Part shown: piece by piece, positions 1-64,000 of the stretch | How positions within the stretch are numbered: the first letter of the stretch is position 1 | Layout of the letters: each line of letters opens with the position of its first letter | Source: an uncultured Roseovarius sp. | GTDB taxonomy: Bacteria > Pseudomonadota > Alphaproteobacteria > Rhodobacterales > Rhodobacteraceae | Assembly (NCBI GenBank): GCA_951812895.1 | Contig: OX638333.1 | Coordinates: 2,894,001-2,958,000 of the forward strand | Direction of reading: 5' to 3' | DNA length: 64,000 nt | Program-made: the position numbers and the translations under genes | Notes under the pieces: model-generated | What the model was told of the DNA's origin: nothing | The model's database searches: none | Seen by the model: only the letters and a program-made list of their open reading frames with translations

Positions 1-248
1 GGCAGATGATCGAAAATCTGTATCATATTCTGGGTGTTGAAGTTTTGTGCGCATCCCGTGGTATTGAATTCCGCGCGCCCATGCAGACCAGCGCAAAGCT
101 CAGTCAGGCAATCGCGCGGTTCCGCCAAAACGTGACGAGCCTTGGATCCGACCGTTATATGGCACCTGATCTGGTAGCTGCCAAAAACCTCGTTTCCGAG
201 GGCGCACTTCTGGATGCGGTAGATGTGGCCCTGCCGGAGCTGGCCTGA
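1..248 (+). CDS. hutH: Histidine ammonia-lyase, C-terminal end (partial)
   Basis: This is the last ~80 residues of a gene that begins outside the window; the frame is open from the first bases. HutH deaminates histidine to urocanate, the first step of histidine catabolism. The visible part (for example RGIEFRAP followed by a run of helices ending in DAVDVALPELA) matches the C-terminal helical region of the HAL/PAL family, but the MIO active-site Ala-Ser-Gly lies upstream and cannot be seen. The assignment leans strongly on context: the stop codon overlaps the start of hutG in a TGATG arrangement, and hutU follows. The first visible Met at position 6 is internal, not a start. Confidence 0.85.
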   Translation, partial: QMIENLYHILGVEVLCASRGIEFRAPMQTSAKLSQAIARFRQNVTSLGSDRYMAPDLVAAKNLVSEGALLDAVDVALPELA

Positions 249-1042
249 TGCAGGTTTTTGAGGTCCTGCAGGGCGATAGCCCCGTCGTACTCGGTCAGCC
301 TCATGGTGGAACGCATGTCCCTGAGGCTATCGCAACGCGCCTGAATGAAAACGGGCGCGGACTTGCGGATACAGATTGGCACATTACACGCCTTTTTGAC
401 GGGCTTTTACCTGATGCGACGGTGGTGAAATCTAACATTCATCGCTACGTCATCGATGCCAATCGTGATCCGTCTGGTGTGTCGCTTTATCCCGGCCAGA
501 ACACGACCACATTGGTGCCTTTGACAGATTTTGATGGTACGGATATTTGGTCAGAGGGTCAGGAACCGTCTGAGGATGAGGTGGAACAGCGTCGAGCCGC
601 CTATCACGCGCCCTATCACGATGCACTACCTGCAGAGCTGGAGCGAGTACACAACAAACACGGCGTTGCCATCCTGTTTGACTGCCATTCGATCCGTTCG
701 AACATCCCGTTTTTGTTCGAAGGTGAATTGCCAATCTTCAACACAGGTACAAATCTGGGCGCAACCTGCGCGCCTGCTATTGAGACCGCCGTGAATGCAG
801 TAGCCGAAGCCTCCGGGCTGGGTGCAGTCCTGAACGGACGCTTCAAAGGGGGCTGGACGACCCGCCACTACGGTCGTCCTGAAACCGGGATTCATGCCGT
901 TCAGATGGAAATCTCGCAACGCGCCTACATGGAAGAGACCCCACCATGGAACTGGCGCGATGATCGCGCTGCAATTACACGACCGCATTTGCAGCAAATG
1001 CTTGAAAAATTATCAGAAATTGCCCTTTCGGGCACGCTTTAA
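248..1042 (+). CDS. hutG: N-formylglutamate deformylase
   Basis: 264 residues, the usual size for the N-formylglutamate amidohydrolase family. It hydrolyses N-formylglutamate to glutamate and formate, the last step of the histidine route that passes through formiminoglutamate deiminase. The family signature near the N-terminus (QPHGGTHVP, metal-binding His/Glu region), the DANRDPSG segment near residues 70-77 and the FDCHS motif near residue 145 are visible. The ATG overlaps the hutH stop codon, so the two are probably translationally coupled. hutU follows after 18 nt. Its presence implies that this organism uses the formylglutamate branch rather than the one-step HutG formiminoglutamase of enteric bacteria. 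Confidence 0.9.
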   Translation: MQVFEVLQGDSPVVLGQPHGGTHVPEAIATRLNENGRGLADTDWHITRLFDGLLPDATVVKSNIHRYVIDANRDPSGVSLYPGQNTTTLVPLTDFDGTDIWSEGQEPSEDEVEQRRAAYHAPYHDALPAELERVHNKHGVAILFDCHSIRSNIPFLFEGELPIFNTGTNLGATCAPAIETAVNAVAEASGLGAVLNGRFKGGWTTRHYGRPETGIHAVQMEISQRAYMEETPPWNWRDDRAAITRPHLQQMLEKLSEIALSGTL

Positions 1043-1060
1043 TCGGAAAGGTAAAAAACA

Positions 1061-2731
1061 GTGACTGATCCTCGTAAAAATACCCGCGATATTTACCCGC
1101 CCACGGGAAACGAGCTGAATGCCAAAAGCTGGCTGACCGAGGCCCCCTTGCGGATGCTGATGAACAACCTGCATCCTGATGTGGCCGAAAACCCGCATGA
1201 GCTGGTGGTTTATGGCGGTATCGGCCGGGCAGCGCGCACCTGGCAGGATTTTGACTTGATCGTCGACAGCCTGAAAGATCTGGAAGAGGATGAAACCCTT
1301 GTGGTCCAGTCGGGCAAACCGATTGCCATCGTCAAAACCCACAAAGATGCCCCCCGTGTTCTGATTGCCAACTCGAACCTGGTGCCTCACTGGGCCAACT
1401 GGGATCATTTCAACGAGCTCGATAAAAAAGGCCTGGCCATGTATGGCCAGATGACTGCGGGATCGTGGATTTACATCGGATCACAGGGCATCGTGCAGGG
1501 CACCTATGAAACCTTCATGGAAGCGGGCCGCCAGCACTTTGGCGGAAGCCTGAATGGCCGCTGGATTCTGACCGGTGGTTTGGGTGGCATGGGTGGCGCG
1601 CAACCACTGGCCGCGGTTATGGCCGGTGCCAGCTGTCTGGCTGTGGAATGCGACGAGAAAAGCGCTGATTTCCGCCTGCGTACCCGTTACGTTGATGAGA
1701 AAACCCACAGCCTTGACGAAGCGATGTCGATGATCGACCGTTGGACCAAGGCGGGCGAGGCCAAGTCGGTCGCACTTATCGGCAACGCCGCCGACATCTT
1801 CCCTGAAATTTACAAGCGTGGCATCCGCCCCGATATCGTGACCGACCAGACCTCGGCCCACGACCCGGTCAATGGTTATCTGCCGCAGGGCTGGACCGTT
1901 GCCGAATGGCGCGCCAAGGCGGAATCCGCGCCGAAAGAGGTCGAAAAAGCCGCACGTGCCTCGATGAAAGTTCAGGTTGAGGCGATGGTCGCCTTCCACA
2001 ATGATGGTGTTCCGACGGTCGACTACGGCAACAACATCCGCCAGATGGCATTGGAAGAGGGATTGGAAGACGCTTTTGCCTTCCCAGGATTTGTGCCTGC
2101 CTATATCCGCCCACTGTTCTGCCGCGGCATTGGCCCGTTCCGCTGGGCCGCTCTTTCGGGCGATCCGGAAGATATCTACAAAACCGATCAAAAAGTGAAA
2201 GAACTGCTGCCTGATAATACGCATCTTCACAACTGGTTGGACATGGCCCGCGAACGGATCGAATTCCAGGGCTTGCCGGCACGGATTTGCTGGGTTGGTC
2301 TGGGTGACCGCCATCGTTTGGGTCTGGCCTTTAACGAAATGGTCAAAAGTGGTGAGTTGAGCGCACCTGTCGTCATCGGCCGTGACCATCTGGATTCTGG
2401 CTCAGTTGCATCGCCCAACCGCGAAACCGAGGCGATGAAAGATGGATCAGACGCCGTATCTGACTGGCCGCTTCTGAACGCGCTGGTCAACACAGCCAGC
2501 GGCGCGACATGGGTATCGCTTCATCACGGTGGCGGCGTCGGTATGGGCTTCTCGCAGCATTCGGGTGTTGTGATCTGCGCCGACGGTACAGACGACGCCG
2601 CAAAGCGCCTCGAACGTGTGCTGTGGAACGACCCGGCTTCGGGTGTCTGGCGTCATGCCGATGCAGGCTATGACATTGCCAAAGATTGTGCGCGTGAACA
2701 CGGGCTCCGACTTCCCGGTATCCTGGGTTGA
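1061..2731 (+). CDS. hutU: Urocanate hydratase
   Basis: 556 residues, full length for urocanase. It converts urocanate to imidazolone propionate using tightly bound NAD+. The NAD-binding glycine-rich segment [13 protein letters not shown] is near residue 172, and the conserved [17 protein letters not shown] stretch (catalytic-region cysteine, residues ~350-370) and the C-terminal [17 protein letters not shown] motif are intact. The start is GTG at 1061, preceded by GGAAAGG at 1045-1051. It is the last gene of the visible hut operon; a hairpin follows at 2775-2809. Order here is hutH-hutG-hutU; hutI, hutF and the regulator are presumably upstream, outside the window. Confidence 0.95.
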
Positions 2732-2774
2732 ACTAAGGCGCATCGCTTGAAATTCAGGCGATGATTTGAGCAAA

Positions 2775-2809
2775 AGCGGCCCCCTGATGCGAAGGCTTCG
2801 GGGGGTCGC
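2775..2809 (+). terminator. Hairpin after hutU, possible terminator
   Basis: GCG-CCCCC and GGGGG-CGC arms enclose an AAG/TTC inner stem about 45 nt after the hutU stop. There is no clear T-tract after the stem, so this may be a Rho-independent terminator of weak type or simply an RNA-stabilising hairpin. Confidence 0.4.
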
Positions 2810-2907
2810 ATATCGTTTACAGACCTGGCTAAAATACCGACAATTGAAAATGTAGATCGCCTGTTAATCCACATCTGACAATCATGTTCTGATTTTCGGA
2901 GATGGCG

Positions 2908-3501
2908 ATGCACGGTCTGATTAACAGAGCGATTGAAAAATTTACCTGTGACACCTACGGCAAACCCCTTTGGGATGGCGTGATGCGACGTCTCGATTTG
3001 GGGTTCGAAGAATTCGAGGCGATGCTGAGCTACGATGACGTGGTCACGACGCAGGTTCTTCAGGCGCTGGCGGATGAATTGGGCCGACCCCGCGATACGG
3101 TGCTGGAAGATATCGGCACCTATCTGGTTTCGCACCCCCATGCGGGCGGGCTACGGCGATTGCTGCGGTTCAGCGGTGTGGATTTTGTGGATTTCCTGCA
3201 TTCGCTTGATGACCTGCCTGCTCGCGCGCGGCTGGCGGTCCCTGATCTGAACCTGCCCGAAGTTGAGCTGCGTGAACACACGCTGCAATCCTACAGCCTG
3301 TGTATACGCAACTCCGGCCTTGCCGGGGTGGGGTTCGGCCACGTGATGATGGGGCTGCTGCGTGCGATGGCCGACGATTACGGGGCGCTTGTTCTGCTTG
3401 ATTACAAGGGCGGCGGCAGCGGTGTTGAAATCGTCGAAATCACCCTGCATCATGCCGCCTTTTCCCAAGCGAGCTATTTTGAACTGGGGGTAGGGCAGTG
3501 A
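2908..3501 (+). CDS. H-NOX (heme NO-binding) sensor protein
   Basis: 197 residues, typical of stand-alone bacterial H-NOX. These bind heme through a proximal histidine and sense NO (or O2), usually controlling a partner encoded next door. The N-terminal MHGLIN signature, the region FLHSLDDL with His98 as probable heme ligand, and the C-terminal beta hairpin region are visible. The YxSxR heme-propionate motif is imperfect: Tyr129 and Arg134 are present but spaced by four residues. The ATG at 2908 is chosen over that at 2902 because GGAG at 2898-2901 is correctly spaced only for the second and because family members start MHG. The stop overlaps the downstream diguanylate cyclase gene by 4 nt, which makes that protein the likely effector. 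Confidence 0.85.
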   Translation: MHGLINRAIEKFTCDTYGKPLWDGVMRRLDLGFEEFEAMLSYDDVVTTQVLQALADELGRPRDTVLEDIGTYLVSHPHAGGLRRLLRFSGVDFVDFLHSLDDLPARARLAVPDLNLPEVELREHTLQSYSLCIRNSGLAGVGFGHVMMGLLRAMADDYGALVLLDYKGGGSGVEIVEITLHHAAFSQASYFELGVGQ

Positions 3502-4544
3502 CAGGGCGCAGCTCTGACTGCAGCACGCTGTATCTGGCGCTGGATTTACTGTGCCCAATGCACCTTTTGGTCGATCAGACCGGGCATATCGCCCAAGCCG
3601 GATCAACTTTGAGAAAGCTGAACAGGGATGGCGAGCCTTTGGGGCAGCGTTTATTAGAGTTTCTCGAGCTGCGCCGCCCACGTATCGGCCAGGGCATGGA
3701 CAATCTGCGTGCCTTGGCTGGGGTTAAGCTGCATATCGCCCTACGCGCCCCGCCCCGGACAGAGCTGAAGGGCGTGTTGTTTCCCATTCCTGCCGATGCA
3801 TCTTGGGGTCCACCCGGTGGCGCATTGCTCAACCTGTCTTTTGGCATATCCGTAGTTGACGCAGTGCGCGACTTCGCACTGACCAGCGCTGATTTCGCCG
3901 CCACCGATCTGGCGGTTGAAATGCTCTATCTGGTTGAAGCAAAGTCCGCCGCGATGGAGGCCTCACGCAAGCTTAATCTGCGCCTGCAGGGTGCCCGCAT
4001 TGCGGCAGAGGAACAGGCGTTCACCGATACGCTGACCGGGCTTAAAAACCGGCGCGCATTCGAGCCGGTTTTAAACCGCCTAATTGAAGGCGAAAGCGAC
4101 TTCGCCCTGATGCATCTGGACCTCGATCATTTCAAGGCGGTGAATGATACGATGGGTCACGCCGCGGGCGATTACGTGCTGCAGGAAGTGGCACGCATTC
4201 TAGTCACAGAATGCCGCCGCGACGATGCGGTGATCCGCGTCGGCGGCGACGAGTTTGTTTTGGTTTTTCCAGGGCTTACCGATCCTGCCCGCATCCCTGA
4301 AGTGACCGCTCGTTTGATCCGCCGGCTGGAAGTGCCGATCCCGTTCAATGGTGAAACCTGTCGCATCTCCGCCAGCATAGGCGCCACGCTCAGCCGCGGA
4401 TACAACCGCCCTGACATAGACCAGATGATGCAGGACGCCGATATCGCGCTTTACGCGGCCAAGGACCGGGGTCGGGGCTGTCACGTGATCTATTCACCGG
4501 CGCTCGGTTCATCGATGGCCCCAACCGACCGCCGCCGCGCCTAA
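3498..4544 (+). CDS. Diguanylate cyclase coupled to H-NOX (HNOBA-like sensor + GGDEF)
   Basis: 348 residues starting with GTG inside the stop region of the H-NOX gene (GTGA overlap). Residues ~15-145 resemble the H-NOX-associated domain found beside H-NOX proteins, residues ~146-175 look like a helical linker, and residues ~178-335 are a GGDEF domain. The catalytic GGDEF (249-253) is canonical, and RxxD (Arg240, Asp243) five residues upstream forms an intact product-inhibition I-site. No membrane segment is seen, so it is probably cytoplasmic. Known H-NOX/cyclase pairs in other proteobacteria let NO change cyclic-di-GMP levels; the same role here is inference from the pairing. No EAL domain is present. 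Confidence 0.88.
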   Translation: MTGRSSDCSTLYLALDLLCPMHLLVDQTGHIAQAGSTLRKLNRDGEPLGQRLLEFLELRRPRIGQGMDNLRALAGVKLHIALRAPPRTELKGVLFPIPADASWGPPGGALLNLSFGISVVDAVRDFALTSADFAATDLAVEMLYLVEAKSAAMEASRKLNLRLQGARIAAEEQAFTDTLTGLKNRRAFEPVLNRLIEGESDFALMHLDLDHFKAVNDTMGHAAGDYVLQEVARILVTECRRDDAVIRVGGDEFVLVFPGLTDPARIPEVTARLIRRLEVPIPFNGETCRISASIGATLSRGYNRPDIDQMMQDADIALYAAKDRGRGCHVIYSPALGSSMAPTDRRRA

Positions 4545-4614
4545 GACTTGTGCGTTGCCACCCCAGCCGTTATCCGTGTGGCAGGCAGGGCAGGGGCGAA
4601 ACGCAGAGGCGCAA

Positions 4615-5628
4615 ATGACACGGGTTTTCATCACCGGCACGGCCGGATTTATCGGGTATCATCTGGCAGAACTTCTGCTGGATGAAGGGCTCACGGTCCA
4701 CGGTTTCGACGGGATGACGGATTACTACGACATCCGTCTCAAACAGCGCCGTAACCAAAATCTTCTGCAAAAACCGGGCTTTACCGTGACAGAGGCGATG
4801 CTGGAAGATCAACAGGCACTTGACCGCGCGGTTGACGCGTTCGAGCCGGACTTTATCGTTCATCTCGCCGCTCAGGCTGGCGTTCGCTATAGCCTTGAAA
4901 ACCCCCGCGCCTATATCGACGCCAACGTTATCGGCACTTTCAACGTGATGGAGGCCGCCAAACGGCATGAAGTCAAACATCTGCTGATGGCCTCAACATC
5001 CTCGGTCTATGGGGCCAACACCGAAATGCCCTATGCCGAAACGCAAAAGGCCGACCTGCCGATGACAATTTACGCCGCTACCAAAAAGGCGAACGAAGCG
5101 ATGGGCCATTCTTATGCCCATCTGTGGAACCTGCCAACAACCATGTTCCGCTTTTTCACCGTTTACGGCCCGTGGGGGCGGCCCGATATGGCACCGATAA
5201 AATTTGCCAGCGCCATTGCTGAAGGCCGCCCAATCGACATCTATAACCACGGCGACATGTTTCGAGACTTCACCTATGTCACCGATCTGGTACGAGGTAT
5301 CCGCTTGCTGATGGATGCCATCCCGCAACGCCCCGAAACCCCTGACCAGATTGCTCTGGGTGACAGCCTGTCCCCCGTTGCACCCTATAGGATCGTTAAT
5401 ATCGGCAATTCCAAAACCGTGCGTCTTCCGGATTTTGTTGACGCGATGGAAGAGGCACTTGGCATCCCGGCCAAGCGCAACATGATGGAAATGCAAAAGG
5501 GCGATGTGCCCGCCACATGGGCCGACGCAACCCTGTTGCAGGATCTCACCGGTTATCGCCCACAAACTGACGTGAAACAGGGGATTGCGCAGTTTGTCGA
5601 ATGGTTCCGAGACTACTACGAAAAGTAA
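4615..5628 (+). CDS. UDP-glucuronate 4-epimerase-like NAD-dependent epimerase
   Basis: 337-residue extended short-chain dehydrogenase. The N-terminal Rossmann motif (GTAGFIGYHLAE), the DYYDIRLKQRR segment typical of the UDP-glucuronate/galacturonate epimerase branch, the Ser of STSSVYG, and the catalytic YAATKKANE are all present. It probably interconverts UDP-glucuronate and UDP-galacturonate for surface polysaccharide. The ATG at 4615 with AGAGG at 4605-4609 is preferred to an upstream in-frame TTG, because the upstream extension has no family similarity and the Rossmann strand begins directly after this Met. It lies 70 nt after the cyclase gene, close enough for co-transcription, but no functional link is evident. 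Confidence 0.88.
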   Translation: MTRVFITGTAGFIGYHLAELLLDEGLTVHGFDGMTDYYDIRLKQRRNQNLLQKPGFTVTEAMLEDQQALDRAVDAFEPDFIVHLAAQAGVRYSLENPRAYIDANVIGTFNVMEAAKRHEVKHLLMASTSSVYGANTEMPYAETQKADLPMTIYAATKKANEAMGHSYAHLWNLPTTMFRFFTVYGPWGRPDMAPIKFASAIAEGRPIDIYNHGDMFRDFTYVTDLVRGIRLLMDAIPQRPETPDQIALGDSLSPVAPYRIVNIGNSKTVRLPDFVDAMEEALGIPAKRNMMEMQKGDVPATWADATLLQDLTGYRPQTDVKQGIAQFVEWFRDYYEK

Positions 5629-5714
5629 TCCGTGCGGTGCGGATCAACGCTGGAATTTGCAATTTGCCAATGCGCGGTCCATCCTGAATTTTCGAACCAT
5701 CACGGATTGAGCAA

Positions 5715-7025
5715 ATGAAGTGGCATCTTTTGCCGGTCACCGCGATCACATTGATCGCCGCGCTGTTTGAAAGTGCTGAGGCCCGGGAACAGGCCGAATA
5801 CCGGGCACGTCAGGACGTGACCACCTGCATCGCCTCCGACGTAACCAATCTGGTACTGATCGATACCTGCCGTGTTGCCCTGGCGCAGAACGACATCACA
5901 GATTCAGAACGCACAGAACTGCTGCTCGTCCTGGGCCACGCGCTCTACAATGAAAAGCTGCTGGAAGAGGCAGAAGAAACCTTTGCCGCCATGTTGCGCC
6001 ATGCACCTGCAGACCACCGCGCCCTGAACGGGCTGGGCCTTATCTCTGACCTGCGCGAAGATTTCGCCACTGCCCGTGATCACTTTCAACAAGCTCTGGC
6101 CCTGCTGGTAAGTGCCACGGCGCTGACCGGACTGGGCAACAGCCTCTGGCAACTGGGTGAAGCCTCTGAGACAGAAGCCTTAGCCCTGCTGGATGAGGCG
6201 CTGGAAATTGACCCGAAATATGATTGGGCGCTGCGGCAAAAGGCGTGGCTTTTCCTTGACATTGACCGCCCGGCACTGGCGGTTGAGACGTTCACAACCC
6301 TGATCAATGAATTGCCGTACGATCAGAACGCCCGTGCAGGGTTGGTTTCGGGTTACCGCGCCCTTGGTGATCTTGAGAATGCCCTGCTGCATGCCAATCG
6401 CGGCTATGCCGAAAAAACCGAAGATTACTGGTTTCTGACCGAGCGTTCGGAAATATATTTTGAGCTTGGGTTTTTCGAACAGGCCGTTGTGGATGCCGAA
6501 AAACTTATCGAGATAGAGCCGGACTGGAGCGAAAGCTACGTGCTCAAGGCGCGCCCTCTGGCCAAACTTGATCGGCTCGCGGAGGCGGTTCAACTGCTGA
6601 CCGAGGCCGAAGAACACACGGGCCCTGAACCTTACCTGATTTACTGGCATGCAAGTCTGTTGCTAGCTGGTGATCGGTTAGATGCGGCTTTGGCCCAAAT
6701 CGAGAGGCTGACCAATTCAGATGCGGCAGATTTCTATGATTTTGAACTGCTTAGCCTGATCCAGATTGCGCGCAAAGATTATCCTGCAGCGCGGGTTGCG
6801 GTCGACCGTGCACTGCACCTGGGACCGGACGAACCGATGGCGATTTACTTTGATGCCCGGTTGATTCTGTATCAGGACAACACCCCACAAGAGGCAATGG
6901 ATCGTTTCAATGTAGCAGTGGGGGCGGGGCTATCGAAAACCAATGTCGAAGCGTTTGCGAATGAACTGCAAGAAGCGGGGTTTCCTGAAGTGGCAGAAGC
7001 GCTTCGCGCGAAATATTCAGAGTGA
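5715..7025 (+). CDS. Secreted tetratricopeptide-repeat protein
   Basis: 436 residues with an N-terminal signal peptide (about 23 residues ending SAEA), so probably periplasmic. The rest is a series of helical TPR units visible as alternating small and aromatic positions, for example LNGLGLISDLREDFATARDH and the ALALLDEALEIDPKYDWAL segment. There is no catalytic motif. TPR proteins of this sort are scaffolds; the partner is unknown. It is followed by about 240 nt before the SulP gene. I cannot assign a specific function. Confidence 0.75.
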   Translation: MKWHLLPVTAITLIAALFESAEAREQAEYRARQDVTTCIASDVTNLVLIDTCRVALAQNDITDSERTELLLVLGHALYNEKLLEEAEETFAAMLRHAPADHRALNGLGLISDLREDFATARDHFQQALALLVSATALTGLGNSLWQLGEASETEALALLDEALEIDPKYDWALRQKAWLFLDIDRPALAVETFTTLINELPYDQNARAGLVSGYRALGDLENALLHANRGYAEKTEDYWFLTERSEIYFELGFFEQAVVDAEKLIEIEPDWSESYVLKARPLAKLDRLAEAVQLLTEAEEHTGPEPYLIYWHASLLLAGDRLDAALAQIERLTNSDAADFYDFELLSLIQIARKDYPAARVAVDRALHLGPDEPMAIYFDARLILYQDNTPQEAMDRFNVAVGAGLSKTNVEAFANELQEAGFPEVAEALRAKYSE

Positions 7026-7262
7026 GACCAGCGGTGAAGTGAATGGTTAACATTCCAGTCGGAAAACAATACTGACCTGTTGCTGTCTTTCGAGCAACAT
7101 CTCCCGCGGCTTGGTGCCGTAATGCAGCCAAACGCATAGAAGCTTTCACAATTGAGCAATGGTCAATTGCCCGCGGGCAGGCTATGGCAGGGCTTCGCGC
7201 TACAGGAACTATCAGGAAAAACACCGGTGAAAAACTTGCTGAGCTCGGGCGTCGTCGCCCGC

Positions 7263-8861
7263 ATGGATCCCCTGTCTCTCAAATCGGCCGATGGGGGTGG
7301 ACTAAACGCAACCCGTCTGCGGATCGAGTTGCTCTCGGGTCTCACCGTCGCGCTGGCGCTTGTGCCAGAGGCGGTTGCCTTTGCCTTCGTGGCTGGTGTG
7401 CATCCGTTGGTGGGGCTCTATGCCGCGTTCCTGGTCGGCTTGATCACGGCCCTGATCGGCGGTCGGCCCGGGATGATATCGGGTGCAACCGGTGCGTTGG
7501 CGGTGGTGATGGTCGCTCTGGTGGCCCAGCACGGTGTTGAATACCTCTTTGCCACGGTGGTCCTGATGGGGCTCATACAAATCACCGCAGGCGCATTGAA
7601 ATGGGGTAAGTTCATTCGATTGGTTCCCCATCCGGTGATGCTCGGTTTTGTTAACGGTCTGGCCATCGTGATCTTTCTGGCGCAGCTGGGACAGTTCAAA
7701 GTGCCCGGCAGCGCGGTGCAGTCTGATCATGGCATGACCGGCGGCGAATGGCTCGCCGGACCAGAACTTTTGACCATGCTGGGGCTTGTGGCACTGACAA
7801 TGGCCATCGTCTGGGGCCTTCCCCGTGTCACACGCGTAATCCCGGCGCCGCTGGCAGGGATCGCCGTGGTTGCAGCGCTGGTAATCGGTCTTGGGTTGGA
7901 GGTGCCGCGTGTGGGCGATCTGGCATCCATTCAGGGCGGCCTGCCTGCATTCCACATCCCCACCGTTCCGCTCAGTTTCGAAACGTTTCAGATCATCCTG
8001 CCCTATGCGATCATCCTTGCGGCGATTGGTTTGATTGAAAGCCTGCTGACTCTGAACCTTGTGGCCGAAATGACCGGCCGTCGCGGGGGGGCGTCACAGG
8101 AATGTATCGCGCAGGGTATCGCCAATACCGTGACCGGGTTCTTTGGCGGCATGGGAGGTTGTGCGATGATCGGCCAATCAATGATCAACGTAAAATCCGG
8201 CGGGCGCACCCGGATCGCCGGTGTCGCGGCGGCTGTATTTCTGCTGATCTTTATTCTGTTTGCGGCACCATTGATTGAACAAATCCCCCTTGCCGCGTTG
8301 GTAGGTGTGATGTTCATGGTGGTGATCGGTACTTTCGCGTGGAACTCACTTACAATCCTGCGAAAGGTACCGCTAAGTGATGCACTAGTGATTGTGCTGG
8401 TGACTGTTGTGACGGTGAAATATGACCTCGCAATCGCTGTTGTCGTCGGTGTGATCGTCTCGGCATTGGTCTATTCGTGGAACAACGCCACGCGTATTCA
8501 CGCCATCACCCGCGATTCCGTCACCGAAACAGGTGCCAAAGTCTACGAGATTCAGGGGCCGTTGTTCTTTGGCTCTGCCGAAGGGTTTTCTGAGCTGTTC
8601 GACGTGGCCGGAGACCCTGAGAACGTGATCGTAGACTTCGCCGAAAGCCGCGTCGTGGACCAGTCCGCCCTGCAGGCGATCGAAGCGGTTGCAGGTAAAT
8701 ACGAAGCTGCAGGCAAGCAGATCAAACTGCGCCATCTGAGCCGCGACTGCCACAAGCTGTTAACCAAGGCCGGTCACCTTCTGGTCGATAGCGACGATGA
8801 TCCAGACTACGAAATTGCAGTCGATTACGGCGTGCGCACCGGTATTCTTGGCGGGCACTGA
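7263..8861 (+). CDS. SulP/SLC26-family anion transporter with STAS domain
   Basis: About 532 residues: a SulP transmembrane domain (residues ~20-400; the first membrane segments include GLTVALALVPEAVAFAFVAG) and a C-terminal STAS domain (~residues 430-520). SulP proteins move sulfate, bicarbonate or related anions across the inner membrane, often with Na+ or H+; the substrate cannot be told from the sequence. The start is uncertain. I use ATG at 7263 (MDPLSLKSADGG) because the preceding in-frame extension back to 7152 looks unlike coding sequence, although no strong ribosome site is seen before 7263. It is convergent with the flavin reductase gene, with a shared hairpin between them. Confidence 0.87.
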   Translation: MDPLSLKSADGGGLNATRLRIELLSGLTVALALVPEAVAFAFVAGVHPLVGLYAAFLVGLITALIGGRPGMISGATGALAVVMVALVAQHGVEYLFATVVLMGLIQITAGALKWGKFIRLVPHPVMLGFVNGLAIVIFLAQLGQFKVPGSAVQSDHGMTGGEWLAGPELLTMLGLVALTMAIVWGLPRVTRVIPAPLAGIAVVAALVIGLGLEVPRVGDLASIQGGLPAFHIPTVPLSFETFQIILPYAIILAAIGLIESLLTLNLVAEMTGRRGGASQECIAQGIANTVTGFFGGMGGCAMIGQSMINVKSGGRTRIAGVAAAVFLLIFILFAAPLIEQIPLAALVGVMFMVVIGTFAWNSLTILRKVPLSDALVIVLVTVVTVKYDLAIAVVVGVIVSALVYSWNNATRIHAITRDSVTETGAKVYEIQGPLFFGSAEGFSELFDVAGDPENVIVDFAESRVVDQSALQAIEAVAGKYEAAGKQIKLRHLSRDCHKLLTKAGHLLVDSDDDPDYEIAVDYGVRTGILGGH

Positions 8862-8866
8862 ACGCG

Positions 8867-8892
8867 GGCCGGGTGTTATTTTTCGCCCGGCC
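8867..8892. terminator. Hairpin between convergent genes, possible bidirectional terminator
   Basis: GGCCGGG (8867-8873) and CCCGGCC (8886-8892) are separated by a 12-nt T-rich loop. It lies between and partly over the 3' ends of the convergent SulP and flavin reductase genes. The position suits a terminator working in both directions, though T-tracts are weak. Confidence 0.45.
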
Positions 8893-9484
8893 GGGTCAGG
8901 CTGAACACCTCGCGAATGACCGAGTAATCCTTGTAGCCCAACCGGGTTAAAGGGTTGAATCTGGTCACGTCAAACATTCCGTCCACCAGACAGTCATCGC
9001 GCATATGAACACCAGAGACCTCACCAAAAACCACGAAATTGGCCTCGCCCTGTAGCCTCACAATTTGTGTCATCCGACATTCCAGCGAGGCAGGCGCGTT
9101 GCGCACCCGTGAACAGGCAATGGTTTCGCACGCTGCCTTTTCAATCCCCGCATCCGCAAACTCATCCACCTCGCGCCCCCATGGGCCAGAACTGCGGTTC
9201 ATCACCTCACGTGCGGAATACTCAACGATGTTTACGCAAAACTCTTCTGTCTCGCGAATGTGAGACAGGCTGTCTTTGGTGCCATCCCTATCCGGCTTTG
9301 CACCGGTCGATGCGAACATCACTTGCGGCGGGGTGTAGGCCACGGCATTGAAAAACGAATAGGGGGCCAGATTATCGTGCCCATTCGACCCGCGCGTTGC
9401 GATCCAGCCAATAGGGCGCGGTGTTACGATCGCATTAAACGGGTTATGCGGCAGCCCGTGACCGTCTTGGGGTCGATAAAACAT
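8876..9484 (-). CDS. Flavin reductase-like (DIM6/NTAB-type FMN-binding) protein
   Basis: 202 residues of the flavin reductase-like split-barrel family. The N-terminal NAIVTPRPIGWIATRG and the NLAPYSFFNAVAYTPPQVMF stretch are family hallmarks that bind FMN. Members reduce free FMN or act as FMN-dependent oxidoreductases; the substrate is not known. The start at 9484 is preferred over an upstream Met at 9538, because GAGG sits 5 nt before this ATG and the family similarity begins at FYRPQDG. It is divergent from the GNAT acetyltransferase gene. Confidence 0.85.
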   Translation of the reverse strand: MFYRPQDGHGLPHNPFNAIVTPRPIGWIATRGSNGHDNLAPYSFFNAVAYTPPQVMFASTGAKPDRDGTKDSLSHIRETEEFCVNIVEYSAREVMNRSSGPWGREVDEFADAGIEKAACETIACSRVRNAPASLECRMTQIVRLQGEANFVVFGEVSGVHMRDDCLVDGMFDVTRFNPLTRLGYKDYSVIREVFSLTRPGEK

Positions 9485-9565
9485 CCCAGCCTCGCATTGA
9501 CTTGTTTGTGCAACACCTAACGCCGTGATACGCGACATGCCAGCCGGATTTCAGGAGAGCAGAGC

Positions 9566-10051
9566 GTGATAGAGCTCAAACCAGAAACCAAAGACGACTG
9601 GTGGGAGGTCGAGGCGCTCTACGACCTCTGTTTCGCACCGGGGCGAGAGGCGCTTTCATCTTACCGCCTGCGGGATGAGGTCGACCCTGTGGCAGGTCTT
9701 AGTCTGGTCGCCCGTGATGGCGACGGAACGCTTGCCGGGGCAATCCGGTACTGGCCGGTGCGCATTGGAGTTGCTGATGCCCTGCTGCTTGGCCCCATCG
9801 CCGTTCACCCCACCCATCAGGGCGAGGGCTTGGGCGGGTACCTGATGCTCGACAGCCTTGAACGAGCCGCTGAAATGGGTTGGCACCGGGTCATGTTGGT
9901 AGGGGATGCGCCCTATTACGGGCGGTTTGGTTTCACCCGACTGGACGATGTTGAAATGCCACCACCGACCAATCCGGCGCGGGTTCTGGGGCTGAGCCTG
10001 ACCGATGGTGCCTGGACCGGCGTAAAAGGTTTGGTAACCCGCGCGGCTTGA
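9566..10051 (+). CDS. GNAT-family N-acetyltransferase
   Basis: 161 residues. The acetyl-CoA binding loop HPTHQGEGLGGYLM (about residues 74-87) fits the Q/RxxGxG/A motif, and the following GRFGFTRL segment is typical of YhbS-like acetyltransferases. It transfers an acetyl group from acetyl-CoA to an unidentified amine. The start is GTG at 9566 preceded by AGGAGAG at 9553-9559. The gene ends immediately before the EcsC-family gene, so the two may be co-transcribed. Confidence 0.85.
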   Translation: MIELKPETKDDWWEVEALYDLCFAPGREALSSYRLRDEVDPVAGLSLVARDGDGTLAGAIRYWPVRIGVADALLLGPIAVHPTHQGEGLGGYLMLDSLERAAEMGWHRVMLVGDAPYYGRFGFTRLDDVEMPPPTNPARVLGLSLTDGAWTGVKGLVTRAA

Positions 10052-10065
10052 CATCCACCGCCCGG

Positions 10066-10884
10066 ATGCCGATCTCATTTGGTATGACTTTGCCCGAAAA
10101 ACCCATTTTTGAACTGCTCGATGCCCCCCTTGACCCCGAGACCTTGCATATGCGTTTGCAAGCGCTGGCTAACCGCCACGCGGCGGCGGGAAATGCCGGG
10201 GTACAATTGCTGAACCTGATCGGCACACAGGCGGATAACCTGCTTGATAAACTGCCCGAGGCGCTGCGCGATCAACTCAATGACCGCACGGCACAGGCAT
10301 TGACCCTCGCTATGCAGGCCGCACACCGCTCGCGCGATGTAGTCGAAGACAACCCGGCTTGGCTTGCCCGCGCCATCACTGCGGCGATGGGGGCCGCTGG
10401 TGGGATCGGTGGCTTGCCCACGGCCCTGGCAGAGCTGCCAGTCACCACAACCATCCTGTTACGAACCATACAAGACACTGCCACCGAACACGGGTTTGAC
10501 CCGGGCGAAGAAGGCGTACGTTATGACTGTATTCAAGTTTTTGCTGCCGCCGGGCCACTGGATCACGATGATGGTGCCGATCTTGCCTTTCTCAGCACTC
10601 GCATGGCTGTCACGGGTGCGGCCTTGCAAACCCTGATCGCACGTGTGGCCCCACGCCTTGCGGCGGTTCTGGGCCAGAAACTGGCGGCTCAGGCCGTGCC
10701 AATCCTGGGGGCGGCTGCGGGGGCGGCGACGAATTATGCCTATACCAGTTATTACCAGCAAATGGCGCATGTGCATTTCGGCCTGAAACGTCTGGCAATT
10801 GATGCCGACAGGCCACATCCGGAACTGCTTGGTCAATTCCGATTGTTGGTCGAGAAACCGCCGGTCAAACGCTCAGGTAGCTAA
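10066..10884 (+). CDS. EcsC-family protein
   Basis: About 272 residues resembling the EcsC family, whose Bacillus founder is encoded with the EcsAB transporter and whose biochemical role is unclear. Visible traits are the Gly/Ala-rich stretch AAMGAAGGIGGLPTALAELPVTTTILLRTIQ (split here by position ~110-140) and a second hydrophobic Ala/Gly-rich region near residues 200-225, suggesting membrane association. A TTG at 10048 overlapping the acetyltransferase stop and an ATG at 10084 are alternative starts; none has a strong ribosome site, so the start is uncertain. The stop codon lies inside the left arm of a palindromic repeat. Confidence 0.75.
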   Translation: MPISFGMTLPEKPIFELLDAPLDPETLHMRLQALANRHAAAGNAGVQLLNLIGTQADNLLDKLPEALRDQLNDRTAQALTLAMQAAHRSRDVVEDNPAWLARAITAAMGAAGGIGGLPTALAELPVTTTILLRTIQDTATEHGFDPGEEGVRYDCIQVFAAAGPLDHDDGADLAFLSTRMAVTGAALQTLIARVAPRLAAVLGQKLAAQAVPILGAAAGAATNYAYTSYYQQMAHVHFGLKRLAIDADRPHPELLGQFRLLVEKPPVKRSGS

Positions 10885-10995
10885 AGCGGTTTTCGTTAAA
10901 TCTGAATCAGGTTTAGCGAAAAACGTCCCGCCAACGCATCGATGTTGCATCGTTTCCCAAAACCTGATGTCTCAGGTTTATTGTGAAACGCTTTA
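10882..10995. repeat. Long imperfect palindromic intergenic repeat
   Basis: The left arm (10882-10914) begins TAAAGCG and ends AATCAGGTTT. The right arm (10960-10995) begins AAACCTGATGTC and ends AACGCTTTA, and is an imperfect reverse complement of the left. A shorter dyad around CATCGATG/GCATCG lies between the arms. It overlaps the stop codon of the EcsC-family gene. Elements of this look (AAAGCG...AAACCTGA arms) are common between genes in alphaproteobacteria; it could fold into a long hairpin in RNA. Confidence 0.6.
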
Positions 10996-11096
10996 GGGAA
11001 GCGCGCCAATGACGCGACCACTGGCTTTAGATGACCATCCGGCAAGTCCCTCACGCGAAACATTCGTCAAAGGTCTCTGCGCGTACCGACTATGCG

Positions 11097-12581
11097 CTAA
11101 CCCGCGTCATCCTTCGTGAAGGCTGACGCATCAATCTCGCACAATTCACCATCCCGCAACACGCCAGCCCGCCGCGCCGTGCCATCTGTATGCGATACAA
11201 TCAGAATCTCGCCTCCCCTGCGGGCAATCTGCTCTGCGCTTTCCTGCATCAGCTTCCCACTCTCACACAAAAACGCATTGCATGTATCAGAACGGTCTTC
11301 CCGTGGCAGGGCACACCCCTCTGCACCGTGGAATAAACAACTTCCTTCAACATGGTTTTCAGGCAGAAAGGACAGGTAATGGTCCACAATCTCATCTGCA
11401 CCGATCCCGATCCGCCGCTGCATGATCCCGGCTAACGTCTGCACCTTTAGATAGGCGTTGTTCTGGGTTCCTTTGTTACAACACTTGCCACGGCACATCG
11501 CGCACAGTGCTGACAGTTCTGCCGATGGTGCTGGCTGTGCTGAATGGGTGGTCGCGGGAGGTTTTTCGGCAAGTGATCGGTCCGCAAGATCATGCAAAAA
11601 CGCCTTGAACTTTGTGACCGTAGCGGGGTCTGTCGGGATAAGGTTTTCCGTTCCGAACGGGGCCAAGAAACCACTTTGCACTTTTGTCGTCCCGGAAATG
11701 TCAGAGGAATTGTAGGCGTCAATCATCTGCTGCAGCCAGCTGCGGTTCTGCGTCAGCGCCTTGAACGCCGTCGCCAGCGTGAACACCATTACCAACTGTC
11801 TGAACTCAGCTTGGTCAATCTGATCCGTGCCCTGTCCCCACCCCTCAACCAGCGCAGTGACAATCTCTTCGATCTGTCCAGGGAATTGTTTCGCCAGAAC
11901 CCGCGCGGTCAGCAGAATGTCCCACCCCATGGGTTTCTTCATCGCGGCTTCGAAATCAAATCCGACAAGACGACCATCGCTCTGGCGAATAAAATTACTC
12001 AGATGCGCGTCATTTTTCGAAATCACTTGCTTGAGGATCGGCAACTTGGACAGCACCTCACGATGTTGCTCGCGCTCTTCCTTGGTCAGGACTTCGTCAT
12101 AACGTGAAAGATATTCGAACCAATTGCTCTTGACCTCAGCTGACGGCATGCGGTTTGAAAACTCTGCAAACCACTGGCCCAAGTCACACGCGACCGAAAC
12201 AACGTTTCGCTCATCAATTTCCTTCAACTGGGTCGACCCCGCGACAAATCCCGATACGAAAAAATGGTTTTTCTGGCTGACCGCCATCAATTCCGGCACC
12301 AACCCAGTTCCCTTTAGCGCACCCAGAATACTGACTTCACGGTCGATACTCTGACGCGATTGCGTCAACGCCGGATTGAACGCCTTTATGACACCAGAGC
12401 GATTTCCAACGTTCATATGAATGGTCAGACACCTTTCATTAAGTTGCAAAGTCTTGACCTGAACAGATCCCGAAACATCGTCTGACCCAGCCACAGCTTT
12501 CGCGGCGATAACACCATGCAGACGCAACCACGTCTCTAACGAAAACTCATCTGCGTGCTCTGCCGTGCCGGGTGTGGTCAT
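11097..12581 (-). CDS. Kinase-like (APH-fold) domain fused to a CxxC-x3-CC cysteine-cluster domain
   Basis: 494 residues. Residues ~20-260 look like an aminoglycoside-phosphotransferase/protein-kinase-like fold: NDAHLSNF (190-197; Asp191 and Asn196 at catalytic-loop positions) followed by GFDFE (207-211; Asp209 at the metal-binding position). After a Pro/Ala-rich linker, residues ~355-480 carry C360, C363, C367, C368, then C415, C423, C434 and C439, a pattern like the YkgJ/CxxCxxCC family thought to bind zinc or an iron-sulfur cluster. I know no standard protein with this pairing. The start at 12581 is preferred to an upstream TTG at 12614. A TGTACA array lies in the upstream region. Substrate unknown. 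Confidence 0.7.
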   Translation of the reverse strand: MTTPGTAEHADEFSLETWLRLHGVIAAKAVAGSDDVSGSVQVKTLQLNERCLTIHMNVGNRSGVIKAFNPALTQSRQSIDREVSILGALKGTGLVPELMAVSQKNHFFVSGFVAGSTQLKEIDERNVVSVACDLGQWFAEFSNRMPSAEVKSNWFEYLSRYDEVLTKEEREQHREVLSKLPILKQVISKNDAHLSNFIRQSDGRLVGFDFEAAMKKPMGWDILLTARVLAKQFPGQIEEIVTALVEGWGQGTDQIDQAEFRQLVMVFTLATAFKALTQNRSWLQQMIDAYNSSDISGTTKVQSGFLAPFGTENLIPTDPATVTKFKAFLHDLADRSLAEKPPATTHSAQPAPSAELSALCAMCRGKCCNKGTQNNAYLKVQTLAGIMQRRIGIGADEIVDHYLSFLPENHVEGSCLFHGAEGCALPREDRSDTCNAFLCESGKLMQESAEQIARRGGEILIVSHTDGTARRAGVLRDGELCEIDASAFTKDDAG

Positions 12582-12706
12582 CCGCTGCTCTCGACCTCGA
12601 TCTTGTTTGGTCAAACTATAGAACAGCGCACCGTTAAATTTCCACGACTATTACGTTCGGTGCTGACCGTCACTCAGCCCTTCAAAAAGGGGTGAAGTGT
12701 GCAAGA

Positions 12707-12776
12707 TGTACACAAATTCGGTGAACGGGTCCGATCTTTGTACAAATCACATGTACAAATTGTACAATTTGTACAA
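12707..12776. promoter_or_regulatory. Array of five TGTACA palindromes
   Basis: TGTACA occurs at 12707, 12739, 12752, 12761 and 12770. The last three are exactly 9 nt apart, and 12751-12776 forms an almost perfect palindrome centred on the middle copy. It lies between the end of the Rieske-ThDP gene (12782) and the start of the leftward kinase-fusion gene (12581), so it could be an operator array for that gene. A related 9-nt-spaced array is at 33093-33128. No coding role is apparent. Confidence 0.5.
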
Positions 12777-12781
12777 AATTT

Positions 12782-14764
12782 CTAGACCAGTTCCGCGTCT
12801 GTCATTACCTCAACAAGGGCCGGGCCTTCGATGTCCAATGCGTCCTGAATTGCCCGTTCCAAATCTCCGGCTTCTGAAACTTTCTCTCCGTGACCCCCAC
12901 AAAGACGCGCAAAGGCAGAGAAGGGTGGGTTAACCAGATTGGTTTCCCAAACCGGCCATTCCCCGGCGCGCTGTTCTTTTGAGATTTTACCTAACTCACT
13001 GTTATGCAACAGTATATGGGTGATATCCATGCCGTATTTTACGGCTGTGGTGAACTCCATCGGATACTGACCAAAGCCCCCATCGCCCGAAATTGATATC
13101 ACCTTTCGACCCCTGAATGCCTCGAAATCCTGCGTCGCGGCCCAGGCGCCCATCGCGGCCGGAAAGCCAAACCCGATAGAGCCTAAATATCCAGACATCA
13201 GAACACGTTGCGTGCCTTTGGTCTCTAGATACCGGCCAAAGGAATAGGTGTTGTTGCCCACATCCACGGCAAAGATTGCGTCCTCCGGGGCCAGTTTGCC
13301 CAAAACATCAAACACTGCAAAAGAATGAACACCCCTCCCCAGATCCTCGGCCAGCCGCCGATGCTTTTCTTCCCGCCAGATTTTCCAGCGATCTGTCAGC
13401 TCTGAAACCTGATCTTCGGCTTCGGGTCCGGGGTTGATCTGATCCGTTGCAAGTTTACAAAATTCACCAATCTCTCCCCAGATCGGTAGCTTGACTTTGC
13501 TGAATTTTCCAAGCTGCATACGGTCGTAATCAACCTGGATCATATTGCGCTTGGGCGAAATCCCCGTGTGATTTGAAAAGCTTGCACCAAGCACAATCAT
13601 TGCATCGGCCAGCGTCATGAACCAGCTCGCTATCGGTGTCCCCGACCGCCCCAGAACGCCACCGGCATTTGGATGATCGTCCGGGATCAGGCCCTTGGCC
13701 TTGAACGTGGTCAGAACCGGCGCGCCCAGCCGTTCGGCAAGTTCGATGATCTGATCGCGTGATTCCTGCGCCCCGTGGCCGACAACAATGACCGGACGTT
13801 TCGCATTGTTTAACATATCCACCGCTGCTGCGACTTCGTCATCAGCTGGTCTGATTCTATGCCCGGCGACCCGGCCTGCGGGTGTTGCGGCTTTTTTGTT
13901 GGATGGAATGGTCTGAACATCATCCGGGAAGATCAGATGCGCGACATCCTGTTCAACAATCGCATTTTTGCATGCCAGTGACATCAGCTCTGCATGCTTA
14001 GATGTGCTCAAAACCGGCTGCGAGAATTTCGCAACTGCCTGAAAAGCTGAAGCAAGGTCAATGTCCTGGAACGCACCGGGACCAAAAACCTGGGTCTGCA
14101 CTTGACCGGTCAGCGCCAGAACGGGCGCCCGATCCACCTTGGCATCCCACAAGCCCGTCAGCAGGTTTGTCGCCCCTGGACCCGCAATCGTCAAGCACGC
14201 CGCTGGTGTCCCTGTCAGCTTACCATAAGCCGAGGCCGCGAACGCAGCCCCACCTTCATGCCGAATACCGTAATAGTGCAGTTCCTCGCGCCCTACCGCG
14301 CGCCTGATTGCATCTGAAAGTCCAAGGTTTGAGTGACCAACCATGCCAAACACGCTGCGAACGCCCCAGTTTGTCATGGTTTCAACCATCACATCGGTTA
14401 CTGTGCGTTCATGCGGTGGCTCTGCTTCGAGACCGACAAAAATCTCATCATCCCGGACCTCGATAGGGTACATCTTTTGCCCGTGATCCTTTACGCCACC
14501 CCCGGGTGGTTTGCCGGTCAGCGGGTCGAAATCCCAGCCATGCCAGGGGCATCTAATCCAGCAACGGTCTTCGACGCCTTTCTCGATCGAGCCTTCGCCC
14601 AACGGTCCGCGTTGATGCGGACAATGGTTGTCCATCGCAGCCCACTGCCCGTCAAAATGCACCAGACAGATCGATGTTGTGCGTGCGGTTACCGTTTTGA
14701 CTCTGCCTTCCGGAAGATCACCAACATGACCAACTGAAATCCACTCAAGTTCTTGTTCAGGCAT
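12782..14764 (-). CDS. Rieske [2Fe-2S] domain fused to a ThDP-dependent enzyme (acetolactate synthase/pyruvate oxidase type)
   Basis: 660 residues. Residues ~8-115 are a Rieske domain with Cys48-x-His50 and Cys72-x-x-His75. From ~122 onward it is a complete ThDP enzyme of the PoxB/IlvB fold: the activating Glu in RHEGGAAFAASAYG, a central domain (VIVVGHGAQESRD), and the metal/ThDP motif beginning SGDGGFGQYPMEFTTA with Asn in LLHNSELG. The Rieske domain may pass electrons from a 2-oxoacid-type decarboxylation to a partner; the substrate is unknown. The start at 14764 has GGGAG 6 nt upstream and is preferred over a Met at 14848. It is the last gene of the Rieske operon, 43 nt after the preceding gene. 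Both domains are certain, the role is not. Confidence 0.88.
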   Translation of the reverse strand: MPEQELEWISVGHVGDLPEGRVKTVTARTTSICLVHFDGQWAAMDNHCPHQRGPLGEGSIEKGVEDRCWIRCPWHGWDFDPLTGKPPGGGVKDHGQKMYPIEVRDDEIFVGLEAEPPHERTVTDVMVETMTNWGVRSVFGMVGHSNLGLSDAIRRAVGREELHYYGIRHEGGAAFAASAYGKLTGTPAACLTIAGPGATNLLTGLWDAKVDRAPVLALTGQVQTQVFGPGAFQDIDLASAFQAVAKFSQPVLSTSKHAELMSLACKNAIVEQDVAHLIFPDDVQTIPSNKKAATPAGRVAGHRIRPADDEVAAAVDMLNNAKRPVIVVGHGAQESRDQIIELAERLGAPVLTTFKAKGLIPDDHPNAGGVLGRSGTPIASWFMTLADAMIVLGASFSNHTGISPKRNMIQVDYDRMQLGKFSKVKLPIWGEIGEFCKLATDQINPGPEAEDQVSELTDRWKIWREEKHRRLAEDLGRGVHSFAVFDVLGKLAPEDAIFAVDVGNNTYSFGRYLETKGTQRVLMSGYLGSIGFGFPAAMGAWAATQDFEAFRGRKVISISGDGGFGQYPMEFTTAVKYGMDITHILLHNSELGKISKEQRAGEWPVWETNLVNPPFSAFARLCGGHGEKVSEAGDLERAIQDALDIEGPALVEVMTDAELV

Positions 14765-14807
14765 GATTTTCTCCCGTGATATCGCCAGTTTACTCTTAGG
14801 TAACGTG

Positions 14808-15074
14808 CTACTTCTTACGCTGGTTGATCTTGCCATAAGCCTTTTCAAGCCAAGTCAGAATGACGAAGAAGCCGACCACCCAGATCAGCAGCTCAAAAGG
14901 TGCGAAATCGGTTCCGCGCAGCCACCGGGCCAATAGACCACCCTGCGGGCGAAGTTCGGAAACCCCGAACAAACCCTCGCGTGACCAGAAACTGAAAATC
15001 CAGAACCGCGAGAGGTAAAACAGGACAAGCGCCGCGATTGCTGTGATGCTCATCCAAATGATCCGTCTGGTCAT
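14808..15074 (-). CDS. Small membrane protein of the Rieske operon
   Basis: 88 residues with two predicted membrane segments (about residues 5-27 and 58-76) joined by a loop rich in Gly, Arg and Trp, and a basic C-terminus (KINQRKK). No family is recognised. Its start overlaps the stop of the upstream gene by 4 nt (ATGA), so it is translationally coupled and is probably a subunit of the same membrane complex. Confidence 0.7.
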   Translation of the reverse strand: MTRRIIWMSITAIAALVLFYLSRFWIFSFWSREGLFGVSELRPQGGLLARWLRGTDFAPFELLIWVVGFFVILTWLEKAYGKINQRKK

Positions 15075-15847
15075 GGCAGCACCTCAATCGTATCTGCATC
15101 CATTTTCAGAACCAGAATATCACCGTGGCGTTCAATCTCTCCTTCGAGAGAGATAAACTGGGCCACGTAATCATAGGCGGCTTTGGGTAGCGGGCCGCCA
15201 TCTTTGTCTACGACCATGAGGTATTCTGTTCCCTCAATCGGTTGACTCGAAACAAACACCGGGGGGATATCACCAATCAGGCAAAGGTTGGCACAGGCCT
15301 TGTGTGCGAGGCCGCGACCTGGTCGCATTGCGCCAGCCAGGCATTTGCCGTCGCAGATCTCTCCAGCAATGCGCCAGCGCCCCAAGGGTTCTGATACCGG
15401 GGGCTCCCAAATCATTTCGGTTCCGTCCCCTTCGGCCATCCGCAGTCCCTGTCGTCCGCCGCGCAATTGCAGCATGTTCAGATCTCCGCGTTCCAGCAAA
15501 ACGCCGGAGGCCACGATTTGCTGGCCGGAAAACCCAGATGTGCGCGCCATCACACCCATCTTGCCTCCCGCCGCCAGCATGAGTGTTTCGCCCGCTTTGA
15601 TCCGGTCGTTCCCTTCGGTAACGTGCAACAACGGATAGGGCAGGTTTTCAATCACACCGGTGACCGTCTGGCGCCCATAGTCAAACCGGAACGCCCCGTT
15701 GCCGGGATCGTCCTGTGTGGACCCGATCAAAAGGCCAAAGACCGTCAGGCAAGCCACCAGTAATATCCCTGCACTTAACAAGAACTTGCGCAGCTTCTTC
15801 GGGACCTTGAAATAACCAACGAAAAACGGGGTGGTATCAGTCTTCAT
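15071..15847 (-). CDS. Membrane-anchored protein of unknown function in the Rieske operon
   Basis: 258 residues. One membrane segment near residues 22-43 (FLLSAGILLVACLTVFGLLIG) anchors a large, probably periplasmic domain. That domain has four closely grouped cysteines around residues 166-190 (CDGKCLAG and KACANLCLIG), which could form disulfides or bind a cofactor. I do not recognise the family. Four-nt overlaps with both neighbours show tight co-expression with the ferric-reductase/Rieske protein and the small membrane protein, so it may be an assembly factor or a subunit of the complex. Confidence 0.75.
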   Translation of the reverse strand: MKTDTTPFFVGYFKVPKKLRKFLLSAGILLVACLTVFGLLIGSTQDDPGNGAFRFDYGRQTVTGVIENLPYPLLHVTEGNDRIKAGETLMLAAGGKMGVMARTSGFSGQQIVASGVLLERGDLNMLQLRGGRQGLRMAEGDGTEMIWEPPVSEPLGRWRIAGEICDGKCLAGAMRPGRGLAHKACANLCLIGDIPPVFVSSQPIEGTEYLMVVDKDGGPLPKAAYDYVAQFISLEGEIERHGDILVLKMDADTIEVLP

Positions 15848-16893
15848 GACGGAATCTCCACAGGTTCAACATAGGTGCCGGGTGGGTTCGCATCTGGGTC
15901 AACCATGATCACCCCATCTTGTATCGCCAGCCGATAGGTTGGGATCTTTTCGGTGAAGGGTGCCGGGGATTGACCGTCCGTCAACCTGTACTGATAGCCA
16001 TGCCAAGGACAGGTCACCAGGCATCGTATGACTTTCCCCTCACCCAACGGACCATTTTGGTGCGAGCAGGCATTGGATATCGCCGATAGTTTGCCTTCAA
16101 GCCGGAACACGGCCACACGATCACCATTGGGCAACACTGCAATTCGCGCACGCGCTTCGACGATGTCATCAGGCTTGCAAACAGTGACCCAGCCTTCGGT
16201 GTTGACTGCTCCCGCCGGGTCGCCTGCTTTGCGTTCATGCAGGACGGCCAATACGTGCAGGCCAGCGACTACAATAGCTGAGACAAGGAAAATCGCCGTG
16301 AAAACATGGTTTTGCTGGTCCTGTAAAATCCCAAGGCTGACATGTGCAACCACGGAGATGTACGCAATGTAGATCAAATAGTGGACACGCTTCCACAACG
16401 GAGCGCCCAGAAACCGGAGCCAGAAATCATGGCTTGTTGCCGCCAAGACAAGCAAGCAGATCAGAGCGACTATACCGAAGATTTCAAAAGGAAAGCCTGC
16501 GAATTGACCGAAACTGGTGTTCGAAAAAAGCAACGCCTCGTACTTATTCGACGATGAAAAGGCCCAATACCAGTTCAGGATATACCCGGCATGTGTCATC
16601 GCCACGCAGGCGGTCATCACCCCAAAATGCCGTCGGTTATAGAGTAATGCCATAAAGCGCCGGTCCAACCGCGCCAGAGGGCCGATGGCCAGAATGATGC
16701 TGAGCATCAGGAATGCGCATGCGCCGAACGCGCGCGCATTGTGCACCTGCGGATTAATTGGCCGCTCATGGCTTAGCACTTCTGGGCTGACATGAAGAAA
16801 GAACCACAAAAACCCAACGACCCCGGCCAGCATAAAGGCGTCGTAGTAGTATTTGTTATTGTTCCACTGAACGGGGATGTATTTGACGCTCAT
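15844..16893 (-). CDS. Ferric-reductase-like transmembrane protein fused to a Rieske [2Fe-2S] domain
   Basis: 349 residues. Residues ~15-220 hold about six membrane segments with spaced histidines (including His101, His171 and His184), typical of ferric-reductase-like heme b membrane proteins such as MsrQ. Residues ~235-340 are a Rieske domain with Cys276-x-His278 and Cys295-x-x-His298. Such an arrangement could carry electrons between a cytoplasmic iron-sulfur donor and membrane heme or quinone; the direction is not visible. It overlaps both neighbouring genes by 4 nt in a coupled operon. The heme ligands are inferred from family knowledge. Confidence 0.85.
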   Translation of the reverse strand: MSVKYIPVQWNNNKYYYDAFMLAGVVGFLWFFLHVSPEVLSHERPINPQVHNARAFGACAFLMLSIILAIGPLARLDRRFMALLYNRRHFGVMTACVAMTHAGYILNWYWAFSSSNKYEALLFSNTSFGQFAGFPFEIFGIVALICLLVLAATSHDFWLRFLGAPLWKRVHYLIYIAYISVVAHVSLGILQDQQNHVFTAIFLVSAIVVAGLHVLAVLHERKAGDPAGAVNTEGWVTVCKPDDIVEARARIAVLPNGDRVAVFRLEGKLSAISNACSHQNGPLGEGKVIRCLVTCPWHGYQYRLTDGQSPAPFTEKIPTYRLAIQDGVIMVDPDANPPGTYVEPVEIPS

Positions 16894-17267
16894 TCGCTGG
16901 CCTCCACGGGTTCAGATAGTTTTTGCGGAACATAGTCGGCCGGCCATTGTTGGCGCACAGAAAGGCCGATCGAGGTGATGCCCACCACGGCGATAAACAT
17001 GCCCAGAGCAATCACCTTATGTGCCGCACGTACGGGTTTGTATCTGGACTCCGGATCGTAACTGCCGGATTCGAGCGACCACCACCGCCAAAGGACAATC
17101 GGCCAGATCAGCAGAATGCCTGGGATCAGAAGCGGCCGGAATACATAGGCGCCCCGTGCATCTTCGTCGATCCGGTCAATTCCGACGACCAGAAACAAAG
17201 CAGCCACAACGCCGCCGATGATCAACCAATATTGCGTAATCGCAAAAAGCAGCTCGGCTGAGTTCAT
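16890..17267 (-). CDS. Small three-span membrane protein of the Rieske operon
   Basis: 125 residues with three predicted membrane segments (about residues 9-30, 43-62 and 84-103). No family is recognised. ATG at 17267 is chosen over an upstream start at 17318 because GGAGG lies 6 nt before it and its ATG overlaps the stop of the Rieske-glutamate synthase gene by 4 nt. The stop in turn overlaps the start of the ferric-reductase/Rieske gene. A structural or quinone-binding subunit of the same complex is plausible but unproven. Confidence 0.75.
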   Translation of the reverse strand: MNSAELLFAITQYWLIIGGVVAALFLVVGIDRIDEDARGAYVFRPLLIPGILLIWPIVLWRWWSLESGSYDPESRYKPVRAAHKVIALGMFIAVVGITSIGLSVRQQWPADYVPQKLSEPVEASE

Positions 17268-18874
17268 TGTATGCCTCCATAGGCCACACCGGCCAACTCG
17301 GACATGTCCTTTTTCCACGTGGTCAGATCATCGTTGTTGAACTTCGACAGATGATCATGTCCGCAGGCGCGTGCCATAACCTGCATGAGCTCCACCGATG
17401 CGCTAAAGAAATTGGCCAATCTCTCGGCCGATTTCTCGACGATAATACGGCTCACCAGATGCGGTTTCTGCGTGGCGATACCTACCGGGCAGTTGTTGGT
17501 GTGACAAGCCCGCATGGCGATGCAACCGATCGCCTGCATCGCTGAATTCGAAACCGCAATCGCATCTGCACCCATCGCCATTGCCTTGATGAAATCTGCA
17601 GGCTTGCGCAGGCCTCCGGTGATCACCAGTGAGACATCAGAACGCCCCAAGCGGTCAAGATGCGCCCGAGCACGGGCGAGTGCTGGAATTGTAGGGACAG
17701 AGATGTTGTCACGGAAAATAATCGGTGCTGCACCTGTGCCGCCTCCGCGTCCGTCCAGGATTATGTAATCCACACCAACCGCCAATGCTGCATCAATATC
17801 TTTTTCGATATGCTGGGCCGAAAGCTTGTAACCGATGGGAATACCACCCGTCCGATCACGCACCTCATCGGCAAATTCTTTGATCTGAGAAACTTCTGTC
17901 CATTCCGGGAACCGAGCCGGCGACACAGCCCCCTGACCGGGTTCAAGGCCGCGGACCTCTGCTATCTTACCTTTGACTTTATTGCCGGGCAGGTGACCGC
18001 CTGTCCCTGTCTTGGCCCCTTGCCCGCCTTTAAAATGAAACGCCTGAACTTTGTCCAGCTTGTCCCAGGAAAACCCGAACCGTGCTGATGCAAGTTCGTA
18101 AAAGTATCGGCTGTTGGCCTCCTGCTCTTCGGGAAGCATTCCACCTTCGCCAGAACAGATACCGGTGCCAGCCATTTCGGCGCCGATTGCCAGCGACAGC
18201 TTGGCCGGTTCCGACAATGCCCCATAGCTCATGTCTGAAACAAACAATGGTATATCGAGCTGGAGTGGTTTTTGTGCATTCGGGCCGATTACGATATCAG
18301 TGCCCACCTCGTCATCATCCAACAACGGGACTTTGTGCAACTGTGCCGTCAAAATCTGAATATCGTCCCAATCCGGCAGTTGAGTGCGTGAAACTCCCAT
18401 TGATTCCACGACACCGTGGTGACCTGTCTGCTTCAGTCCTTGCTTGGCATATCGTTGAATGAGGCCATTGTAGGGTTCTTCTTCGGTTCCGTGGCCGGTG
18501 TCTGCGTAGAGCCCTTGATAGGCTTTGCGGTTGAAGGGTTGAGGGTTTTCCAGGGCCCATGCGGTAATTTCATCCGCATCAACCCAAACCTCATCAGCTT
18601 CTACCCATGCTTTGAACTTGGGAAGCACCTCGGAATTGTTATAGGCCGAGACACCGCTATCCAGTCGGTAATCCCAATAATGCACACCACAGATCAGGTT
18701 CTTGCCACGAACAAACCCGTCAGACATAAGAGCGCCACGGTGTAAGCATCGGCCATAGAATACAGAAACATCATCGTCGATCCGAACAACGACCAGGTCG
18801 ACCGTATCAACAAGCGCATATTCAGGTTTTCGATCTTCAAGATCGTCTAGCTTCGCAACCGATACTTTGTTCAT
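17264..18874 (-). CDS. Rieske [2Fe-2S] domain fused to an FMN/[3Fe-4S] glutamate-synthase domain
   Basis: 536 residues. The N-terminal ~105 residues form a Rieske domain (Cys43-x-His45, Cys62-x-x-His65). Residues ~150-520 are the FMN-binding synthase domain of GltB-type proteins, with GGQGAKTGTGGHLPG at ~283-297, an FMN-region DGRGGGTGAAP at 374-384, and the [3Fe-4S] cysteines Cys451, Cys457 and Cys462 in the family spacing. The class II glutaminase domain of GltB is absent, so ammonia would have to come from elsewhere or the reaction differs (compare the synthase subunit of N-methylglutamate synthase). It is the first gene of the coupled five-gene run, with a 359-nt gap upstream. Confidence 0.88.
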   Translation of the reverse strand: MNKVSVAKLDDLEDRKPEYALVDTVDLVVVRIDDDVSVFYGRCLHRGALMSDGFVRGKNLICGVHYWDYRLDSGVSAYNNSEVLPKFKAWVEADEVWVDADEITAWALENPQPFNRKAYQGLYADTGHGTEEEPYNGLIQRYAKQGLKQTGHHGVVESMGVSRTQLPDWDDIQILTAQLHKVPLLDDDEVGTDIVIGPNAQKPLQLDIPLFVSDMSYGALSEPAKLSLAIGAEMAGTGICSGEGGMLPEEQEANSRYFYELASARFGFSWDKLDKVQAFHFKGGQGAKTGTGGHLPGNKVKGKIAEVRGLEPGQGAVSPARFPEWTEVSQIKEFADEVRDRTGGIPIGYKLSAQHIEKDIDAALAVGVDYIILDGRGGGTGAAPIIFRDNISVPTIPALARARAHLDRLGRSDVSLVITGGLRKPADFIKAMAMGADAIAVSNSAMQAIGCIAMRACHTNNCPVGIATQKPHLVSRIIVEKSAERLANFFSASVELMQVMARACGHDHLSKFNNDDLTTWKKDMSELAGVAYGGIQ

Positions 18875-19233
18875 GTCGTCTCCCGTTTATTCCCTGCTCC
18901 AGATCGCAAAATGTATCAACCGATCTGATGTAGCTACTTTAGGCAGCATACATAAAAACACGCGTTGGGTATGGATGTTCCCGGCCGGCGTTTTGAACTG
19001 AGCTACAGATACAACGGTACGAACGAATTAATTATAACGATCCTGTGAGAAACGGCGAAGTTCTGAAACGAACGAGCTGCTGTGGTCACAACTTGGTCAG
19101 GGCTTTGAAATATTGCGTAGAATGCGGTCAATCACGTGAAAGCTGCTTTGCAAATTTGTCTGCGTTGAAAGTGAAATTGGCTTACAAAATCCCTTCATGC
19201 GAACCATGTAGGCAACGCGGTTATTTCCGCAAT
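18875..19233. other. Intergenic region upstream of the Rieske operon
   Basis: 359 nt with no convincing gene. It probably carries the promoter of the leftward Rieske operon, or a leader within a longer transcript that starts upstream of the GcvT-like gene. A partial dyad around ACCGATCTGATG and an AT-rich stretch near 19025-19040 are visible, but no promoter could be assigned with confidence. Confidence 0.4.
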
Positions 19234-20424
19234 TTATCCTACAGGTCGCACCGGGATATCGACAAGTTCACCACGCGGTATTCGTGCTGATTTGTCGTAG
19301 AAAGGCAGCTCGACCAACTCCGCTTTTTGTTCCGAACCATCTCGGCACCCAACGGTAACTGGTGTACCTGAGCCGAATTGTGAATGATCCAAGAGTGCAT
19401 AACCGATGCCATATTCCAGGTAGGGCGACATGGCCCCGGCTGTAACATGTCCAATTGACTTGCCATCAACCCTGACACTGGCCGAGATCAGGGGTTCGCC
19501 GCCAAGGCACTTGATCCCGTACAATCGTGTCTCTCTTGAAGCAAATGCCAGCGCCGATTTGCCGATAAAGTCGCCCTTTGTTTCATCAACGAAGCGGCCA
19601 AGCCCGACGTCATATGGGGTTGTTGTCGCGTCGAAATCCGAACCGGCATTCAGAATTCCGGCCTCAATCCGGCGAATGTTCATCGCATCCAGCCCAAAGA
19701 TATCCATGCCGTAGGGTTTGCCCGCAGCGTGAAGGTGAGCCCACAACGCTGTGGCATCGTGATGGGGTTCCGTATAAAACTCCCAGCCTAATTCGTTGGT
19801 GTATCCCGTACGTGTGATCGTTACCTGTTGCCCACCGAATGCGACGTTTGCCGCCGCGAAGTAGGTGAATTGTTCGGGTAACCCGTGATCGCTGGCAGCC
19901 TCCAGAATATTCAGTGCTGCGGGCCCCTGGATCTGAGAAACAAAGACATCGGGGTCGGAAATCACGACATCAAGGCCAATCGTATGAGCACGCGCCCAGC
20001 TGTAAAAATCTCCATCCGCCTGTGCATACCAGAATTTGTCAGCCGCAAGCCGTAGAAGAATACCGTCGACCAACAGCCCGCCATCCTCGTAGCAGGCCAG
20101 CCCATATGCACAGCGACCGACTCTTACTTTCTTGATGTCTTTTGTGAATAGCAGGTCAAGCAGCTTTTCAGCATCAGGGCCTTCAAACTGGAGACAATAT
20201 TCACCGGTATTCAGTACCGCTGCCTTTTGCCGTAACAGCCAGTACCCGTCTTCTGTTGAATGATCATCAAAGCAACAAGCCATAAGACGGCGGTTGTAGA
20301 CGCAGTAGTGTGGACCTTTGGCACGCTCTATCTCAAAATAGGGATGTCGGGTCAGGGCATAATCCCAGCCAGCCCCGGCCATACTGGTCACAAGATCCCT
20401 GGTTTTTCCGTCGCTCGACCGCAT
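19234..20424 (-). CDS. GcvT/DmdA-like folate-dependent aminomethyltransferase-family protein
   Basis: 396 residues of the glycine-cleavage T-protein family, which move a methyl or methylene group onto tetrahydrofolate. Seen are CYEDGGLLVDGI, the GYTNELGWEFY strand, the central LDAMNIRRIEAGI helix and the DFIGKSAL segment, all at family-standard spacing. It could be a demethylase acting on a methylated N, O or S compound (as in DmdA, LigM or sarcosine/dimethylglycine enzymes) rather than the true glycine-cleavage protein, because no gcvH or gcvP is nearby. AAAGGGGG precedes the ATG. It lies upstream of the Rieske operon on the same strand, suggesting one-carbon chemistry in that pathway; this link is inference. 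Confidence 0.8.
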   Translation of the reverse strand: MRSSDGKTRDLVTSMAGAGWDYALTRHPYFEIERAKGPHYCVYNRRLMACCFDDHSTEDGYWLLRQKAAVLNTGEYCLQFEGPDAEKLLDLLFTKDIKKVRVGRCAYGLACYEDGGLLVDGILLRLAADKFWYAQADGDFYSWARAHTIGLDVVISDPDVFVSQIQGPAALNILEAASDHGLPEQFTYFAAANVAFGGQQVTITRTGYTNELGWEFYTEPHHDATALWAHLHAAGKPYGMDIFGLDAMNIRRIEAGILNAGSDFDATTTPYDVGLGRFVDETKGDFIGKSALAFASRETRLYGIKCLGGEPLISASVRVDGKSIGHVTAGAMSPYLEYGIGYALLDHSQFGSGTPVTVGCRDGSEQKAELVELPFYDKSARIPRGELVDIPVRPVG

Positions 20425-20455
20425 GCTGGCCCCCTTTTATCAAGGCTGGGCGAGC

Positions 20456-22273
20456 TTACTCCATCGTTTCCAATTCGTCGATAAAGCGGGAAATCATTGA
20501 TAGGCCCTTGTCCCAGAACGCGGGATCCGATGCATCAAGACCGAAGGGTGCCAACAACTCTTTGTGGTGCTTAGAACCACCTGCCTTGAGCATGTCAAAA
20601 TACTTGTCCTGAAACCCCTCGGGGTTTTCTTCATAAACCGCGTATAGCGCATTCACCAAGCCGTCACCAAAGGCATAGGCATAAACGTAGAACGGGGAAT
20701 GTACGAAATGCGGGATGTAGGCCCAGAAGCTTTCGTAGCCATCCATAAAATCGAAGGCAGGTCCGAGGGATTCAGCCTGTACGGACATCCAAAGCGCCCC
20801 GATATCTTCGGGCGTAAGCTCACCCTCACGGCGGGCGGCATGTAATTTGCACTCAAAATCATAAAACGCGATCTGGCGGATCACGGTATTGATCATGTCT
20901 TCGACTTTTCCGGCCAACAAAACCTTACGCTCTGTTTGATTTGCGGCTCCATCGAGCATTTTGCGGAAGGTGAGCATTTCGCCAAAAACAGAAGCGGTTT
21001 CCGCCAGAGTAAGCGGTGTTGAGGACAAAAGCTCTCCTTGACCGGCCGCAAGAACCTGATGAACGCCGTGGCCCAGCTCATGCGCGAGTGTCATCACATC
21101 GCGCGGTTTGCCAAGGTAATTTAGCATCACGTAAGGATGTACATCCGTAACCGTTGGATGGGCAAAAGCACCAGGGGCCTTGCCTGGTTTGACGCCCGCG
21201 TCGATCCAACCTTTCTCAAAGAAGGGTTGAGCAAGTTCGCCCATTCTCGGGTCAAAGGCAGTATAGGCCTCCATCACAGTGGTCTGGGCGCTGTCCCAGT
21301 CGACAGTTTTGGTATCTTCGATGGGCAAGGGTGCGTTGCGGTCCCAGACCTGCATCCGATCAAGCCCCATCCATTTGCGTTTAAGCTCATAATAGCGGTG
21401 GCTCAGCTTTGGATATGCAGTGACGACCGCGTCGCGCAGCGCCTCTACCACTTCTGGTTCGACGTCATTTGACAGATGCCGTCCGGTTTGCGCGGTGGGC
21501 ATTTTGCGCCAGCGGTCGACAACTTCTTTTTCTTTTGCTGCAGTGTTGTGAACGCGCGAGAAGATGCGGATATTTTCGCCAAAGACTCGGGCCAGTTCAC
21601 GGCTGGCGGCCTCGCGCTTGCTTCGATCCTGCTCAGTTAACAGGTTCAAAGTGGCCTCGATGTTGAGCTCTTCACCGTCCACCGTGAAGGTCAGATCTGC
21701 GATGGTTTCGTCAAAAAGCCGCTCCCAGGCGTCGCCAACGACACCCATGTCATGCAGGAATTTCTCAAGTTCATCAGACAGTTGATGGGGTTTGAGCGCG
21801 CGGATGCGGTCGATCACGGGTTTGTAGCGCGCAAGATCCTTATTCTCGGCGTACATAGTGACGAGAGGCTCTTCATCAAGGCGGTTCAGCTCTAGTGTGA
21901 AGAACACCAGGGGGGTTGTGAAGTTGGTGATTTTTTCCTGACAATCGGAAAGAAACTTGGTACGTCCACCGTCCGTTGTCAGTTGATAATACCGCAGGCC
22001 AGCGTAGGACATGATGCGTCCGGCGATGCCGCTGATTTTTTCGTTGCGCTCGATACACTCCATCAGACCACCTGCATCCAGCCTGTCCAGTTTGCCTTCA
22101 TAAGTGGCTGCGAAATCTGCGCATTCGGCCTCTAACCATTTGAGATCGCGCGTCAATTCTGCAGCGTCCTCGCTGGCATAAAGGTCACTCAAATCCCATT
22201 CCGGCAATTGGCCCAGAGCGTCATCACCAGAGCCTGCATTTGCGTCACGGACGGGAAAGGGGAGTTGAAACAT
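20456..22273 (-). CDS. pepF: Oligoendopeptidase F (M3 metallopeptidase)
   Basis: 605 residues, standard for PepF. The zinc-binding LAHELGHGVHQ (HExxH, near residue 392) is intact, with the family's C-terminal glutamate region following. It cleaves short peptides in the cytoplasm. The start at 22273 is supported by AGGAG 8 nt upstream; the longer frame from 22387 lacks family similarity. It is 31 nt upstream of the GcvT-like gene and could share its transcript, although a functional link is not obvious. Confidence 0.92.
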   Translation of the reverse strand: MFQLPFPVRDANAGSGDDALGQLPEWDLSDLYASEDAAELTRDLKWLEAECADFAATYEGKLDRLDAGGLMECIERNEKISGIAGRIMSYAGLRYYQLTTDGGRTKFLSDCQEKITNFTTPLVFFTLELNRLDEEPLVTMYAENKDLARYKPVIDRIRALKPHQLSDELEKFLHDMGVVGDAWERLFDETIADLTFTVDGEELNIEATLNLLTEQDRSKREAASRELARVFGENIRIFSRVHNTAAKEKEVVDRWRKMPTAQTGRHLSNDVEPEVVEALRDAVVTAYPKLSHRYYELKRKWMGLDRMQVWDRNAPLPIEDTKTVDWDSAQTTVMEAYTAFDPRMGELAQPFFEKGWIDAGVKPGKAPGAFAHPTVTDVHPYVMLNYLGKPRDVMTLAHELGHGVHQVLAAGQGELLSSTPLTLAETASVFGEMLTFRKMLDGAANQTERKVLLAGKVEDMINTVIRQIAFYDFECKLHAARREGELTPEDIGALWMSVQAESLGPAFDFMDGYESFWAYIPHFVHSPFYVYAYAFGDGLVNALYAVYEENPEGFQDKYFDMLKAGGSKHHKELLAPFGLDASDPAFWDKGLSMISRFIDELETME

Positions 22274-22436
22274 GCGGGAGTCTCCTGTTGAGTTTCTGTG
22301 CACACACATAGGCGGGCAGGCGGTCCGGCTCAAGCGGTGATCAGGAAAAGATGGGGTGCAGGATGGCGATGGCTGTAATTGTTGCATGATATCAAAGTGA
22401 TGCTAAGGTGGCGCCGCGATCAGGGTGGGGGAATTC

Positions 22437-23264
22437 ATGCGCTTTGTAAGGTATGGAGAGCCTGGGCAGGAACAGCCCGGGATGTTGGATAATGCTGGGA
22501 ATCTTCGCGATCTGACAGGTTTGGTGCGCGATATTGCAGGCGTTGTTTTGACGAACTTACCCAAGATTGATCCGGAGGGATTGCCGTTGATTCAGGGCAA
22601 TCCGAGGCTGGGCCCGCCGGTAGGGCAGGTGGGTAAATTCATCGGAATCGGCCTGAATTATTCTGACCATGCAGCCGAGGCTGGAATGGCAGAACCCACT
22701 GAACCCATTATGTTTTTAAAGGCAACATCGGCGATAATCGGACCTGATGACAACGTGTGTTTGCCGCGGGAGTCGCACAAGGCCGACTGGGAGGTTGAGT
22801 TGGGTGTGGTGATTGGCAAGCCAGCGAAATATGTACGCGAGACGCAAGCGCTGGATTATGTGGCCGGCTATTGCATTGTCAATGATGTCTCTGAACGTGA
22901 GTTTCAGATTGAACGGGGTGGGCAGTGGACCAAGGGCAAAAGCAGCGATACCTTTGGACCTATTGGTCCATGGTTGGTGACACCGGACGAAGTGGGTGAT
23001 CCGCAAGATCTGGATTTATCATTAGATATTAATGGGAAACGGCTGCAAACTGGCAATACATCTTCGATGGTTTTTGGCGTGGCAGAGATCATTTCCTATC
23101 TTAGCCAGATCATGACATTGCATCCCGGCGATGTGATTGCGACGGGCACGCCACCGGGCGTGGGGATGGGGCAAAAGCCGCAGCGGTTTTTGGTCGAAGG
23201 CGATGTTATGGAGCTGGAAATCACCGGGTTGGGCCGGCAGCGACAAGAGGTCGTGCGGGACTAA
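22437..23264 (+). CDS. Fumarylacetoacetate hydrolase-family protein
   Basis: 275 residues. The C-terminal FAH-fold domain covers residues ~70-275, with the GIGLNYSDHAAEAG segment and the metal ligand glutamates and aspartate in the WEVELGVVIG region and beyond. Family members cleave C-C bonds of, or decarboxylate, 2,4-dioxo acids and related compounds in aromatic or sugar-acid degradation; the substrate here is undetermined. ATG at 22437 is preferred over a GTG at 22425, because a GGGGGAA purine tract precedes it. It is divergent from pepF. Confidence 0.87.
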   Translation: MRFVRYGEPGQEQPGMLDNAGNLRDLTGLVRDIAGVVLTNLPKIDPEGLPLIQGNPRLGPPVGQVGKFIGIGLNYSDHAAEAGMAEPTEPIMFLKATSAIIGPDDNVCLPRESHKADWEVELGVVIGKPAKYVRETQALDYVAGYCIVNDVSEREFQIERGGQWTKGKSSDTFGPIGPWLVTPDEVGDPQDLDLSLDINGKRLQTGNTSSMVFGVAEIISYLSQIMTLHPGDVIATGTPPGVGMGQKPQRFLVEGDVMELEITGLGRQRQEVVRD

Positions 23265-23296
23265 CTACGGAAAAGGTTAACGCCCACAAAACCGAT

Positions 23297-23328
23297 AAAA
23301 CAGGGGGGTGACATCCGCACACCCCCTG
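23297..23328 (-). terminator. Hairpin with T-run on the minus strand
   Basis: CAGGGGG (23301-23307) and CCCCCTG (23322-23328) form a stem; read on the minus strand it is followed by TTTT. It would suit the end of a transcript from the Ldh2-family gene, some 460 nt beyond its stop. A second hairpin (CACCGGG/CCCGGTG, 23342-23362) lies beside it. Confidence 0.4.
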
Positions 23329-23577
23329 TGCACCCCCCGTACACCGGGCGATGCACCCGGTGGAGTGGTTCCAATTGGTTAACATCGCTAGAAATGCCCA
23401 CCCCGGCCAGCGAGGCTTCGTGTTTCAAGAGAATGGTCGGGTCAAGCCCGGGACGGTGGGGCACAGCCATCCCAATTGGAGGTTTTCCAGGTGCATCGTT
23501 TACATAATCTGCACCACTTTGGACTAGAGACGACATTCAAGCAAATCCCCTGCGCGAAACGGCGGCCGCAGGCCGCC

Positions 23578-23730
23578 GCGCATCGCCAGACCGCCCCCAG
23601 GGTTGGCGATTTGGTGAAGCTGGGTGCGACGAACTGATCTTAAATGTACTTTGCTGGCATAAAGCGCTGCTGCACCGGCGCTGGGCCGCCATCCCGCGGT
23701 CCGGCGATGCGCGGCTCAATACCAAAGGGT
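23578..23730. repeat. Dispersed intergenic repeat, copy A
   Basis: It shares with 48172-48330 a series of identical words in the same order and spacing: GCGATTTGGTGAAG (23606), GCATAAAG (23657) and GCCATCCCGC (23688). Differences between them are scattered substitutions plus a 1-nt indel. The left end can fold through TCGCCA/TGGCGA. Function unknown; it could be a degenerate mobile element or a structured RNA. Confidence 0.6.
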
Positions 23731-23785
23731 CCAATGTCAGCAACAGGCCAATTACCAGCCCGATTCACATATTCAGAATGGAGCC

Positions 23786-24781
23786 CTAGCCAAGGCCACG
23801 AATGGTATCGACCAGCTCGGCGTTGATATCGCGCGGGCCGGTGTCGCGCCGGTTTACGTGACGGCGTTCGCCCGGCAGGCGGACCCCCTCAAGACCAGTC
23901 AGGCGTTCCATAAATGCCTCGGCATGGGTATCCCAGCCATCGCCCGCAAGCAGCGCCGGGGAAAGTGCGATCACCATTTCACCGCCCCGGGGCGGGCCGC
24001 CATCGTGGTTGTCTTTTTCAGCTGCTTCATAGCTGAAATTTTCACCGGTCAGGCCCGCGGCCAGAAGTTCGACCATCAATGCGATTGCCGAGCCTTTGTA
24101 GCCGCCAAAGGGAAGCAAGACACCTTTGGCGATCTCCGCGGGATCGGTGGTGGCGTTGCCATCGGCATCAAGGCCGGTTCCGGGCGGTACAGATTTGCCA
24201 TCGCGCGCCGCGATCTGAACGTCGCCCATAGCCATCGAAGCTGTTGCCATATCATAGCAGACCGGTGGTTTGCCCGGACGTGGCCATGCAAAGGATATCG
24301 GGTTCGTGCCAAAAAGTTTTTCTTTTGATCCGGCAGGCGCCACCATCGGCATGTAGGCCGTACAGGCAATGCCGACCAATCCGCGATCCGACAGAAACTC
24401 GGTCTCAGGCCAGAGGGCCGCGAAATGGTGGATATTGGTGAGGGATAGCGCTGCCACGCCGGTTTCAGTCGCGGCCTCGGCCAACACTGGTAATCCAACT
24501 GCCTGTGCCAGAGGCGCGAAACATCCGCCGCCGTCAACATGAATGGCTGCAGAGGTTTTGCGTGTCACAACCGGTTTGGCCTTGCCATTGACCTTGCCAC
24601 TGCGCAGCGCCTTTACATAGCCGGGGACACGGAAAAGCCCATGGGAATGTGACCCGTCACGTTCTGCCCGGGTGACGATGTCGGCAAGCGCGTTTGCATT
24701 GTCTTCGTCGCATCCGTTGGCGATCATCGTGCTGTGCGCGAGTGCATATATTTCATCAAGTGCCAGGCTGTGTGTGTTCAC
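23786..24781 (-). CDS. Ldh2-family NAD(P)-dependent oxidoreductase
   Basis: 331 residues of the malate/L-lactate/ureidoglycolate dehydrogenase family, which has a fold unrelated to ordinary lactate dehydrogenase and also includes delta1-piperideine-2-carboxylate reductases. The family segments RAERDGSHSHGLFRVPGY (N-terminal), SLTNIHHFAALWPETE and KLFGTNPISFAWP are present, as is the LLPFGGYKGSAIALMVELLAAGL helix region. The exact substrate is not determinable. It is convergent with the FAH-family gene across a region bearing hairpins and a repeat. Confidence 0.87.
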   Translation of the reverse strand: MNTHSLALDEIYALAHSTMIANGCDEDNANALADIVTRAERDGSHSHGLFRVPGYVKALRSGKVNGKAKPVVTRKTSAAIHVDGGGCFAPLAQAVGLPVLAEAATETGVAALSLTNIHHFAALWPETEFLSDRGLVGIACTAYMPMVAPAGSKEKLFGTNPISFAWPRPGKPPVCYDMATASMAMGDVQIAARDGKSVPPGTGLDADGNATTDPAEIAKGVLLPFGGYKGSAIALMVELLAAGLTGENFSYEAAEKDNHDGGPPRGGEMVIALSPALLAGDGWDTHAEAFMERLTGLEGVRLPGERRHVNRRDTGPRDINAELVDTIRGLG

Positions 24782-24867
24782 GGTTTTTCTATCCCAAGTC
24801 TAAGTCATGATCAGGGGTTGGCGCATGCCATTCGGCCCCGAATATCAAAGCGTCAGTTCGGATTTGT

Positions 24868-25833
24868 TTATCCCTGAAGTCTCTGCTTTTCGCCAATCTC
24901 GGCGTTCTGGCAAAAATCTGCAATCCTTTTCGCCAGATCGGCACGCAAGCCGGCATTTTCCATCAGCACTTCGTGCCGACCGTTGGGAATAATTTCGAGC
25001 TGACTACCGGCCCAATTGTGCATGCGGTTGTGGATGCGGGGAACATCGACAATCACTTCTTCAGAGCCCAGCAATGTCATGCACGGCAATTCAGGAGATG
25101 GCAGGCGTGACAGGTCGCGGGTTTCGCGAAGCGCTTCGTTCAGCCAGCGCAGGCTTGGCCCGCCAAGCCCAAGTTCGGGATGTTCCCTGAGATGATTGAT
25201 CATGTAGTTGTACATGTCAGAATCTCGGGTGAGTTTGTTGCTTTCGAATGGTTCCGTCAGGACATAGCTGCCTGCGGCGGTGCCGGGTGCATAAACGTGA
25301 CCCATGCCCAATTGTCGGCCGCCCCATGACAGCGACCAAGCGATAGGCCGAAGGGCATTGGCCATCTGGATACCCCACATTGGGCCAGAGAATACGCAAG
25401 AGGCGACGTCGAGCCCGTCCATGACGGCACGCAGACCGATACAGCCCCCCATCGAGTGTGCCAGCAGATGCATAGGCCGGGGCAGGCCAAGCTGTTCTGC
25501 GGCCTGCATCACCGCGGCAAGATCTGTCTGATAATCGCCAAACCTGATCACATGGCCAGACATGGCGTCGCTGACCAGCCGGTCCGCCAGCCCTTGACCC
25601 CGCCAGTCGATCACCAGCGTGCCGTATCCGAGAGTCGCCAAATCGCGTGCGGTGCGTCCGTATTTTTCAATGTATTCCGTCCGGCCGGGCATCAGCAGGA
25701 TTGCGCCGTGTGTTTTGGCCGTGGCAGGCCAGTATCCGATACGAATGCGCACCCCGTCTGTTGTCCGAAGCCACCAGGCCCGTCCATCGGGCGGGCCGTC
25801 GGCAAGATCGGTATAGAGAGGTGCGTTTTCCAT
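24868..25833 (-). CDS. Alpha/beta hydrolase, lysophospholipase (PldB) type
   Basis: 321 residues. The nucleophile elbow is AHSMGG (Ser near residue 127), preceded by the oxyanion-region LLMPGRTEYIEKYG, with a C-terminal His in IPNGRHEVLME. This matches monoacylglycerol lipase/PldB-like hydrolases acting on lysophospholipids or monoglycerides. No signal peptide is visible, so it is probably cytoplasmic. The start overlaps the stop of the SCP2-domain gene (TGATG), so the two are co-transcribed and may both handle lipids. Confidence 0.87.
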   Translation of the reverse strand: MENAPLYTDLADGPPDGRAWWLRTTDGVRIRIGYWPATAKTHGAILLMPGRTEYIEKYGRTARDLATLGYGTLVIDWRGQGLADRLVSDAMSGHVIRFGDYQTDLAAVMQAAEQLGLPRPMHLLAHSMGGCIGLRAVMDGLDVASCVFSGPMWGIQMANALRPIAWSLSWGGRQLGMGHVYAPGTAAGSYVLTEPFESNKLTRDSDMYNYMINHLREHPELGLGGPSLRWLNEALRETRDLSRLPSPELPCMTLLGSEEVIVDVPRIHNRMHNWAGSQLEIIPNGRHEVLMENAGLRADLAKRIADFCQNAEIGEKQRLQG

Positions 25834-26120
25834 CAGGCCAGAACGCCCGCAAGCTGCATGGCCATTCCCATATCGCCATCAATCGCCAGCTTGCCCGACA
25901 TAAAGGCGCTGGTGGGATCAAGATCACCTTCGAGGATCGACTGAAACACCTCCGGATCGGCGGTCAGGGTAACATCAGCCTCTTCATCGGCGGCACGAAC
26001 GCCGTTGCTGTCCATCATAATCGCACCCTCGCCCTGCAAAACGAATTTGGCAGAGCCGTCAAATCCGTCTCCGGCCTTTTCGCTTAGAGCAGCGACTGCC
26101 GCTGTGATGATGTCACTCAT
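25833..26120 (-). CDS. SCP2 sterol-binding-domain protein
   Basis: 95 residues, a single SCP2 domain. The segment SAKFVLQGEGAIMMDSNGV, followed by LTADPEVFQSILEGDLDPTSAFMSGKLAIDGDMGMAMQL in the later part, is typical of bacterial lipid-carrier SCP2 proteins. The start at 26120 has GGAGGAA 6 nt upstream; the longer frame to 26198 has no support and would run into the divergent TPR gene. It probably binds acyl or lipid ligands; pairing with a lysophospholipase-like gene supports a lipid role. Confidence 0.87.
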   Translation of the reverse strand: MSDIITAAVAALSEKAGDGFDGSAKFVLQGEGAIMMDSNGVRAADEEADVTLTADPEVFQSILEGDLDPTSAFMSGKLAIDGDMGMAMQLAGVLA

Positions 26121-26190
26121 ATAGGGTTCCTCCGGTTTTGATCGCGAGGGGGTTTGATTCTCTGCGATACACGCTAAATTCATCTTTGTT

Positions 26191-26757
26191 ATGGTCATAC
26201 ATCACTGCTTACTCAATCGTATTGTCGCGGCAATTCTAGCGATAGTCATGTTTTCCTTACCTTTGGGGGCATCGGCGGATGATGCGCGGCTGACCCGGCT
26301 TTTTGCGGAGCTAATAGAGGCTGATGAGGCTGATTCTCATAAAATCGCCGGGGAAATAGAGCTGGAATGGTCGAAATCGGGCTCTGCGGCGATGGATCTG
26401 CTGCTCAAGCGCGGGATTGATGCGCTGGAGGCGGGCGATTCGCAGGCAGCGATCGGGCATTTGACAGCGTTGACCGATCATGCGCCGGATTTCGCCGAGG
26501 GTTGGCACATGCGGGCCGTGGCGATGGCGCAGGCGGAATTGTATGGGCCTGCGGCAGAAGATGTGGAACGGGCGCTGATGCTGGAGCCACGGCATTACAA
26601 TGCGATTGCCAGTCTGGGTGGCATTTTGATTGAAACAGAACGCTATGATCTGGCCAAGCGTGCGTTTGAACAGGTTCTGGCTATACATCCTTATCACAAG
26701 GACGTAAGCGAAACGCTGGACTATCTGGAAAGCCTGATCGGCGGCGCAGAACTCTGA
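26191..26757 (+). CDS. Secreted TPR protein
   Basis: 188 residues with a signal peptide (residues ~1-30, ending GASAD) and about three TPR units, including DSQAAIGHLTALTDHAPDFAEGW and the EPRHYNAIASLGGILIETERYDLAKRAF stretch. It is presumably periplasmic. It is a paralogue of the protein at 53797-54342: both have the PDxAEG(W/Y) and PRHxxA positions. Function unknown. It ends 20 nt before the Suv3 helicase gene, with which it may be co-transcribed. Confidence 0.8.
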   Translation: MVIHHCLLNRIVAAILAIVMFSLPLGASADDARLTRLFAELIEADEADSHKIAGEIELEWSKSGSAAMDLLLKRGIDALEAGDSQAAIGHLTALTDHAPDFAEGWHMRAVAMAQAELYGPAAEDVERALMLEPRHYNAIASLGGILIETERYDLAKRAFEQVLAIHPYHKDVSETLDYLESLIGGAEL

Positions 26758-26777
26758 CAAAGCAGTGGAGCAGGCCG

Positions 26778-29582
<2,805 letters not shown>

Positions 29583-29588
29583 TGTCGC

Positions 29589-29975
29589 GTGTCTGACGGC
29601 GCCAGCAAAATCCGGCTTGATAAATGGCTGTGGCATGCGCGGTTTTTCAAAACCCGCAGCCTGGCCACCAAGCTGGTGTCTGGTGGGCATGTCCGGGTGA
29701 ATGGCAATCGGGCGGGAAAACCCGCCCAAGCGGTTGGCCCCGAGGACGTGTTGACATTTCCCCAGGCGCGGCAGATCCGGGTCGTGAAAATCCTGGCAAT
29801 TGGTGAACGTCGCGGCCCGGCGACCGAAGCGCAGGCCCTGTACGAGGATTTGGCCCCGCCAGAGCCATCTGTTCGGGAGAATGTTCCGCCGTCGCCGAGA
29901 TTCGAGGGAAAAGGACGCCCAACAAAGCGGGATCGTCGTAAACTCGATCTGAAACGTTCCGATCCGCTTGATTGA
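29589..29975 (+). CDS. S4-domain RNA-binding protein (Hsp15-like)
   Basis: 128 residues. The S4 fold covers residues ~7-60 (RLDKWLWHARFFKTRSLA and SGGHVRVNGNRAGKP), as in heat-shock protein 15, which binds the 50S subunit carrying stalled nascent chains. The C-terminus is basic (PTKRDRRKLDLKR). The start is GTG at 29589, 6 nt after the helicase stop, so it is probably co-transcribed. The ATG at 29582 is out of frame and reaches a stop after four codons. Confidence 0.9.
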   Translation: MSDGASKIRLDKWLWHARFFKTRSLATKLVSGGHVRVNGNRAGKPAQAVGPEDVLTFPQARQIRVVKILAIGERRGPATEAQALYEDLAPPEPSVRENVPPSPRFEGKGRPTKRDRRKLDLKRSDPLD

Positions 29976-30027
29976 TCGCTCTTGCTGAATTAGGTGGTGG
30001 CCAGAACGTCAAGCATATGAGACTCAG

Positions 30028-30366
30028 ATGACTTACATCGTCAACGACAGCTGCATTGAGTGTAAATATACCGACTGTGTCGAGGTCTGCCCCGTGGATT
30101 GTTTCTATGAGGGTGAGAACATGTTGGTGATCCATCCTGATGAATGCATTGACTGTGGTGTTTGCGAGCCTGAATGTCCCGCGGATGCGATCCGTCCGGA
30201 TACGGAACCGGACATGGAAAAATGGGTCGAGTTCAACCGCAAATATTCCGAAATGTGGCCGGTGATCATCACCAAGAAAGATCAGTTGCCCAACGCCGAA
30301 GAACGTGACGGTGAAGAGGGCAAGCTTGAGAAATACTTTTCCGAAGCGCCTGGCGAAGGTGGCTGA
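30028..30366 (+). CDS. fdxA: Seven-iron ferredoxin FdxA
   Basis: 112 residues. The N-terminal cysteine pattern ([18 protein letters not shown], then [12 protein letters not shown]) fits FdxA ferredoxins carrying one [3Fe-4S] and one [4Fe-4S] cluster, with the long C-terminal acidic extension usual in proteobacteria. It is a soluble electron carrier of unspecified partner, possibly for the many iron-sulfur enzymes in this region. It is 52 nt after the S4-domain gene. Confidence 0.93.
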
Positions 30367-30664
30367 GACCTTTTCGATTCGGTCATAAATATAGACCTAT
30401 TCTCGCTGAAAACGCGGTTTTTGGCAGATAATGCGCTGTTTTTTAGGGAAAAACACCGAATTCAGGTGCCGCTACTTTCGAAACGGCCATTTTTGTGCTA
30501 TATATCTGTTACAAATGAAGTTTACCGCCTGATATCCATCTGCCCACGCTGACGCACGGGAGGTGGATTTCTTTTCGCCGCATGCAAAGCTCATTGAACC
30601 GGAAGTTCACTGAGGCTGTGTTTTTTGCGCGTCTGGTCAGGCCGCCTGATGAGGAAGAATTGGA
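30367..30664. other. Intergenic leader upstream of carD
   Basis: 298 nt without a gene. AT-rich stretches near 30385-30440 and 30480-30525 (with TGCTATATATCTGTTAC) are the best places for a promoter of carD. A short hairpin-like AAAACGCGGTTTT at about 30410 might end the fdxA transcript. No site is certain. Confidence 0.4.
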
Positions 30665-31180
30665 ATGAGTAAGTCGAAGAAGTCGGAGTTTCGTCCGGAT
30701 GATTACGTGGTCTACCCGGCCCATGGGGTCGGGCAAATCGTGTCGATCGAAAAGCAAGAGATCGCCGGGATCGAACTCGAACTTTTCGTTATCTCGTTTG
30801 AGAAGGACAAAATGACGCTGCGGGTGCCGACCAACAAGGCGACCGAAATTGGTATGCGCAGCCTGTCGAGCCCGGATGTGGTTTCGAGGGCGATGACCAC
30901 GCTGAAAGGCAAGGCACGGGTCAAGCGCGCGATGTGGTCGCGTCGCGCACAGGAATATGAGCAAAAGATCAACTCGGGTGATCTGATCGCGATTGCCGAG
31001 GTTGTGCGTGACCTGCACCGTACGGATGATCAACGCGAGCAAAGCTATTCCGAGCGCCAGCTTTATGAAGCTGCACTTGAGCGGCTGACCCGTGAAGTTG
31101 CTGCCGTCAGCGGTGGTGACGAGATTGCGGCGGCTAAAGAAGTGGGCGACGTTCTGATCTCGCGCGCGGCGGCGGCGTAA
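30665..31180 (+). CDS. carD: CarD/CdnL-family RNA polymerase-binding regulator
   Basis: 171 residues. The N-terminal RNA-polymerase interaction domain (residues ~10-65, DDYVVYPAHGVGQIVSIE) resembles CarD, CdnL and the TRCF RID, and the C-terminal helical part (residues ~70-160) fits CdnL. In Rhodobacteraceae CarD stabilises open complexes at many promoters that lack the conserved -7 thymine. A clear terminator follows at 31203. Confidence 0.92.
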   Translation: MSKSKKSEFRPDDYVVYPAHGVGQIVSIEKQEIAGIELELFVISFEKDKMTLRVPTNKATEIGMRSLSSPDVVSRAMTTLKGKARVKRAMWSRRAQEYEQKINSGDLIAIAEVVRDLHRTDDQREQSYSERQLYEAALERLTREVAAVSGGDEIAAAKEVGDVLISRAAAA

Positions 31181-31202
31181 CCCATTTAGCACTTTGAGAT
31201 TG

Positions 31203-31232
31203 AAGGCCGCGCCGTTGGCTGCGGCCTTTTTC
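31203..31232 (+). terminator. Rho-independent terminator after carD
   Basis: AAGGCCGC (31203-31210) and GCGGCCTT (31221-31228) pair across a 10-nt loop and are followed by a T-rich run. It lies between carD and the convergent cobS gene and could stop both transcripts. Confidence 0.85.
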
Positions 31233-31235
31233 GTT

Positions 31236-31994
31236 TCAGGCGATAATGCTGAAAAGGATCGCAATTTCGGTGATCTGTTGCGTGGCGCCCAGGATGTCGC
31301 CGGTTTGCCCGCCGATTTTTGCGCGGGCAATCTGGGCAAGAATAAATGTCACGAGTGCTGCCCAGAACAAAGCGCCGAATAAGCTGGAGCCGGTCAATAG
31401 CAGGGTCGCGATTGCCCCTATGGCGATTGCCAGCAGGGCGGTTGGATGGCTGACCTGACCGACACCCTGTGACAGGCCAGAGGACCGAGCATGGGGCAGG
31501 GTGGCCATGAGGGCAGGCATGGTGGCGCGCGACAGGGCGGCAGAGGCGAGAATCGCCGCGGTGGCGACGCCCGGGCCGATTTCGTAAAGCAGCCAGAGCG
31601 CGGCCCAACGCGCCGAAATTCCCAGGATAAGTGCGATGACGCCGTAAGCGCCGATGCGGCTGTCTTTCATGATCTCGAGACGGCGGGCAGGATCGTGACC
31701 ACCCCAGAGACCGTCGGCTGTATCGGCCAGGCCATCCTCGTGCATAGCACCAGTACTGATGATCAGAATACTGAGTGAAATTAATGCAGTAAGAGGCGTG
31801 GGAAGGCCAAAGTAGTGCGCCAGAGAGCCACCTAGAGCGGCCAATGCACCCACCACCAAGCCCACGACGGGATAGGCCCATGCGGCATTGGCGCTGCGTG
31901 AAAAGTCATTCGCTGGAACGGGCAGGCGGGTGAGCAGTGCCAGTGCGACGGGAATATCCGCAGGAGAAACAAGAGCTTGGTCGCTTTTCGTCAT
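31236..31994 (-). CDS. cobS: Adenosylcobinamide-GDP ribazoletransferase (cobalamin synthase)
   Basis: 252 residues, an integral inner-membrane enzyme with several hydrophobic segments. It joins adenosylcobinamide-GDP and alpha-ribazole (phosphate) to make adenosylcobalamin (phosphate), the last steps of B12 synthesis. The signature HEDGLADTADGLWGG (acidic metal-binding region, about residues 85-99) is intact, followed by MKDSRIGAYGV. It is divergent from cobT, which makes its alpha-ribazole phosphate substrate. The 79-nt gap between them leaves no room for a cobalamin riboswitch. Confidence 0.93.
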   Translation of the reverse strand: MTKSDQALVSPADIPVALALLTRLPVPANDFSRSANAAWAYPVVGLVVGALAALGGSLAHYFGLPTPLTALISLSILIISTGAMHEDGLADTADGLWGGHDPARRLEIMKDSRIGAYGVIALILGISARWAALWLLYEIGPGVATAAILASAALSRATMPALMATLPHARSSGLSQGVGQVSHPTALLAIAIGAIATLLLTGSSLFGALFWAALVTFILAQIARAKIGGQTGDILGATQQITEIAILFSIIA

Positions 31995-32073
31995 TCTAGG
32001 GCCTTTTTAGGGCTGCACCGGGTAAGGGGCTTGGGTTAGAGGAGGTACGTCAATTCGTGTCGTGGGGGAAGAG

Positions 32074-33090
32074 ATGCAACCGAATTTTACCTCAATCGAG
32101 GAATTTTTCCATATTTTACAGCATCTTCCTGATGAGCATGCAGATGCAAGGGCAGAAGCTGAGGCGCGAAATGGACAGCTAACCAAACCCCCCGGTGCCT
32201 TGGGTCGCTTAGAGGATTTGGCGATATGGTATGCCGCCTGGCGCGGAAACCCAAGGCCGCAAATCAAGGCACCTCAGGTTGTCATTTTCGCAGGAAATCA
32301 TGGTGTTACGGCGCAGGGTGTATCGGCCTTTCCCGCTGAAGTGACCGCGCAGATGGTGTTGAATTTCGAAGCAGGAGGGGCGGCAATCAACCAGCTTTCA
32401 AAGGCGTATGGGGCTGATCTGGATGTACATGCATTGGCATTGGAAACCCCAACTGCGGACTTTACCCAAGGGCCGGCGATGAGCGAGGCAGAACTGGTTG
32501 AAGCTTTGCTGAAAGGCTGGCAAGCCATTGATTCCAATTCAGATTTGCTAGTTGTTGGTGAGATGGGGATTGGCAACACGACCTGTGGATCGGCGATTGC
32601 GATGGCGTTGTTTGGCGGTGACGCAGAAGATTGGACCGGGCGCGGAACCGGGGTTGAAGGAGAGGCGTTGCGCAACAAGGCAGATGTGGTTGCGCGCGGC
32701 GTGGAGGTGAATCCAGACAGCAAAAACAACGGGTTAGAAGCACTGCGCTGCCTTGGCGGTCGCGAACTTGCCGCTATGGCTGGGGCGATCGTGCGGGCAC
32801 GGATTGAGCGTATCCCATTAATTTTGGACGGGTTCATCTGTACCGCCGCTGCGGCTTGTCTGGAAGCGGCACAGCCCGGGGCGCTGGATCATACTGTTGC
32901 CGGTCATGTCAGTGCAGAGGCGGCGCATTCCAGGATGTTGAAAAAACTGGGAAAAGAGCCTCTGCTATCGCTCGGCATGCGGCTTGGTGAAGGCTCTGGC
33001 GGGGCGTTGGCCATTGGCGTTCTGAAGGGTGCGATTGCCTGTCATTCCGGTATGGCAACTTTTGCCGAAGCGGGCGTCGCGGACGGCTGA
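32074..33090 (+). CDS. cobT: Nicotinate-nucleotide--dimethylbenzimidazole phosphoribosyltransferase
   Basis: 338 residues. It transfers ribose phosphate from nicotinate mononucleotide to 5,6-dimethylbenzimidazole, giving alpha-ribazole phosphate for B12. Seen are the substrate-pocket [16 protein letters not shown] and the catalytic-glutamate segment [10 protein letters not shown] near the C-terminus. The ATG at 32074 is preferred to a GTG at 32062, since GGGGGAAG precedes it and the length then suits the family. It is divergent from cobS. A TGTACA-type array begins three bases after its stop. Confidence 0.93.
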
Positions 33091-33092
33091 GG

Positions 33093-33128
33093 TTTGTATA
33101 ATTTGTACAATTTGTGCATGATGTACGC
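33093..33128. repeat. Tandem 9-nt TTTGTACAA-type array downstream of cobT
   Basis: Four imperfect units (TTTGTATAA, TTTGTACAA, TTTGTGCAT, GATGTACGC) repeat with an exact 9-nt period from 33093 to 33128, starting three bases after the cobT stop. The same TGTACA core and 9-nt spacing occur at 12707-12776. It lies about 190 nt before the lipoprotein gene. It may be a protein-binding array or a short repeat family. Confidence 0.5.
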
Positions 33129-33320
33129 CAACTTTGATTAAGCACCGGTTTGCGCAGTTTCGCACTGGGTATTTTTGGCAAGAAAGAAGCGGTAGATTCT
33201 CTCGTTTCCTGGCCGTGCGTCTTTCAAAATTTCAAGCGAATTATTTGCTCACATCCCGCAATCTCCGGTTGACGGCGATTCGAAATGGGAGCATCTGCGG
33301 CGCGTAAATTGGAGACTACC

Positions 33321-33881
33321 ATGAAAATCAAATTGACCCTTGGCTTTTTAGCCAGTTTCTTTGTTGTGGCCTGTGCCAGCAATACGCCCGATCCCGAGTT
33401 GGAAAAAGCGAAGTTTCTGAAACCTGAAGGAGACGCGGTTGCCGTTGAATTCACAGACAGAAAGTTGGCAAATTCTGTTGTGGGGCTACGTGCGACCAGC
33501 ATCACTGCGCTGCGCGGCGGATCGCTTGCCGAGATCGGCGGGAGCGGTTCATCTCAGTCGGACGCGGGTACCAGTGTTGAGGCACCTTGCACCCTGGATG
33601 GCAATGGATATCACGCGGAATTCACAGCACCTGCGGTTGTAAACATGCCGAGCTTTGGCAGTTCTACGCAATCCGTTAAGGTGAGCTGTGAATATAACGG
33701 CGAAACAATCACCAGAAAGTTCAAACCAATCAATCTGTCGTCCAGTTCGCGCACGGGTGCGGCGGTTGCTGTTGGTGTCTTACTTTGCCCGATTTGTGGT
33801 GCAGCGGTTGCTGTGAACAATGGAGGAGCCAAACAAGGTGACGCCTATGGATTTGAGAATATTGTTGTCAAAATGAACTAA
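33321..33881 (+). CDS. Lipoprotein of unknown function
   Basis: 186 residues. The signal peptide MKIKLTLGFLASFFVVACAS contains a lipobox (VVAC), so the mature protein is a lipid-anchored periplasmic or outer-membrane protein. The start at 33321 has GGAG at 33311-33314. The middle is Ser/Gly-rich, two further cysteines suggest a disulfide (PCTLDG and VSCEYNG), and there is a hydrophobic segment near residues 150-170 (AAVAVGVLLCPICGAAVAV), which is odd for a lipoprotein. I do not recognise a family. Confidence 0.75.
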   Translation: MKIKLTLGFLASFFVVACASNTPDPELEKAKFLKPEGDAVAVEFTDRKLANSVVGLRATSITALRGGSLAEIGGSGSSQSDAGTSVEAPCTLDGNGYHAEFTAPAVVNMPSFGSSTQSVKVSCEYNGETITRKFKPINLSSSSRTGAAVAVGVLLCPICGAAVAVNNGGAKQGDAYGFENIVVKMN

Positions 33882-33911
33882 CGACAATCTCCCCCATTAT
33901 TGGTTGGACAC

Positions 33912-33941
33912 AAAAGGCCCCGCAGGTCGTCCTGCGGGGCC
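33912..33941 (-). terminator. Rho-independent terminator after the Kef-type antiporter gene
   Basis: An 11-bp perfect stem (GGCCCCGCAGG 33916-33926, CCTGCGGGGCC 33931-33941, 4-nt loop) followed, on the minus strand, by TTTTG. It lies 5 nt past the antiporter stop and can also serve the rightward lipoprotein gene. Confidence 0.85.
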
Positions 33942-33945
33942 ATTC

Positions 33946-35886
33946 TTATTTGTCGCCGTCTTTGTCGGTGAGTTTTTCCGCTGTGGATTCTTCGAGCTGC
34001 GAAAGCAGCATGGTCTGAAGATCTTCTTCAAGCTCTTTGGCGCGGGAGATGTACTCTGCGTTGTCGACTGTGCGAATATCGGGATCCCAAAGTTCTGCCA
34101 GTTCGTTCACCGAATGTCGGTCATGATGGTAGAAGGTGCGTTCAACTTCGGAGGCCTCGAATTCGGTCAGACCTACATTTTCCAGCACATAGCGTCCGGC
34201 GCGCAGGGAGCTGTCGAACATTTCCCGGACGATGTCGTTGGCGCCGGCCTTGTAGAGGCGAAACACATGGGTGCGGTCGCGGGCGCGTGCCACGATGTGC
34301 AGATCGGGCCGTTCGCGTCGTGCAAAGCTGACCAGCTGTACCGCAGCATCCGGGCTGTCGACCGCAACCACCATGACACGCGCCTGTTTCAGGCCCGCGG
34401 CGAGCAGCAGTTCCGGGCGGGTTGGATCGCCAAGGAAGCCCTTGACCCCAAAGCGCCGCATCCGCTGGATCGCGGCGAGGTCATGGTCCAGCACAACCGT
34501 GTCAAATCCGCTGGAACGAACCAAGCGATTGACGATCTGGCCAAAACGCCCGATGCCGGCGATGATCACAGGTCCCTGTGTGTCGATATCATCCGCTTCT
34601 TGGCTTTCGGCGGCGTCCTCCATCCGGTGTGAAATCCAGTCGTAGAGAATGAACAAGAGCGGGGTGATCAGCATGGTGATCGCCACCACCAGCAACAGCG
34701 TCTCTGATAAAGCAGCAGGGATCACGTTGTGCTGGCCGGAAAAGGCGATCAGCACGAATCCAAATTCCCCCGATTGAGCCAGTGCCAGTGTAAACAGCCC
34801 GAGGTCACGCCGGCGCAGTCCAAAGGCACGGCCCAGCAGAAAGAGGATGATCCCCTTGATCACGATCACAGCCAAGGCAAGGCCAACAACGGTGAAGAAT
34901 TGACTGAACAGGAAGGACAGATCTATGCCTGCCCCGACGGTAATAAAGAACAATCCTAGCAGCAGCCCCTTGAAGGGTGCGATATCGCTTTCCAATTCGT
35001 GACGAAACTCTGATGAAGCCAGAACCACACCGGCGAGAAAAGCGCCGAGAGCGGGGGACAGACCCACGATATTCATAACAAATCCGATGCCGACCACGAT
35101 CAGCAATGCGAGCGCGGTATACATCTCGCGCAGGCCGGCGGCGTGGATGAAGCGGAACACCGGCCTGGTGAAATATACTCCGGTGATGATGATGGCCGCC
35201 ACGGCCCCCAGCGTGACAAGGGTGACGCCCCAGCCAGGCAGGCTTTGAACAAAGGAAACAGCGGCCTCATGCGCGGCTTCGGCGCTGGCGGTGGCCTCGC
35301 CGTGGTGGGCGTCGCCTTCGCCTTCGGAGAGTTTGGCGAGAGTTTCACCAAGGATCAGGTCGGGTGTTTTGGGCAGCGCCAGAAGCGGCAACAGGGCCAG
35401 CATCGGGATGACTGCGATGTCCTGTGTCAGCAACACCGAGAAGATGGAACGCCCGCCGCCGGTCTGCATCAGGCCCTTTTCCGACAGGGTCTGCAGCACG
35501 ATCGCGGTGGAAGACAGTGCAAATATGAGGCCGATGGCGAGCGAAACGCTCCATCCGACGCCCAACATCATCGAACCGGTCATGATCGCCAGTGTGGTGA
35601 TCCCGACCTGTAGCCCGCCAAGCCCGAGCAATTTGTGCCGCATTGCCCAAAGTGCGTGGGGTTCCAATTCCAACCCGATCAGGAACAGCATCATCACAAC
35701 GCCGAATTCGGCGAAATGCTGCAGTTCGTTGGTTTCGTGCATGCCGGTCAGGCCGAGGATCGGCCCGATGATTAACCCCGCGGCGAGGTAGCCCAGAACA
35801 GAGCCGAGGCCGAGCCGGGCCGCGAGGGGCACCGCAATGACTGCGGCGGCGAGGTAGAGAGAGGCCTGAAGCAGGAATGCTTCCAT
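33946..35886 (-). CDS. CPA2-family monovalent cation:proton antiporter with RCK domain (Kef type)
   Basis: 646 residues. The first ~390 residues form a Na+/H+ exchanger-type membrane domain with about 12-13 segments (LGSVLGYLAAGLIIGPILGL near residue 27 and LAQSGEFGFVLIAFSG near residue 365). Residues ~425-560 are an RCK N-terminal Rossmann domain that binds a nucleotide or NAD(H) (GPVIIAGIGRFGQIVNRL). A loop around residues 188-212 rich in His, Glu and Ala sits between membrane segments. It exports K+ or Na+ against protons. The sequence does not tell KefB, KefC or YbaL types apart. Confidence 0.9.
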   Translation of the reverse strand: MEAFLLQASLYLAAAVIAVPLAARLGLGSVLGYLAAGLIIGPILGLTGMHETNELQHFAEFGVVMMLFLIGLELEPHALWAMRHKLLGLGGLQVGITTLAIMTGSMMLGVGWSVSLAIGLIFALSSTAIVLQTLSEKGLMQTGGGRSIFSVLLTQDIAVIPMLALLPLLALPKTPDLILGETLAKLSEGEGDAHHGEATASAEAAHEAAVSFVQSLPGWGVTLVTLGAVAAIIITGVYFTRPVFRFIHAAGLREMYTALALLIVVGIGFVMNIVGLSPALGAFLAGVVLASSEFRHELESDIAPFKGLLLGLFFITVGAGIDLSFLFSQFFTVVGLALAVIVIKGIILFLLGRAFGLRRRDLGLFTLALAQSGEFGFVLIAFSGQHNVIPAALSETLLLVVAITMLITPLLFILYDWISHRMEDAAESQEADDIDTQGPVIIAGIGRFGQIVNRLVRSSGFDTVVLDHDLAAIQRMRRFGVKGFLGDPTRPELLLAAGLKQARVMVVAVDSPDAAVQLVSFARRERPDLHIVARARDRTHVFRLYKAGANDIVREMFDSSLRAGRYVLENVGLTEFEASEVERTFYHHDRHSVNELAELWDPDIRTVDNAEYISRAKELEEDLQTMLLSQLEESTAEKLTDKDGDK

Positions 35887-36285
35887 GTTTAGCGGTCCTT
35901 TTGGCGGTCACAGGGGTGAAGGCGTGTCCGCGCTGATCTTATCCATGACGTCTGACTTCCTACTTTGGCAACAGACGAGTGCGGCAGCAAGGCTTTGTGT
36001 GTGAAAGAGTTGAGTGCGGGCAGATCTTTGCAGTACGTGCACTGATGCAATCGGGCATGCTGACCACAAGCCCTTGGTGTGCATATGTAAGGTAAAGTGG
36101 CTAAAAAATTAATGAATTATGAGGGATCTAGCTCAGGTATTGCCGTGGGTGAGGCGCCTATGGATTTTGCAGGGTTCAGGGGCTTACCTATTGGCATTAT
36201 TAACCGATTTAGCATTAGGCGGGCAGAGCTACGGAAAACATTGTGGTCGAAATTTTTGAATTTCAGGTTTGCCAGAATAAGCGCT
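35887..36285. other. Gene-free region between antiporter and YceI genes
   Basis: 399 nt. It carries the probable promoter of the leftward antiporter gene. An open frame on the plus strand runs from 36097 into the YceI gene on the other strand, but has no ribosome site or family similarity. I see no repeat or RNA gene here. Confidence 0.4.
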
Positions 36286-36894
36286 TCATTCCCGCTTTGG
36301 TTTCATTTCCACATTAATGCTGATCTGAATGCGGTTGGAGGTGATCGGGGTGTATTTGCGCATATCGAAATCTGACCGATTAACAGAAGTTGTCGCGTGA
36401 AATCCGAGCCAGTTGCCGCTATAGGAGGACGGGAAAAGCTTGCCGATCGGGTGCGCTCCGTTGTGCACGAGATCAACGGCGAGTGTCACCGGATTGGTGA
36501 TGCCGCGGATTGTCAGATCGCCGGTTACATCGGCGGTATTTTTTCCGGTCCGACGGACGGAGGTGCTTTTGAACGTGATTTCAGGGTGTTCCCTGGTTGA
36601 AAAGAAGCTTTTGCCCTTTAGCTCGTAATCCAGTCTGGGAACACCTGTGTGCACGCTGTCGGCCTGAATGGTTACATCAATTGTACTTAGCGAGAGTTTG
36701 TCCGGATTAAAGGTCAGGATGCCTGAGAAATCCAGAAACTCACCGGATTGAACGGAAACGCCGGCATGGTCCCATGAAAAGAAGATTTCGCTATGCCCTT
36801 TGCCAAATTTGTATGTGTCTGCTGCGTGACCAAAGGACGGTGAAACAAGTGTGCAGAGTAGAAATGCCAGGCCGAAGAGTTTTTGCAGATACAT
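36286..36894 (-). CDS. YceI-family periplasmic protein
   Basis: 202 residues with an N-terminal signal peptide (residues ~1-25, ending GHAAD). The YceI beta-barrel signature is seen from SEIFFSWDHAGVSVQSGEF onward, with the DVTGDLTIRGITNPVTL motif near residues 130-150. YceI proteins bind isoprenoid or other lipids in the periplasm and are often stress induced. The start at 36894 with AGGAA 7 nt upstream is preferred to a longer frame from 36987. A second YceI gene lies at 40572. Confidence 0.87.
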   Translation of the reverse strand: MYLQKLFGLAFLLCTLVSPSFGHAADTYKFGKGHSEIFFSWDHAGVSVQSGEFLDFSGILTFNPDKLSLSTIDVTIQADSVHTGVPRLDYELKGKSFFSTREHPEITFKSTSVRRTGKNTADVTGDLTIRGITNPVTLAVDLVHNGAHPIGKLFPSSYSGNWLGFHATTSVNRSDFDMRKYTPITSNRIQISINVEMKPKRE

Positions 36895-37032
36895 ATCCAA
36901 ATTCCTGTGAAAGCTGGTCCATGAATGGGGCCAGTGTTGCGTGACAGGCTGATGGTAGCACTGCTGCCAATGCAGAACTTTATTCACGTTGCTTTCTTTG
37001 CGGGTGGCGAATTTTGTCAGTGAATTTGGGCG

Positions 37033-37917
37033 TCACGGACCGATCGGTTGGCAAAGGTGAATGCTGCTTTCTGGCCCGCCGGGCATGTATTCATAACAAG
37101 GACGCTGTCCGTAGGTTCGGCCGCTATGCGGAAGCCAGACTGAAACAAACCATTGCCAGGTATTGAGCAGGCGCAGATTTCTGGGCACCTCAAGAACAGC
37201 GTAGGTTCCACCGGGTATTTTGCGGATGCTGACAGTTGCATCTTCGGTCAGATGCTCAGGCACCGGGGTGGCGGCGTCATACATGCAAAGATGCGGTGGT
37301 GTCAGCGTCGGGCTGTCCGGGCAGAGGCCGATCCATTCCCGCCGCTCAAAGCTTAGGTTCTTGGTCCGGGCCCAAATTTCAAGACGCCGGAAAGCACCAG
37401 AAATTCCGCCATCCAAATCCCCGTAAGAGCCATAGTGACGGACATAGGCCAGGTTGTAACCGGGCCGTTTTTCAATCCGCACAGGCAGATCGCGGGGGCC
37501 AAATGCGGGCAATGCAATATTCAGGCGATTGATGACCTCGGATTGAGGCGCTGATGGTGAAAACAGATGAAAGTCCAGTGTATCGATCTGTTTGAACCGA
37601 CGTGGGGACAGTTGATATTTTCGGTGAAACGCCTGTGAAAAAGACTGCAGGCAGGAAAATCCGGACTCAATTGAAACTTCGGTAATAGATTTTTCCTTGG
37701 CAAAGATCAGCCTGCGCGCTGCGTTTTCGATGCGGATGCGCCAGAGAAATTCAAAGGGTGTTTCTTTGAAATGGGATTTGAAAGCGCGGCAGAAATGAAA
37801 TTTGGACAGGCAGGCCGTATCTGCGAGATCCCTCAGATCCATAGGCTCTGACAGGTTTGAGAAGGCAAAATTGACCGCGCGGTTCAGACGGTGCCGTTGT
37901 GAGGCTGCAATATCCAA
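37033..37917 (-). CDS. AraC-family regulator with C-terminal GyrI-like effector domain
   Basis: 294 residues. An AraC-type double helix-turn-helix covers residues ~8-110 (LADTACLSKFHFCRAFKSHF for the first and the SIESGFSCLQSFSQAFHRKY region for the second), followed by a GyrI-like small-molecule-binding domain at ~130-290. It probably senses a hydrophobic ligand and regulates nearby genes. Its targets are unknown; the YceI gene just downstream and the amidase/aldo-keto reductase pair are candidates by proximity only. Confidence 0.87.
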   Translation of the reverse strand: MDIAASQRHRLNRAVNFAFSNLSEPMDLRDLADTACLSKFHFCRAFKSHFKETPFEFLWRIRIENAARRLIFAKEKSITEVSIESGFSCLQSFSQAFHRKYQLSPRRFKQIDTLDFHLFSPSAPQSEVINRLNIALPAFGPRDLPVRIEKRPGYNLAYVRHYGSYGDLDGGISGAFRRLEIWARTKNLSFERREWIGLCPDSPTLTPPHLCMYDAATPVPEHLTEDATVSIRKIPGGTYAVLEVPRNLRLLNTWQWFVSVWLPHSGRTYGQRPCYEYMPGGPESSIHLCQPIGP

Positions 37918-38021
37918 TCAAAATCCTTTCCCGGCGTCAGGACACAAGAGCAGTACATTTATCTTCAGCTGAAATACGCTCTGAGTAAACGATTTCTAAA
38001 GCGTCACACAAAGAGGTGAAT

Positions 38022-39362
38022 TCAATGCTGGTAAGCCTGTTCGACCTGATAGGCAAAGCGGAGCAGCCGGGCGTCTGATCCTTTGGGCCCAGTGATATGC
38101 AGGCCGACCGGCAGACCATCAGATGCGGTGCCGAAGGGGATAGAGATCGAAGGCAGCTCCAGCATCGGGGTGAGCGTCGTTGTGCACCAGTCTTCAGTAA
38201 TATCAGCATCCGCAATCTCGGCCGGAAAGGCGAGGCCCGAAGTGGTCGGCCAGAGCGCGAAGTCATAGGTTTCGAAAAAGGCGGTAACTGTGGCCCAGAC
38301 CTGTGCGCGCACGATCTGATATCTGATGAGCTGGTCCAGCGTCGCAGTTTCATACTCGGCACAGGCGGTGTGAAAGGACGGGGTGGCTTTGGCCATGTCC
38401 GGTTGCATCAGGTGTTGGACGTGACGCGCTGACATCAGGCGAACGAGGCCGGCATAGGGCATAAGCGGGGACAGGTCCGGCTCTGCGTCATCAACCTGCC
38501 AGCCCATGTCAGTGCAAAGATCACGTAAGGGAGAAAGGGCCGAGATGATAGAAGGGTCGGTTCGCACACCGAACGGTGCGGTCGTGAAGCTCAGCCGCGC
38601 CGGGTTGGGCGCGTCGCGCAGGCCCGCCAGCATGGGTTGTTCGAACCATGAGCCGAGGGGTTGGCTGCGCGTATTTCCCTGCATCACTTCAAGCATCAGG
38701 CAGAGGTCAGACATGGTTCGGGCCATTGGCCCGGGGATGGACAGCCCGTCAAATGGCGCAGGGTTTGGGTGGTAGGGGACGAGGCCGCTGGTTGGCCGAT
38801 AACCGACAACACCGCACCACGCCGCAGGGCTGCGCAGGGAACCGGCAAGGTCAGAGCCATCGGCAAGATGCACCATATTTGCGGCAAGTGCGGCGGCAGA
38901 GCCGCCTGAACTACCAGCGACGGTTCGGTCGGGATTGTGCGGATTGCGGGTGACTCCGGTAATGTTGTTGGTGGTCTGGCCGGAAAAGGCAAATTCCGGG
39001 GTGTTTGTTTTGCCAATGATCACCGCCCCCGCAGCCCGCAGCCGGGCCACGTGCAGAGCATCGAAATCGGGGACGTGGTCCGCGTAACTGGCAGAGCCCC
39101 AGGTGGTGCGCAGGTTTCGGGTCTCAAAGATATCCTTGATGGCGATAGGGATGCCATGCAGGGGCCCGACAAGGGCGGGCATCTGATCAAGTTCTGCCGC
39201 GCGTGCCTCTGCCGCATCCCAGTCGAGGGTGATAAAGGCGTTTACCTGTGGATTTCGGTTCTGGACGCGGTCGTGGCAATCGCTCAGCGCTTGCCGCGCC
39301 GACACCTCACCACGTTGCAATGCGGCGGCTAGGTCAGTGGCGGTCAGATCGCAAAGGGACAT
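38022..39362 (-). CDS. Amidase (amidase signature family)
   Basis: 446 residues. The catalytic Ser-cisSer-Lys elements are present: Lys in IAIKDIFET (~residue 74), the Gly/Ser-rich VAGSSGGSAAALA (~residues 148-160), and the nucleophilic Ser in DLAGSLRSPAA (~residue 175). The family splits amide bonds in many substrates; GatA itself is unlikely because no gatB or gatC is nearby. It is 26 nt downstream of the aldo/keto reductase gene and probably co-transcribed with it. Confidence 0.88.
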   Translation of the reverse strand: MSLCDLTATDLAAALQRGEVSARQALSDCHDRVQNRNPQVNAFITLDWDAAEARAAELDQMPALVGPLHGIPIAIKDIFETRNLRTTWGSASYADHVPDFDALHVARLRAAGAVIIGKTNTPEFAFSGQTTNNITGVTRNPHNPDRTVAGSSGGSAAALAANMVHLADGSDLAGSLRSPAAWCGVVGYRPTSGLVPYHPNPAPFDGLSIPGPMARTMSDLCLMLEVMQGNTRSQPLGSWFEQPMLAGLRDAPNPARLSFTTAPFGVRTDPSIISALSPLRDLCTDMGWQVDDAEPDLSPLMPYAGLVRLMSARHVQHLMQPDMAKATPSFHTACAEYETATLDQLIRYQIVRAQVWATVTAFFETYDFALWPTTSGLAFPAEIADADITEDWCTTTLTPMLELPSISIPFGTASDGLPVGLHITGPKGSDARLLRFAYQVEQAYQH

Positions 39363-39388
39363 GGCGGTGTCTTTGATTGGGGCAGGGT

Positions 39389-40432
39389 TCAGTACGGCAT
39401 TGGATGCGCTTTGTGCGCTGTATCAATTTCTTTCAGAACCTCATCCGAGAGGGTGACATCGGCACTGCCAAGGGCCAGCACAAGCTGTTCCTGCGATGTT
39501 GCGCCGAAGATGGCAGAGCATGTGAAAGGCCGCTGTATCACCCACGCCAGCGCCATCTGTGTCGGGTCGAGCCCGTGCCGTGCCGCGATGTCGAGATAGG
39601 CCGCAACGGTTGGAAAAACCCGGTCGGTGATGCGCCCGCCCAGATTGGCAACATGGGTCATGCGCGACCCAGCAGGCACCTGGCCGTTCTGATACTTGCC
39701 GGTCAGCAATCCGGCGGCGAGCGGTGAGAAGGCCAGAAGTCCCACATCTTCGTTTGCCGTAAGCTCGGCCAGATCGGTGTCATAGAGGCGACAGAGCAGG
39801 GAGTATTCGTTCTGGATCGACGCCATGCGCGGCCCGGCACCGAGGTCGGATTGATGGATCCACTGGGCAGTGCCCCATGCGCTTTCGTTTGACAGCCCAA
39901 TATGACCGATTGTACCGCGCTCAACCTCGCGTCCGAGGGCGCCGAGCGTATCCTGAATGTGGGCAATGGTGTCGTTGCGGTTCTGACCCGAGGGATCATA
40001 GTGCCAGTTCTGCCGAAACATGTAGCTGCCGCGGTTGGGCCAGTGCAGCTGATAGAGGTCGATGTGATCGGTCTGCAGCCGTCGAAGTGAGCCTTCGACG
40101 GTTTCTGCAATTGTAGCTGACGAGATCGGCGCACCGTCCCGAACATGGCGCATACCCGCGCCGGAATGTTTGCTGGCCAGTACGATGTCGTTGCGGCGAC
40201 CGGATTTGGCGATCCAAGTGCCGATGATCTCTTCTGTACGACCCGTTGTTTCGGCGAGGATCGGGTTGACCGGGTACATCTCTGCCGTATCAACAAAGTT
40301 CACGCCGTGGGCCAGTGCAGTGTCGATCTGGGCGTGGCCTTCGGCCTCGGTGTTCTGGCTACCCCATGTCATGGAGCCGAGGCAGAGCGTGCTGACCTCG
40401 ATCCCGGTACGTCCGAGTGGTCGTGTCTGCAT
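39389..40432 (-). CDS. Aldo/keto reductase (Tas-like)
   Basis: 347 residues forming the NADPH-dependent AKR barrel. The catalytic tetrad region is visible: Asp and Tyr in FVDTAEMYPVNPI, Lys in VLASKHSG and His in LYQLHWPNRG. The motif NEYSLLCR and the C-terminal cofactor region (GATSQEQLVLAL) fit Tas/YajO-like members. The start at 40432 has GGGAGA 8 nt upstream, and an upstream frame to 40558 is not supported. Substrate unknown; it is transcribed with the amidase gene. Confidence 0.9.
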   Translation of the reverse strand: MQTRPLGRTGIEVSTLCLGSMTWGSQNTEAEGHAQIDTALAHGVNFVDTAEMYPVNPILAETTGRTEEIIGTWIAKSGRRNDIVLASKHSGAGMRHVRDGAPISSATIAETVEGSLRRLQTDHIDLYQLHWPNRGSYMFRQNWHYDPSGQNRNDTIAHIQDTLGALGREVERGTIGHIGLSNESAWGTAQWIHQSDLGAGPRMASIQNEYSLLCRLYDTDLAELTANEDVGLLAFSPLAAGLLTGKYQNGQVPAGSRMTHVANLGGRITDRVFPTVAAYLDIAARHGLDPTQMALAWVIQRPFTCSAIFGATSQEQLVLALGSADVTLSDEVLKEIDTAHKAHPMPY

Positions 40433-40571
40433 ATTGGTATCTCCCTCGTACAATTCGTGTATCAACCTAGCTGTTTCTGCAGGGGCGTCACCCTCAAATT
40501 CCGCACAAGGCTGACGCAGCTGTGATGGATGAGTGATGGGACATTCCTCAAAAGGCAACTATGTCAGGTGA

Positions 40572-41129
40572 ATGATTCGATTTGCATTTGTTTTTTTGTG
40601 CCTGAGCAACGTGATGGCTTGGGCCGCCCCGGAACGGTATGAGCTGGATGCCGCCCGGTCACAGGTGGCGTTCACCTATGTTCTTGCCGGCAACGAAAAA
40701 AAGGGCCAGATGCCGGTTCAGGCGGCTGACCTGCAGATTGACCTGCGCGATATCTCGGCAAGCCAATTTTCAGTCACGCTAAACGCACGCCGCGCCAAGG
40801 CGGGGTTTGTGATTGCCAGCGAGGCGATGAAAAGCGCCAAGGTTCTGCATGCCGCAAAGCATCCCACGATAGAATTTCGATCTACCCGTATAGAAGGAAC
40901 CTTGAGCGGTGCGCGGATCACCGGCGATCTGACGATCCGGGGCGTGACGAAGAGCGTTGTTCTGTCGGCCAGCCTGCATCGGCAGCAGGGCACAGCCGCG
41001 GGTGATCTGGACCGGTTGGAAATCCTGTTGACCGGGTCGGTCAACAGATCTGCCTTTGGTGCAGATGGATATTCTGATCTGGTGGGCGACCAGATCAATC
41101 TGTCCATTCTGGCCAGAATCGAGAAATAA
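40572..41129 (+). CDS. YceI-family periplasmic protein (second copy)
   Basis: 185 residues with a signal peptide (residues ~1-18, ending AWAAP). The YceI fold is shown by YELDAARSQVAFTYVLAG, HPTIEFRSTRIEG and the ITGDLTIRGVTKSVVLSA segment. The proteins at this locus and at 36286 share the family motif but are clearly divergent in sequence, so they are paralogues with possibly different ligands. It is divergent from the aldo/keto reductase gene and 79 nt before an MFS gene. Confidence 0.87.
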   Translation: MIRFAFVFLCLSNVMAWAAPERYELDAARSQVAFTYVLAGNEKKGQMPVQAADLQIDLRDISASQFSVTLNARRAKAGFVIASEAMKSAKVLHAAKHPTIEFRSTRIEGTLSGARITGDLTIRGVTKSVVLSASLHRQQGTAAGDLDRLEILLTGSVNRSAFGADGYSDLVGDQINLSILARIEK

Positions 41130-41208
41130 CCAGAGCTTGCAAAAAACGACATGGGTTTGTCGATTATGCACGACACACGGAATGTGACGGTGTCATGTTG
41201 GTGCTGTT

Positions 41209-42444
41209 ATGCGAATGCTGATCTCTTTTGCCGCGTTGTTTTTGTCTGTTGTCCTGATGCAGCTTTCATCCGGTGGTGTGGGGCCGCTGGATGCGTTGTC
41301 GGGCTTGGCGCTGCACTTTACGACTGCCGAAATCGGACTGTTGGGGTCGGCGCATTTCCTGGGCTTTTTCATCGGTTGTTGGTGGGCGCCGCGCCTGATG
41401 GGAAGTGTGGGGCACTCGCGTGCGTTCGCCGCCTTTACCGCAGCGGGAACAATTGGGTTGATGGCGCATATGCTGGTGATCGATCCTGTGGCCTGGGCGG
41501 TGATGCGGGTAGCGTCGGGGATCTGTGTGGCCGGGTGCTACACGGTTATCGAGGCATGGCTGCAATCCAAGCTGACCAATGAAACCCGGGGACGTGCGAT
41601 GGGCGTGTACCGGATCGTCGATATGGGCGCATCGCTGATGGCGCAGATGCTGATTTCTGTATTGGCACCAGCATCTTACGTATCTTACAATCTGCTGGCG
41701 CTGTTGTGCTGTGCCTCGCTGCTGCCGCTGACTTTGACAAAGGTGAAACAGCCCGAAACGCCGAAAGCCCCCCGGCTGCGACCGATGCTGGCGATCCAGT
41801 GTTCGCCGTTGGCTGCGGCGGGGGTGGTTGTGGCCGCACTGTCGAGTGCAACGTTTCGGATGGTCGGCCCGCTATATGGGCAGCAGGTCGGGCTGCAAAT
41901 CGAGCAGATTGCCTGGTTCCTGGCCTCTTTCGTGCTGGGCGGAGCGCTGGCGCAGTACCCGGCGGGATGGCTGGCGGATAAATTTGACCGGCGGCATGTG
42001 CTGATCGGGTTTTCGATGGCGGCGATTGTCAGCTGTATTGTGACCGCGTCACTGCAGGACCTGACCACCACGGGCGTAATGCTAACCGCATTTTTCTTTG
42101 GCTTCACATCCTTCCCGATCTTTTCGGTGTCTGCCGCGCATGCCAATGATTTCGCTGACAGCAATCAACGGGTAGAGCTGTCGGCGGCATTGATGTTTTT
42201 CTATGCGCTTGGGGCCATTGCGGCGCCGTTGGTGGCGTCGAACCTGATTGCATGGTTTGGACCGTCAGCGATGTTCATGATGATCGCGGCGGGGCATGGA
42301 TTGCTGATCCTGTTTGGTATGACGCGGATGCTGGCCCGCAAGACGCACAAAGAGCGTACCCCCTATATCTGGACCCCGCGCACGAGCTTCGTATTTGGCC
42401 GCTTGCTGAGGCGGGGCCGGAACGGGGATGGGGAAGACAAATAA
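41209..42444 (+). CDS. MFS transporter (YcaD-like)
   Basis: 411 residues with about 12 membrane segments in two halves separated near residue 190. The N-terminal MFS motif region is GSAHFLGFFIGCWWAPRLMG. The second half has a characteristic AGWLADKFDRRHVL loop. The gene resembles YcaD-type permeases whose substrate is unknown. The IS element lies 52 nt downstream of its stop and has not damaged it. Confidence 0.83.
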   Translation: MRMLISFAALFLSVVLMQLSSGGVGPLDALSGLALHFTTAEIGLLGSAHFLGFFIGCWWAPRLMGSVGHSRAFAAFTAAGTIGLMAHMLVIDPVAWAVMRVASGICVAGCYTVIEAWLQSKLTNETRGRAMGVYRIVDMGASLMAQMLISVLAPASYVSYNLLALLCCASLLPLTLTKVKQPETPKAPRLRPMLAIQCSPLAAAGVVVAALSSATFRMVGPLYGQQVGLQIEQIAWFLASFVLGGALAQYPAGWLADKFDRRHVLIGFSMAAIVSCIVTASLQDLTTTGVMLTAFFFGFTSFPIFSVSAAHANDFADSNQRVELSAALMFFYALGAIAAPLVASNLIAWFGPSAMFMMIAAGHGLLILFGMTRMLARKTHKERTPYIWTPRTSFVFGRLLRRGRNGDGEDK

Positions 42445-42495
42445 CACCAGAGAAAATCGCTCGGACATTATTGGGTCTAATGGCTGCATCGCGGA

Positions 42496-42513
42496 GATAG
42501 TGTTGAAAAAGTC
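42496..42513 (+). repeat. IS terminal inverted repeat, left
   Basis: GATAGTGTTGAAAAAGTC; matches the reverse complement of 43995-44012 with one mismatch (A/G at position 13). Confidence 0.88.
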
Positions 42514-42570
42514 TGTTGATTGGTTGCTGGTGTCCTGATTCACTTGTTTTGAGAGTGGGAGGGCGCGGCG

Positions 42571-43941
42571 ATGATGGGACCGAGGCAGGTGGCGCAAGGT
42601 GCGTTGTTTTATGAGTTCTCAATCGAAGAGTTCGTGCCGCAGGATCACCCGATGCGTGGGATTGATCGCTGCCTTGATCTTACCGAAGTGCGCCCAATGC
42701 TTGCGCCGTATTACAGCTCGCATGGTCGTCCGTCGATTGACCCTGAGCTGCTGATCCGCATGCTGCTGTTGGGATACTGCATGGGCATCCGCTCCGAGCG
42801 GCGGCTTTGCGAAGAGATACATGTCAATCTGGCGTACAGGTGGTTTTGCAAGCTGGACCTGGCCGATCCGGTGCCTGACCATTCGTCGTTCTCAAAGAAC
42901 CGTCATGGCCGTTTCCGGGAGAGCGGATTGTTCCGTCATTTGTTCGAGACAGTTTTGCAGCGCTGCATGGATGAAGGTCTTGTCGGTGGCCACAGCTTTG
43001 GCGTTGACGCCAGCCTGATACCCGCGAATGCAAACCAGACACGCGGCATTGATAACAAGGAAGGCCTGCCACCTGAACTGACCTCTCGTGTTCTGGACGA
43101 GTACCTCGAAACGCTGGATGATGCCGCATTCGGCGCGTCCACCAAAGTCGTCCCCAAATACATATCACCTGTCGATCCCGCTGCACGCTGGACAGGCGCA
43201 GATGGCGGGGCAGCCTTCTTTGCCTATTCCACCAACTATATGGTGGATTTGGACAATGCGGTGATCGTGGACGTGGAACCTTCGGTTCCGATCCGAACCG
43301 CTGAGGCGTTTGCCGCACGGCGCATGATCGACCGGATCACAGACCGCTTCGACATGACACCAGACAAACTGGTTGGCGATACGGGCTACGGGTCAGCAGA
43401 GATGCTGGGATGGTTGGTGGAAGAGCGTGGCATCGCTCCGCACATTCCGGTCTGGGACAAATCGAAACGGACGGACGGGACGTTCTCACGAGAAGATTTT
43501 GTTTATGACCCCGCGACCGACAGCTACACCTGTCCGGGCGGCAAGGTATTGCAGACCTATCGCCGGAACTTCTCAACGCCACGAAAAGCAAATGGCGGCA
43601 AAGACGGCTTCATCAGATACCGCGCCTCCAAACATGACTGCGACATATGCCCTTTGAAACCGCAATGCTGTCCGAAAGACAACGGGAGACGCCTGATGCG
43701 CTCTGTGCACGAAGCTGCTCGAGACGTCGCACGCGATATCCGAAAAACCGACGCTTACATGACCTCATTCATTCAGAGGCGGAAAGTCGAGATGCTCTTC
43801 GCCCATCTGAAGCGATACATCGGAGTGCGGATGATGCGACTTCGAGGACCTAAAGGCGCATATGAACAGTTCCAGCTAGCAGCCACGGCACAAAACCTCA
43901 GGAAACTCGCAAAACTGGCCCCTACACCAGCCCCCACATGA
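42571..43941 (+). CDS. IS1182-family transposase
   Basis: 456 residues, full length. The N-terminal DUF772-type region (FSIEEFVPQDHPMRGIDR, then HGRPSIDPELLIRMLLLGYCMGIRSERRL) is typical of IS1182 transposases. The DDE catalytic core includes Asp in FGVDASLI, Asp in LVGDTGYGS and a C-terminal glutamate region. A zinc-knuckle-like cysteine group (CDICPLKPQCC) lies near residue 360. No stop or frameshift interrupts it. The start may be either of two consecutive ATG codons at 42571 and 42574. Confidence 0.92.
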   Translation: MMGPRQVAQGALFYEFSIEEFVPQDHPMRGIDRCLDLTEVRPMLAPYYSSHGRPSIDPELLIRMLLLGYCMGIRSERRLCEEIHVNLAYRWFCKLDLADPVPDHSSFSKNRHGRFRESGLFRHLFETVLQRCMDEGLVGGHSFGVDASLIPANANQTRGIDNKEGLPPELTSRVLDEYLETLDDAAFGASTKVVPKYISPVDPAARWTGADGGAAFFAYSTNYMVDLDNAVIVDVEPSVPIRTAEAFAARRMIDRITDRFDMTPDKLVGDTGYGSAEMLGWLVEERGIAPHIPVWDKSKRTDGTFSREDFVYDPATDSYTCPGGKVLQTYRRNFSTPRKANGGKDGFIRYRASKHDCDICPLKPQCCPKDNGRRLMRSVHEAARDVARDIRKTDAYMTSFIQRRKVEMLFAHLKRYIGVRMMRLRGPKGAYEQFQLAATAQNLRKLAKLAPTPAPT

Positions 43942-43994
43942 AGAAGGGGCGCGTCACCCCAAATCTCGACAGCCGCCAAACCAGCCAAAACATC

Positions 43995-44012
43995 GACTTC
44001 TTCAACACTATC
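43995..44012 (-). repeat. IS terminal inverted repeat, right
   Basis: Reverse complement begins GATAGTGTTGAAGAAGTC, pairing with the left end with a single mismatch; followed by the CGGA target duplicate. Confidence 0.88.
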
Positions 44013-44031
44013 CGGACTTAGCTGCCGTTCG

Positions 44032-44577
44032 TCAATCCAGCTTCACACCATCCGATATTCGAAAGTTCTGGATTGCACCCATCACATCCAACTCGACAAT
44101 TTGCTCCTTGATTTCGAAACTCCAAGGCGGCTCTACAAACGTAGACCACAGTTTTTTGCCGGACTGCTCCCAGACACCAAACTCCAGTTCAGCAGACATC
44201 AATATATATGATCCCGATTCGCTCCAACCCCAAAAACCGCCGTCGGTTTCATCCTCCCAAAGCCTGACTTTCTTTTCGAGATCGTAGCATAATAGGCGTT
44301 CACCCGCCCCTAAGAAAATAAGCGAAGTATCAGGAACCACAAGAAATCCTGGACTAAAGGTTTGTCGATGATCTTGATACCTTTGGGCGATTATCACAGA
44401 TGGCCAGCCGCTTTTTGTTACGCCGTTACAAACACCTAGAAAGAGAAATCGTCCTTCGTCATTGTTAACGTCAATCTGATCTACAAATTCTGCGTTCTTA
44501 AGGTACGAAGTAAAGATCGAGGGCAGGCTTCCATCCTCTATCCGCAACTCCCAGTCTTCCATCTTAATTGAAATCAC
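44032..44577 (-). CDS. Hypothetical protein
   Basis: 181 residues, rich in Trp, Glu and aromatic residues, with repeated beta-strand-like segments (LLCYDLEKKVRLWEDE, GFWGWSESGSYILMSA, FGVWEQSGKKLWSTF) like single blades of a propeller. No signal peptide or known domain is recognised. Its GC is lower than that of the neighbours, and it lies beside an IS element, both consistent with transferred DNA. The stop is 20 bp from the IS end, so the gene is not broken. Confidence 0.6.
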   Translation of the reverse strand: MISIKMEDWELRIEDGSLPSIFTSYLKNAEFVDQIDVNNDEGRFLFLGVCNGVTKSGWPSVIIAQRYQDHRQTFSPGFLVVPDTSLIFLGAGERLLCYDLEKKVRLWEDETDGGFWGWSESGSYILMSAELEFGVWEQSGKKLWSTFVEPPWSFEIKEQIVELDVMGAIQNFRISDGVKLD

Positions 44578-45003
44578 TTGTTGCTCTCCAGATGTACTTG
44601 CGACTTTAGGGCAGTGAAACGGATGAAGCAGAATAGGTCAACTTGGGCTCAAACCGATCAATTGAAAGTTTGCATTGCTTCGAAGGTACCAAGTCGGTCC
44701 AACGCAAAATCCAGCGCCCAATTCCTGTCCGAAATCAAGGCGCGCAGTGCCGCCGGACGGCACCTGACCGCACCATGAGCGGGTGTTCTTGCAACGGTGG
44801 TCATCCGCACATACATGCAATGTGGTGGGGCGGGTTTAAATTGAGAAATATGTAAATGTAGTTGTTCCCGATTCGGGCCTGTGACGGAGAGTTGTCGTTC
44901 GGAGTGTTGATTTTCGGTGTTATTCAGCGCGCATTAGCGCCGGCGATGCCAAGCAAAATTTTTGGCAAATCGAAAACAGATTCTGGTGAACGAAATTGTT
45001 CCT
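44578..45003. other. Gene-free region
   Basis: 426 nt between the hypothetical gene and the DUF1127-like gene. It contains only short unsupported open frames. I see no repeat, tRNA or terminator that I can defend; this is likely decayed or accessory DNA near the insertion sequence. Confidence 0.4.
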
Positions 45004-45210
45004 CTAAATCGGTTCGTCATCGGACAGACCGATATCTTCTAACAGATGTGGAGAGGTTTCTTCTAATCTGACCAAGTCTTCCTCCATCTTCCGTTTCCTG
45101 TGGTGTTCTGGCAGTTTTGAGCTAAAAAAGCTGATGGCATCTCGGATCTTATGCAATTTTCTGAACAGAGACCTTAAGTGAACCTCTGGGTGATGAGTAT
45201 CTGAAAACAT
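45004..45210 (-). CDS. Small DUF1127-like protein
   Basis: 68 residues, basic N-terminal half and acidic end. The C-terminal HLLEDIGLSDDE resembles the end of DUF1127 small proteins (typical pattern L..DIG.), whose known members bind RNA or affect phosphate and stress responses. AGGAAAG lies 5 nt before its ATG at 45210, supporting a real gene. It is divergent from the LysR-type regulator gene, which may control it. Confidence 0.62.
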   Translation of the reverse strand: MFSDTHHPEVHLRSLFRKLHKIRDAISFFSSKLPEHHRKRKMEEDLVRLEETSPHLLEDIGLSDDEPI

Positions 45211-45323
45211 TTGCTTTCCTGTGATTTTTGTTTCTTTTCTTGTTACATATTGGGTATTGCTACGCTTGCTTTCAAATCAAGATTTCTCCTATTCTGGAGT
45301 AGAAAAACTAATCCAAGTGAAAA

Positions 45324-46244
45324 ATGAGATTACCATCACTTAACGCACTCAGAGCCTTTGAAGCGGCAGCTCGTCACAACGGGTACATTGCCGCGGCGGA
45401 CGAGTTATTTGTCACGCGCGGTGCAATCAGCCGGCACGTAAAACTGTTGGAAGAGCATCTGGGCGTGAAATTGTTCCGGCGAAACCACAAAGGTGTGGAA
45501 TTGACCGCTGCGGGCCGGGAATTGTTACCGGTCCTGACAGAATCCTTTAGGGCGGTGGCCCGTCAATGTGAAAGCATATCCTCCAACGCTTCGGAGCTGA
45601 GGATAATTTGCCCTCCGGCTCTGTCTATCCGCTGGCTTTTCCCCATTTTGGAACAGTTTCGAGAGATGCACCCTGAAATTCGCGTTCGCCTCACTACAGA
45701 TTTCTACGGAGAAAAGGGGTTTGATACCTCGGAATATGATCTTGGGATTTCTGTCGAAAACCTACCTGGTCGGTCGCCCAATATCGTGACACACCCTTTG
45801 TTTCCGTCAATCCTGTCGCCCGCCTGCGCACCTAGCCTTTTGGAAGGTGGTAAATCGATTTCTGCGCCAGAGGATATCGTGAATTTCAAGCTTCTGCATG
45901 AAAGCCCAAGGCGGGAAGATTGGGCCACTTGGGCACACGTATTTGACGTCAAAGAGATTGATCCCAGTAGTGGTGAAGCTTTCCCAAATCTGGATATGGC
46001 CACCAAGGCAGCCGTGATGGGATCAGGAATTATCATGGCAGATCTGGCGCTGTGCCGGGAAGAGATTGAGCAGGGCACTCTTGTGCTGCCACTGGGGCAT
46101 ATGAAGTGCGAAGAACCGTATGGGCAATATTCTCTCATTGGGCCGCGCGACAGGTGGAATGACCCAAAAGTACGCAGATTCAGAGACTGGGTCGTTGGCA
46201 AAGTGAACGCTGATGCGCTGAAACGTACATCAGAAGTCAAGTGA
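45324..46244 (+). CDS. LysR-family transcriptional regulator (GcvA-like)
   Basis: 306 residues. The winged helix-turn-helix at residues ~5-62 (LNALRAFEAAARHNGYIAAA, followed by the RGAISRHVKLLEEHLGVKLF recognition helix) and the substrate-binding domain from ~88 onward are clear; sequence details resemble the GcvA branch. The adjacent divergent DUF1127-like gene is its most likely target because LysR regulators commonly act on divergent neighbours. Inducer unknown. Confidence 0.9.
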   Translation: MRLPSLNALRAFEAAARHNGYIAAADELFVTRGAISRHVKLLEEHLGVKLFRRNHKGVELTAAGRELLPVLTESFRAVARQCESISSNASELRIICPPALSIRWLFPILEQFREMHPEIRVRLTTDFYGEKGFDTSEYDLGISVENLPGRSPNIVTHPLFPSILSPACAPSLLEGGKSISAPEDIVNFKLLHESPRREDWATWAHVFDVKEIDPSSGEAFPNLDMATKAAVMGSGIIMADLALCREEIEQGTLVLPLGHMKCEEPYGQYSLIGPRDRWNDPKVRRFRDWVVGKVNADALKRTSEVK

Positions 46245-46380
46245 GATCAGGTCTGTTCGCATCTTCGGCGCTCCCTTGCAACGACCGAACCCACCGAGGT
46301 CAGTGGGATTTCCGAAAACCGGTGGCCCTTGGACGGGACATGTTCTAAAGCGGATACGGAACTGATGAAACGGGGCGGAT

Positions 46381-48102
46381 ATGGCGCGGCATCTGATCAC
46401 ATCGGCGATCCCTTATATCAACGGGATCAAGCATCTGGGCAATCTGGTGGGCAGCCAGCTGCCGGCGGACCTGTATGCGCGGTACCAGCGCACGCGCGGG
46501 CACGAGGTTTTGTTCCTGTGTGCCACCGATGAGCATGGCACACCTGCCGAGCTGGCCGCGGCCAAGGCGGGAGAGCCGGTGGCTGAGTATTGCGCGCGGA
46601 TGCACGGTGTGCAGACAGAGATTGCCAAGGGGTTCCGTTTGAGCTTTGATCATTTTGGCCGCTCTTCCAGCCCGCAGAACCATCGTCTGACCCAACATTT
46701 TGCCGGGCGTTTGGCCGAGGCAGGAATGATCCGCGAGGTTGTTGAAAAGCAGGTTTATTCCAATGCCGACAAGCGGTTCCTGCCGGATCGTTATATCGAA
46801 GGGATCTGCCCCAATTGTGGGTATGACAAGGCGCGTGGAGATCAGTGTGAGAATTGTACCAAACAGCTTGACCCCACGGACCTGATCGAGCCGCGTTCGG
46901 CAATCTCGGGCTCGACCGATCTGGAGGTGCGCGAGACCAAACACCTGTATCTCGGTCAATCCGGCATGCGCGGGCGGCTGAACGACTGGATCGACAGCAA
47001 GGGTGACTGGCCGGTATTGACCACGTCGATTGCCAGGAAATGGTTGAACGACGGGGACGGGTTACAGGACAGGGGCATTACCCGCGATCTGGACTGGGGC
47101 ATTCCGGTTAAGAAGGGCGCAGACGACTGGCCCGGGATGGAAGGCAAGGTCTTTTACGTCTGGTTTGATGCACCGATTGAATACATCGCCTGTGCCGGGG
47201 AATGGGCAGAGGCGCAAGGACTGTCAGAGGGTGAGTGGGAGCGCTGGTGGCGGACCGATAAGGGCGCGGATGACGTGCGCTATACCCAGTTTATGGGCAA
47301 GGATAACGTGCCGTTCCATACGCTGTCCTTTCCGGCGACGATCCTGGGGTCCGGTGAGGACTGGAAACTGGTGGATTACATCAAAAGCTTTAACTACCTC
47401 AACTATGATGGCGGCCAGTTCAGTACGTCGCAGGGCCGCGGTGTTTTCATGGATCAGGCGCTTGAGATTTTGCCGGCGGATTACTGGCGCTGGTGGTTGC
47501 TGAGCCACGCACCGGAAAGCTCTGACAGTGAGTTTACCTGGGAGAATTTTCAGGTCAGCGTGAACAAGGACCTGGCGGATGTGCTGGGCAATTTTGTAAG
47601 CCGCGTGACCAAATTCTGCCGGTCAAAATTTGGTGAAGAGGTGCCCGGTGGTGGTGGCTTTGGCGCGCGTGAAGAGGCGTTGATTGCCACGTTGACGGAG
47701 CGTGTCCGTGCCTATGAGGGCCATATGGAAGCGATGGAGGTTCGCAAATCGGCGCAGGAGCTGCGGGCGATCTGGGTTGCGGGTAATGAGTATCTGCAAG
47801 AGGCGGCACCCTGGTCGACCTTCAAGGAAGACCCAGAGGCGGCAGCGGCACAGATCCGGTTGGCACTGAACCTGATCCGGCTCTATGCGGTGTTGTCCGC
47901 ACCGTTCATTCCCGATGCGTCTGAGGCGATGTTGGCGGCGATGAAGACAGATGACAGCGGTTGGCCCAATGATGTGGCAGCGGCGCTTGGTGCGCTGCCA
48001 GAGGGGCACGATTTTCAGGTGCCAGAGGTGTTGTTTGCCAAGATATCCGATGAGGGCCGCGAAGACTGGCAAGAGCGGTTTTCGGGTGTTCGGGACGGGT
48101 AA
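46381..48102 (+). CDS. metG: Methionyl-tRNA synthetase
   Basis: 573 residues. The HIGH-type motif is HLGN (18-21). The zinc-binding knuckle [17 protein letters not shown] is at about 141-157. The KMSKS loop is replaced by FSTSQ near residue 347, a variant that keeps the serine but not the usual lysines. After the anticodon-binding domain the protein ends without the C-terminal tRNA-binding (Trbp111-like) extension found in longer MetRS. It charges tRNA-Met for translation. ATG at 46381 follows a CGGGGCGG purine run. Confidence 0.93.
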
Positions 48103-48452
48103 AGAGTTATCCTCTCGGGTTTTGTGCTGCCATTCGAGTGTTCCATCTTGAAATCAATGCGAAGTCCAGCCCGCATTGCCAGGCCTCTCCGAGAGGGTTA
48201 GCGATTTGGTGAAGTTGGTGTGACCAACTGAGCTTACATGTTCTTGACACGCATAAAGTGCTGCCGAACCTGTGTTGGCTCGCCATCCCGCAATTTGTCG
48301 GTTCGCGGTTGAATGTCAGGGTATTTGGTCGCACTAAAAGACCATTTACCGACGTGTTTCAGATGTTTCGATCATTGATCTGCGTCCACACGAAACCACA
48401 TTTAAACGTTGTTTGAATGTCAGATTGTCAGACCGAATCAGCGCAATACCGG
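48103..48452. other. Gene-free region holding a dispersed repeat
   Basis: 350 nt between metG and the convergent GFA gene. It contains copy B of the dispersed repeat (48172-48330) and nothing else that I can support. Confidence 0.55.
48172..48330. repeat. Dispersed intergenic repeat, copy B
   Basis: It shares GCGATTTGGTGAAG (48201), GCATAAAG (48251) and GCCATCCCGC (48282) with copy A at 23578-23730, at spacing that differs by one base. Its left end folds through CCTCTC/GAGAGG (48184-48196). The two copies lie 24.6 kb apart in unrelated gene contexts. Confidence 0.6.
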
Positions 48453-48824
48453 CTATCTCTCATCCGAAGGGTGATTGATGCCATCCGTCCACGGGATCGG
48501 TTCATATTCTGCCGGGTTAACCCCCTCTAGCGTGCCAAGGTTGACGCCGTATTGATTGGGGTTTGCGCGGCGTTGATGATGCGTATAGATGCCACACATA
48601 GAGCAAAAGTAGTGCCGTGCGGTGCCGGTGTTCCATTGGTATAATGAGAGTTTATCGGCACCTCTGACCACCTCAAGCGCATCAAGTGGAACGCTGAAAT
48701 TGGGTGCAGCGCGACGGCGGCAAAAGCTGCAGTCACAGCGCTGTGCATCGGTGATACCGGCCTCGGGCAGATCAATCCGGAGTTCAACTGCACCACAATG
48801 GCAGGTGGCTCTGTGCGATATCAT
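48453..48824 (-). CDS. GFA-family zinc-binding protein
   Basis: 123 residues. The cysteine pattern of glutathione-dependent formaldehyde-activating-like (GFA/CENP-V) proteins is visible: CHCGAVEL, CDCSFCRRR and CSMCGIYTHH, which bind zinc. The original formaldehyde-activating role does not hold for all members, so the function is open. The ATG overlaps the stop of the rhomboid gene by 4 nt, so both are co-transcribed. Confidence 0.87.
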   Translation of the reverse strand: MISHRATCHCGAVELRIDLPEAGITDAQRCDCSFCRRRAAPNFSVPLDALEVVRGADKLSLYQWNTGTARHYFCSMCGIYTHHQRRANPNQYGVNLGTLEGVNPAEYEPIPWTDGINHPSDER

Positions 48825-49567
48825 CTTCGACGTCCTACTTTGGGTATGCCACTGCGGGCATAGGTGTATTTTGCTTCGGGATGTGGCGGCGTGCCGTGGG
48901 TTTCGGCCCAGAACTCAACCCCGCCACGACGGAAAAAGAGCGGCAGAGTAAGTACCACACCCACCACAAATCCACCAATATGGGCCCAGTAAGCCACGCC
49001 ACCCATATCCGAATCGGCACCGACGCTGCCGAAGATTTGCAGCCCAAACCAAAGCGCGAGCATGATCCAGGCCGGAATGGTGATGATCCGGAAGAAGATG
49101 ATAAAAATCAGCAGAATATCGACACGCGCTTTGGGGAACAGCAGCAGATATCCCCCCATGACGCCGGCTATGGCACCAGAGGCGCCCACCGTGGGGACGG
49201 GCGAAACAGGCGCAGAAAGAACATGCACCAGCCCCGCGCCGATGCCACATGCCAAATAGAACATCAGATAGGGAAGGTGGCCCATCTCATCTTCTATATT
49301 GTCGCCAAATATCCACAAAAACAGCATGTTACCCGCCAGATGCAGGATGCCACCATGCAGAAACATCGACGTGAGCATTGTCTGGTAATCGCCTTCCTGG
49401 GTGACGAGAGCCGGAACCATTGCCCAATCGTAATAGAATCTTTGCAGCTCTCGCGGGTCGTCAAACAGCGGCCAGTAAGAGGCAAATATTCCGATATTCA
49501 GGGCCATCAACACCCATGTTACATACGGCCTGCGCTCCGAAGGGTTATGATCTCGGATCGGAAACAT
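48821..49567 (-). CDS. Rhomboid-family intramembrane serine protease
   Basis: 248 residues with about six membrane segments. The catalytic dyad is Ser130 in GASGA and His196 in YWAHIGG; the family HLAGNM segment is at residues 76-81. It cleaves transmembrane proteins in the inner membrane. A positively charged C-terminal tail of about 40 residues follows the last segment. Its stop overlaps the GFA gene start. Confidence 0.92.
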   Translation of the reverse strand: MFPIRDHNPSERRPYVTWVLMALNIGIFASYWPLFDDPRELQRFYYDWAMVPALVTQEGDYQTMLTSMFLHGGILHLAGNMLFLWIFGDNIEDEMGHLPYLMFYLACGIGAGLVHVLSAPVSPVPTVGASGAIAGVMGGYLLLFPKARVDILLIFIIFFRIITIPAWIMLALWFGLQIFGSVGADSDMGGVAYWAHIGGFVVGVVLTLPLFFRRGGVEFWAETHGTPPHPEAKYTYARSGIPKVGRRR

Positions 49568-49709
49568 GTGGCCAAGGTGAGGTTTTGGCAGGCACAGGTC
49601 AATAGCCGCCTGCCGATTCTTATGGCAGCGTTTTTACGTGCTTGGGATTTGGGTATTTTTTGCAAGAAAGAAGCAAGAGTTATGAGCGGGCTTCTTTATC
49701 GCATTCAAT

Positions 49710-49747
49710 ATTTCGGAGGTGAGAAAATAGTCTCTCACCTCCGAAAT
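49710..49747 (-). terminator. Strong hairpin after putA
   Basis: A perfect 15-bp stem (ATTTCGGAGGTGAGA 49710-49724 and TCTCACCTCCGAAAT 49733-49747) with an 8-nt loop, starting 7 nt past the putA stop. The following T content is low on the minus strand, but the stem is strong enough for a terminator. Confidence 0.75.
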
Positions 49748-49753
49748 GATTGT

Positions 49754-52700
49754 TTAGGATGCGCCACCCAGAAGTGCTGCGTTACCACCGGCCGCGGTGG
49801 TGTCGACGCAGACGTGACGCTCGTGGCAGGCGTGGCCCTTGTCAGGCAGGCCCGTGATCAGCGGAAGGATTGGGCCGTTTATTTGGGCCAACGCTTGCGC
49901 ATAATTGCGAGCCTCGTCCAGATCACCCCACCAGATCGCGCCTGAATGACCGGTTACCTCTGCCAAGGTGTCGGGTGCAACATACCCTGAAGCCTGTGCA
50001 GCCGTACCACCCAGGGCGGTGACAGCTTTTGCCTGTGCTTTCGCTGCTTCTTCCCCCGGTCCGAGGCAAAGCAGCGCTGGCCGCGCTTCAGCGGTCAGAC
50101 GGTTGGATTCACCGGTTGGCCCGGGAAGAACGAGAGCAGTGTGTACTGCACCTGCTTTGGCATTCGCGGCGTCAACTGAGGTTTGAAGTGCGGTGGTCGG
50201 CATATCATTGCGCCATTCTGTCCCAGCTGTGCTGCCGGGACGGGCGGTGAAGCGGGTGAGGTAGTTCGGCCCCCCTGCCTTTGGTCCTGTGCCCGACATC
50301 CCTTCGCCACCGAAAGGCTGGGATCCGACAATCGCACCGATCTGGTTGCGGTTCACGTACATATTGCCGGCGTGAATGCGGTCCGTCACGTGTTGGACAC
50401 GGTCGTCGATCCGGGTCATCAGGCCGAATGTGAGGCCATAACCGGTGGCGTTGATCGTATCAATCACCTTATCCAGTTCATCTGCTTTGAATGTCGCGAG
50501 ATGCAGAACCGGGCCAAAAATCTCACGCTCAAGTGTGTCGATGCCGTCGACCCGGATCAATGTAGGGGCAATAAAAGTCCCGGAATTGGGTGAACTGATT
50601 TCGTGAATCAGCCGGTTTTCGCTCCGCGCTGTCTGGATATGCGCAGCAATTCCGGCACGGGCAGTTTCGTCGATCACAGGACCCACGTCGGTGGACAGAT
50701 TCCAGGGCGAGCCGATAACAAGTGCGTCCATGGCACCGGTCAGCATTTCGGTCAGGTGATCGGCAATGTCTTCCTGAACATAGAGGCAGCGCAGGGCCGA
50801 ACACCGCTGGCCTGCGGACTGAAAGGCGCTTTCAACGATTGCCTGTACCGCCTGTTCAGGCAGGGCCGTACTGTCGACGATCATCGCGTTCATACCACCT
50901 GTTTCGGCGATAAGAGGCGCACCGGGGGTAAGATTTGCCGCCATAGCTGCACGGATTTTCAGCGCTGTATCGGTCGAACCTGTGAAGGCAACACCGCCGA
51001 CGCGGGCGTCTGAGGTGAGCGCGGCGCCCACATCTCCGGCACCGGGCAGAAGTTGCAGGGCGGTGCGCGGAACTCCAGCTTCGTGCATCAGGCTGATGGC
51101 GTAATGTGCGATCAGCGGAGTTTGTTCAGCCGGTTTGGATAGCACAGCGTTACCGGCGGCAAGAGCTGCGGAAATCTGACCGGAGAAGATGGCCAATGGG
51201 AAGTTCCAGGGCGAAATACAAGTGAATGTACCGACTGCAGGAGCTTCTGGCGCGTTTGCCGCGTAGTAGCGCAAAAAGTCCACGGCTTCGCGCAGTTCGG
51301 CCACGGCATCCATCTGGGATTTACCAGCTTCACGAGAAACGATGGCAAAAAGCTCTCCGAAGTTTTCTTCATAGAGGTCGGCCACGCGGTTCAGAACCTT
51401 GGCGCGCTCTTTCTTTGAAACGTCCCAAGGGCGGGCAGATGCAAGCGCTGTTTCGATGTCAGCAGGGCTGGCAACGGCAACAGTGCCGGGATTGTCTGAA
51501 GGGTCGGCGGGGTTGTCCACAGCAACCGCTTTCAACGGTTTGGCAGCGCCCGCAAGTAGCGGTTCAGCAGCCCAAGCGTGGGTTTTGAACGGGTTACGAG
51601 CCTCGTCAATCATATCGAGCGTAGGCTGATGTTTGAGATCAAAACCTTTGGAATTGGGGCGTTCGGGCTGAAACAGTTCGGGGCCGGTCGGTAGTGTAGG
51701 TGTCGCATCATTGATTGCTTCGAACGGATCGCGCGCCACGACCTCTGGGGCGACATCTTCGTCAACAATCTGGTTAACAAAGCTTGAGTTTGCTCCGTTT
51801 TCCAAAAGGCGACGGACCAGATAGGCGAGCAGGTCGCGATGTGCGCCCACGGGCGCATAGATACGGCAGCGGGTCTTCTCGGCGTCATGGATAAGACCAT
51901 GCAGTGCTTCGCCCATACCGTGCAGGCGCTGGAACTCGAATGTTGTTTTGTCGTCAGCCATATCAAGAATGGCCGCTGCGGTGTGGGCGTTATGTGTGGC
52001 GAATTGCGGATAAATCCGATCCGTCATCGACAACAATTTTCTGGCATTCGCGATATAGGAGATGTCGGTCGCAGCTTTGGTTGTGAATACCGGAAAACCA
52101 TCAATCCCTTCTACCTGTGCCTGCTTGATCTCGGTGTCCCAATAGGCACCTTTTACCAGCCGGACCATGATGCGGCGGTCATGCTTTTTAGCCAGTTCAT
52201 AGAGGTAGTCGAGCACATAGGATGCTCGCTGACCAAAGGCCTGGACAACAACGCCAAAGCCGTCCCACCCTGCGAGGGCGGGTTCGGACAAAGTTGCGGC
52301 AATGACATCCAGCGAAAGCGACAGGCGGTCGGCTTCTTCCGCGTCAATGTTCAGGCCCATGCCAGCAGATTTCGCCAAAAGCGCAAGCGAACGCAGGCGT
52401 GGCATCAATACAGCCATGACCTGTTCGCGCTGGGCGACCTCGTAACGCGGGTGAAGGGCGGAAAGTTTTACGGAAATTCCCGGGTTGTCACGAATATCGG
52501 AATGGGTGCAGGCCTGTGCAATCGCCGTGATCGCGCGGGAATAGGAGAGGTGATATCGGGTGGCGTCGGCCTCTGTTCGGGCGGCCTCTCCCAGCATGTC
52601 ATAGGAGTAACTGTAACCTTTATTCTCCATGCCGGCCGCGCGTTGCATGGCACTGTTGATGGATTCTCCGAGAACGAACTGGCGTCCCATTTCCTTCATC

Positions 52701-53176
52701 GCGCGGGCAACAGCGGTTCGAATGACCGGTTCGCCCATCCGTTTTATAGCAGCGCGCAGGTGGCCCACCGGGCCGGGTTTGTCATCCTGGAGAACCTTCC
52801 CGGTGAGCATCAGTGCCCAAGTTGAAGCATTGACCAGCGACGAGGTGGAGTGCCCCATGTGTTTACCCCAGTCAGAGGGAGCAATTTTGTCTTCGATCAG
52901 CGCGTCAATGGTTTCCTCATCAGGCACCCGCAGCAGGGCCTCTGCCAGACACATCAGGGCGATACCTTCGTCGGTGGACAGGCCATATTCGGCAAGGAAG
53001 ACTTCCATCAAACCCGGGTTGGATTGGCCGCGGATATCACGAACAAGGCCTGCTCCGCGTGCGCAAATTCGAGCGCGATCCTCAACGCTCAGCCCCGCCA
53101 TGGCACTCAGACGCTCAAGAGTTTCCGATTGTTTGGCATATGTGTTGGCGTCGATCTGATTACGAAGAGTTGTCAT
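49754..53176 (-). CDS. putA: Bifunctional proline dehydrogenase / L-glutamate gamma-semialdehyde dehydrogenase
   Basis: 1140 residues. The N-terminal ~470 residues are the FAD-dependent proline dehydrogenase barrel; residues ~530-1000 are the NAD-dependent P5C dehydrogenase, with Glu in ETGGMNAMI (~756) and catalytic Cys in GQRCSALRC (~790). A C-terminal ALDH-superfamily-like domain ends in HVCVDTTAAGGNAALLGG, as in type B PutA. It has no ribbon-helix-helix DNA-binding domain, so it cannot repress itself; the divergent Lrp-type gene is the expected regulator. Together the two activities turn proline into glutamate, feeding the same pool as the hut pathway. Confidence 0.95.
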   Translation of the reverse strand: MTTLRNQIDANTYAKQSETLERLSAMAGLSVEDRARICARGAGLVRDIRGQSNPGLMEVFLAEYGLSTDEGIALMCLAEALLRVPDEETIDALIEDKIAPSDWGKHMGHSTSSLVNASTWALMLTGKVLQDDKPGPVGHLRAAIKRMGEPVIRTAVARAMKEMGRQFVLGESINSAMQRAAGMENKGYSYSYDMLGEAARTEADATRYHLSYSRAITAIAQACTHSDIRDNPGISVKLSALHPRYEVAQREQVMAVLMPRLRSLALLAKSAGMGLNIDAEEADRLSLSLDVIAATLSEPALAGWDGFGVVVQAFGQRASYVLDYLYELAKKHDRRIMVRLVKGAYWDTEIKQAQVEGIDGFPVFTTKAATDISYIANARKLLSMTDRIYPQFATHNAHTAAAILDMADDKTTFEFQRLHGMGEALHGLIHDAEKTRCRIYAPVGAHRDLLAYLVRRLLENGANSSFVNQIVDEDVAPEVVARDPFEAINDATPTLPTGPELFQPERPNSKGFDLKHQPTLDMIDEARNPFKTHAWAAEPLLAGAAKPLKAVAVDNPADPSDNPGTVAVASPADIETALASARPWDVSKKERAKVLNRVADLYEENFGELFAIVSREAGKSQMDAVAELREAVDFLRYYAANAPEAPAVGTFTCISPWNFPLAIFSGQISAALAAGNAVLSKPAEQTPLIAHYAISLMHEAGVPRTALQLLPGAGDVGAALTSDARVGGVAFTGSTDTALKIRAAMAANLTPGAPLIAETGGMNAMIVDSTALPEQAVQAIVESAFQSAGQRCSALRCLYVQEDIADHLTEMLTGAMDALVIGSPWNLSTDVGPVIDETARAGIAAHIQTARSENRLIHEISSPNSGTFIAPTLIRVDGIDTLEREIFGPVLHLATFKADELDKVIDTINATGYGLTFGLMTRIDDRVQHVTDRIHAGNMYVNRNQIGAIVGSQPFGGEGMSGTGPKAGGPNYLTRFTARPGSTAGTEWRNDMPTTALQTSVDAANAKAGAVHTALVLPGPTGESNRLTAEARPALLCLGPGEEAAKAQAKAVTALGGTAAQASGYVAPDTLAEVTGHSGAIWWGDLDEARNYAQALAQINGPILPLITGLPDKGHACHERHVCVDTTAAGGNAALLGGAS

Positions 53177-53220
53177 GGCGAAACCCCAGAGTTAGAGTGA
53201 TTTTGACTTATCTATCAGCA

Positions 53221-53270
53221 AGGAAAGGGGGAAATTTCCTGATTTTTGTAATATTGAAGTCGAATCGACT
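53221..53270. promoter_or_regulatory. Two dyads between putA and putR, candidate operators
   Basis: AGGAAA...TTTCCT (53221-53240) and the near-perfect palindrome AGTCGAATCGACT (53258-53270) lie in the 112-nt gap between divergent putA and putR. Lrp-type regulators bind such symmetric sites. The exact promoters cannot be assigned. Confidence 0.5.
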
Positions 53271-53288
53271 GAAAATTGAGGTAAAAAT

Positions 53289-53765
53289 ATGCAAAGTGGC
53301 CAGGTTGAGATTGATCGCTTTGATCGGGCGATTCTGCAGATTCTGACTTCGGATGGCCGGATCAGCATTACTGAGTTAGCCAGCCGGATTGGGCTTTCCA
53401 AATCACCTACTCAAGCGAGACTTAGACGTTTGGAAAATGACGGGGTCATCACTGGGTACCGGGCATTGGTTGATCCGATCAGATTGGGAATGGATCATAT
53501 CAGCTTTGTCGAGGTCCGACTGCATGACACGCGTGAACGCGCACTGGCAGAGTTCAATGCGGCTGTTATGAAAATTCCGGAAATTGAACAGGTGCACATG
53601 ATAGCCGGAAATTTCGATTACCTGATGAAAATTCGCACGCAGAGCATGAGCGATTATCGGCGGGTGTTGGCCGAGCAGGTTTCGACGCTGCCGCATGTTT
53701 CTAACACATCGACCTATGTGGCGATGGAGGCGGTTAAGGAAAATACTCTTTCAGATGTGATTTGA
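53289..53765 (+). CDS. putR: Lrp/AsnC-family regulator of putA
   Basis: 158 residues. The helix-turn-helix (residues ~10-50, ITELASRIGLSKSPTQARLR) and the C-terminal RAM ligand-binding domain (~70-150) fit the family. Its divergent position beside putA and its resemblance to PutR proteins, which activate putA in response to proline in alphaproteobacteria, support the name. The ligand is inferred from context. Confidence 0.9.
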   Translation: MQSGQVEIDRFDRAILQILTSDGRISITELASRIGLSKSPTQARLRRLENDGVITGYRALVDPIRLGMDHISFVEVRLHDTRERALAEFNAAVMKIPEIEQVHMIAGNFDYLMKIRTQSMSDYRRVLAEQVSTLPHVSNTSTYVAMEAVKENTLSDVI

Positions 53766-53796
53766 CCGGGATGATTAGGGGCGCATTATTGGGGGC

Positions 53797-54342
53797 ATGA
53801 AATATATCATTGCTGCACTCATTCTATCCGGCCCTGCGTTTGCCGAGATTTGCCCCGACCCGCCGGACCATACTGATGCTCTGTCGAAATTGATAAACAA
53901 GGTGAAAGAGGCGCCTGGCGAATATGAGGCGCGGCTGCTTTCAAATGAAATGTGGGGTCTTTGGGCGGATGCGCCTGATCAGCATGCACAGGAATTGCTG
54001 GATGAAGGCATGTCACGGCGCGAGGCCTACGATTTTGCCGGTGCATTGGTGGCATTGAATGCATTAGTTGAATACTGCCCTGACTATGCCGAAGGGTATA
54101 ATCAGCGCGCTTTCGTAAATTTCCTAAGACAGGATTATGAAGCTGCGTTGCCTGACCTGGAGCGCGCGGTAGCGCTCTCACCCCGCCACATCGCGGCACT
54201 TACCGGGCAGGCGCTGACGCTTGCTGCGTTACAGAGAAATGGTGAAGCGGCACTTGTTCTGCGGGCGGCGCTGAAGATGAACCCGTGGTTGTCCGAGCGC
54301 AATCTGTTGCCGGTGCTTGAGGCAACCGAGCAGGAGCTTTGA
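53797..54342 (+). CDS. Secreted TPR protein (paralogue of 26191-26757)
   Basis: 181 residues with a short signal peptide (MKYIIAALILSGPAFA, residues 1-16) and about three TPR units, such as YDFAGALVALNALVEYCPDY and the EAALPDLERAVALSPRHIAAL stretch. The mature part starts with three prolines and a cysteine. It is homologous to the protein at 26191, with the PDYAEG and SPRHIAA positions aligned to PDFAEG and EPRHYNA there. Function unknown; it is probably periplasmic. Confidence 0.78.
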   Translation: MKYIIAALILSGPAFAEICPDPPDHTDALSKLINKVKEAPGEYEARLLSNEMWGLWADAPDQHAQELLDEGMSRREAYDFAGALVALNALVEYCPDYAEGYNQRAFVNFLRQDYEAALPDLERAVALSPRHIAALTGQALTLAALQRNGEAALVLRAALKMNPWLSERNLLPVLEATEQEL

Positions 54343-54516
54343 TGGGGATATGTCTCCATGTCTGACTGACAATTATTTGCAACGCAAAATCAGAAAAGCA
54401 GGGGTTTAAGTTTCCCGGATTTGTGCTGTATTAGGCGTTGGAAACCAGTGCTGCACAGCAGATCGGTCTTGAGTGTTTTACTCAACCGTGCGCAAAACTT
54501 GCAGTAGCGTCAGGAT

Positions 54517-54602
54517 GCGGGCGTGATGGAATGGTAGACATACCAGACTTAAAATCTGGAGGCCGTATGGCCGTGCGGGTTCAAGTCCCGCCGCCCGCAC
54601 CA
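54517..54602 (+). tRNA. tRNA-Leu (anticodon UAA)
   Basis: A class II tRNA of 86 nt including an encoded CCA. The acceptor stem is GCGGGCG (54517-54523) with CGCCCGC (54592-54598), then discriminator A and CCA. The anticodon stem CCAGA/TCTGG encloses loop CTTAAAA, giving TAA. A long variable arm (GGCCGTATGGCC region) and the T loop GTTCAAGTC are clear. It reads UUA and UUG codons. Confidence 0.95.
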
Positions 54603-54706
54603 ATTACAATTCGCTAACGCGTAGTGATTGATGTTTAACCGCGCCTGTTTGGGTAGGACCACACTATTGGCGTTCAAATTTTCAAACACGTTCAGCCAAC
54701 ATCAAC

Positions 54707-56086
54707 TCAGAAGAAGTAGGAAAATTTCAATTCATAGTAGTCATCGCTGTTTAGCGCTGTCAGAGGATCGTTGGGGTCATTCGAGTCGATATGAGTTGCA
54801 GAGAACCCTATTCTAGTGCTGTCGGTAATTCGCGATGTGACATCAAAGTTAAAAACTTTACCTTTGGTATCTAGATCATACAGGCCGCTTAGTGCAACAG
54901 ATGTACTAAGGCGGTTGTTGAAATCATACCGAACGCTGGCAAAGATATCGTCATCGAAAACCGTCGCGGGCTGCAATACCGAACGATCATCGAACGTGTA
55001 TTCTGTCGAGATAGTCAAGTCGCCGGTGCTGCCCATTGGGTTGACGAAGCGGTACTCGAACCCAAAGACACCTGAAAAGTAATCTTCGTTTGAGGTGAAT
55101 CGGCGTGTGCCTTCAAATTTCCAAATCCAATCCCCGGCGGCATAGGCCATTTCCATCCCGACCTGCTGGATGTTCTGATAGTAGGGGACAGACCCAACGC
55201 TGCTTCCTCCTAGCAAAAAAGCCTGAGTTGCCGGAGTAGAGGCGGCGGCGACCAGAGCGGGCAGGGTAGCACCCGCAGTTCCGGCTGGGGTCAATCCTTC
55301 ATAGGACGCGCGGATATCGGCATTGACCGCGTTACAGGTGGCGGCCGTTGTTGGTGCAGCCAGATTGGCGCAGCCCGGTAGGATCACTGGCGCACGGCTG
55401 GTGCCCTGAAAGTAGGAGAGCGCGTAATCCAGCGAGCCGTTTGCAAAGTTGAGGGTGTTGGTGTTGCGGAAGGCAAAATCGACATCGCGGTGACTGCTTT
55501 GAAAGATTGTTCGCGAATCATCCGGGACGGTTGAAAACCGGGGGCGTGTGGAGCCATCGCCAAAATCGACCTCGCGAAAACCCAGCAGCCCATAAAAGCT
55601 CAAAGTGCCAAGTGCGCCGGTTTCAACGTTCAGGTTGATCATCGGTTGCCCAAGCTTGCGAGTTTCTTCAACCCGGGCGAACCTGTCATCCTGATTGATA
55701 ATATTGGTGGGGTTAAAAGATTCAGCAGTTCCCCAGAAAACGACATCGCTGCCGAACAGAACAGAGACGATATCGGTACCTGCAGAAATGTAAGCCTTTT
55801 GAATATCAAAGACTTCATTGCCGGTTCGATCGTCACCGCGGCCATAAAGCTCTAGCTCGAAATCTGCAAATCCTAGCGCAGCGCTCAGTCCTACACGGGT
55901 TTCCGGGATCAAAGAAGTGCCCGAGGTAGCCTGCCCGGCAAAGGCCCCGTTTTGGGTAAAATGGCGTGCTGTCAAGCTAAGCTCACCATGAAAGGTCAAC
56001 CCTTCTGCAAGAGCAGAAGTGCCAGCAAAAGCAGTTGTTGCAGCGGCCAACGCCACCGAGCATGCAGAATTGAAAAATCGTGTCAT
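54707..56086 (-). CDS. Outer-membrane beta-barrel protein (DUF1302-like)
   Basis: 459 residues. A signal peptide (about residues 1-27, ending SALAE) precedes a protein made of alternating beta strands and ending in aromatic KFSYFF, typical of outer-membrane barrels. The segment VVFWGTAESFNPTNIINQDD resembles the conserved box of DUF1302-type porins. A long Ala/Thr/Pro-rich loop with two cysteines (near residues 235-285) is inserted. It stands 131 nt downstream of the LolA-like gene and is probably the outer-membrane component or acceptor of the exporter. Confidence 0.75.
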   Translation of the reverse strand: MTRFFNSACSVALAAATTAFAGTSALAEGLTFHGELSLTARHFTQNGAFAGQATSGTSLIPETRVGLSAALGFADFELELYGRGDDRTGNEVFDIQKAYISAGTDIVSVLFGSDVVFWGTAESFNPTNIINQDDRFARVEETRKLGQPMINLNVETGALGTLSFYGLLGFREVDFGDGSTRPRFSTVPDDSRTIFQSSHRDVDFAFRNTNTLNFANGSLDYALSYFQGTSRAPVILPGCANLAAPTTAATCNAVNADIRASYEGLTPAGTAGATLPALVAAASTPATQAFLLGGSSVGSVPYYQNIQQVGMEMAYAAGDWIWKFEGTRRFTSNEDYFSGVFGFEYRFVNPMGSTGDLTISTEYTFDDRSVLQPATVFDDDIFASVRYDFNNRLSTSVALSGLYDLDTKGKVFNFDVTSRITDSTRIGFSATHIDSNDPNDPLTALNSDDYYELKFSYFF

Positions 56087-56217
56087 TGTCCCACCAGGCA
56101 GTCTTGGATGCATCCCCATTGCATCAGGGCTCATACTAGACTTTGCGAACTGGATGAAAAACCGCGTTCGGTTAACTTACCACTGTTTGACGTCCGAATG
56201 TGTGCAAAAAGTCACCG

Positions 56218-57006
56218 CTACCGTGTGAGCGCGTTGCGTGTGAATTCACTGGGGTTAAGGCCGACGTTAAAATTGTAATTTGACCATCTCAAAACAGTGC
56301 TTTTCTTGGTCAAATGATGCACCATTACCATCTTGGATGGGCGCCAGATTTTGCCAATGTATTTTTTGTATCCGGAGATATTCAATGTCTTCAGCAATTG
56401 CCCACGCCGATCAAAATACTGGATGGTTTGGTAACGTAACTCTGCTTTGTCGATCCAGACAATCTGACTGGAATAGCCGGATTTGTGTTTGGGAATTCGA
56501 TTGATCTTGTAACAGCTTCCTGCGCCGGTTGGGCAGCGTTCATCGGCCAGCCAGGTGTGGGAGTAATTGCCGGATTCCTGTTCGACCATGTCTTCATAGG
56601 CAAATTCGCTGCCAACGAAAGAACCCGAGCGACCGGAGCCTGCTACCTTTTTCACCCGGCCAACTGACGGAAGAAACAGCCATTGGGCGTCTTCGCGGCC
56701 CGCAAAGGTGTGGGTCAGAAGCGCTGTATCACGGATGTCACCGGGCCAGTCAAAAACAAGTATGGATTTCTGAACCGATTTAGCACGCTCTTCGATTGTT
56801 TTGGTATCGAAACGGCGTTTGCTTTGGGCGCCGCGCGCCGTTTTCAGGATCATTTCACCGTCTACCGTGAAGTCGCCAAACCCGTCGTCGGCGTCATCCG
56901 CTGCCCGGGCGATGCGTTCGCCTTTTTGCTCGGCGGTTTCCGCAGCAAGCGGGGACGCAAGGATAAGTGTAAAAATAATCGCAGTGAGTTTACCAAGATT
57001 TGTCAT
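56218..57006 (-). CDS. Periplasmic LolA-like outer-membrane lipoprotein-sorting protein
   Basis: 262 residues with a signal peptide (~1-22). The family of outer-membrane lipoprotein-sorting-like proteins (a LolA-type half barrel) is suggested by DTALLTHTF, AQWLFLPSVGRVKKVAGSGRSGSFVGSEF and by GKIWRPSKMVMVHHL. Such proteins bind and ferry hydrophobic ligands across the periplasm and are often encoded with RND/MMPL exporters, as here. The start overlaps the exporter stop by 4 nt, so the pair is coupled. Its cargo is presumably the polyketide-derived lipid; this is inference. Confidence 0.85.
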   Translation of the reverse strand: MTNLGKLTAIIFTLILASPLAAETAEQKGERIARAADDADDGFGDFTVDGEMILKTARGAQSKRRFDTKTIEERAKSVQKSILVFDWPGDIRDTALLTHTFAGREDAQWLFLPSVGRVKKVAGSGRSGSFVGSEFAYEDMVEQESGNYSHTWLADERCPTGAGSCYKINRIPKHKSGYSSQIVWIDKAELRYQTIQYFDRRGQLLKTLNISGYKKYIGKIWRPSKMVMVHHLTKKSTVLRWSNYNFNVGLNPSEFTRNALTR

Positions 57007-59318
57007 GACCGGGCCTTTTTCAAAACGGCTGGTAGCAGCACCAGATCGGTTAGCAGAGCGACGCTGACCACAATTGCGGTTAACCCCCCTACATGTTTAT
57101 TAATTGCAAATCCTGACTGAGTCATGATGACAAATCCACTCACAATGGCGACAGAGGTGACCATTAGCGCGGTTCCAACCTTGCGAAAAGTATCCCGCAA
57201 TGCGGATTCAATATCGCCACCGCCCAGACGTGCCCTCCGGTAATGCATGAGGATATGTACCGTATCATCCACAACAATCCCGAACGTCATGGTTGTCACT
57301 ACGGTTGAGCCTAGATTGACCTCTCCGACCAGGGCCCCCCAAAGTCCGAAGCCGAGCAGGGCGGGTAAAACGTTGGGAACCAAGCTCAACGCACCCAGAC
57401 GAAGATCACGCAGGGTGAACACCATGATCCCGGAAACCAAAATCAATACGGTCAACATCCCCCACAGCATGGCCTGATTATTGCGCCGGGAAATTTCAGC
57501 AAAGGCGACGCCGACGCTTACGGCATTGGTGGCAATTTGCGGTGTGTTTTCTTGCAACCAAGCCTCGGCGGTATTGGCGAAATGCCGGATTTCACGGCCA
57601 TTCACATCGCTTAGCACAGCGATCAGCCGGGTCTGGGTTCTGCCGATATCCAACATGGTGTTCATGTCCTGACCAACCGGCAAGGATAGTTCATAAAACA
57701 TGATCGCCTGCGCGTTCGCCTCGCGACTGTCGGCGATGCGATATGCCTCGGCGTCATCGTTCCCGAGTGTTTTGTTAAGCCGCTTAACGATATTGGTCAG
57801 CGAACCGACATAGACCACTTTGTCCTGTTCTTTCAGCCACGCGGTAAACTGATCTGCCTGTTGCAGAAACTCAGGTGAAAACACGCTGCCATCATCCGGG
57901 CTTTTAAGAGAGAACTGAACCGACTCCATCCCGGTCAGGCTGCGTTCAATTTCGATGCTGTCGCGGCGAAACTCATAACTTTCATCAAAATATCGTAACG
58001 CATTGTCGTTAAAACGAATTTGCATAAACCCGATGATCGACAAAACTATGATTACCAGAAAGGTCCAGAGGATTGCATTCTGGCGACGAAGGGTAAACTG
58101 GGCCAGCCGATCCAGATGGTCGGGCGTTACACGCACCGGTGTGAATTGAAAATCCGGGCACCTTTTTAGGACAGCCGGCAGAAGCAGGCTGGTCAAAAGC
58201 CAGCCAATCATGATGCCGAACGCAATTATGTTGCCCATCTGGGCGAGGGGTGGGGATTCAGAGAAGTTAAGGCACAAAAAGCCGACTGCGGTTGTAATGT
58301 TCGTAACGGCAACCGCTGCCAGGTTTTCCTCGTAGGATGTAATGGTAGCATCGTCTTTTTCGTCGTTCTCGGATAATCGCCGCGTCCAGGACAAAACCAG
58401 ATGAACACAAGACGCTGCGACGAGAACCATCACCGCCAAAGGGCTTGTTGCCGTGGCTGGGATAAGCGCGATGTCCATCCAGCCCGCGAATCCCATCGTC
58501 GCCACGGTGCCGCCAATCGTCACCAAAGTTGTTGCGATCCAGCCCGCAATCGTGCCCAACCCCAGTATCATCAGGATCGTAACGACAACAAAAGAGGCGG
58601 GTATCAGGGTATACATATCCCGGCGGGTGGCTTCATTGAATGTAACGCCGGCGAGAATTCCACCGCTGAGATAGACGTTCAGGTCAGGCGCACGCTTTTG
58701 CCAGTCGGCCTTCATTTCGCGCGCCATGGCACCGATCTCTGTGCGAAAATCGCCTTCGCCCTTTGGCGGGATCAGGTTTACGAACACACCAAAGGCACGT
58801 CCATCAGCAGACACAATTCGATTGACCAGCTCATCTGACGAAAGTGCTATTTCACGTATTCGAGCAACATCTTCTGGTGTTAGTTCTGCGTCGATGTCGA
58901 TCAAAGGCTCGACAATGATTTCATCACCATTGGCCTGACTGTGATTGTAGTTTGCCAGAGATTCAACGCGCAAGACATAAGGCAATTGCCACGCTTCTTC
59001 GGTGAAATCGCGCAAGTGGCTTAAGTTTTCCGCAGTAAACCCTTCGGTTTTACTGACAAATCCGAAGAATACGGAATCCGAATTCGAGTAGGTAACCTCC
59101 AGATCCCGTACTGCTTCGATTTCCGGATTGTTGTTTCCGAAGAAGTTTCGATTGTCCGACGAAATCGAAAGATTGCCCAAACCTAACGACGTTATGCAAA
59201 GTATGAGCAACGCAATCGCGAACATAATCAGATCGTAACGCACCAGCAGGCGTGCGATTTTTCGCGTCAGTGGGTGAACCCTGCCTGTGATGTCGATGCC
59301 TGGTTTAGGTTCGGCCAT
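57003..59318 (-). CDS. RND/MMPL-family lipid exporter
   Basis: 771 residues with two sets of about six membrane segments, each preceded by a large periplasmic loop (about residues 45-215 and 420-600), the RND-superfamily layout. It has the length and topology of MMPL/predicted-exporter proteins that move lipids out of the inner membrane rather than the 1000-residue AcrB drug pumps. It is 17 nt after the polyketide synthase and overlaps the LolA-like gene. The direct synthase-exporter pairing recalls mycobacterial Pks-MmpL loci. Confidence 0.88.
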   Translation of the reverse strand: MAEPKPGIDITGRVHPLTRKIARLLVRYDLIMFAIALLILCITSLGLGNLSISSDNRNFFGNNNPEIEAVRDLEVTYSNSDSVFFGFVSKTEGFTAENLSHLRDFTEEAWQLPYVLRVESLANYNHSQANGDEIIVEPLIDIDAELTPEDVARIREIALSSDELVNRIVSADGRAFGVFVNLIPPKGEGDFRTEIGAMAREMKADWQKRAPDLNVYLSGGILAGVTFNEATRRDMYTLIPASFVVVTILMILGLGTIAGWIATTLVTIGGTVATMGFAGWMDIALIPATATSPLAVMVLVAASCVHLVLSWTRRLSENDEKDDATITSYEENLAAVAVTNITTAVGFLCLNFSESPPLAQMGNIIAFGIMIGWLLTSLLLPAVLKRCPDFQFTPVRVTPDHLDRLAQFTLRRQNAILWTFLVIIVLSIIGFMQIRFNDNALRYFDESYEFRRDSIEIERSLTGMESVQFSLKSPDDGSVFSPEFLQQADQFTAWLKEQDKVVYVGSLTNIVKRLNKTLGNDDAEAYRIADSREANAQAIMFYELSLPVGQDMNTMLDIGRTQTRLIAVLSDVNGREIRHFANTAEAWLQENTPQIATNAVSVGVAFAEISRRNNQAMLWGMLTVLILVSGIMVFTLRDLRLGALSLVPNVLPALLGFGLWGALVGEVNLGSTVVTTMTFGIVVDDTVHILMHYRRARLGGGDIESALRDTFRKVGTALMVTSVAIVSGFVIMTQSGFAINKHVGGLTAIVVSVALLTDLVLLPAVLKKARS

Positions 59319-59335
59319 AATTTGTGCCTAAATCC

Positions 59336-62300
59336 TTATTCAGCAGCGCTGAGATCTTCGAGCGAATGATCTGCTTGCTTGCGGCCCGATTTCGGATTTT
59401 CAGAATGCGAAGAAACACGTGCCGAGAAGGTGGAAATCAAAGCTTCAGCCATTTTGCTATCGAGAACATCTGAGTCATAGATCAACCGATAGCGCAGCTT
59501 TTTACCTCTGACGGCTACTTCCAAACGAAGGTCATTGACGCAGCCGGTAGGTTTGCCGTTTGCAAGTTTGCTACACCATGCAAAACCGAATTGGTTGAGG
59601 GATACACCCATTTCGTTGAGCCGCATTTCAAATTCATTTGCCGCGGTAAATACATCAAAAGCGGCGTGGTTGGGCGCGGCGGCAAAGATTCTTTGGAAAT
59701 CAGCCTTTACCCACTCGAAGGTCGACAAATCAGGCACGACCGTCGGCAAGGTTGACATAAATGGCCCGACAATTTTGCCGGTAACAATTCGTCCGCGAAG
59801 ATCGACATCGCGCGCTATCACGACTGAATTTTGCGCCCCGGAAGCGTCACGAATTGCATCGGCAAAGGTAGCAATGGTCACAGATTCATCGATCTTCTCG
59901 GGCAGCGTAAGAGTACCCTTTATCAGTTCCGGCTTGCCATGATCGCGGCCCAGATATTCGGGCACAAGCGCGCGGGTGCGTTTCGCGAAATCGACTGGTT
60001 TTGGGACGGGGAAAAGAACATGTTCCCAGAACGAACGATCAGACATGCCCTGATCGGACTCAAACTCATAAGACAACGAGTTCAGTACAGCATCGGCCTC
60101 AGTATCAAGTGGAGAGAGAGCTTCGTCATTGAGAAGTGCCGATATTTCGCTCACCAGAATATCTGCAGAAGTGGCGTCACCAAGAGCGGCGTGCATACGA
60201 ATTGATACCTTGGACTTTTCGTCACCTTTGGTTTCCAGGGCGACCGCAAATAATTCGCCATCAGATACTGCAAGTGGTTTAAGATCTTTTGCAGCGCTCT
60301 TGATCCCAAACTCCACTTCGCCCAAAGATAAATCTGGCGTCCCGTCCCGCGTAATTTTGCAACGTAAGCGCAGTAATGGATGGCGTTCAGACAACTCATT
60401 CAGCGCAGACTGCAGCGCGGGCTCGTCGACGGCACTGTTTATTGTGCATGTGGCCGAATGCTCTAGTGCAAGACGTGCATGTTCAGAGGTGAATCGGCCA
60501 AGCGAGAGCTGGATCAGACCCATCTGGCGGTCAATGAACTGCTGTTGCTCAACTGTTCCTTGGTCGTCGCCTCCAGCTTCCATTTGGGCCGCAGCGGCGG
60601 CTTTGCGGCTTCGCTCAGCATCGAATTCATCGGCCAGAACCTCGGAAAGTTCGATAATATTGGGCGCCTTGAGGAAGTGTGATACCGCGATGGAGACGTT
60701 CAATTCGGATTCCAATCGCATCTTCAGCTCAAAAGACGACAACGAATCCAGGCCGACTTCGCTCATCGGAGTTTCAAAATCGAGCGTTGATGCGTCAACC
60801 TTGAGAACATCGGCCAAAGAACTTGCGACGAAGTCCTGAATTTCCAGTACCAGCGCCTCTCCTGTCAGGGTAGCGAGCCGCTTGACAAGGTCAGAGTCTT
60901 CCTGCCCCTGGCTGCTGAGCAATGACATGTAGCGCGGGGTTCGCCCCAGTGCGGGGTTAGAACGGCCCAATTGCACCCAGTCGGCTTTGGCAAAACCGAG
61001 ACGTGTTTGTTCTGTCCGCAATAAAGCTGCAAGCGCCCCTTCGGTTTCCTGGGCGGACAGGCCAATGACGCCCGCGGTTTCCAGATAGCTTGCCAGCGCA
61101 TCGTTGCGCGCGACAAAGCCTGCGTCAGCAATCGCGCCCCAATCCATAGTTCCGCCTTGGCCCCCACTGGCGGCGCGATAGTCTGCCAGCGCATCAAGAA
61201 ACATGTTTGCTGCGGTGTAGTTTGTTTGACCAAGAGAGCCGATGATTTGCGCAACAGAGGAAAAGCTGACGAAGAAATCCAGCGGCTTTTCAAGAGCTTC
61301 TACAGCCTGATGCAATGCCCATCCGCCTTTGACCTTGGGTGCAAGCACATCGTCGAGCAATTCAGGGGTCATCATCGTCAAAAGCGTATCTTTGAAGACG
61401 GCGGCACCATGAATTACACCAGCAAGCGGTTGTTTCTTAAGTTTTGCGGCGTTTTGCACTGCATTTTGTACGGCATCGGGATTTGTCACATCCAGTGACA
61501 ATTGTCGTACAGACGTTCCGCGCGCCTTAATGGCGTCGATTTTGGGTTCGTCTTCTTCCGAAACTTTACCGGAGCGGGAGGCAAGTATCAGTTTGCCAGC
61601 GCCTGCGCGGCTCATCCAGTCGGCAAGTTGCAGGCTGAAGCCCTGCGTGCCGCCTGTGATCAGATAGGAACCGTCGCGTCGGAACATGACCGGCTTGTCA
61701 CGGTCTTCTTTGATCTGGAATTCAGGGCAGTCAAAGTCGACCACGACTTTGCCGACATGTTGGGCCTGTGACATGAACCTGAACGCATCGCGTACCTTGG
61801 TGACCGGGAAGGGTGAGATTGGTAACGGTTCGAGTCTTTGGTTGATGAATTCATCCATGACGTGCATCATCAGTTCGCCCATCATTTCAGGACGGTTTTC
61901 GCCCATTGAAGCTAGGTCGATGACGTGGAGTGATACATTCTGGCGCATCGCCTTAAGGCCAATCGCACTATCGGCATAAATGTCGCGTTTTCCAATTTCC
62001 AGAAAACGACCATAGGGAGCGAGTACGTCGAGGCCCTTTTCGATATTGCGACCGGGCAAGGAATTCAAAACCACATCAACGCCCTGGCCGTCAGTGGCTT
62101 GCATAATCTCGTCCGCATAATCTAGGCTACGTGAATTCATCACATGTTTGATGCCCAATTCGCGAAGATAGGCGCGTTTCTTGTCGCTGCCGGCGGTTGC
62201 AAAAATCTCCGCCCCTGCTTTTTTTGCGAACTGGATTGCAGCCAATCCAACGCCACCTGTGGCGACGTGAATTAACACTTTGTCGCCCGGGCCAATTCGG

Positions 62301-64000
62301 CCAACAACGTTTAGGGCATAATGCGCCGTAGCAAAGGCAGACGGTATGGTCGATGCGTCAGCAGCACTTAGGTGATCCGGGATTTCGATTAGCGCTTCTG
62401 CAGGCATTGTGAGGTAACGCTGCAGGCAACGGCGTCCCATTCCCATGACTTTGGTGCCCAATTTCCAACCTTTGGCATTTATACCGGCCGCGACGATAGT
62501 ACCGCCGAATTCAAGCCCCAAATTCTCCCAGGCTGGGGCACTTTCAGCCTCTGTCGGCAGCAATCCAGTCACCGCCATGATGTCACGGAAGTTCAAACCC
62601 ACAGCTCCGATTTCGATACGAACTTCATTGGGTCCCACTTCGGCAGTTGGGCATTCGAATGCATCAATGTGATCAATTACACCCGGTGTTGGCATGGTAA
62701 CGGTGAAATTCGTCTGCTTATCGTCCTTGGGTATCGAAAGAATACGTGGAGGCAGATCTTCGCGCGCGCGAATGCGCAGGCGTGCGGCATAAGTCTTGTC
62801 TCCGCGTAACGCCAATTCAGTCTCATTCGTGCCATGGGTCAGGATCGTTGCGATTTGGTCTGTGTCACCTGCGAAGGTTTCAGTATCGACATCGATTTGA
62901 GAGATGCGAATCTCGGGCAATTCTGACATCAAGCTGCGCGTTGTGGCCACAATCGGCGCCTGAGATAGGCCTGTAGCAGAGATGGGTAAATCCGGTGTAA
63001 CACGGGCATTTTTTGTTAGAATACAAACTCTTGGTACATGCGGTGCAGACCGTATGTCATCAAGTGCAATGCCAAAGTCGATTAAGTCTTGTACCTGACA
63101 ACGCACGGCTTCGAACATTTCTTCGGCAGAACAATCATCGTTCATGCTCGGGGCTGATGCGGGCCATGCAAACAGTATCCCCGCAATCGGGGTTTCTGAG
63201 TCCTGCGCTGATCCCTCACTCAAAATATCTGCCAGAGCATCGGTCAGATTCCCGCTCAGATCTTCGTGGCCTTTTACGACAAGATCTGTTCCGATTTTTG
63301 AAAGTGAAGCGCAAATTGCGTCCGTTTCTGGCCCGGGATCTGACAACACAAGCCAGCGACCTGTGTTTTCCGGCTCTTCTTCAAACGTCAGAGTGACATC
63401 TTCAAGTTCGATCACCTGATCAGGGAACAAATTGCGCCCTGCTGCCAGCATAACATCGACGTATCCTGCAGCAGGAAACAGAACTTCGCCGCCGAACTTA
63501 TGATCCTTTAGAAACTGAGGTGTGCGCTGATCGAATTCGTTCATCCAGACTGCGGCTGGGCCTTTTGATCGAGCGCCCAGAAGCGGGTGAACAACGTCTT
63601 CGAACAGGAAGCTCAGGGATTCTTCAGTTTCTTTCCAATAGCGTTCATTATCCCACTGATAATGCGGAAGCTCTAAGGCTCGGTCGGGCTCGCCATAAAG
63701 ACTTGTCCAATTCAGAGAAACGCCACAAGTATACAGATAGGCAGCGGCGCGTGCAAAGTGGTCAATATCGGGTTCTTTGTGATGTAGCGTGCTTAGCGTA
63801 TCAACCTGTGCACCTGACTCCATCGCGATGCTGCCGGTCAACGGCATTAAGGTGGCGTGCGGTCCAATTTCTACGAAACAGTTTCCGCCCATTGCAATCG
63901 CGCTTTCGACGGCTTGATGATACAAAACCGGTTGCCTCAGGTTGCGCCAGCAATATTCGAGATCAAGTTTGGTTTCGGGTTTGGCAGAAACTGTTGAAAC
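59336..64000 (-). CDS. Type I polyketide synthase (partial, N-terminus outside the window)
   Basis: The frame is open to the window end; 1554 residues are visible (numbered here from base 64000). The order is: end of an acyltransferase domain (VEIGPHATL), a truncated dehydratase (HxxxGxxxxP with His167), a pseudo-KR structural part (~215-400), an enoylreductase (~430-760, HVATGGVGLAA), a ketoreductase (~775-960, with GGTQGFS and Ser/Tyr in SFSSVAQ and NYTAAN), an acyl carrier domain (Ser1086 in GLDSLSS), and a C-terminal condensation-like domain (~1150-1540). It probably builds a reduced acyl chain. No thioesterase is visible; the last domain may release or transfer the chain. Ketosynthase and acyltransferase core lie outside. 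Confidence 0.92.
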   Translation of the reverse strand, partial: VSTVSAKPETKLDLEYCWRNLRQPVLYHQAVESAIAMGGNCFVEIGPHATLMPLTGSIAMESGAQVDTLSTLHHKEPDIDHFARAAAYLYTCGVSLNWTSLYGEPDRALELPHYQWDNERYWKETEESLSFLFEDVVHPLLGARSKGPAAVWMNEFDQRTPQFLKDHKFGGEVLFPAAGYVDVMLAAGRNLFPDQVIELEDVTLTFEEEPENTGRWLVLSDPGPETDAICASLSKIGTDLVVKGHEDLSGNLTDALADILSEGSAQDSETPIAGILFAWPASAPSMNDDCSAEEMFEAVRCQVQDLIDFGIALDDIRSAPHVPRVCILTKNARVTPDLPISATGLSQAPIVATTRSLMSELPEIRISQIDVDTETFAGDTDQIATILTHGTNETELALRGDKTYAARLRIRAREDLPPRILSIPKDDKQTNFTVTMPTPGVIDHIDAFECPTAEVGPNEVRIEIGAVGLNFRDIMAVTGLLPTEAESAPAWENLGLEFGGTIVAAGINAKGWKLGTKVMGMGRRCLQRYLTMPAEALIEIPDHLSAADASTIPSAFATAHYALNVVGRIGPGDKVLIHVATGGVGLAAIQFAKKAGAEIFATAGSDKKRAYLRELGIKHVMNSRSLDYADEIMQATDGQGVDVVLNSLPGRNIEKGLDVLAPYGRFLEIGKRDIYADSAIGLKAMRQNVSLHVIDLASMGENRPEMMGELMMHVMDEFINQRLEPLPISPFPVTKVRDAFRFMSQAQHVGKVVVDFDCPEFQIKEDRDKPVMFRRDGSYLITGGTQGFSLQLADWMSRAGAGKLILASRSGKVSEEDEPKIDAIKARGTSVRQLSLDVTNPDAVQNAVQNAAKLKKQPLAGVIHGAAVFKDTLLTMMTPELLDDVLAPKVKGGWALHQAVEALEKPLDFFVSFSSVAQIIGSLGQTNYTAANMFLDALADYRAASGGQGGTMDWGAIADAGFVARNDALASYLETAGVIGLSAQETEGALAALLRTEQTRLGFAKADWVQLGRSNPALGRTPRYMSLLSSQGQEDSDLVKRLATLTGEALVLEIQDFVASSLADVLKVDASTLDFETPMSEVGLDSLSSFELKMRLESELNVSIAVSHFLKAPNIIELSEVLADEFDAERSRKAAAAAQMEAGGDDQGTVEQQQFIDRQMGLIQLSLGRFTSEHARLALEHSATCTINSAVDEPALQSALNELSERHPLLRLRCKITRDGTPDLSLGEVEFGIKSAAKDLKPLAVSDGELFAVALETKGDEKSKVSIRMHAALGDATSADILVSEISALLNDEALSPLDTEADAVLNSLSYEFESDQGMSDRSFWEHVLFPVPKPVDFAKRTRALVPEYLGRDHGKPELIKGTLTLPEKIDESVTIATFADAIRDASGAQNSVVIARDVDLRGRIVTGKIVGPFMSTLPTVVPDLSTFEWVKADFQRIFAAAPNHAAFDVFTAANEFEMRLNEMGVSLNQFGFAWCSKLANGKPTGCVNDLRLEVAVRGKKLRYRLIYDSDVLDSKMAEALISTFSARVSSHSENPKSGRKQADHSLEDLSAAE

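Follow-up and report, generated by a model that had tools for sequence, protein, structure and literature searches.

Why would three unrelated proteins of one operon, two soluble enzymes and one membrane protein, each carry a Rieske domain? The question is raised by a six-gene operon on the minus strand of the window (the whole stretch of DNA analysed, 64,000 nucleotides), which runs from 18874 to 12782 in the order GLT, m125, FRD, p258, m88, ThDP. Re-reading of the window bore out the coordinates, strand and gene order of the initial annotation, and the three Rieske fusions it reported are real, with all constituent Pfam domains above the Pfam cut-offs. The features are, in the direction of transcription:

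19234-20424, minus strand: GcvT-like gene, upstream of the operon and on the same strand
18875..19233, minus strand: non-coding leader of the operon, downstream of the GcvT-like gene; ORFs there all ≤81 aa
17264..18874, minus strand: GLT, N-terminal Rieske [2Fe-2S] and glutamate-synthase-type FMN domain with a 3-Cys (3Fe-4S-type) motif, 536 aa; Pfam PF00355, PF01645
16890..17267, minus strand: m125, small membrane protein of 125 aa with three hydrophobic stretches; nothing over the Pfam cut-offs
15844..16893, minus strand: FRD, ferric-reductase-type membrane domain and C-terminal, probably cytoplasmic Rieske, 349 aa; Pfam PF01794, PF00355
15071..15847, minus strand: p258, 258 aa, one TM and a large, probably periplasmic domain; no Pfam family above cut-off
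14808..15074, minus strand: m88, small membrane protein of 88 aa with two hydrophobic stretches; nothing over the Pfam cut-offs
12782..14764, minus strand: ThDP, N-terminal Rieske and pyruvate-oxidase-type ThDP enzyme, 660 aa; Pfam PF00355, PF02776, PF00205, PF02775 (TPP_enzyme N/M/C)

As annotated, the first five genes overlap by 4 nt at each of their four junctions (17264-17267, 16890-16893, 15844-15847 and 15071-15074), 43 nt separate m88 from the start of the ThDP gene, and the three proteins encoded between the fusions are uncharacterised. The leader is presumed to be the promoter region; a promoter-consensus search of its minus strand (18875..19233) gave no match. The window genome contains 13 Rieske places (PF00355, E ≤ 0.001), three of which fall within the six genes of the operon, and the operon is conserved in relatives with several gene orders, so that the clustering of Rieske domains is more than chance. 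Recent duplication of one Rieske domain was ruled out, as blast matches among the three kinds are only 25-46% identical. Rieske oxygenase activity was likewise discarded, with no catalytic oxygenase Pfam domain in any of the three fusions at E ≤ 0.1.

Judged from its sequence, the operon probably encodes an electron-transfer system not previously described. Searches of open-access literature gave no paper on the cassette, although single architectures are in print. The premise that each catalytic family normally lacks a Rieske domain has to be qualified, since model M4 of a 2013 paper is an FRD architecture that includes a Rieske domain, the legend also naming an FMN domain (PMC3591440, in the parts available).

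The FRD membrane module

The FRD module was compared across 80 loci, the best 80 of at least 568 in the underlying scan; no FRD gene was called in four of them (L111, L143, L150, L163). Rows shorter than 60% of the window protein were dropped from ligand counts, gene starts in relatives are approximate because genes were called with a simple ORF picker, and the same genome was fetched twice at some loci (e.g. L093/L035, L169/L048, L165/G436). Alignment A1 comprised 21 of the 23 family relatives (L051 and L052 left out) and three Rhizobium, and alignment A5 the window protein with 51 of 52 non-redundant p258 rows.

Two histidine pairs of FRD, H89/H101 and H171/H184, and all four ligands of its Rieske domain are present in 77/77 aligned rows from these best 80 loci. 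Two-heme members of the FRD superfamily are defined by four heme histidines in TM3 and TM5 (PMC3591440, parts available), a set also found in FRD with its TM3 placed by prediction. FRD is thus probably a membrane-spanning two-heme cytochrome b, and its positive loops place the Rieske domain inside, on the cytoplasmic side. The ferric-reductase membrane domain is common to FRD, MsrQ/YedZ and the NOX and FRE proteins. However, YedZ is reported to have three histidines where FRD has four, FRD reaches 40.3 bits against the MsrQ/YedZ NCBIfam model (cut-off 130), and the FAD- and NADPH-binding domains of the NOX/FRE long forms are absent, with a Rieske domain in their place (Pfam).

A match to m125 precedes FRD in 80/80 loci and a match to m88 follows p258 in 54/80, whereas 30/80 contain neither GLT nor ThDP (best 80 of at least 568 throughout). 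The p258 motif C165xxxC169, H182, C185xxxC189 is invariant in 76/76 rows from the same loci; among PDB sequences p258 had no confident relative (best E = 0.02). No mention of p258, m125 or m88 as FRD partners was found in the available parts of PMC3591440. A fourth fusion, Rieske plus FMN_red, lies 12 nt downstream of one FRD gene; a search of 18 chosen FRD genomes for further such fusions gave matches in 18/18, extending beyond the Rieske part only at the original locus.

The GLT and ThDP enzymes

In GLT, the Rieske residues C43/H45 occur in 45/45 rows and C62/H65 in 44/45, and the three cysteines (C451/C457/C462) of its 3Fe-4S motif, CIAMRACHTNNC, in 44-45/45, the sole exception being L113, whose called gene lacks that stretch. 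The possibility that the Rieske parts are degenerate in relatives thus did not materialise (FRD 77/77 and GLT 44-45/45, rows from the best 80 of at least 568), and the kept ligands make these domains look like working relays. GLT shares its FMN/3Fe-4S domain with three cysteines with ferredoxin-dependent glutamate synthase and GltB; unlike these, it has its own Rieske domain and no detected glutaminase (GATase) domain, the Pfam families above cut-off being Rieske and Glu_synthase, with weak overlapping matches besides. It scores 128 bits against the GltB model (cut-off 1047). GLT also keeps K/K/R residues that we take to be the 2-oxoglutarate ligands of ferredoxin-GOGAT, with Gln changed to His. 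Its sister proteins are CDGSH-Glu_synthase fusions already in print (PMC5859297), with an FMN part ~65-70% identical. All 15 fetched carry twin CDGSH motifs where GLT has Rieske, and, judged by eye, their neighbours are of other kinds than those of GLT (LysR, hemerythrin-like, GST-like, sometimes pirin).

The Rieske ligands of ThDP are present in 42/45 rows, the other three being non-Rieske ThDP homologues, and the Rieske motif in 71/71 retrieved close relatives (66 distinct; the 75 GLT rows represent 69 distinct). The nearest solved relative is E. coli PoxB, the pyruvate dehydrogenase [cytochrome] (3eya/3ey9; nearest, 3eya), which aligns nearly full length and shares the RHE, FQ and GDG...N motifs. 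Unlike PoxB, ThDP has an N-terminal Rieske domain, and the Phe of PoxB is replaced by a Lys (GKISKEQ) that does not vary among 15 aligned rows. Residue 656 of 660 aligns to PoxB residue 528 of 572; ThDP thus ends at about PoxB residue 530 and lacks the C-terminal peptide, which is the membrane/quinone contact of PoxB. Scores against pyruvate-oxidase models (PoxB/SpxB, NCBIfam) were at most 379.3 bits, with cut-offs of at least 637 (742 for the best). We rejected ThDP as the acetolactate synthase of the cell: it scores 272 bits against TIGR00118 (cut-off 538), and the window genome, G423, G524 and G377 each have a match over that cut-off at another place. IlvD beside ThDP in two small genomes (L176, L178) suggested branched-chain synthesis, which was dismissed as both hold an over-cut-off acetolactate synthase elsewhere.

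The suggestion that the Fe-S parts are interchangeable held up: CDGSH replaces Rieske in the GLT sisters, some ThDP relatives add CDGSH or Fer4_19, and Rieske is joined to FMN_red. Six class genomes encode ThDP with neither FRD (E ≤ 1e-60) nor GLT-Rieske (E ≤ 1e-150), and in five of the six, CDGSH modules precede the Rieske domain of the ThDP protein, compared with 0/66 other retrieved rows. These five proteins with built-in modules may trace to few evolutionary events.

Co-occurrence and linkage of the fusions

Among 295 genomes of the family, FRD was found in 24, GLT in 29 (including three broken or partial copies: G157, G180, G184) and ThDP in 16; the window genome is counted throughout the surveys. 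Although separable, the three fusions co-occur far above chance, with overlaps of 14-16 observed against 1.3-2.4 expected, uncorrected for kinship. The linkage is real, but the fusions do not always co-occur: 8/24 FRD genomes are without GLT-Rieske, and 13/29 GLT-Rieske genomes without FRD. ThDP nearly implies GLT in the family (15/16), and in the class survey seven of eight GLT-Rieske genomes, the window genome counted, encode both other fusions. On the FRD tree, joint gain or loss of GLT and ThDP fell short of significance (of 8 independent pairs, 5.2 changed in the same and 0.3 in the opposite direction; median p 0.06). Adjacent GLT and ThDP genes away from any FRD gene occur in G001, G125, G126, G171, G240 and G266, four of which hold FRD elsewhere. 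Conversely, ThDP and FRD occur without GLT at eight loci, or seven by a stricter count (best 80 of at least 568), and five genomes of such loci have no GLT-Rieske at E ≤ 1e-150; GLT/ThDP locus counts differ slightly between two tallies because thresholds differ. In Roseibium aggregatum IAM 12614 (L157) the locus comprises antiporter, GLT, ThDP, m125, FRD and p258.

A proposed electron-transfer cassette and its alternatives

We give roughly even chances to a modular cassette, in which the Rieske domains of GLT and ThDP would exchange electrons with that of FRD and, through it, with hemes across the membrane. GLT, predicted to hold FMN and a 3Fe-4S cluster, and ThDP, probably acting on a 2-oxo acid, would use their Rieske domains to relay electrons between their own cofactors and the cluster in the Rieske domain of FRD, on the cytoplasmic face of the two-heme cytochrome b. 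Electrons would then traverse the membrane via the two FRD hemes, presumably outward from the cytosol to the periplasm or quinone, and FRD would have as partners m125, m88 and p258, a probably periplasmic Cys/His protein whose part in the cassette is likewise putative. Amino-acid/2-oxo-acid chemistry would be carried out on the cytosolic side.

The observations behind the cassette are the architectures, the conservation of ligands and of gene linkage, the co-occurrence of the fusions and the swapping of Fe-S modules. In its favour are the kept Rieske ligands of all three fusions, the four-His set of FRD and its inward Rieske domain, the co-occurrence far above chance, the conserved operon, the GLT/ThDP pairs apart from FRD in six genomes (four with FRD elsewhere) and the Rieske-FMN_red neighbour of FRD, as well as the extra CDGSH modules of ThDP without partners and the missing PoxB C-terminal peptide. 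Against it, FRD often occurs without the enzymes, six class genomes have ThDP but neither partner, haloarchaeal GLT and ThDP lack FRD in the stretches read, the FRD-tree pairs were not significant and the enrichment p-values ignore phylogeny.

A soluble couple, which we regard as unlikely, would have ThDP oxidatively decarboxylate a 2-oxo acid, its Rieske domain pass electrons to that of GLT and GLT perform reductive amination of the glutamate-synthase type. FRD would then serve as another donor or acceptor, and only in some bacteria. The couple would suit three haloarchaeal plasmids on which GLT and ThDP are separated by 1.4 to 17 kb and the stretches read contain no FRD (FRD in the plasmid collection was found in Rhizobium only), as well as the six genomes with GLT/ThDP pairs away from FRD, the 15/16 family ThDP genomes with GLT, the 1-nt overlap between the called GLT-Rieske and aminotransferase genes of one small genome (L182), and the retained 3Fe-4S motif and presumed 2-oxoglutarate ligands. 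It fits poorly with the seven or eight ThDP-FRD loci without local GLT and with the six class genomes that have ThDP without GLT-Rieske or FRD. Slightly less probable still is a stress or ion-homeostasis module, in which flavin and ThDP Rieske enzymes might sense or detoxify electrophiles or quinones together with a cation/H+ antiporter. The analogy is KefF, an FMN reductase acting with the K+/H+ antiporter KefC; as there, a flavin enzyme gene lies near a cation/H+ antiporter gene in some relatives of the operon. An antiporter-like gene adjoins GLT in 23 of 43 GLT-bearing loci and in 0/37 without GLT (best 80 of at least 568; PF00999 confirmed on one of them), one haloarchaeal plasmid has a cation/H+ antiporter between GLT and ThDP, and ThDP adjoins an antiporter in Halorarius. 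ThDP, FMN_red and antiporter genes stand next to one another in L177; on a Mycobacteroides plasmid the same three, with a 44% identical FMN_red, fall within 7 kb. The best matches of the antiporters fall into three branches (K+/H+, CPA1, CPA2), suggesting repeated recruitment, and merA, pirin, peroxiredoxin and quinol monooxygenase occur in varying sets among the haloarchaeal plasmid neighbours. However, GLT and ThDP belong to families other than that of KefF, no antiporter is among the neighbouring genes read beside the window operon, 57/80 FRD loci had no antiporter match (best 80 of at least 568), antiporters from four relatives stay under every model cut-off, those for KefB/KefC included, and a shared regulator was not seen.

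That the Rieske domains are mainly redox or iron sensors or assembly parts, which switch the enzymes rather than wire them, seems improbable. The catalytic domains are indeed retained where the Fe-S modules differ (Rieske, CDGSH, Fer4_19), but electron transfer is the simplest role for a Rieske domain on a four-His membrane protein, and the 3Fe-4S cluster and FMN of GLT would need an electron partner. Least probable by far is a methylated amine or sulfonium pathway with folate-dependent demethylation by the GcvT-like protein. This protein is encoded upstream of the operon, on its strand, and scores 205 bits against the TMAO demethylase model (cut-off 1100) and 188 against that for DMSP demethylase (cut-off 410), far below both. 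However, a 359-nt gap separates its gene from the operon, a GcvT match was found at only one of 23 FRD loci (24% identity), and a further one (31%) lies ~5 kb from the GLT gene in L075. GcvT was therefore rejected as part of the system; since its gene does not accompany the operon, the proposed demethylation is unsupported, and no support was found for the guess of a methylated substrate.

Returning to the cassette, a broader version is possible and held more tentatively: plug-in Rieske tags may form a "bus" that wires unrelated cytosolic oxidoreductases (glutamate-synthase-type, ThDP oxidase, FMN reductase) together and, in Alphaproteobacteria, also connects them to a transmembrane diheme conduit, whose periplasmic Cys/His partner would be new. 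If so, electron-carrier domains would be standardised connectors, the same tag giving unrelated enzymes one membrane conduit, and enzymes without partners would carry more of the relay within their own chain. A ThDP oxidase and a glutamate-synthase-type enzyme would join the entry points of bacterial electron transport, and three families without a Pfam match (m125, p258, m88) would gain a setting. The idea would be testable in named bacteria (e.g. Roseibium aggregatum IAM 12614) and in haloarchaea.

Variable neighbours of the set

The transporters encoded nearby, identified by eye from sequence (TctABC, TupBCA-like, TRAP, Liv-type), vary by lineage and indicate no single substrate. A second recurrent partner of the FRD module, which gave no function because no model scored over cut-off, consists of a ThDP gene lacking Rieske, accompanied by TPR, OpgC and in many cases CoA-transferase genes (L048/L169, L055-L057, L158, L165, L184).

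Gene organization

On comparative sequence evidence, the six-gene set is a conserved, separable and putative redox cassette. The initial annotation had described a minus-strand operon containing three Rieske fusions and proposed that their Rieske parts act as interchangeable electron relays; the observation was confirmed, while the interpretation proved right in part only. Gene reading and Pfam searches recovered the run with the positions and order claimed, listed here in reading order:

17264-18874, minus strand: GLT, Rieske domain and GltB-type FMN domain
16890-17267, minus strand: m125, small protein
15844-16893, minus strand: FRD, ferric-reductase-type domain and Rieske domain
15071-15847, minus strand: p258
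14808-15074, minus strand: m88, small protein
12782-14764, minus strand: ThDP, Rieske domain and pyruvate-oxidase-type enzyme

The genes from GLT to m88 overlap by 4 nt at each of four junctions, and a gap of 43 nt separates m88 from ThDP. Pfam searches with m125, p258 and m88 returned no family above cut-off. The window lies on a single 4.54-Mb contig, and three of the 13 Rieske places found genome-wide (E <= 0.001) are within the operon. Between the ThDP gene and its neighbor lies a cluster of TGTACA-centred palindromic repeats (12737-12777; four 9-nt copies, TGTACAAAT-like) that resembles an operator array. Downstream of the operon, a minus-strand gene (11097-12614) encodes an APH-type kinase domain (Pfam) with a Cys-rich C-terminal part containing CxxCxxxCC.

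In membership tests no known system was matched as a whole, and the single parts belong to known superfamilies. An FRD architecture with a Rieske domain appears in PMC3591440 as model M4, a model whose legend also names an FMN domain, and a CDGSH + Glu_synthase fusion is already in print (PMC5859297). Within the open-access literature searched, no paper was recognisable as dealing with GLT-Rieske (GLT including its Rieske part), ThDP-Rieske or the operon.

Conservation of Rieske ligands and cofactor residues

Ligand counts for FRD, GLT, ThDP and p258 were based on aligned rows from the best 80 of at least 568 FRD-relative loci. In this set, the Rieske ligands were kept in 77/77 rows of FRD, in 44-45 of 45 rows of GLT, where the exception is one called gene missing that stretch, and in 42/45 rows of ThDP, where the other three are non-Rieske homologues. 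Degenerate Rieske parts in relatives, which the initial annotation had named as evidence that would count against its reading, were not seen in these rows. Retrieval of close ThDP relatives gave 71 proteins, 66 of them distinct, each with a Rieske motif. GLT retains all three cysteines of its 3Fe-4S motif in 44-45 of 45 rows.

The His pairs H89/H101 and H171/H184 of FRD form a four-His pattern, which PMC3591440 assigns to the long forms and to a small number of short forms, against three His in YedZ. Invariant residues of p258 (C165xxxC169, M174, H182 and C185xxxC189) were found in 76/76 rows from the same best 80 of at least 568 loci, and comparison of p258 with PDB sequences gave no confident relative. 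From hydropathy and positive charges, the Rieske domain of FRD is predicted to lie inside, as is the N-terminus of p258, with the remaining p258 outside; FRD TM3 fell under the threshold of the hydropathy script and was placed from its His pair. The nearest solved structure to ThDP is E. coli PoxB (279 bits by profile, 218 bits single-sequence); ThDP ends near PoxB residue 530 of 572, and it scored under every pyruvate-oxidase cut-off listed for the curated models. What the fusions have in common is a [2Fe-2S] tag; apart from it these redox proteins are unrelated, and one of them spans the membrane and has the four-His pattern.

Distribution of the three fusions

Among 295 Rhodobacteraceae genomes, including that of the window, FRD was detected in 24, ThDP in 16 and GLT-Rieske in 29, three of the latter being broken or partial. 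FRD and GLT coincided in 16 genomes (2.4 expected), FRD and ThDP in 14 (1.3 expected) and GLT and ThDP in 15 (1.6 expected), with p values of 3e-13 to 2e-16 when kinship is ignored. A tree-based test comprising 8 independent pairs, 5.2 changing the same way and 0.3 in opposite ways, was not significant (median p 0.06). The fusions do not always co-occur, a point that the initial annotation had asked to be checked: the overlaps of 14-16 genomes exceed the expected 1.3-2.4, but the fusions are separable and the set is patchy, with the one sampled congener lacking FRD, GLT and ThDP.

The survey of 289 alphaproteobacterial genomes, the window's included, identified FRD (E <= 1e-60) in 15, ThDP in 13 and GLT-Rieske (E <= 1e-150) in 8, of which seven also contain FRD and ThDP; four further genomes match the FMN part of GLT only. 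In a phylum sample (n=200), FRD (E <= 1e-40) was found in five genomes, all from the class of the window.

Among the best 80 of at least 568 FRD loci, GLT and ThDP were both near FRD in 34, neither in 29 and one in 17, and several gene orders were found around FRD. Of the genomes whose FRD locus has no GLT (n=19), eight have GLT-Rieske elsewhere and in 11 it was not found. An adjacent GLT and ThDP pair away from any FRD gene occurs in six genomes (G001, G125, G126, G171, G240 and G266), four of which have FRD elsewhere.

Proposed mechanism and alternative roles

Most likely, judging from comparative evidence, the cassette functions by electron exchange, in its simplest form between the Rieske tags of ThDP, GLT and FRD. 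ThDP would oxidize a 2-oxo acid and GLT would perform amino acid/2-oxo acid chemistry at its FMN, each exchanging electrons with the Rieske cluster of FRD, whose hemes would carry electrons across the membrane to p258 or quinone, the direction being a proposal. A ThDP enzyme with only a Rieske module would need an external partner, which fits the finding that most partnerless ThDP enzymes have extra Fe-S modules built into the same polypeptide. At survey thresholds, six class genomes have ThDP and neither FRD nor GLT-Rieske, and five of them encode ThDP relatives with CDGSH modules N-terminal of the Rieske domain. Pfam confirmed CDGSH in both of the two proteins searched and Fer4_19 in one (L176), and a Fer4_19-like stretch was recognized by eye in L177 and L178. 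CDGSH modules were absent from the other 66 retrieved ThDP rows, and the five proteins could stem from a small number of evolutionary events.

A soluble couple in which ThDP passes electrons to GLT is the strongest rival, because haloarchaeal plasmids carry this pair without a visible FRD, within the scope of the plasmid records. ThDP-Rieske (E <= 1e-100) was found on five plasmid records (four haloarchaeal, one Mycobacteroides), and the three plasmids with full-length GLT-Rieske (E <= 1e-150) all encode ThDP as well. FRD (E <= 1e-20) was detected on five plasmids, all from Rhizobium, and in the three opened it lies near a different ThDP gene. A role in ion stress together with a cation/H+ antiporter is possible and compatible with the other readings. 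Among the best 80 of at least 568 FRD loci, an antiporter-like gene adjoins GLT in 23 of 43 GLT loci (same strand in 22) and is found in none of the 37 loci without GLT. Antiporters are also near ThDP or GLT in L177, L185, Halorarius (L226) and the Mycobacteroides plasmid (L230); the best matches of those tested fall in different branches.

Variation of Fe-S modules and neighboring genes

In sister proteins of GLT, twin CDGSH motifs replace the Rieske domain (15/15 fetched; Pfam run on one). These glutamate-synthase-type proteins (L078-L092) often have LysR, hemerythrin-like and GST-like genes nearby, and sometimes pirin (named by eye). ThDP enzymes combining CDGSH, Fer4_19-type and Rieske modules lie at 8988-11648 in L176, 8990-11605 in L177 and 7557-10190 in L178 (Pfam for L176 only), directly preceded by IlvD in the small genomes of L176 and L178. 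In L191, a Rieske + FMN_red fusion (6257-7384; Pfam) starts 12 nt after the FRD-Rieske gene; p258 was not detected in this locus, where the contig ends ~1 kb past the fusion.

A second recurrent FRD partner is a non-Rieske ThDP gene, beside or divergent from the FRD module in L048, L055-L057, L158, L165 and L184, with TPR, OpgC and, except in L048, CoA-transferase genes in the neighborhood. The Roseobacter loci L107, L108 and L120 have TctA-type transporter genes upstream of the cassette and a TupBCA-like tungstate-type ABC transporter (by eye) downstream of it. The haloarchaeal plasmid regions (L226, L227, L228 and L229), four with ThDP-Rieske and three with GLT-Rieske, have varying neighbors including stress-type genes, e.g. 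merA, pirin, DsrE, peroxiredoxin and quinol monooxygenase.
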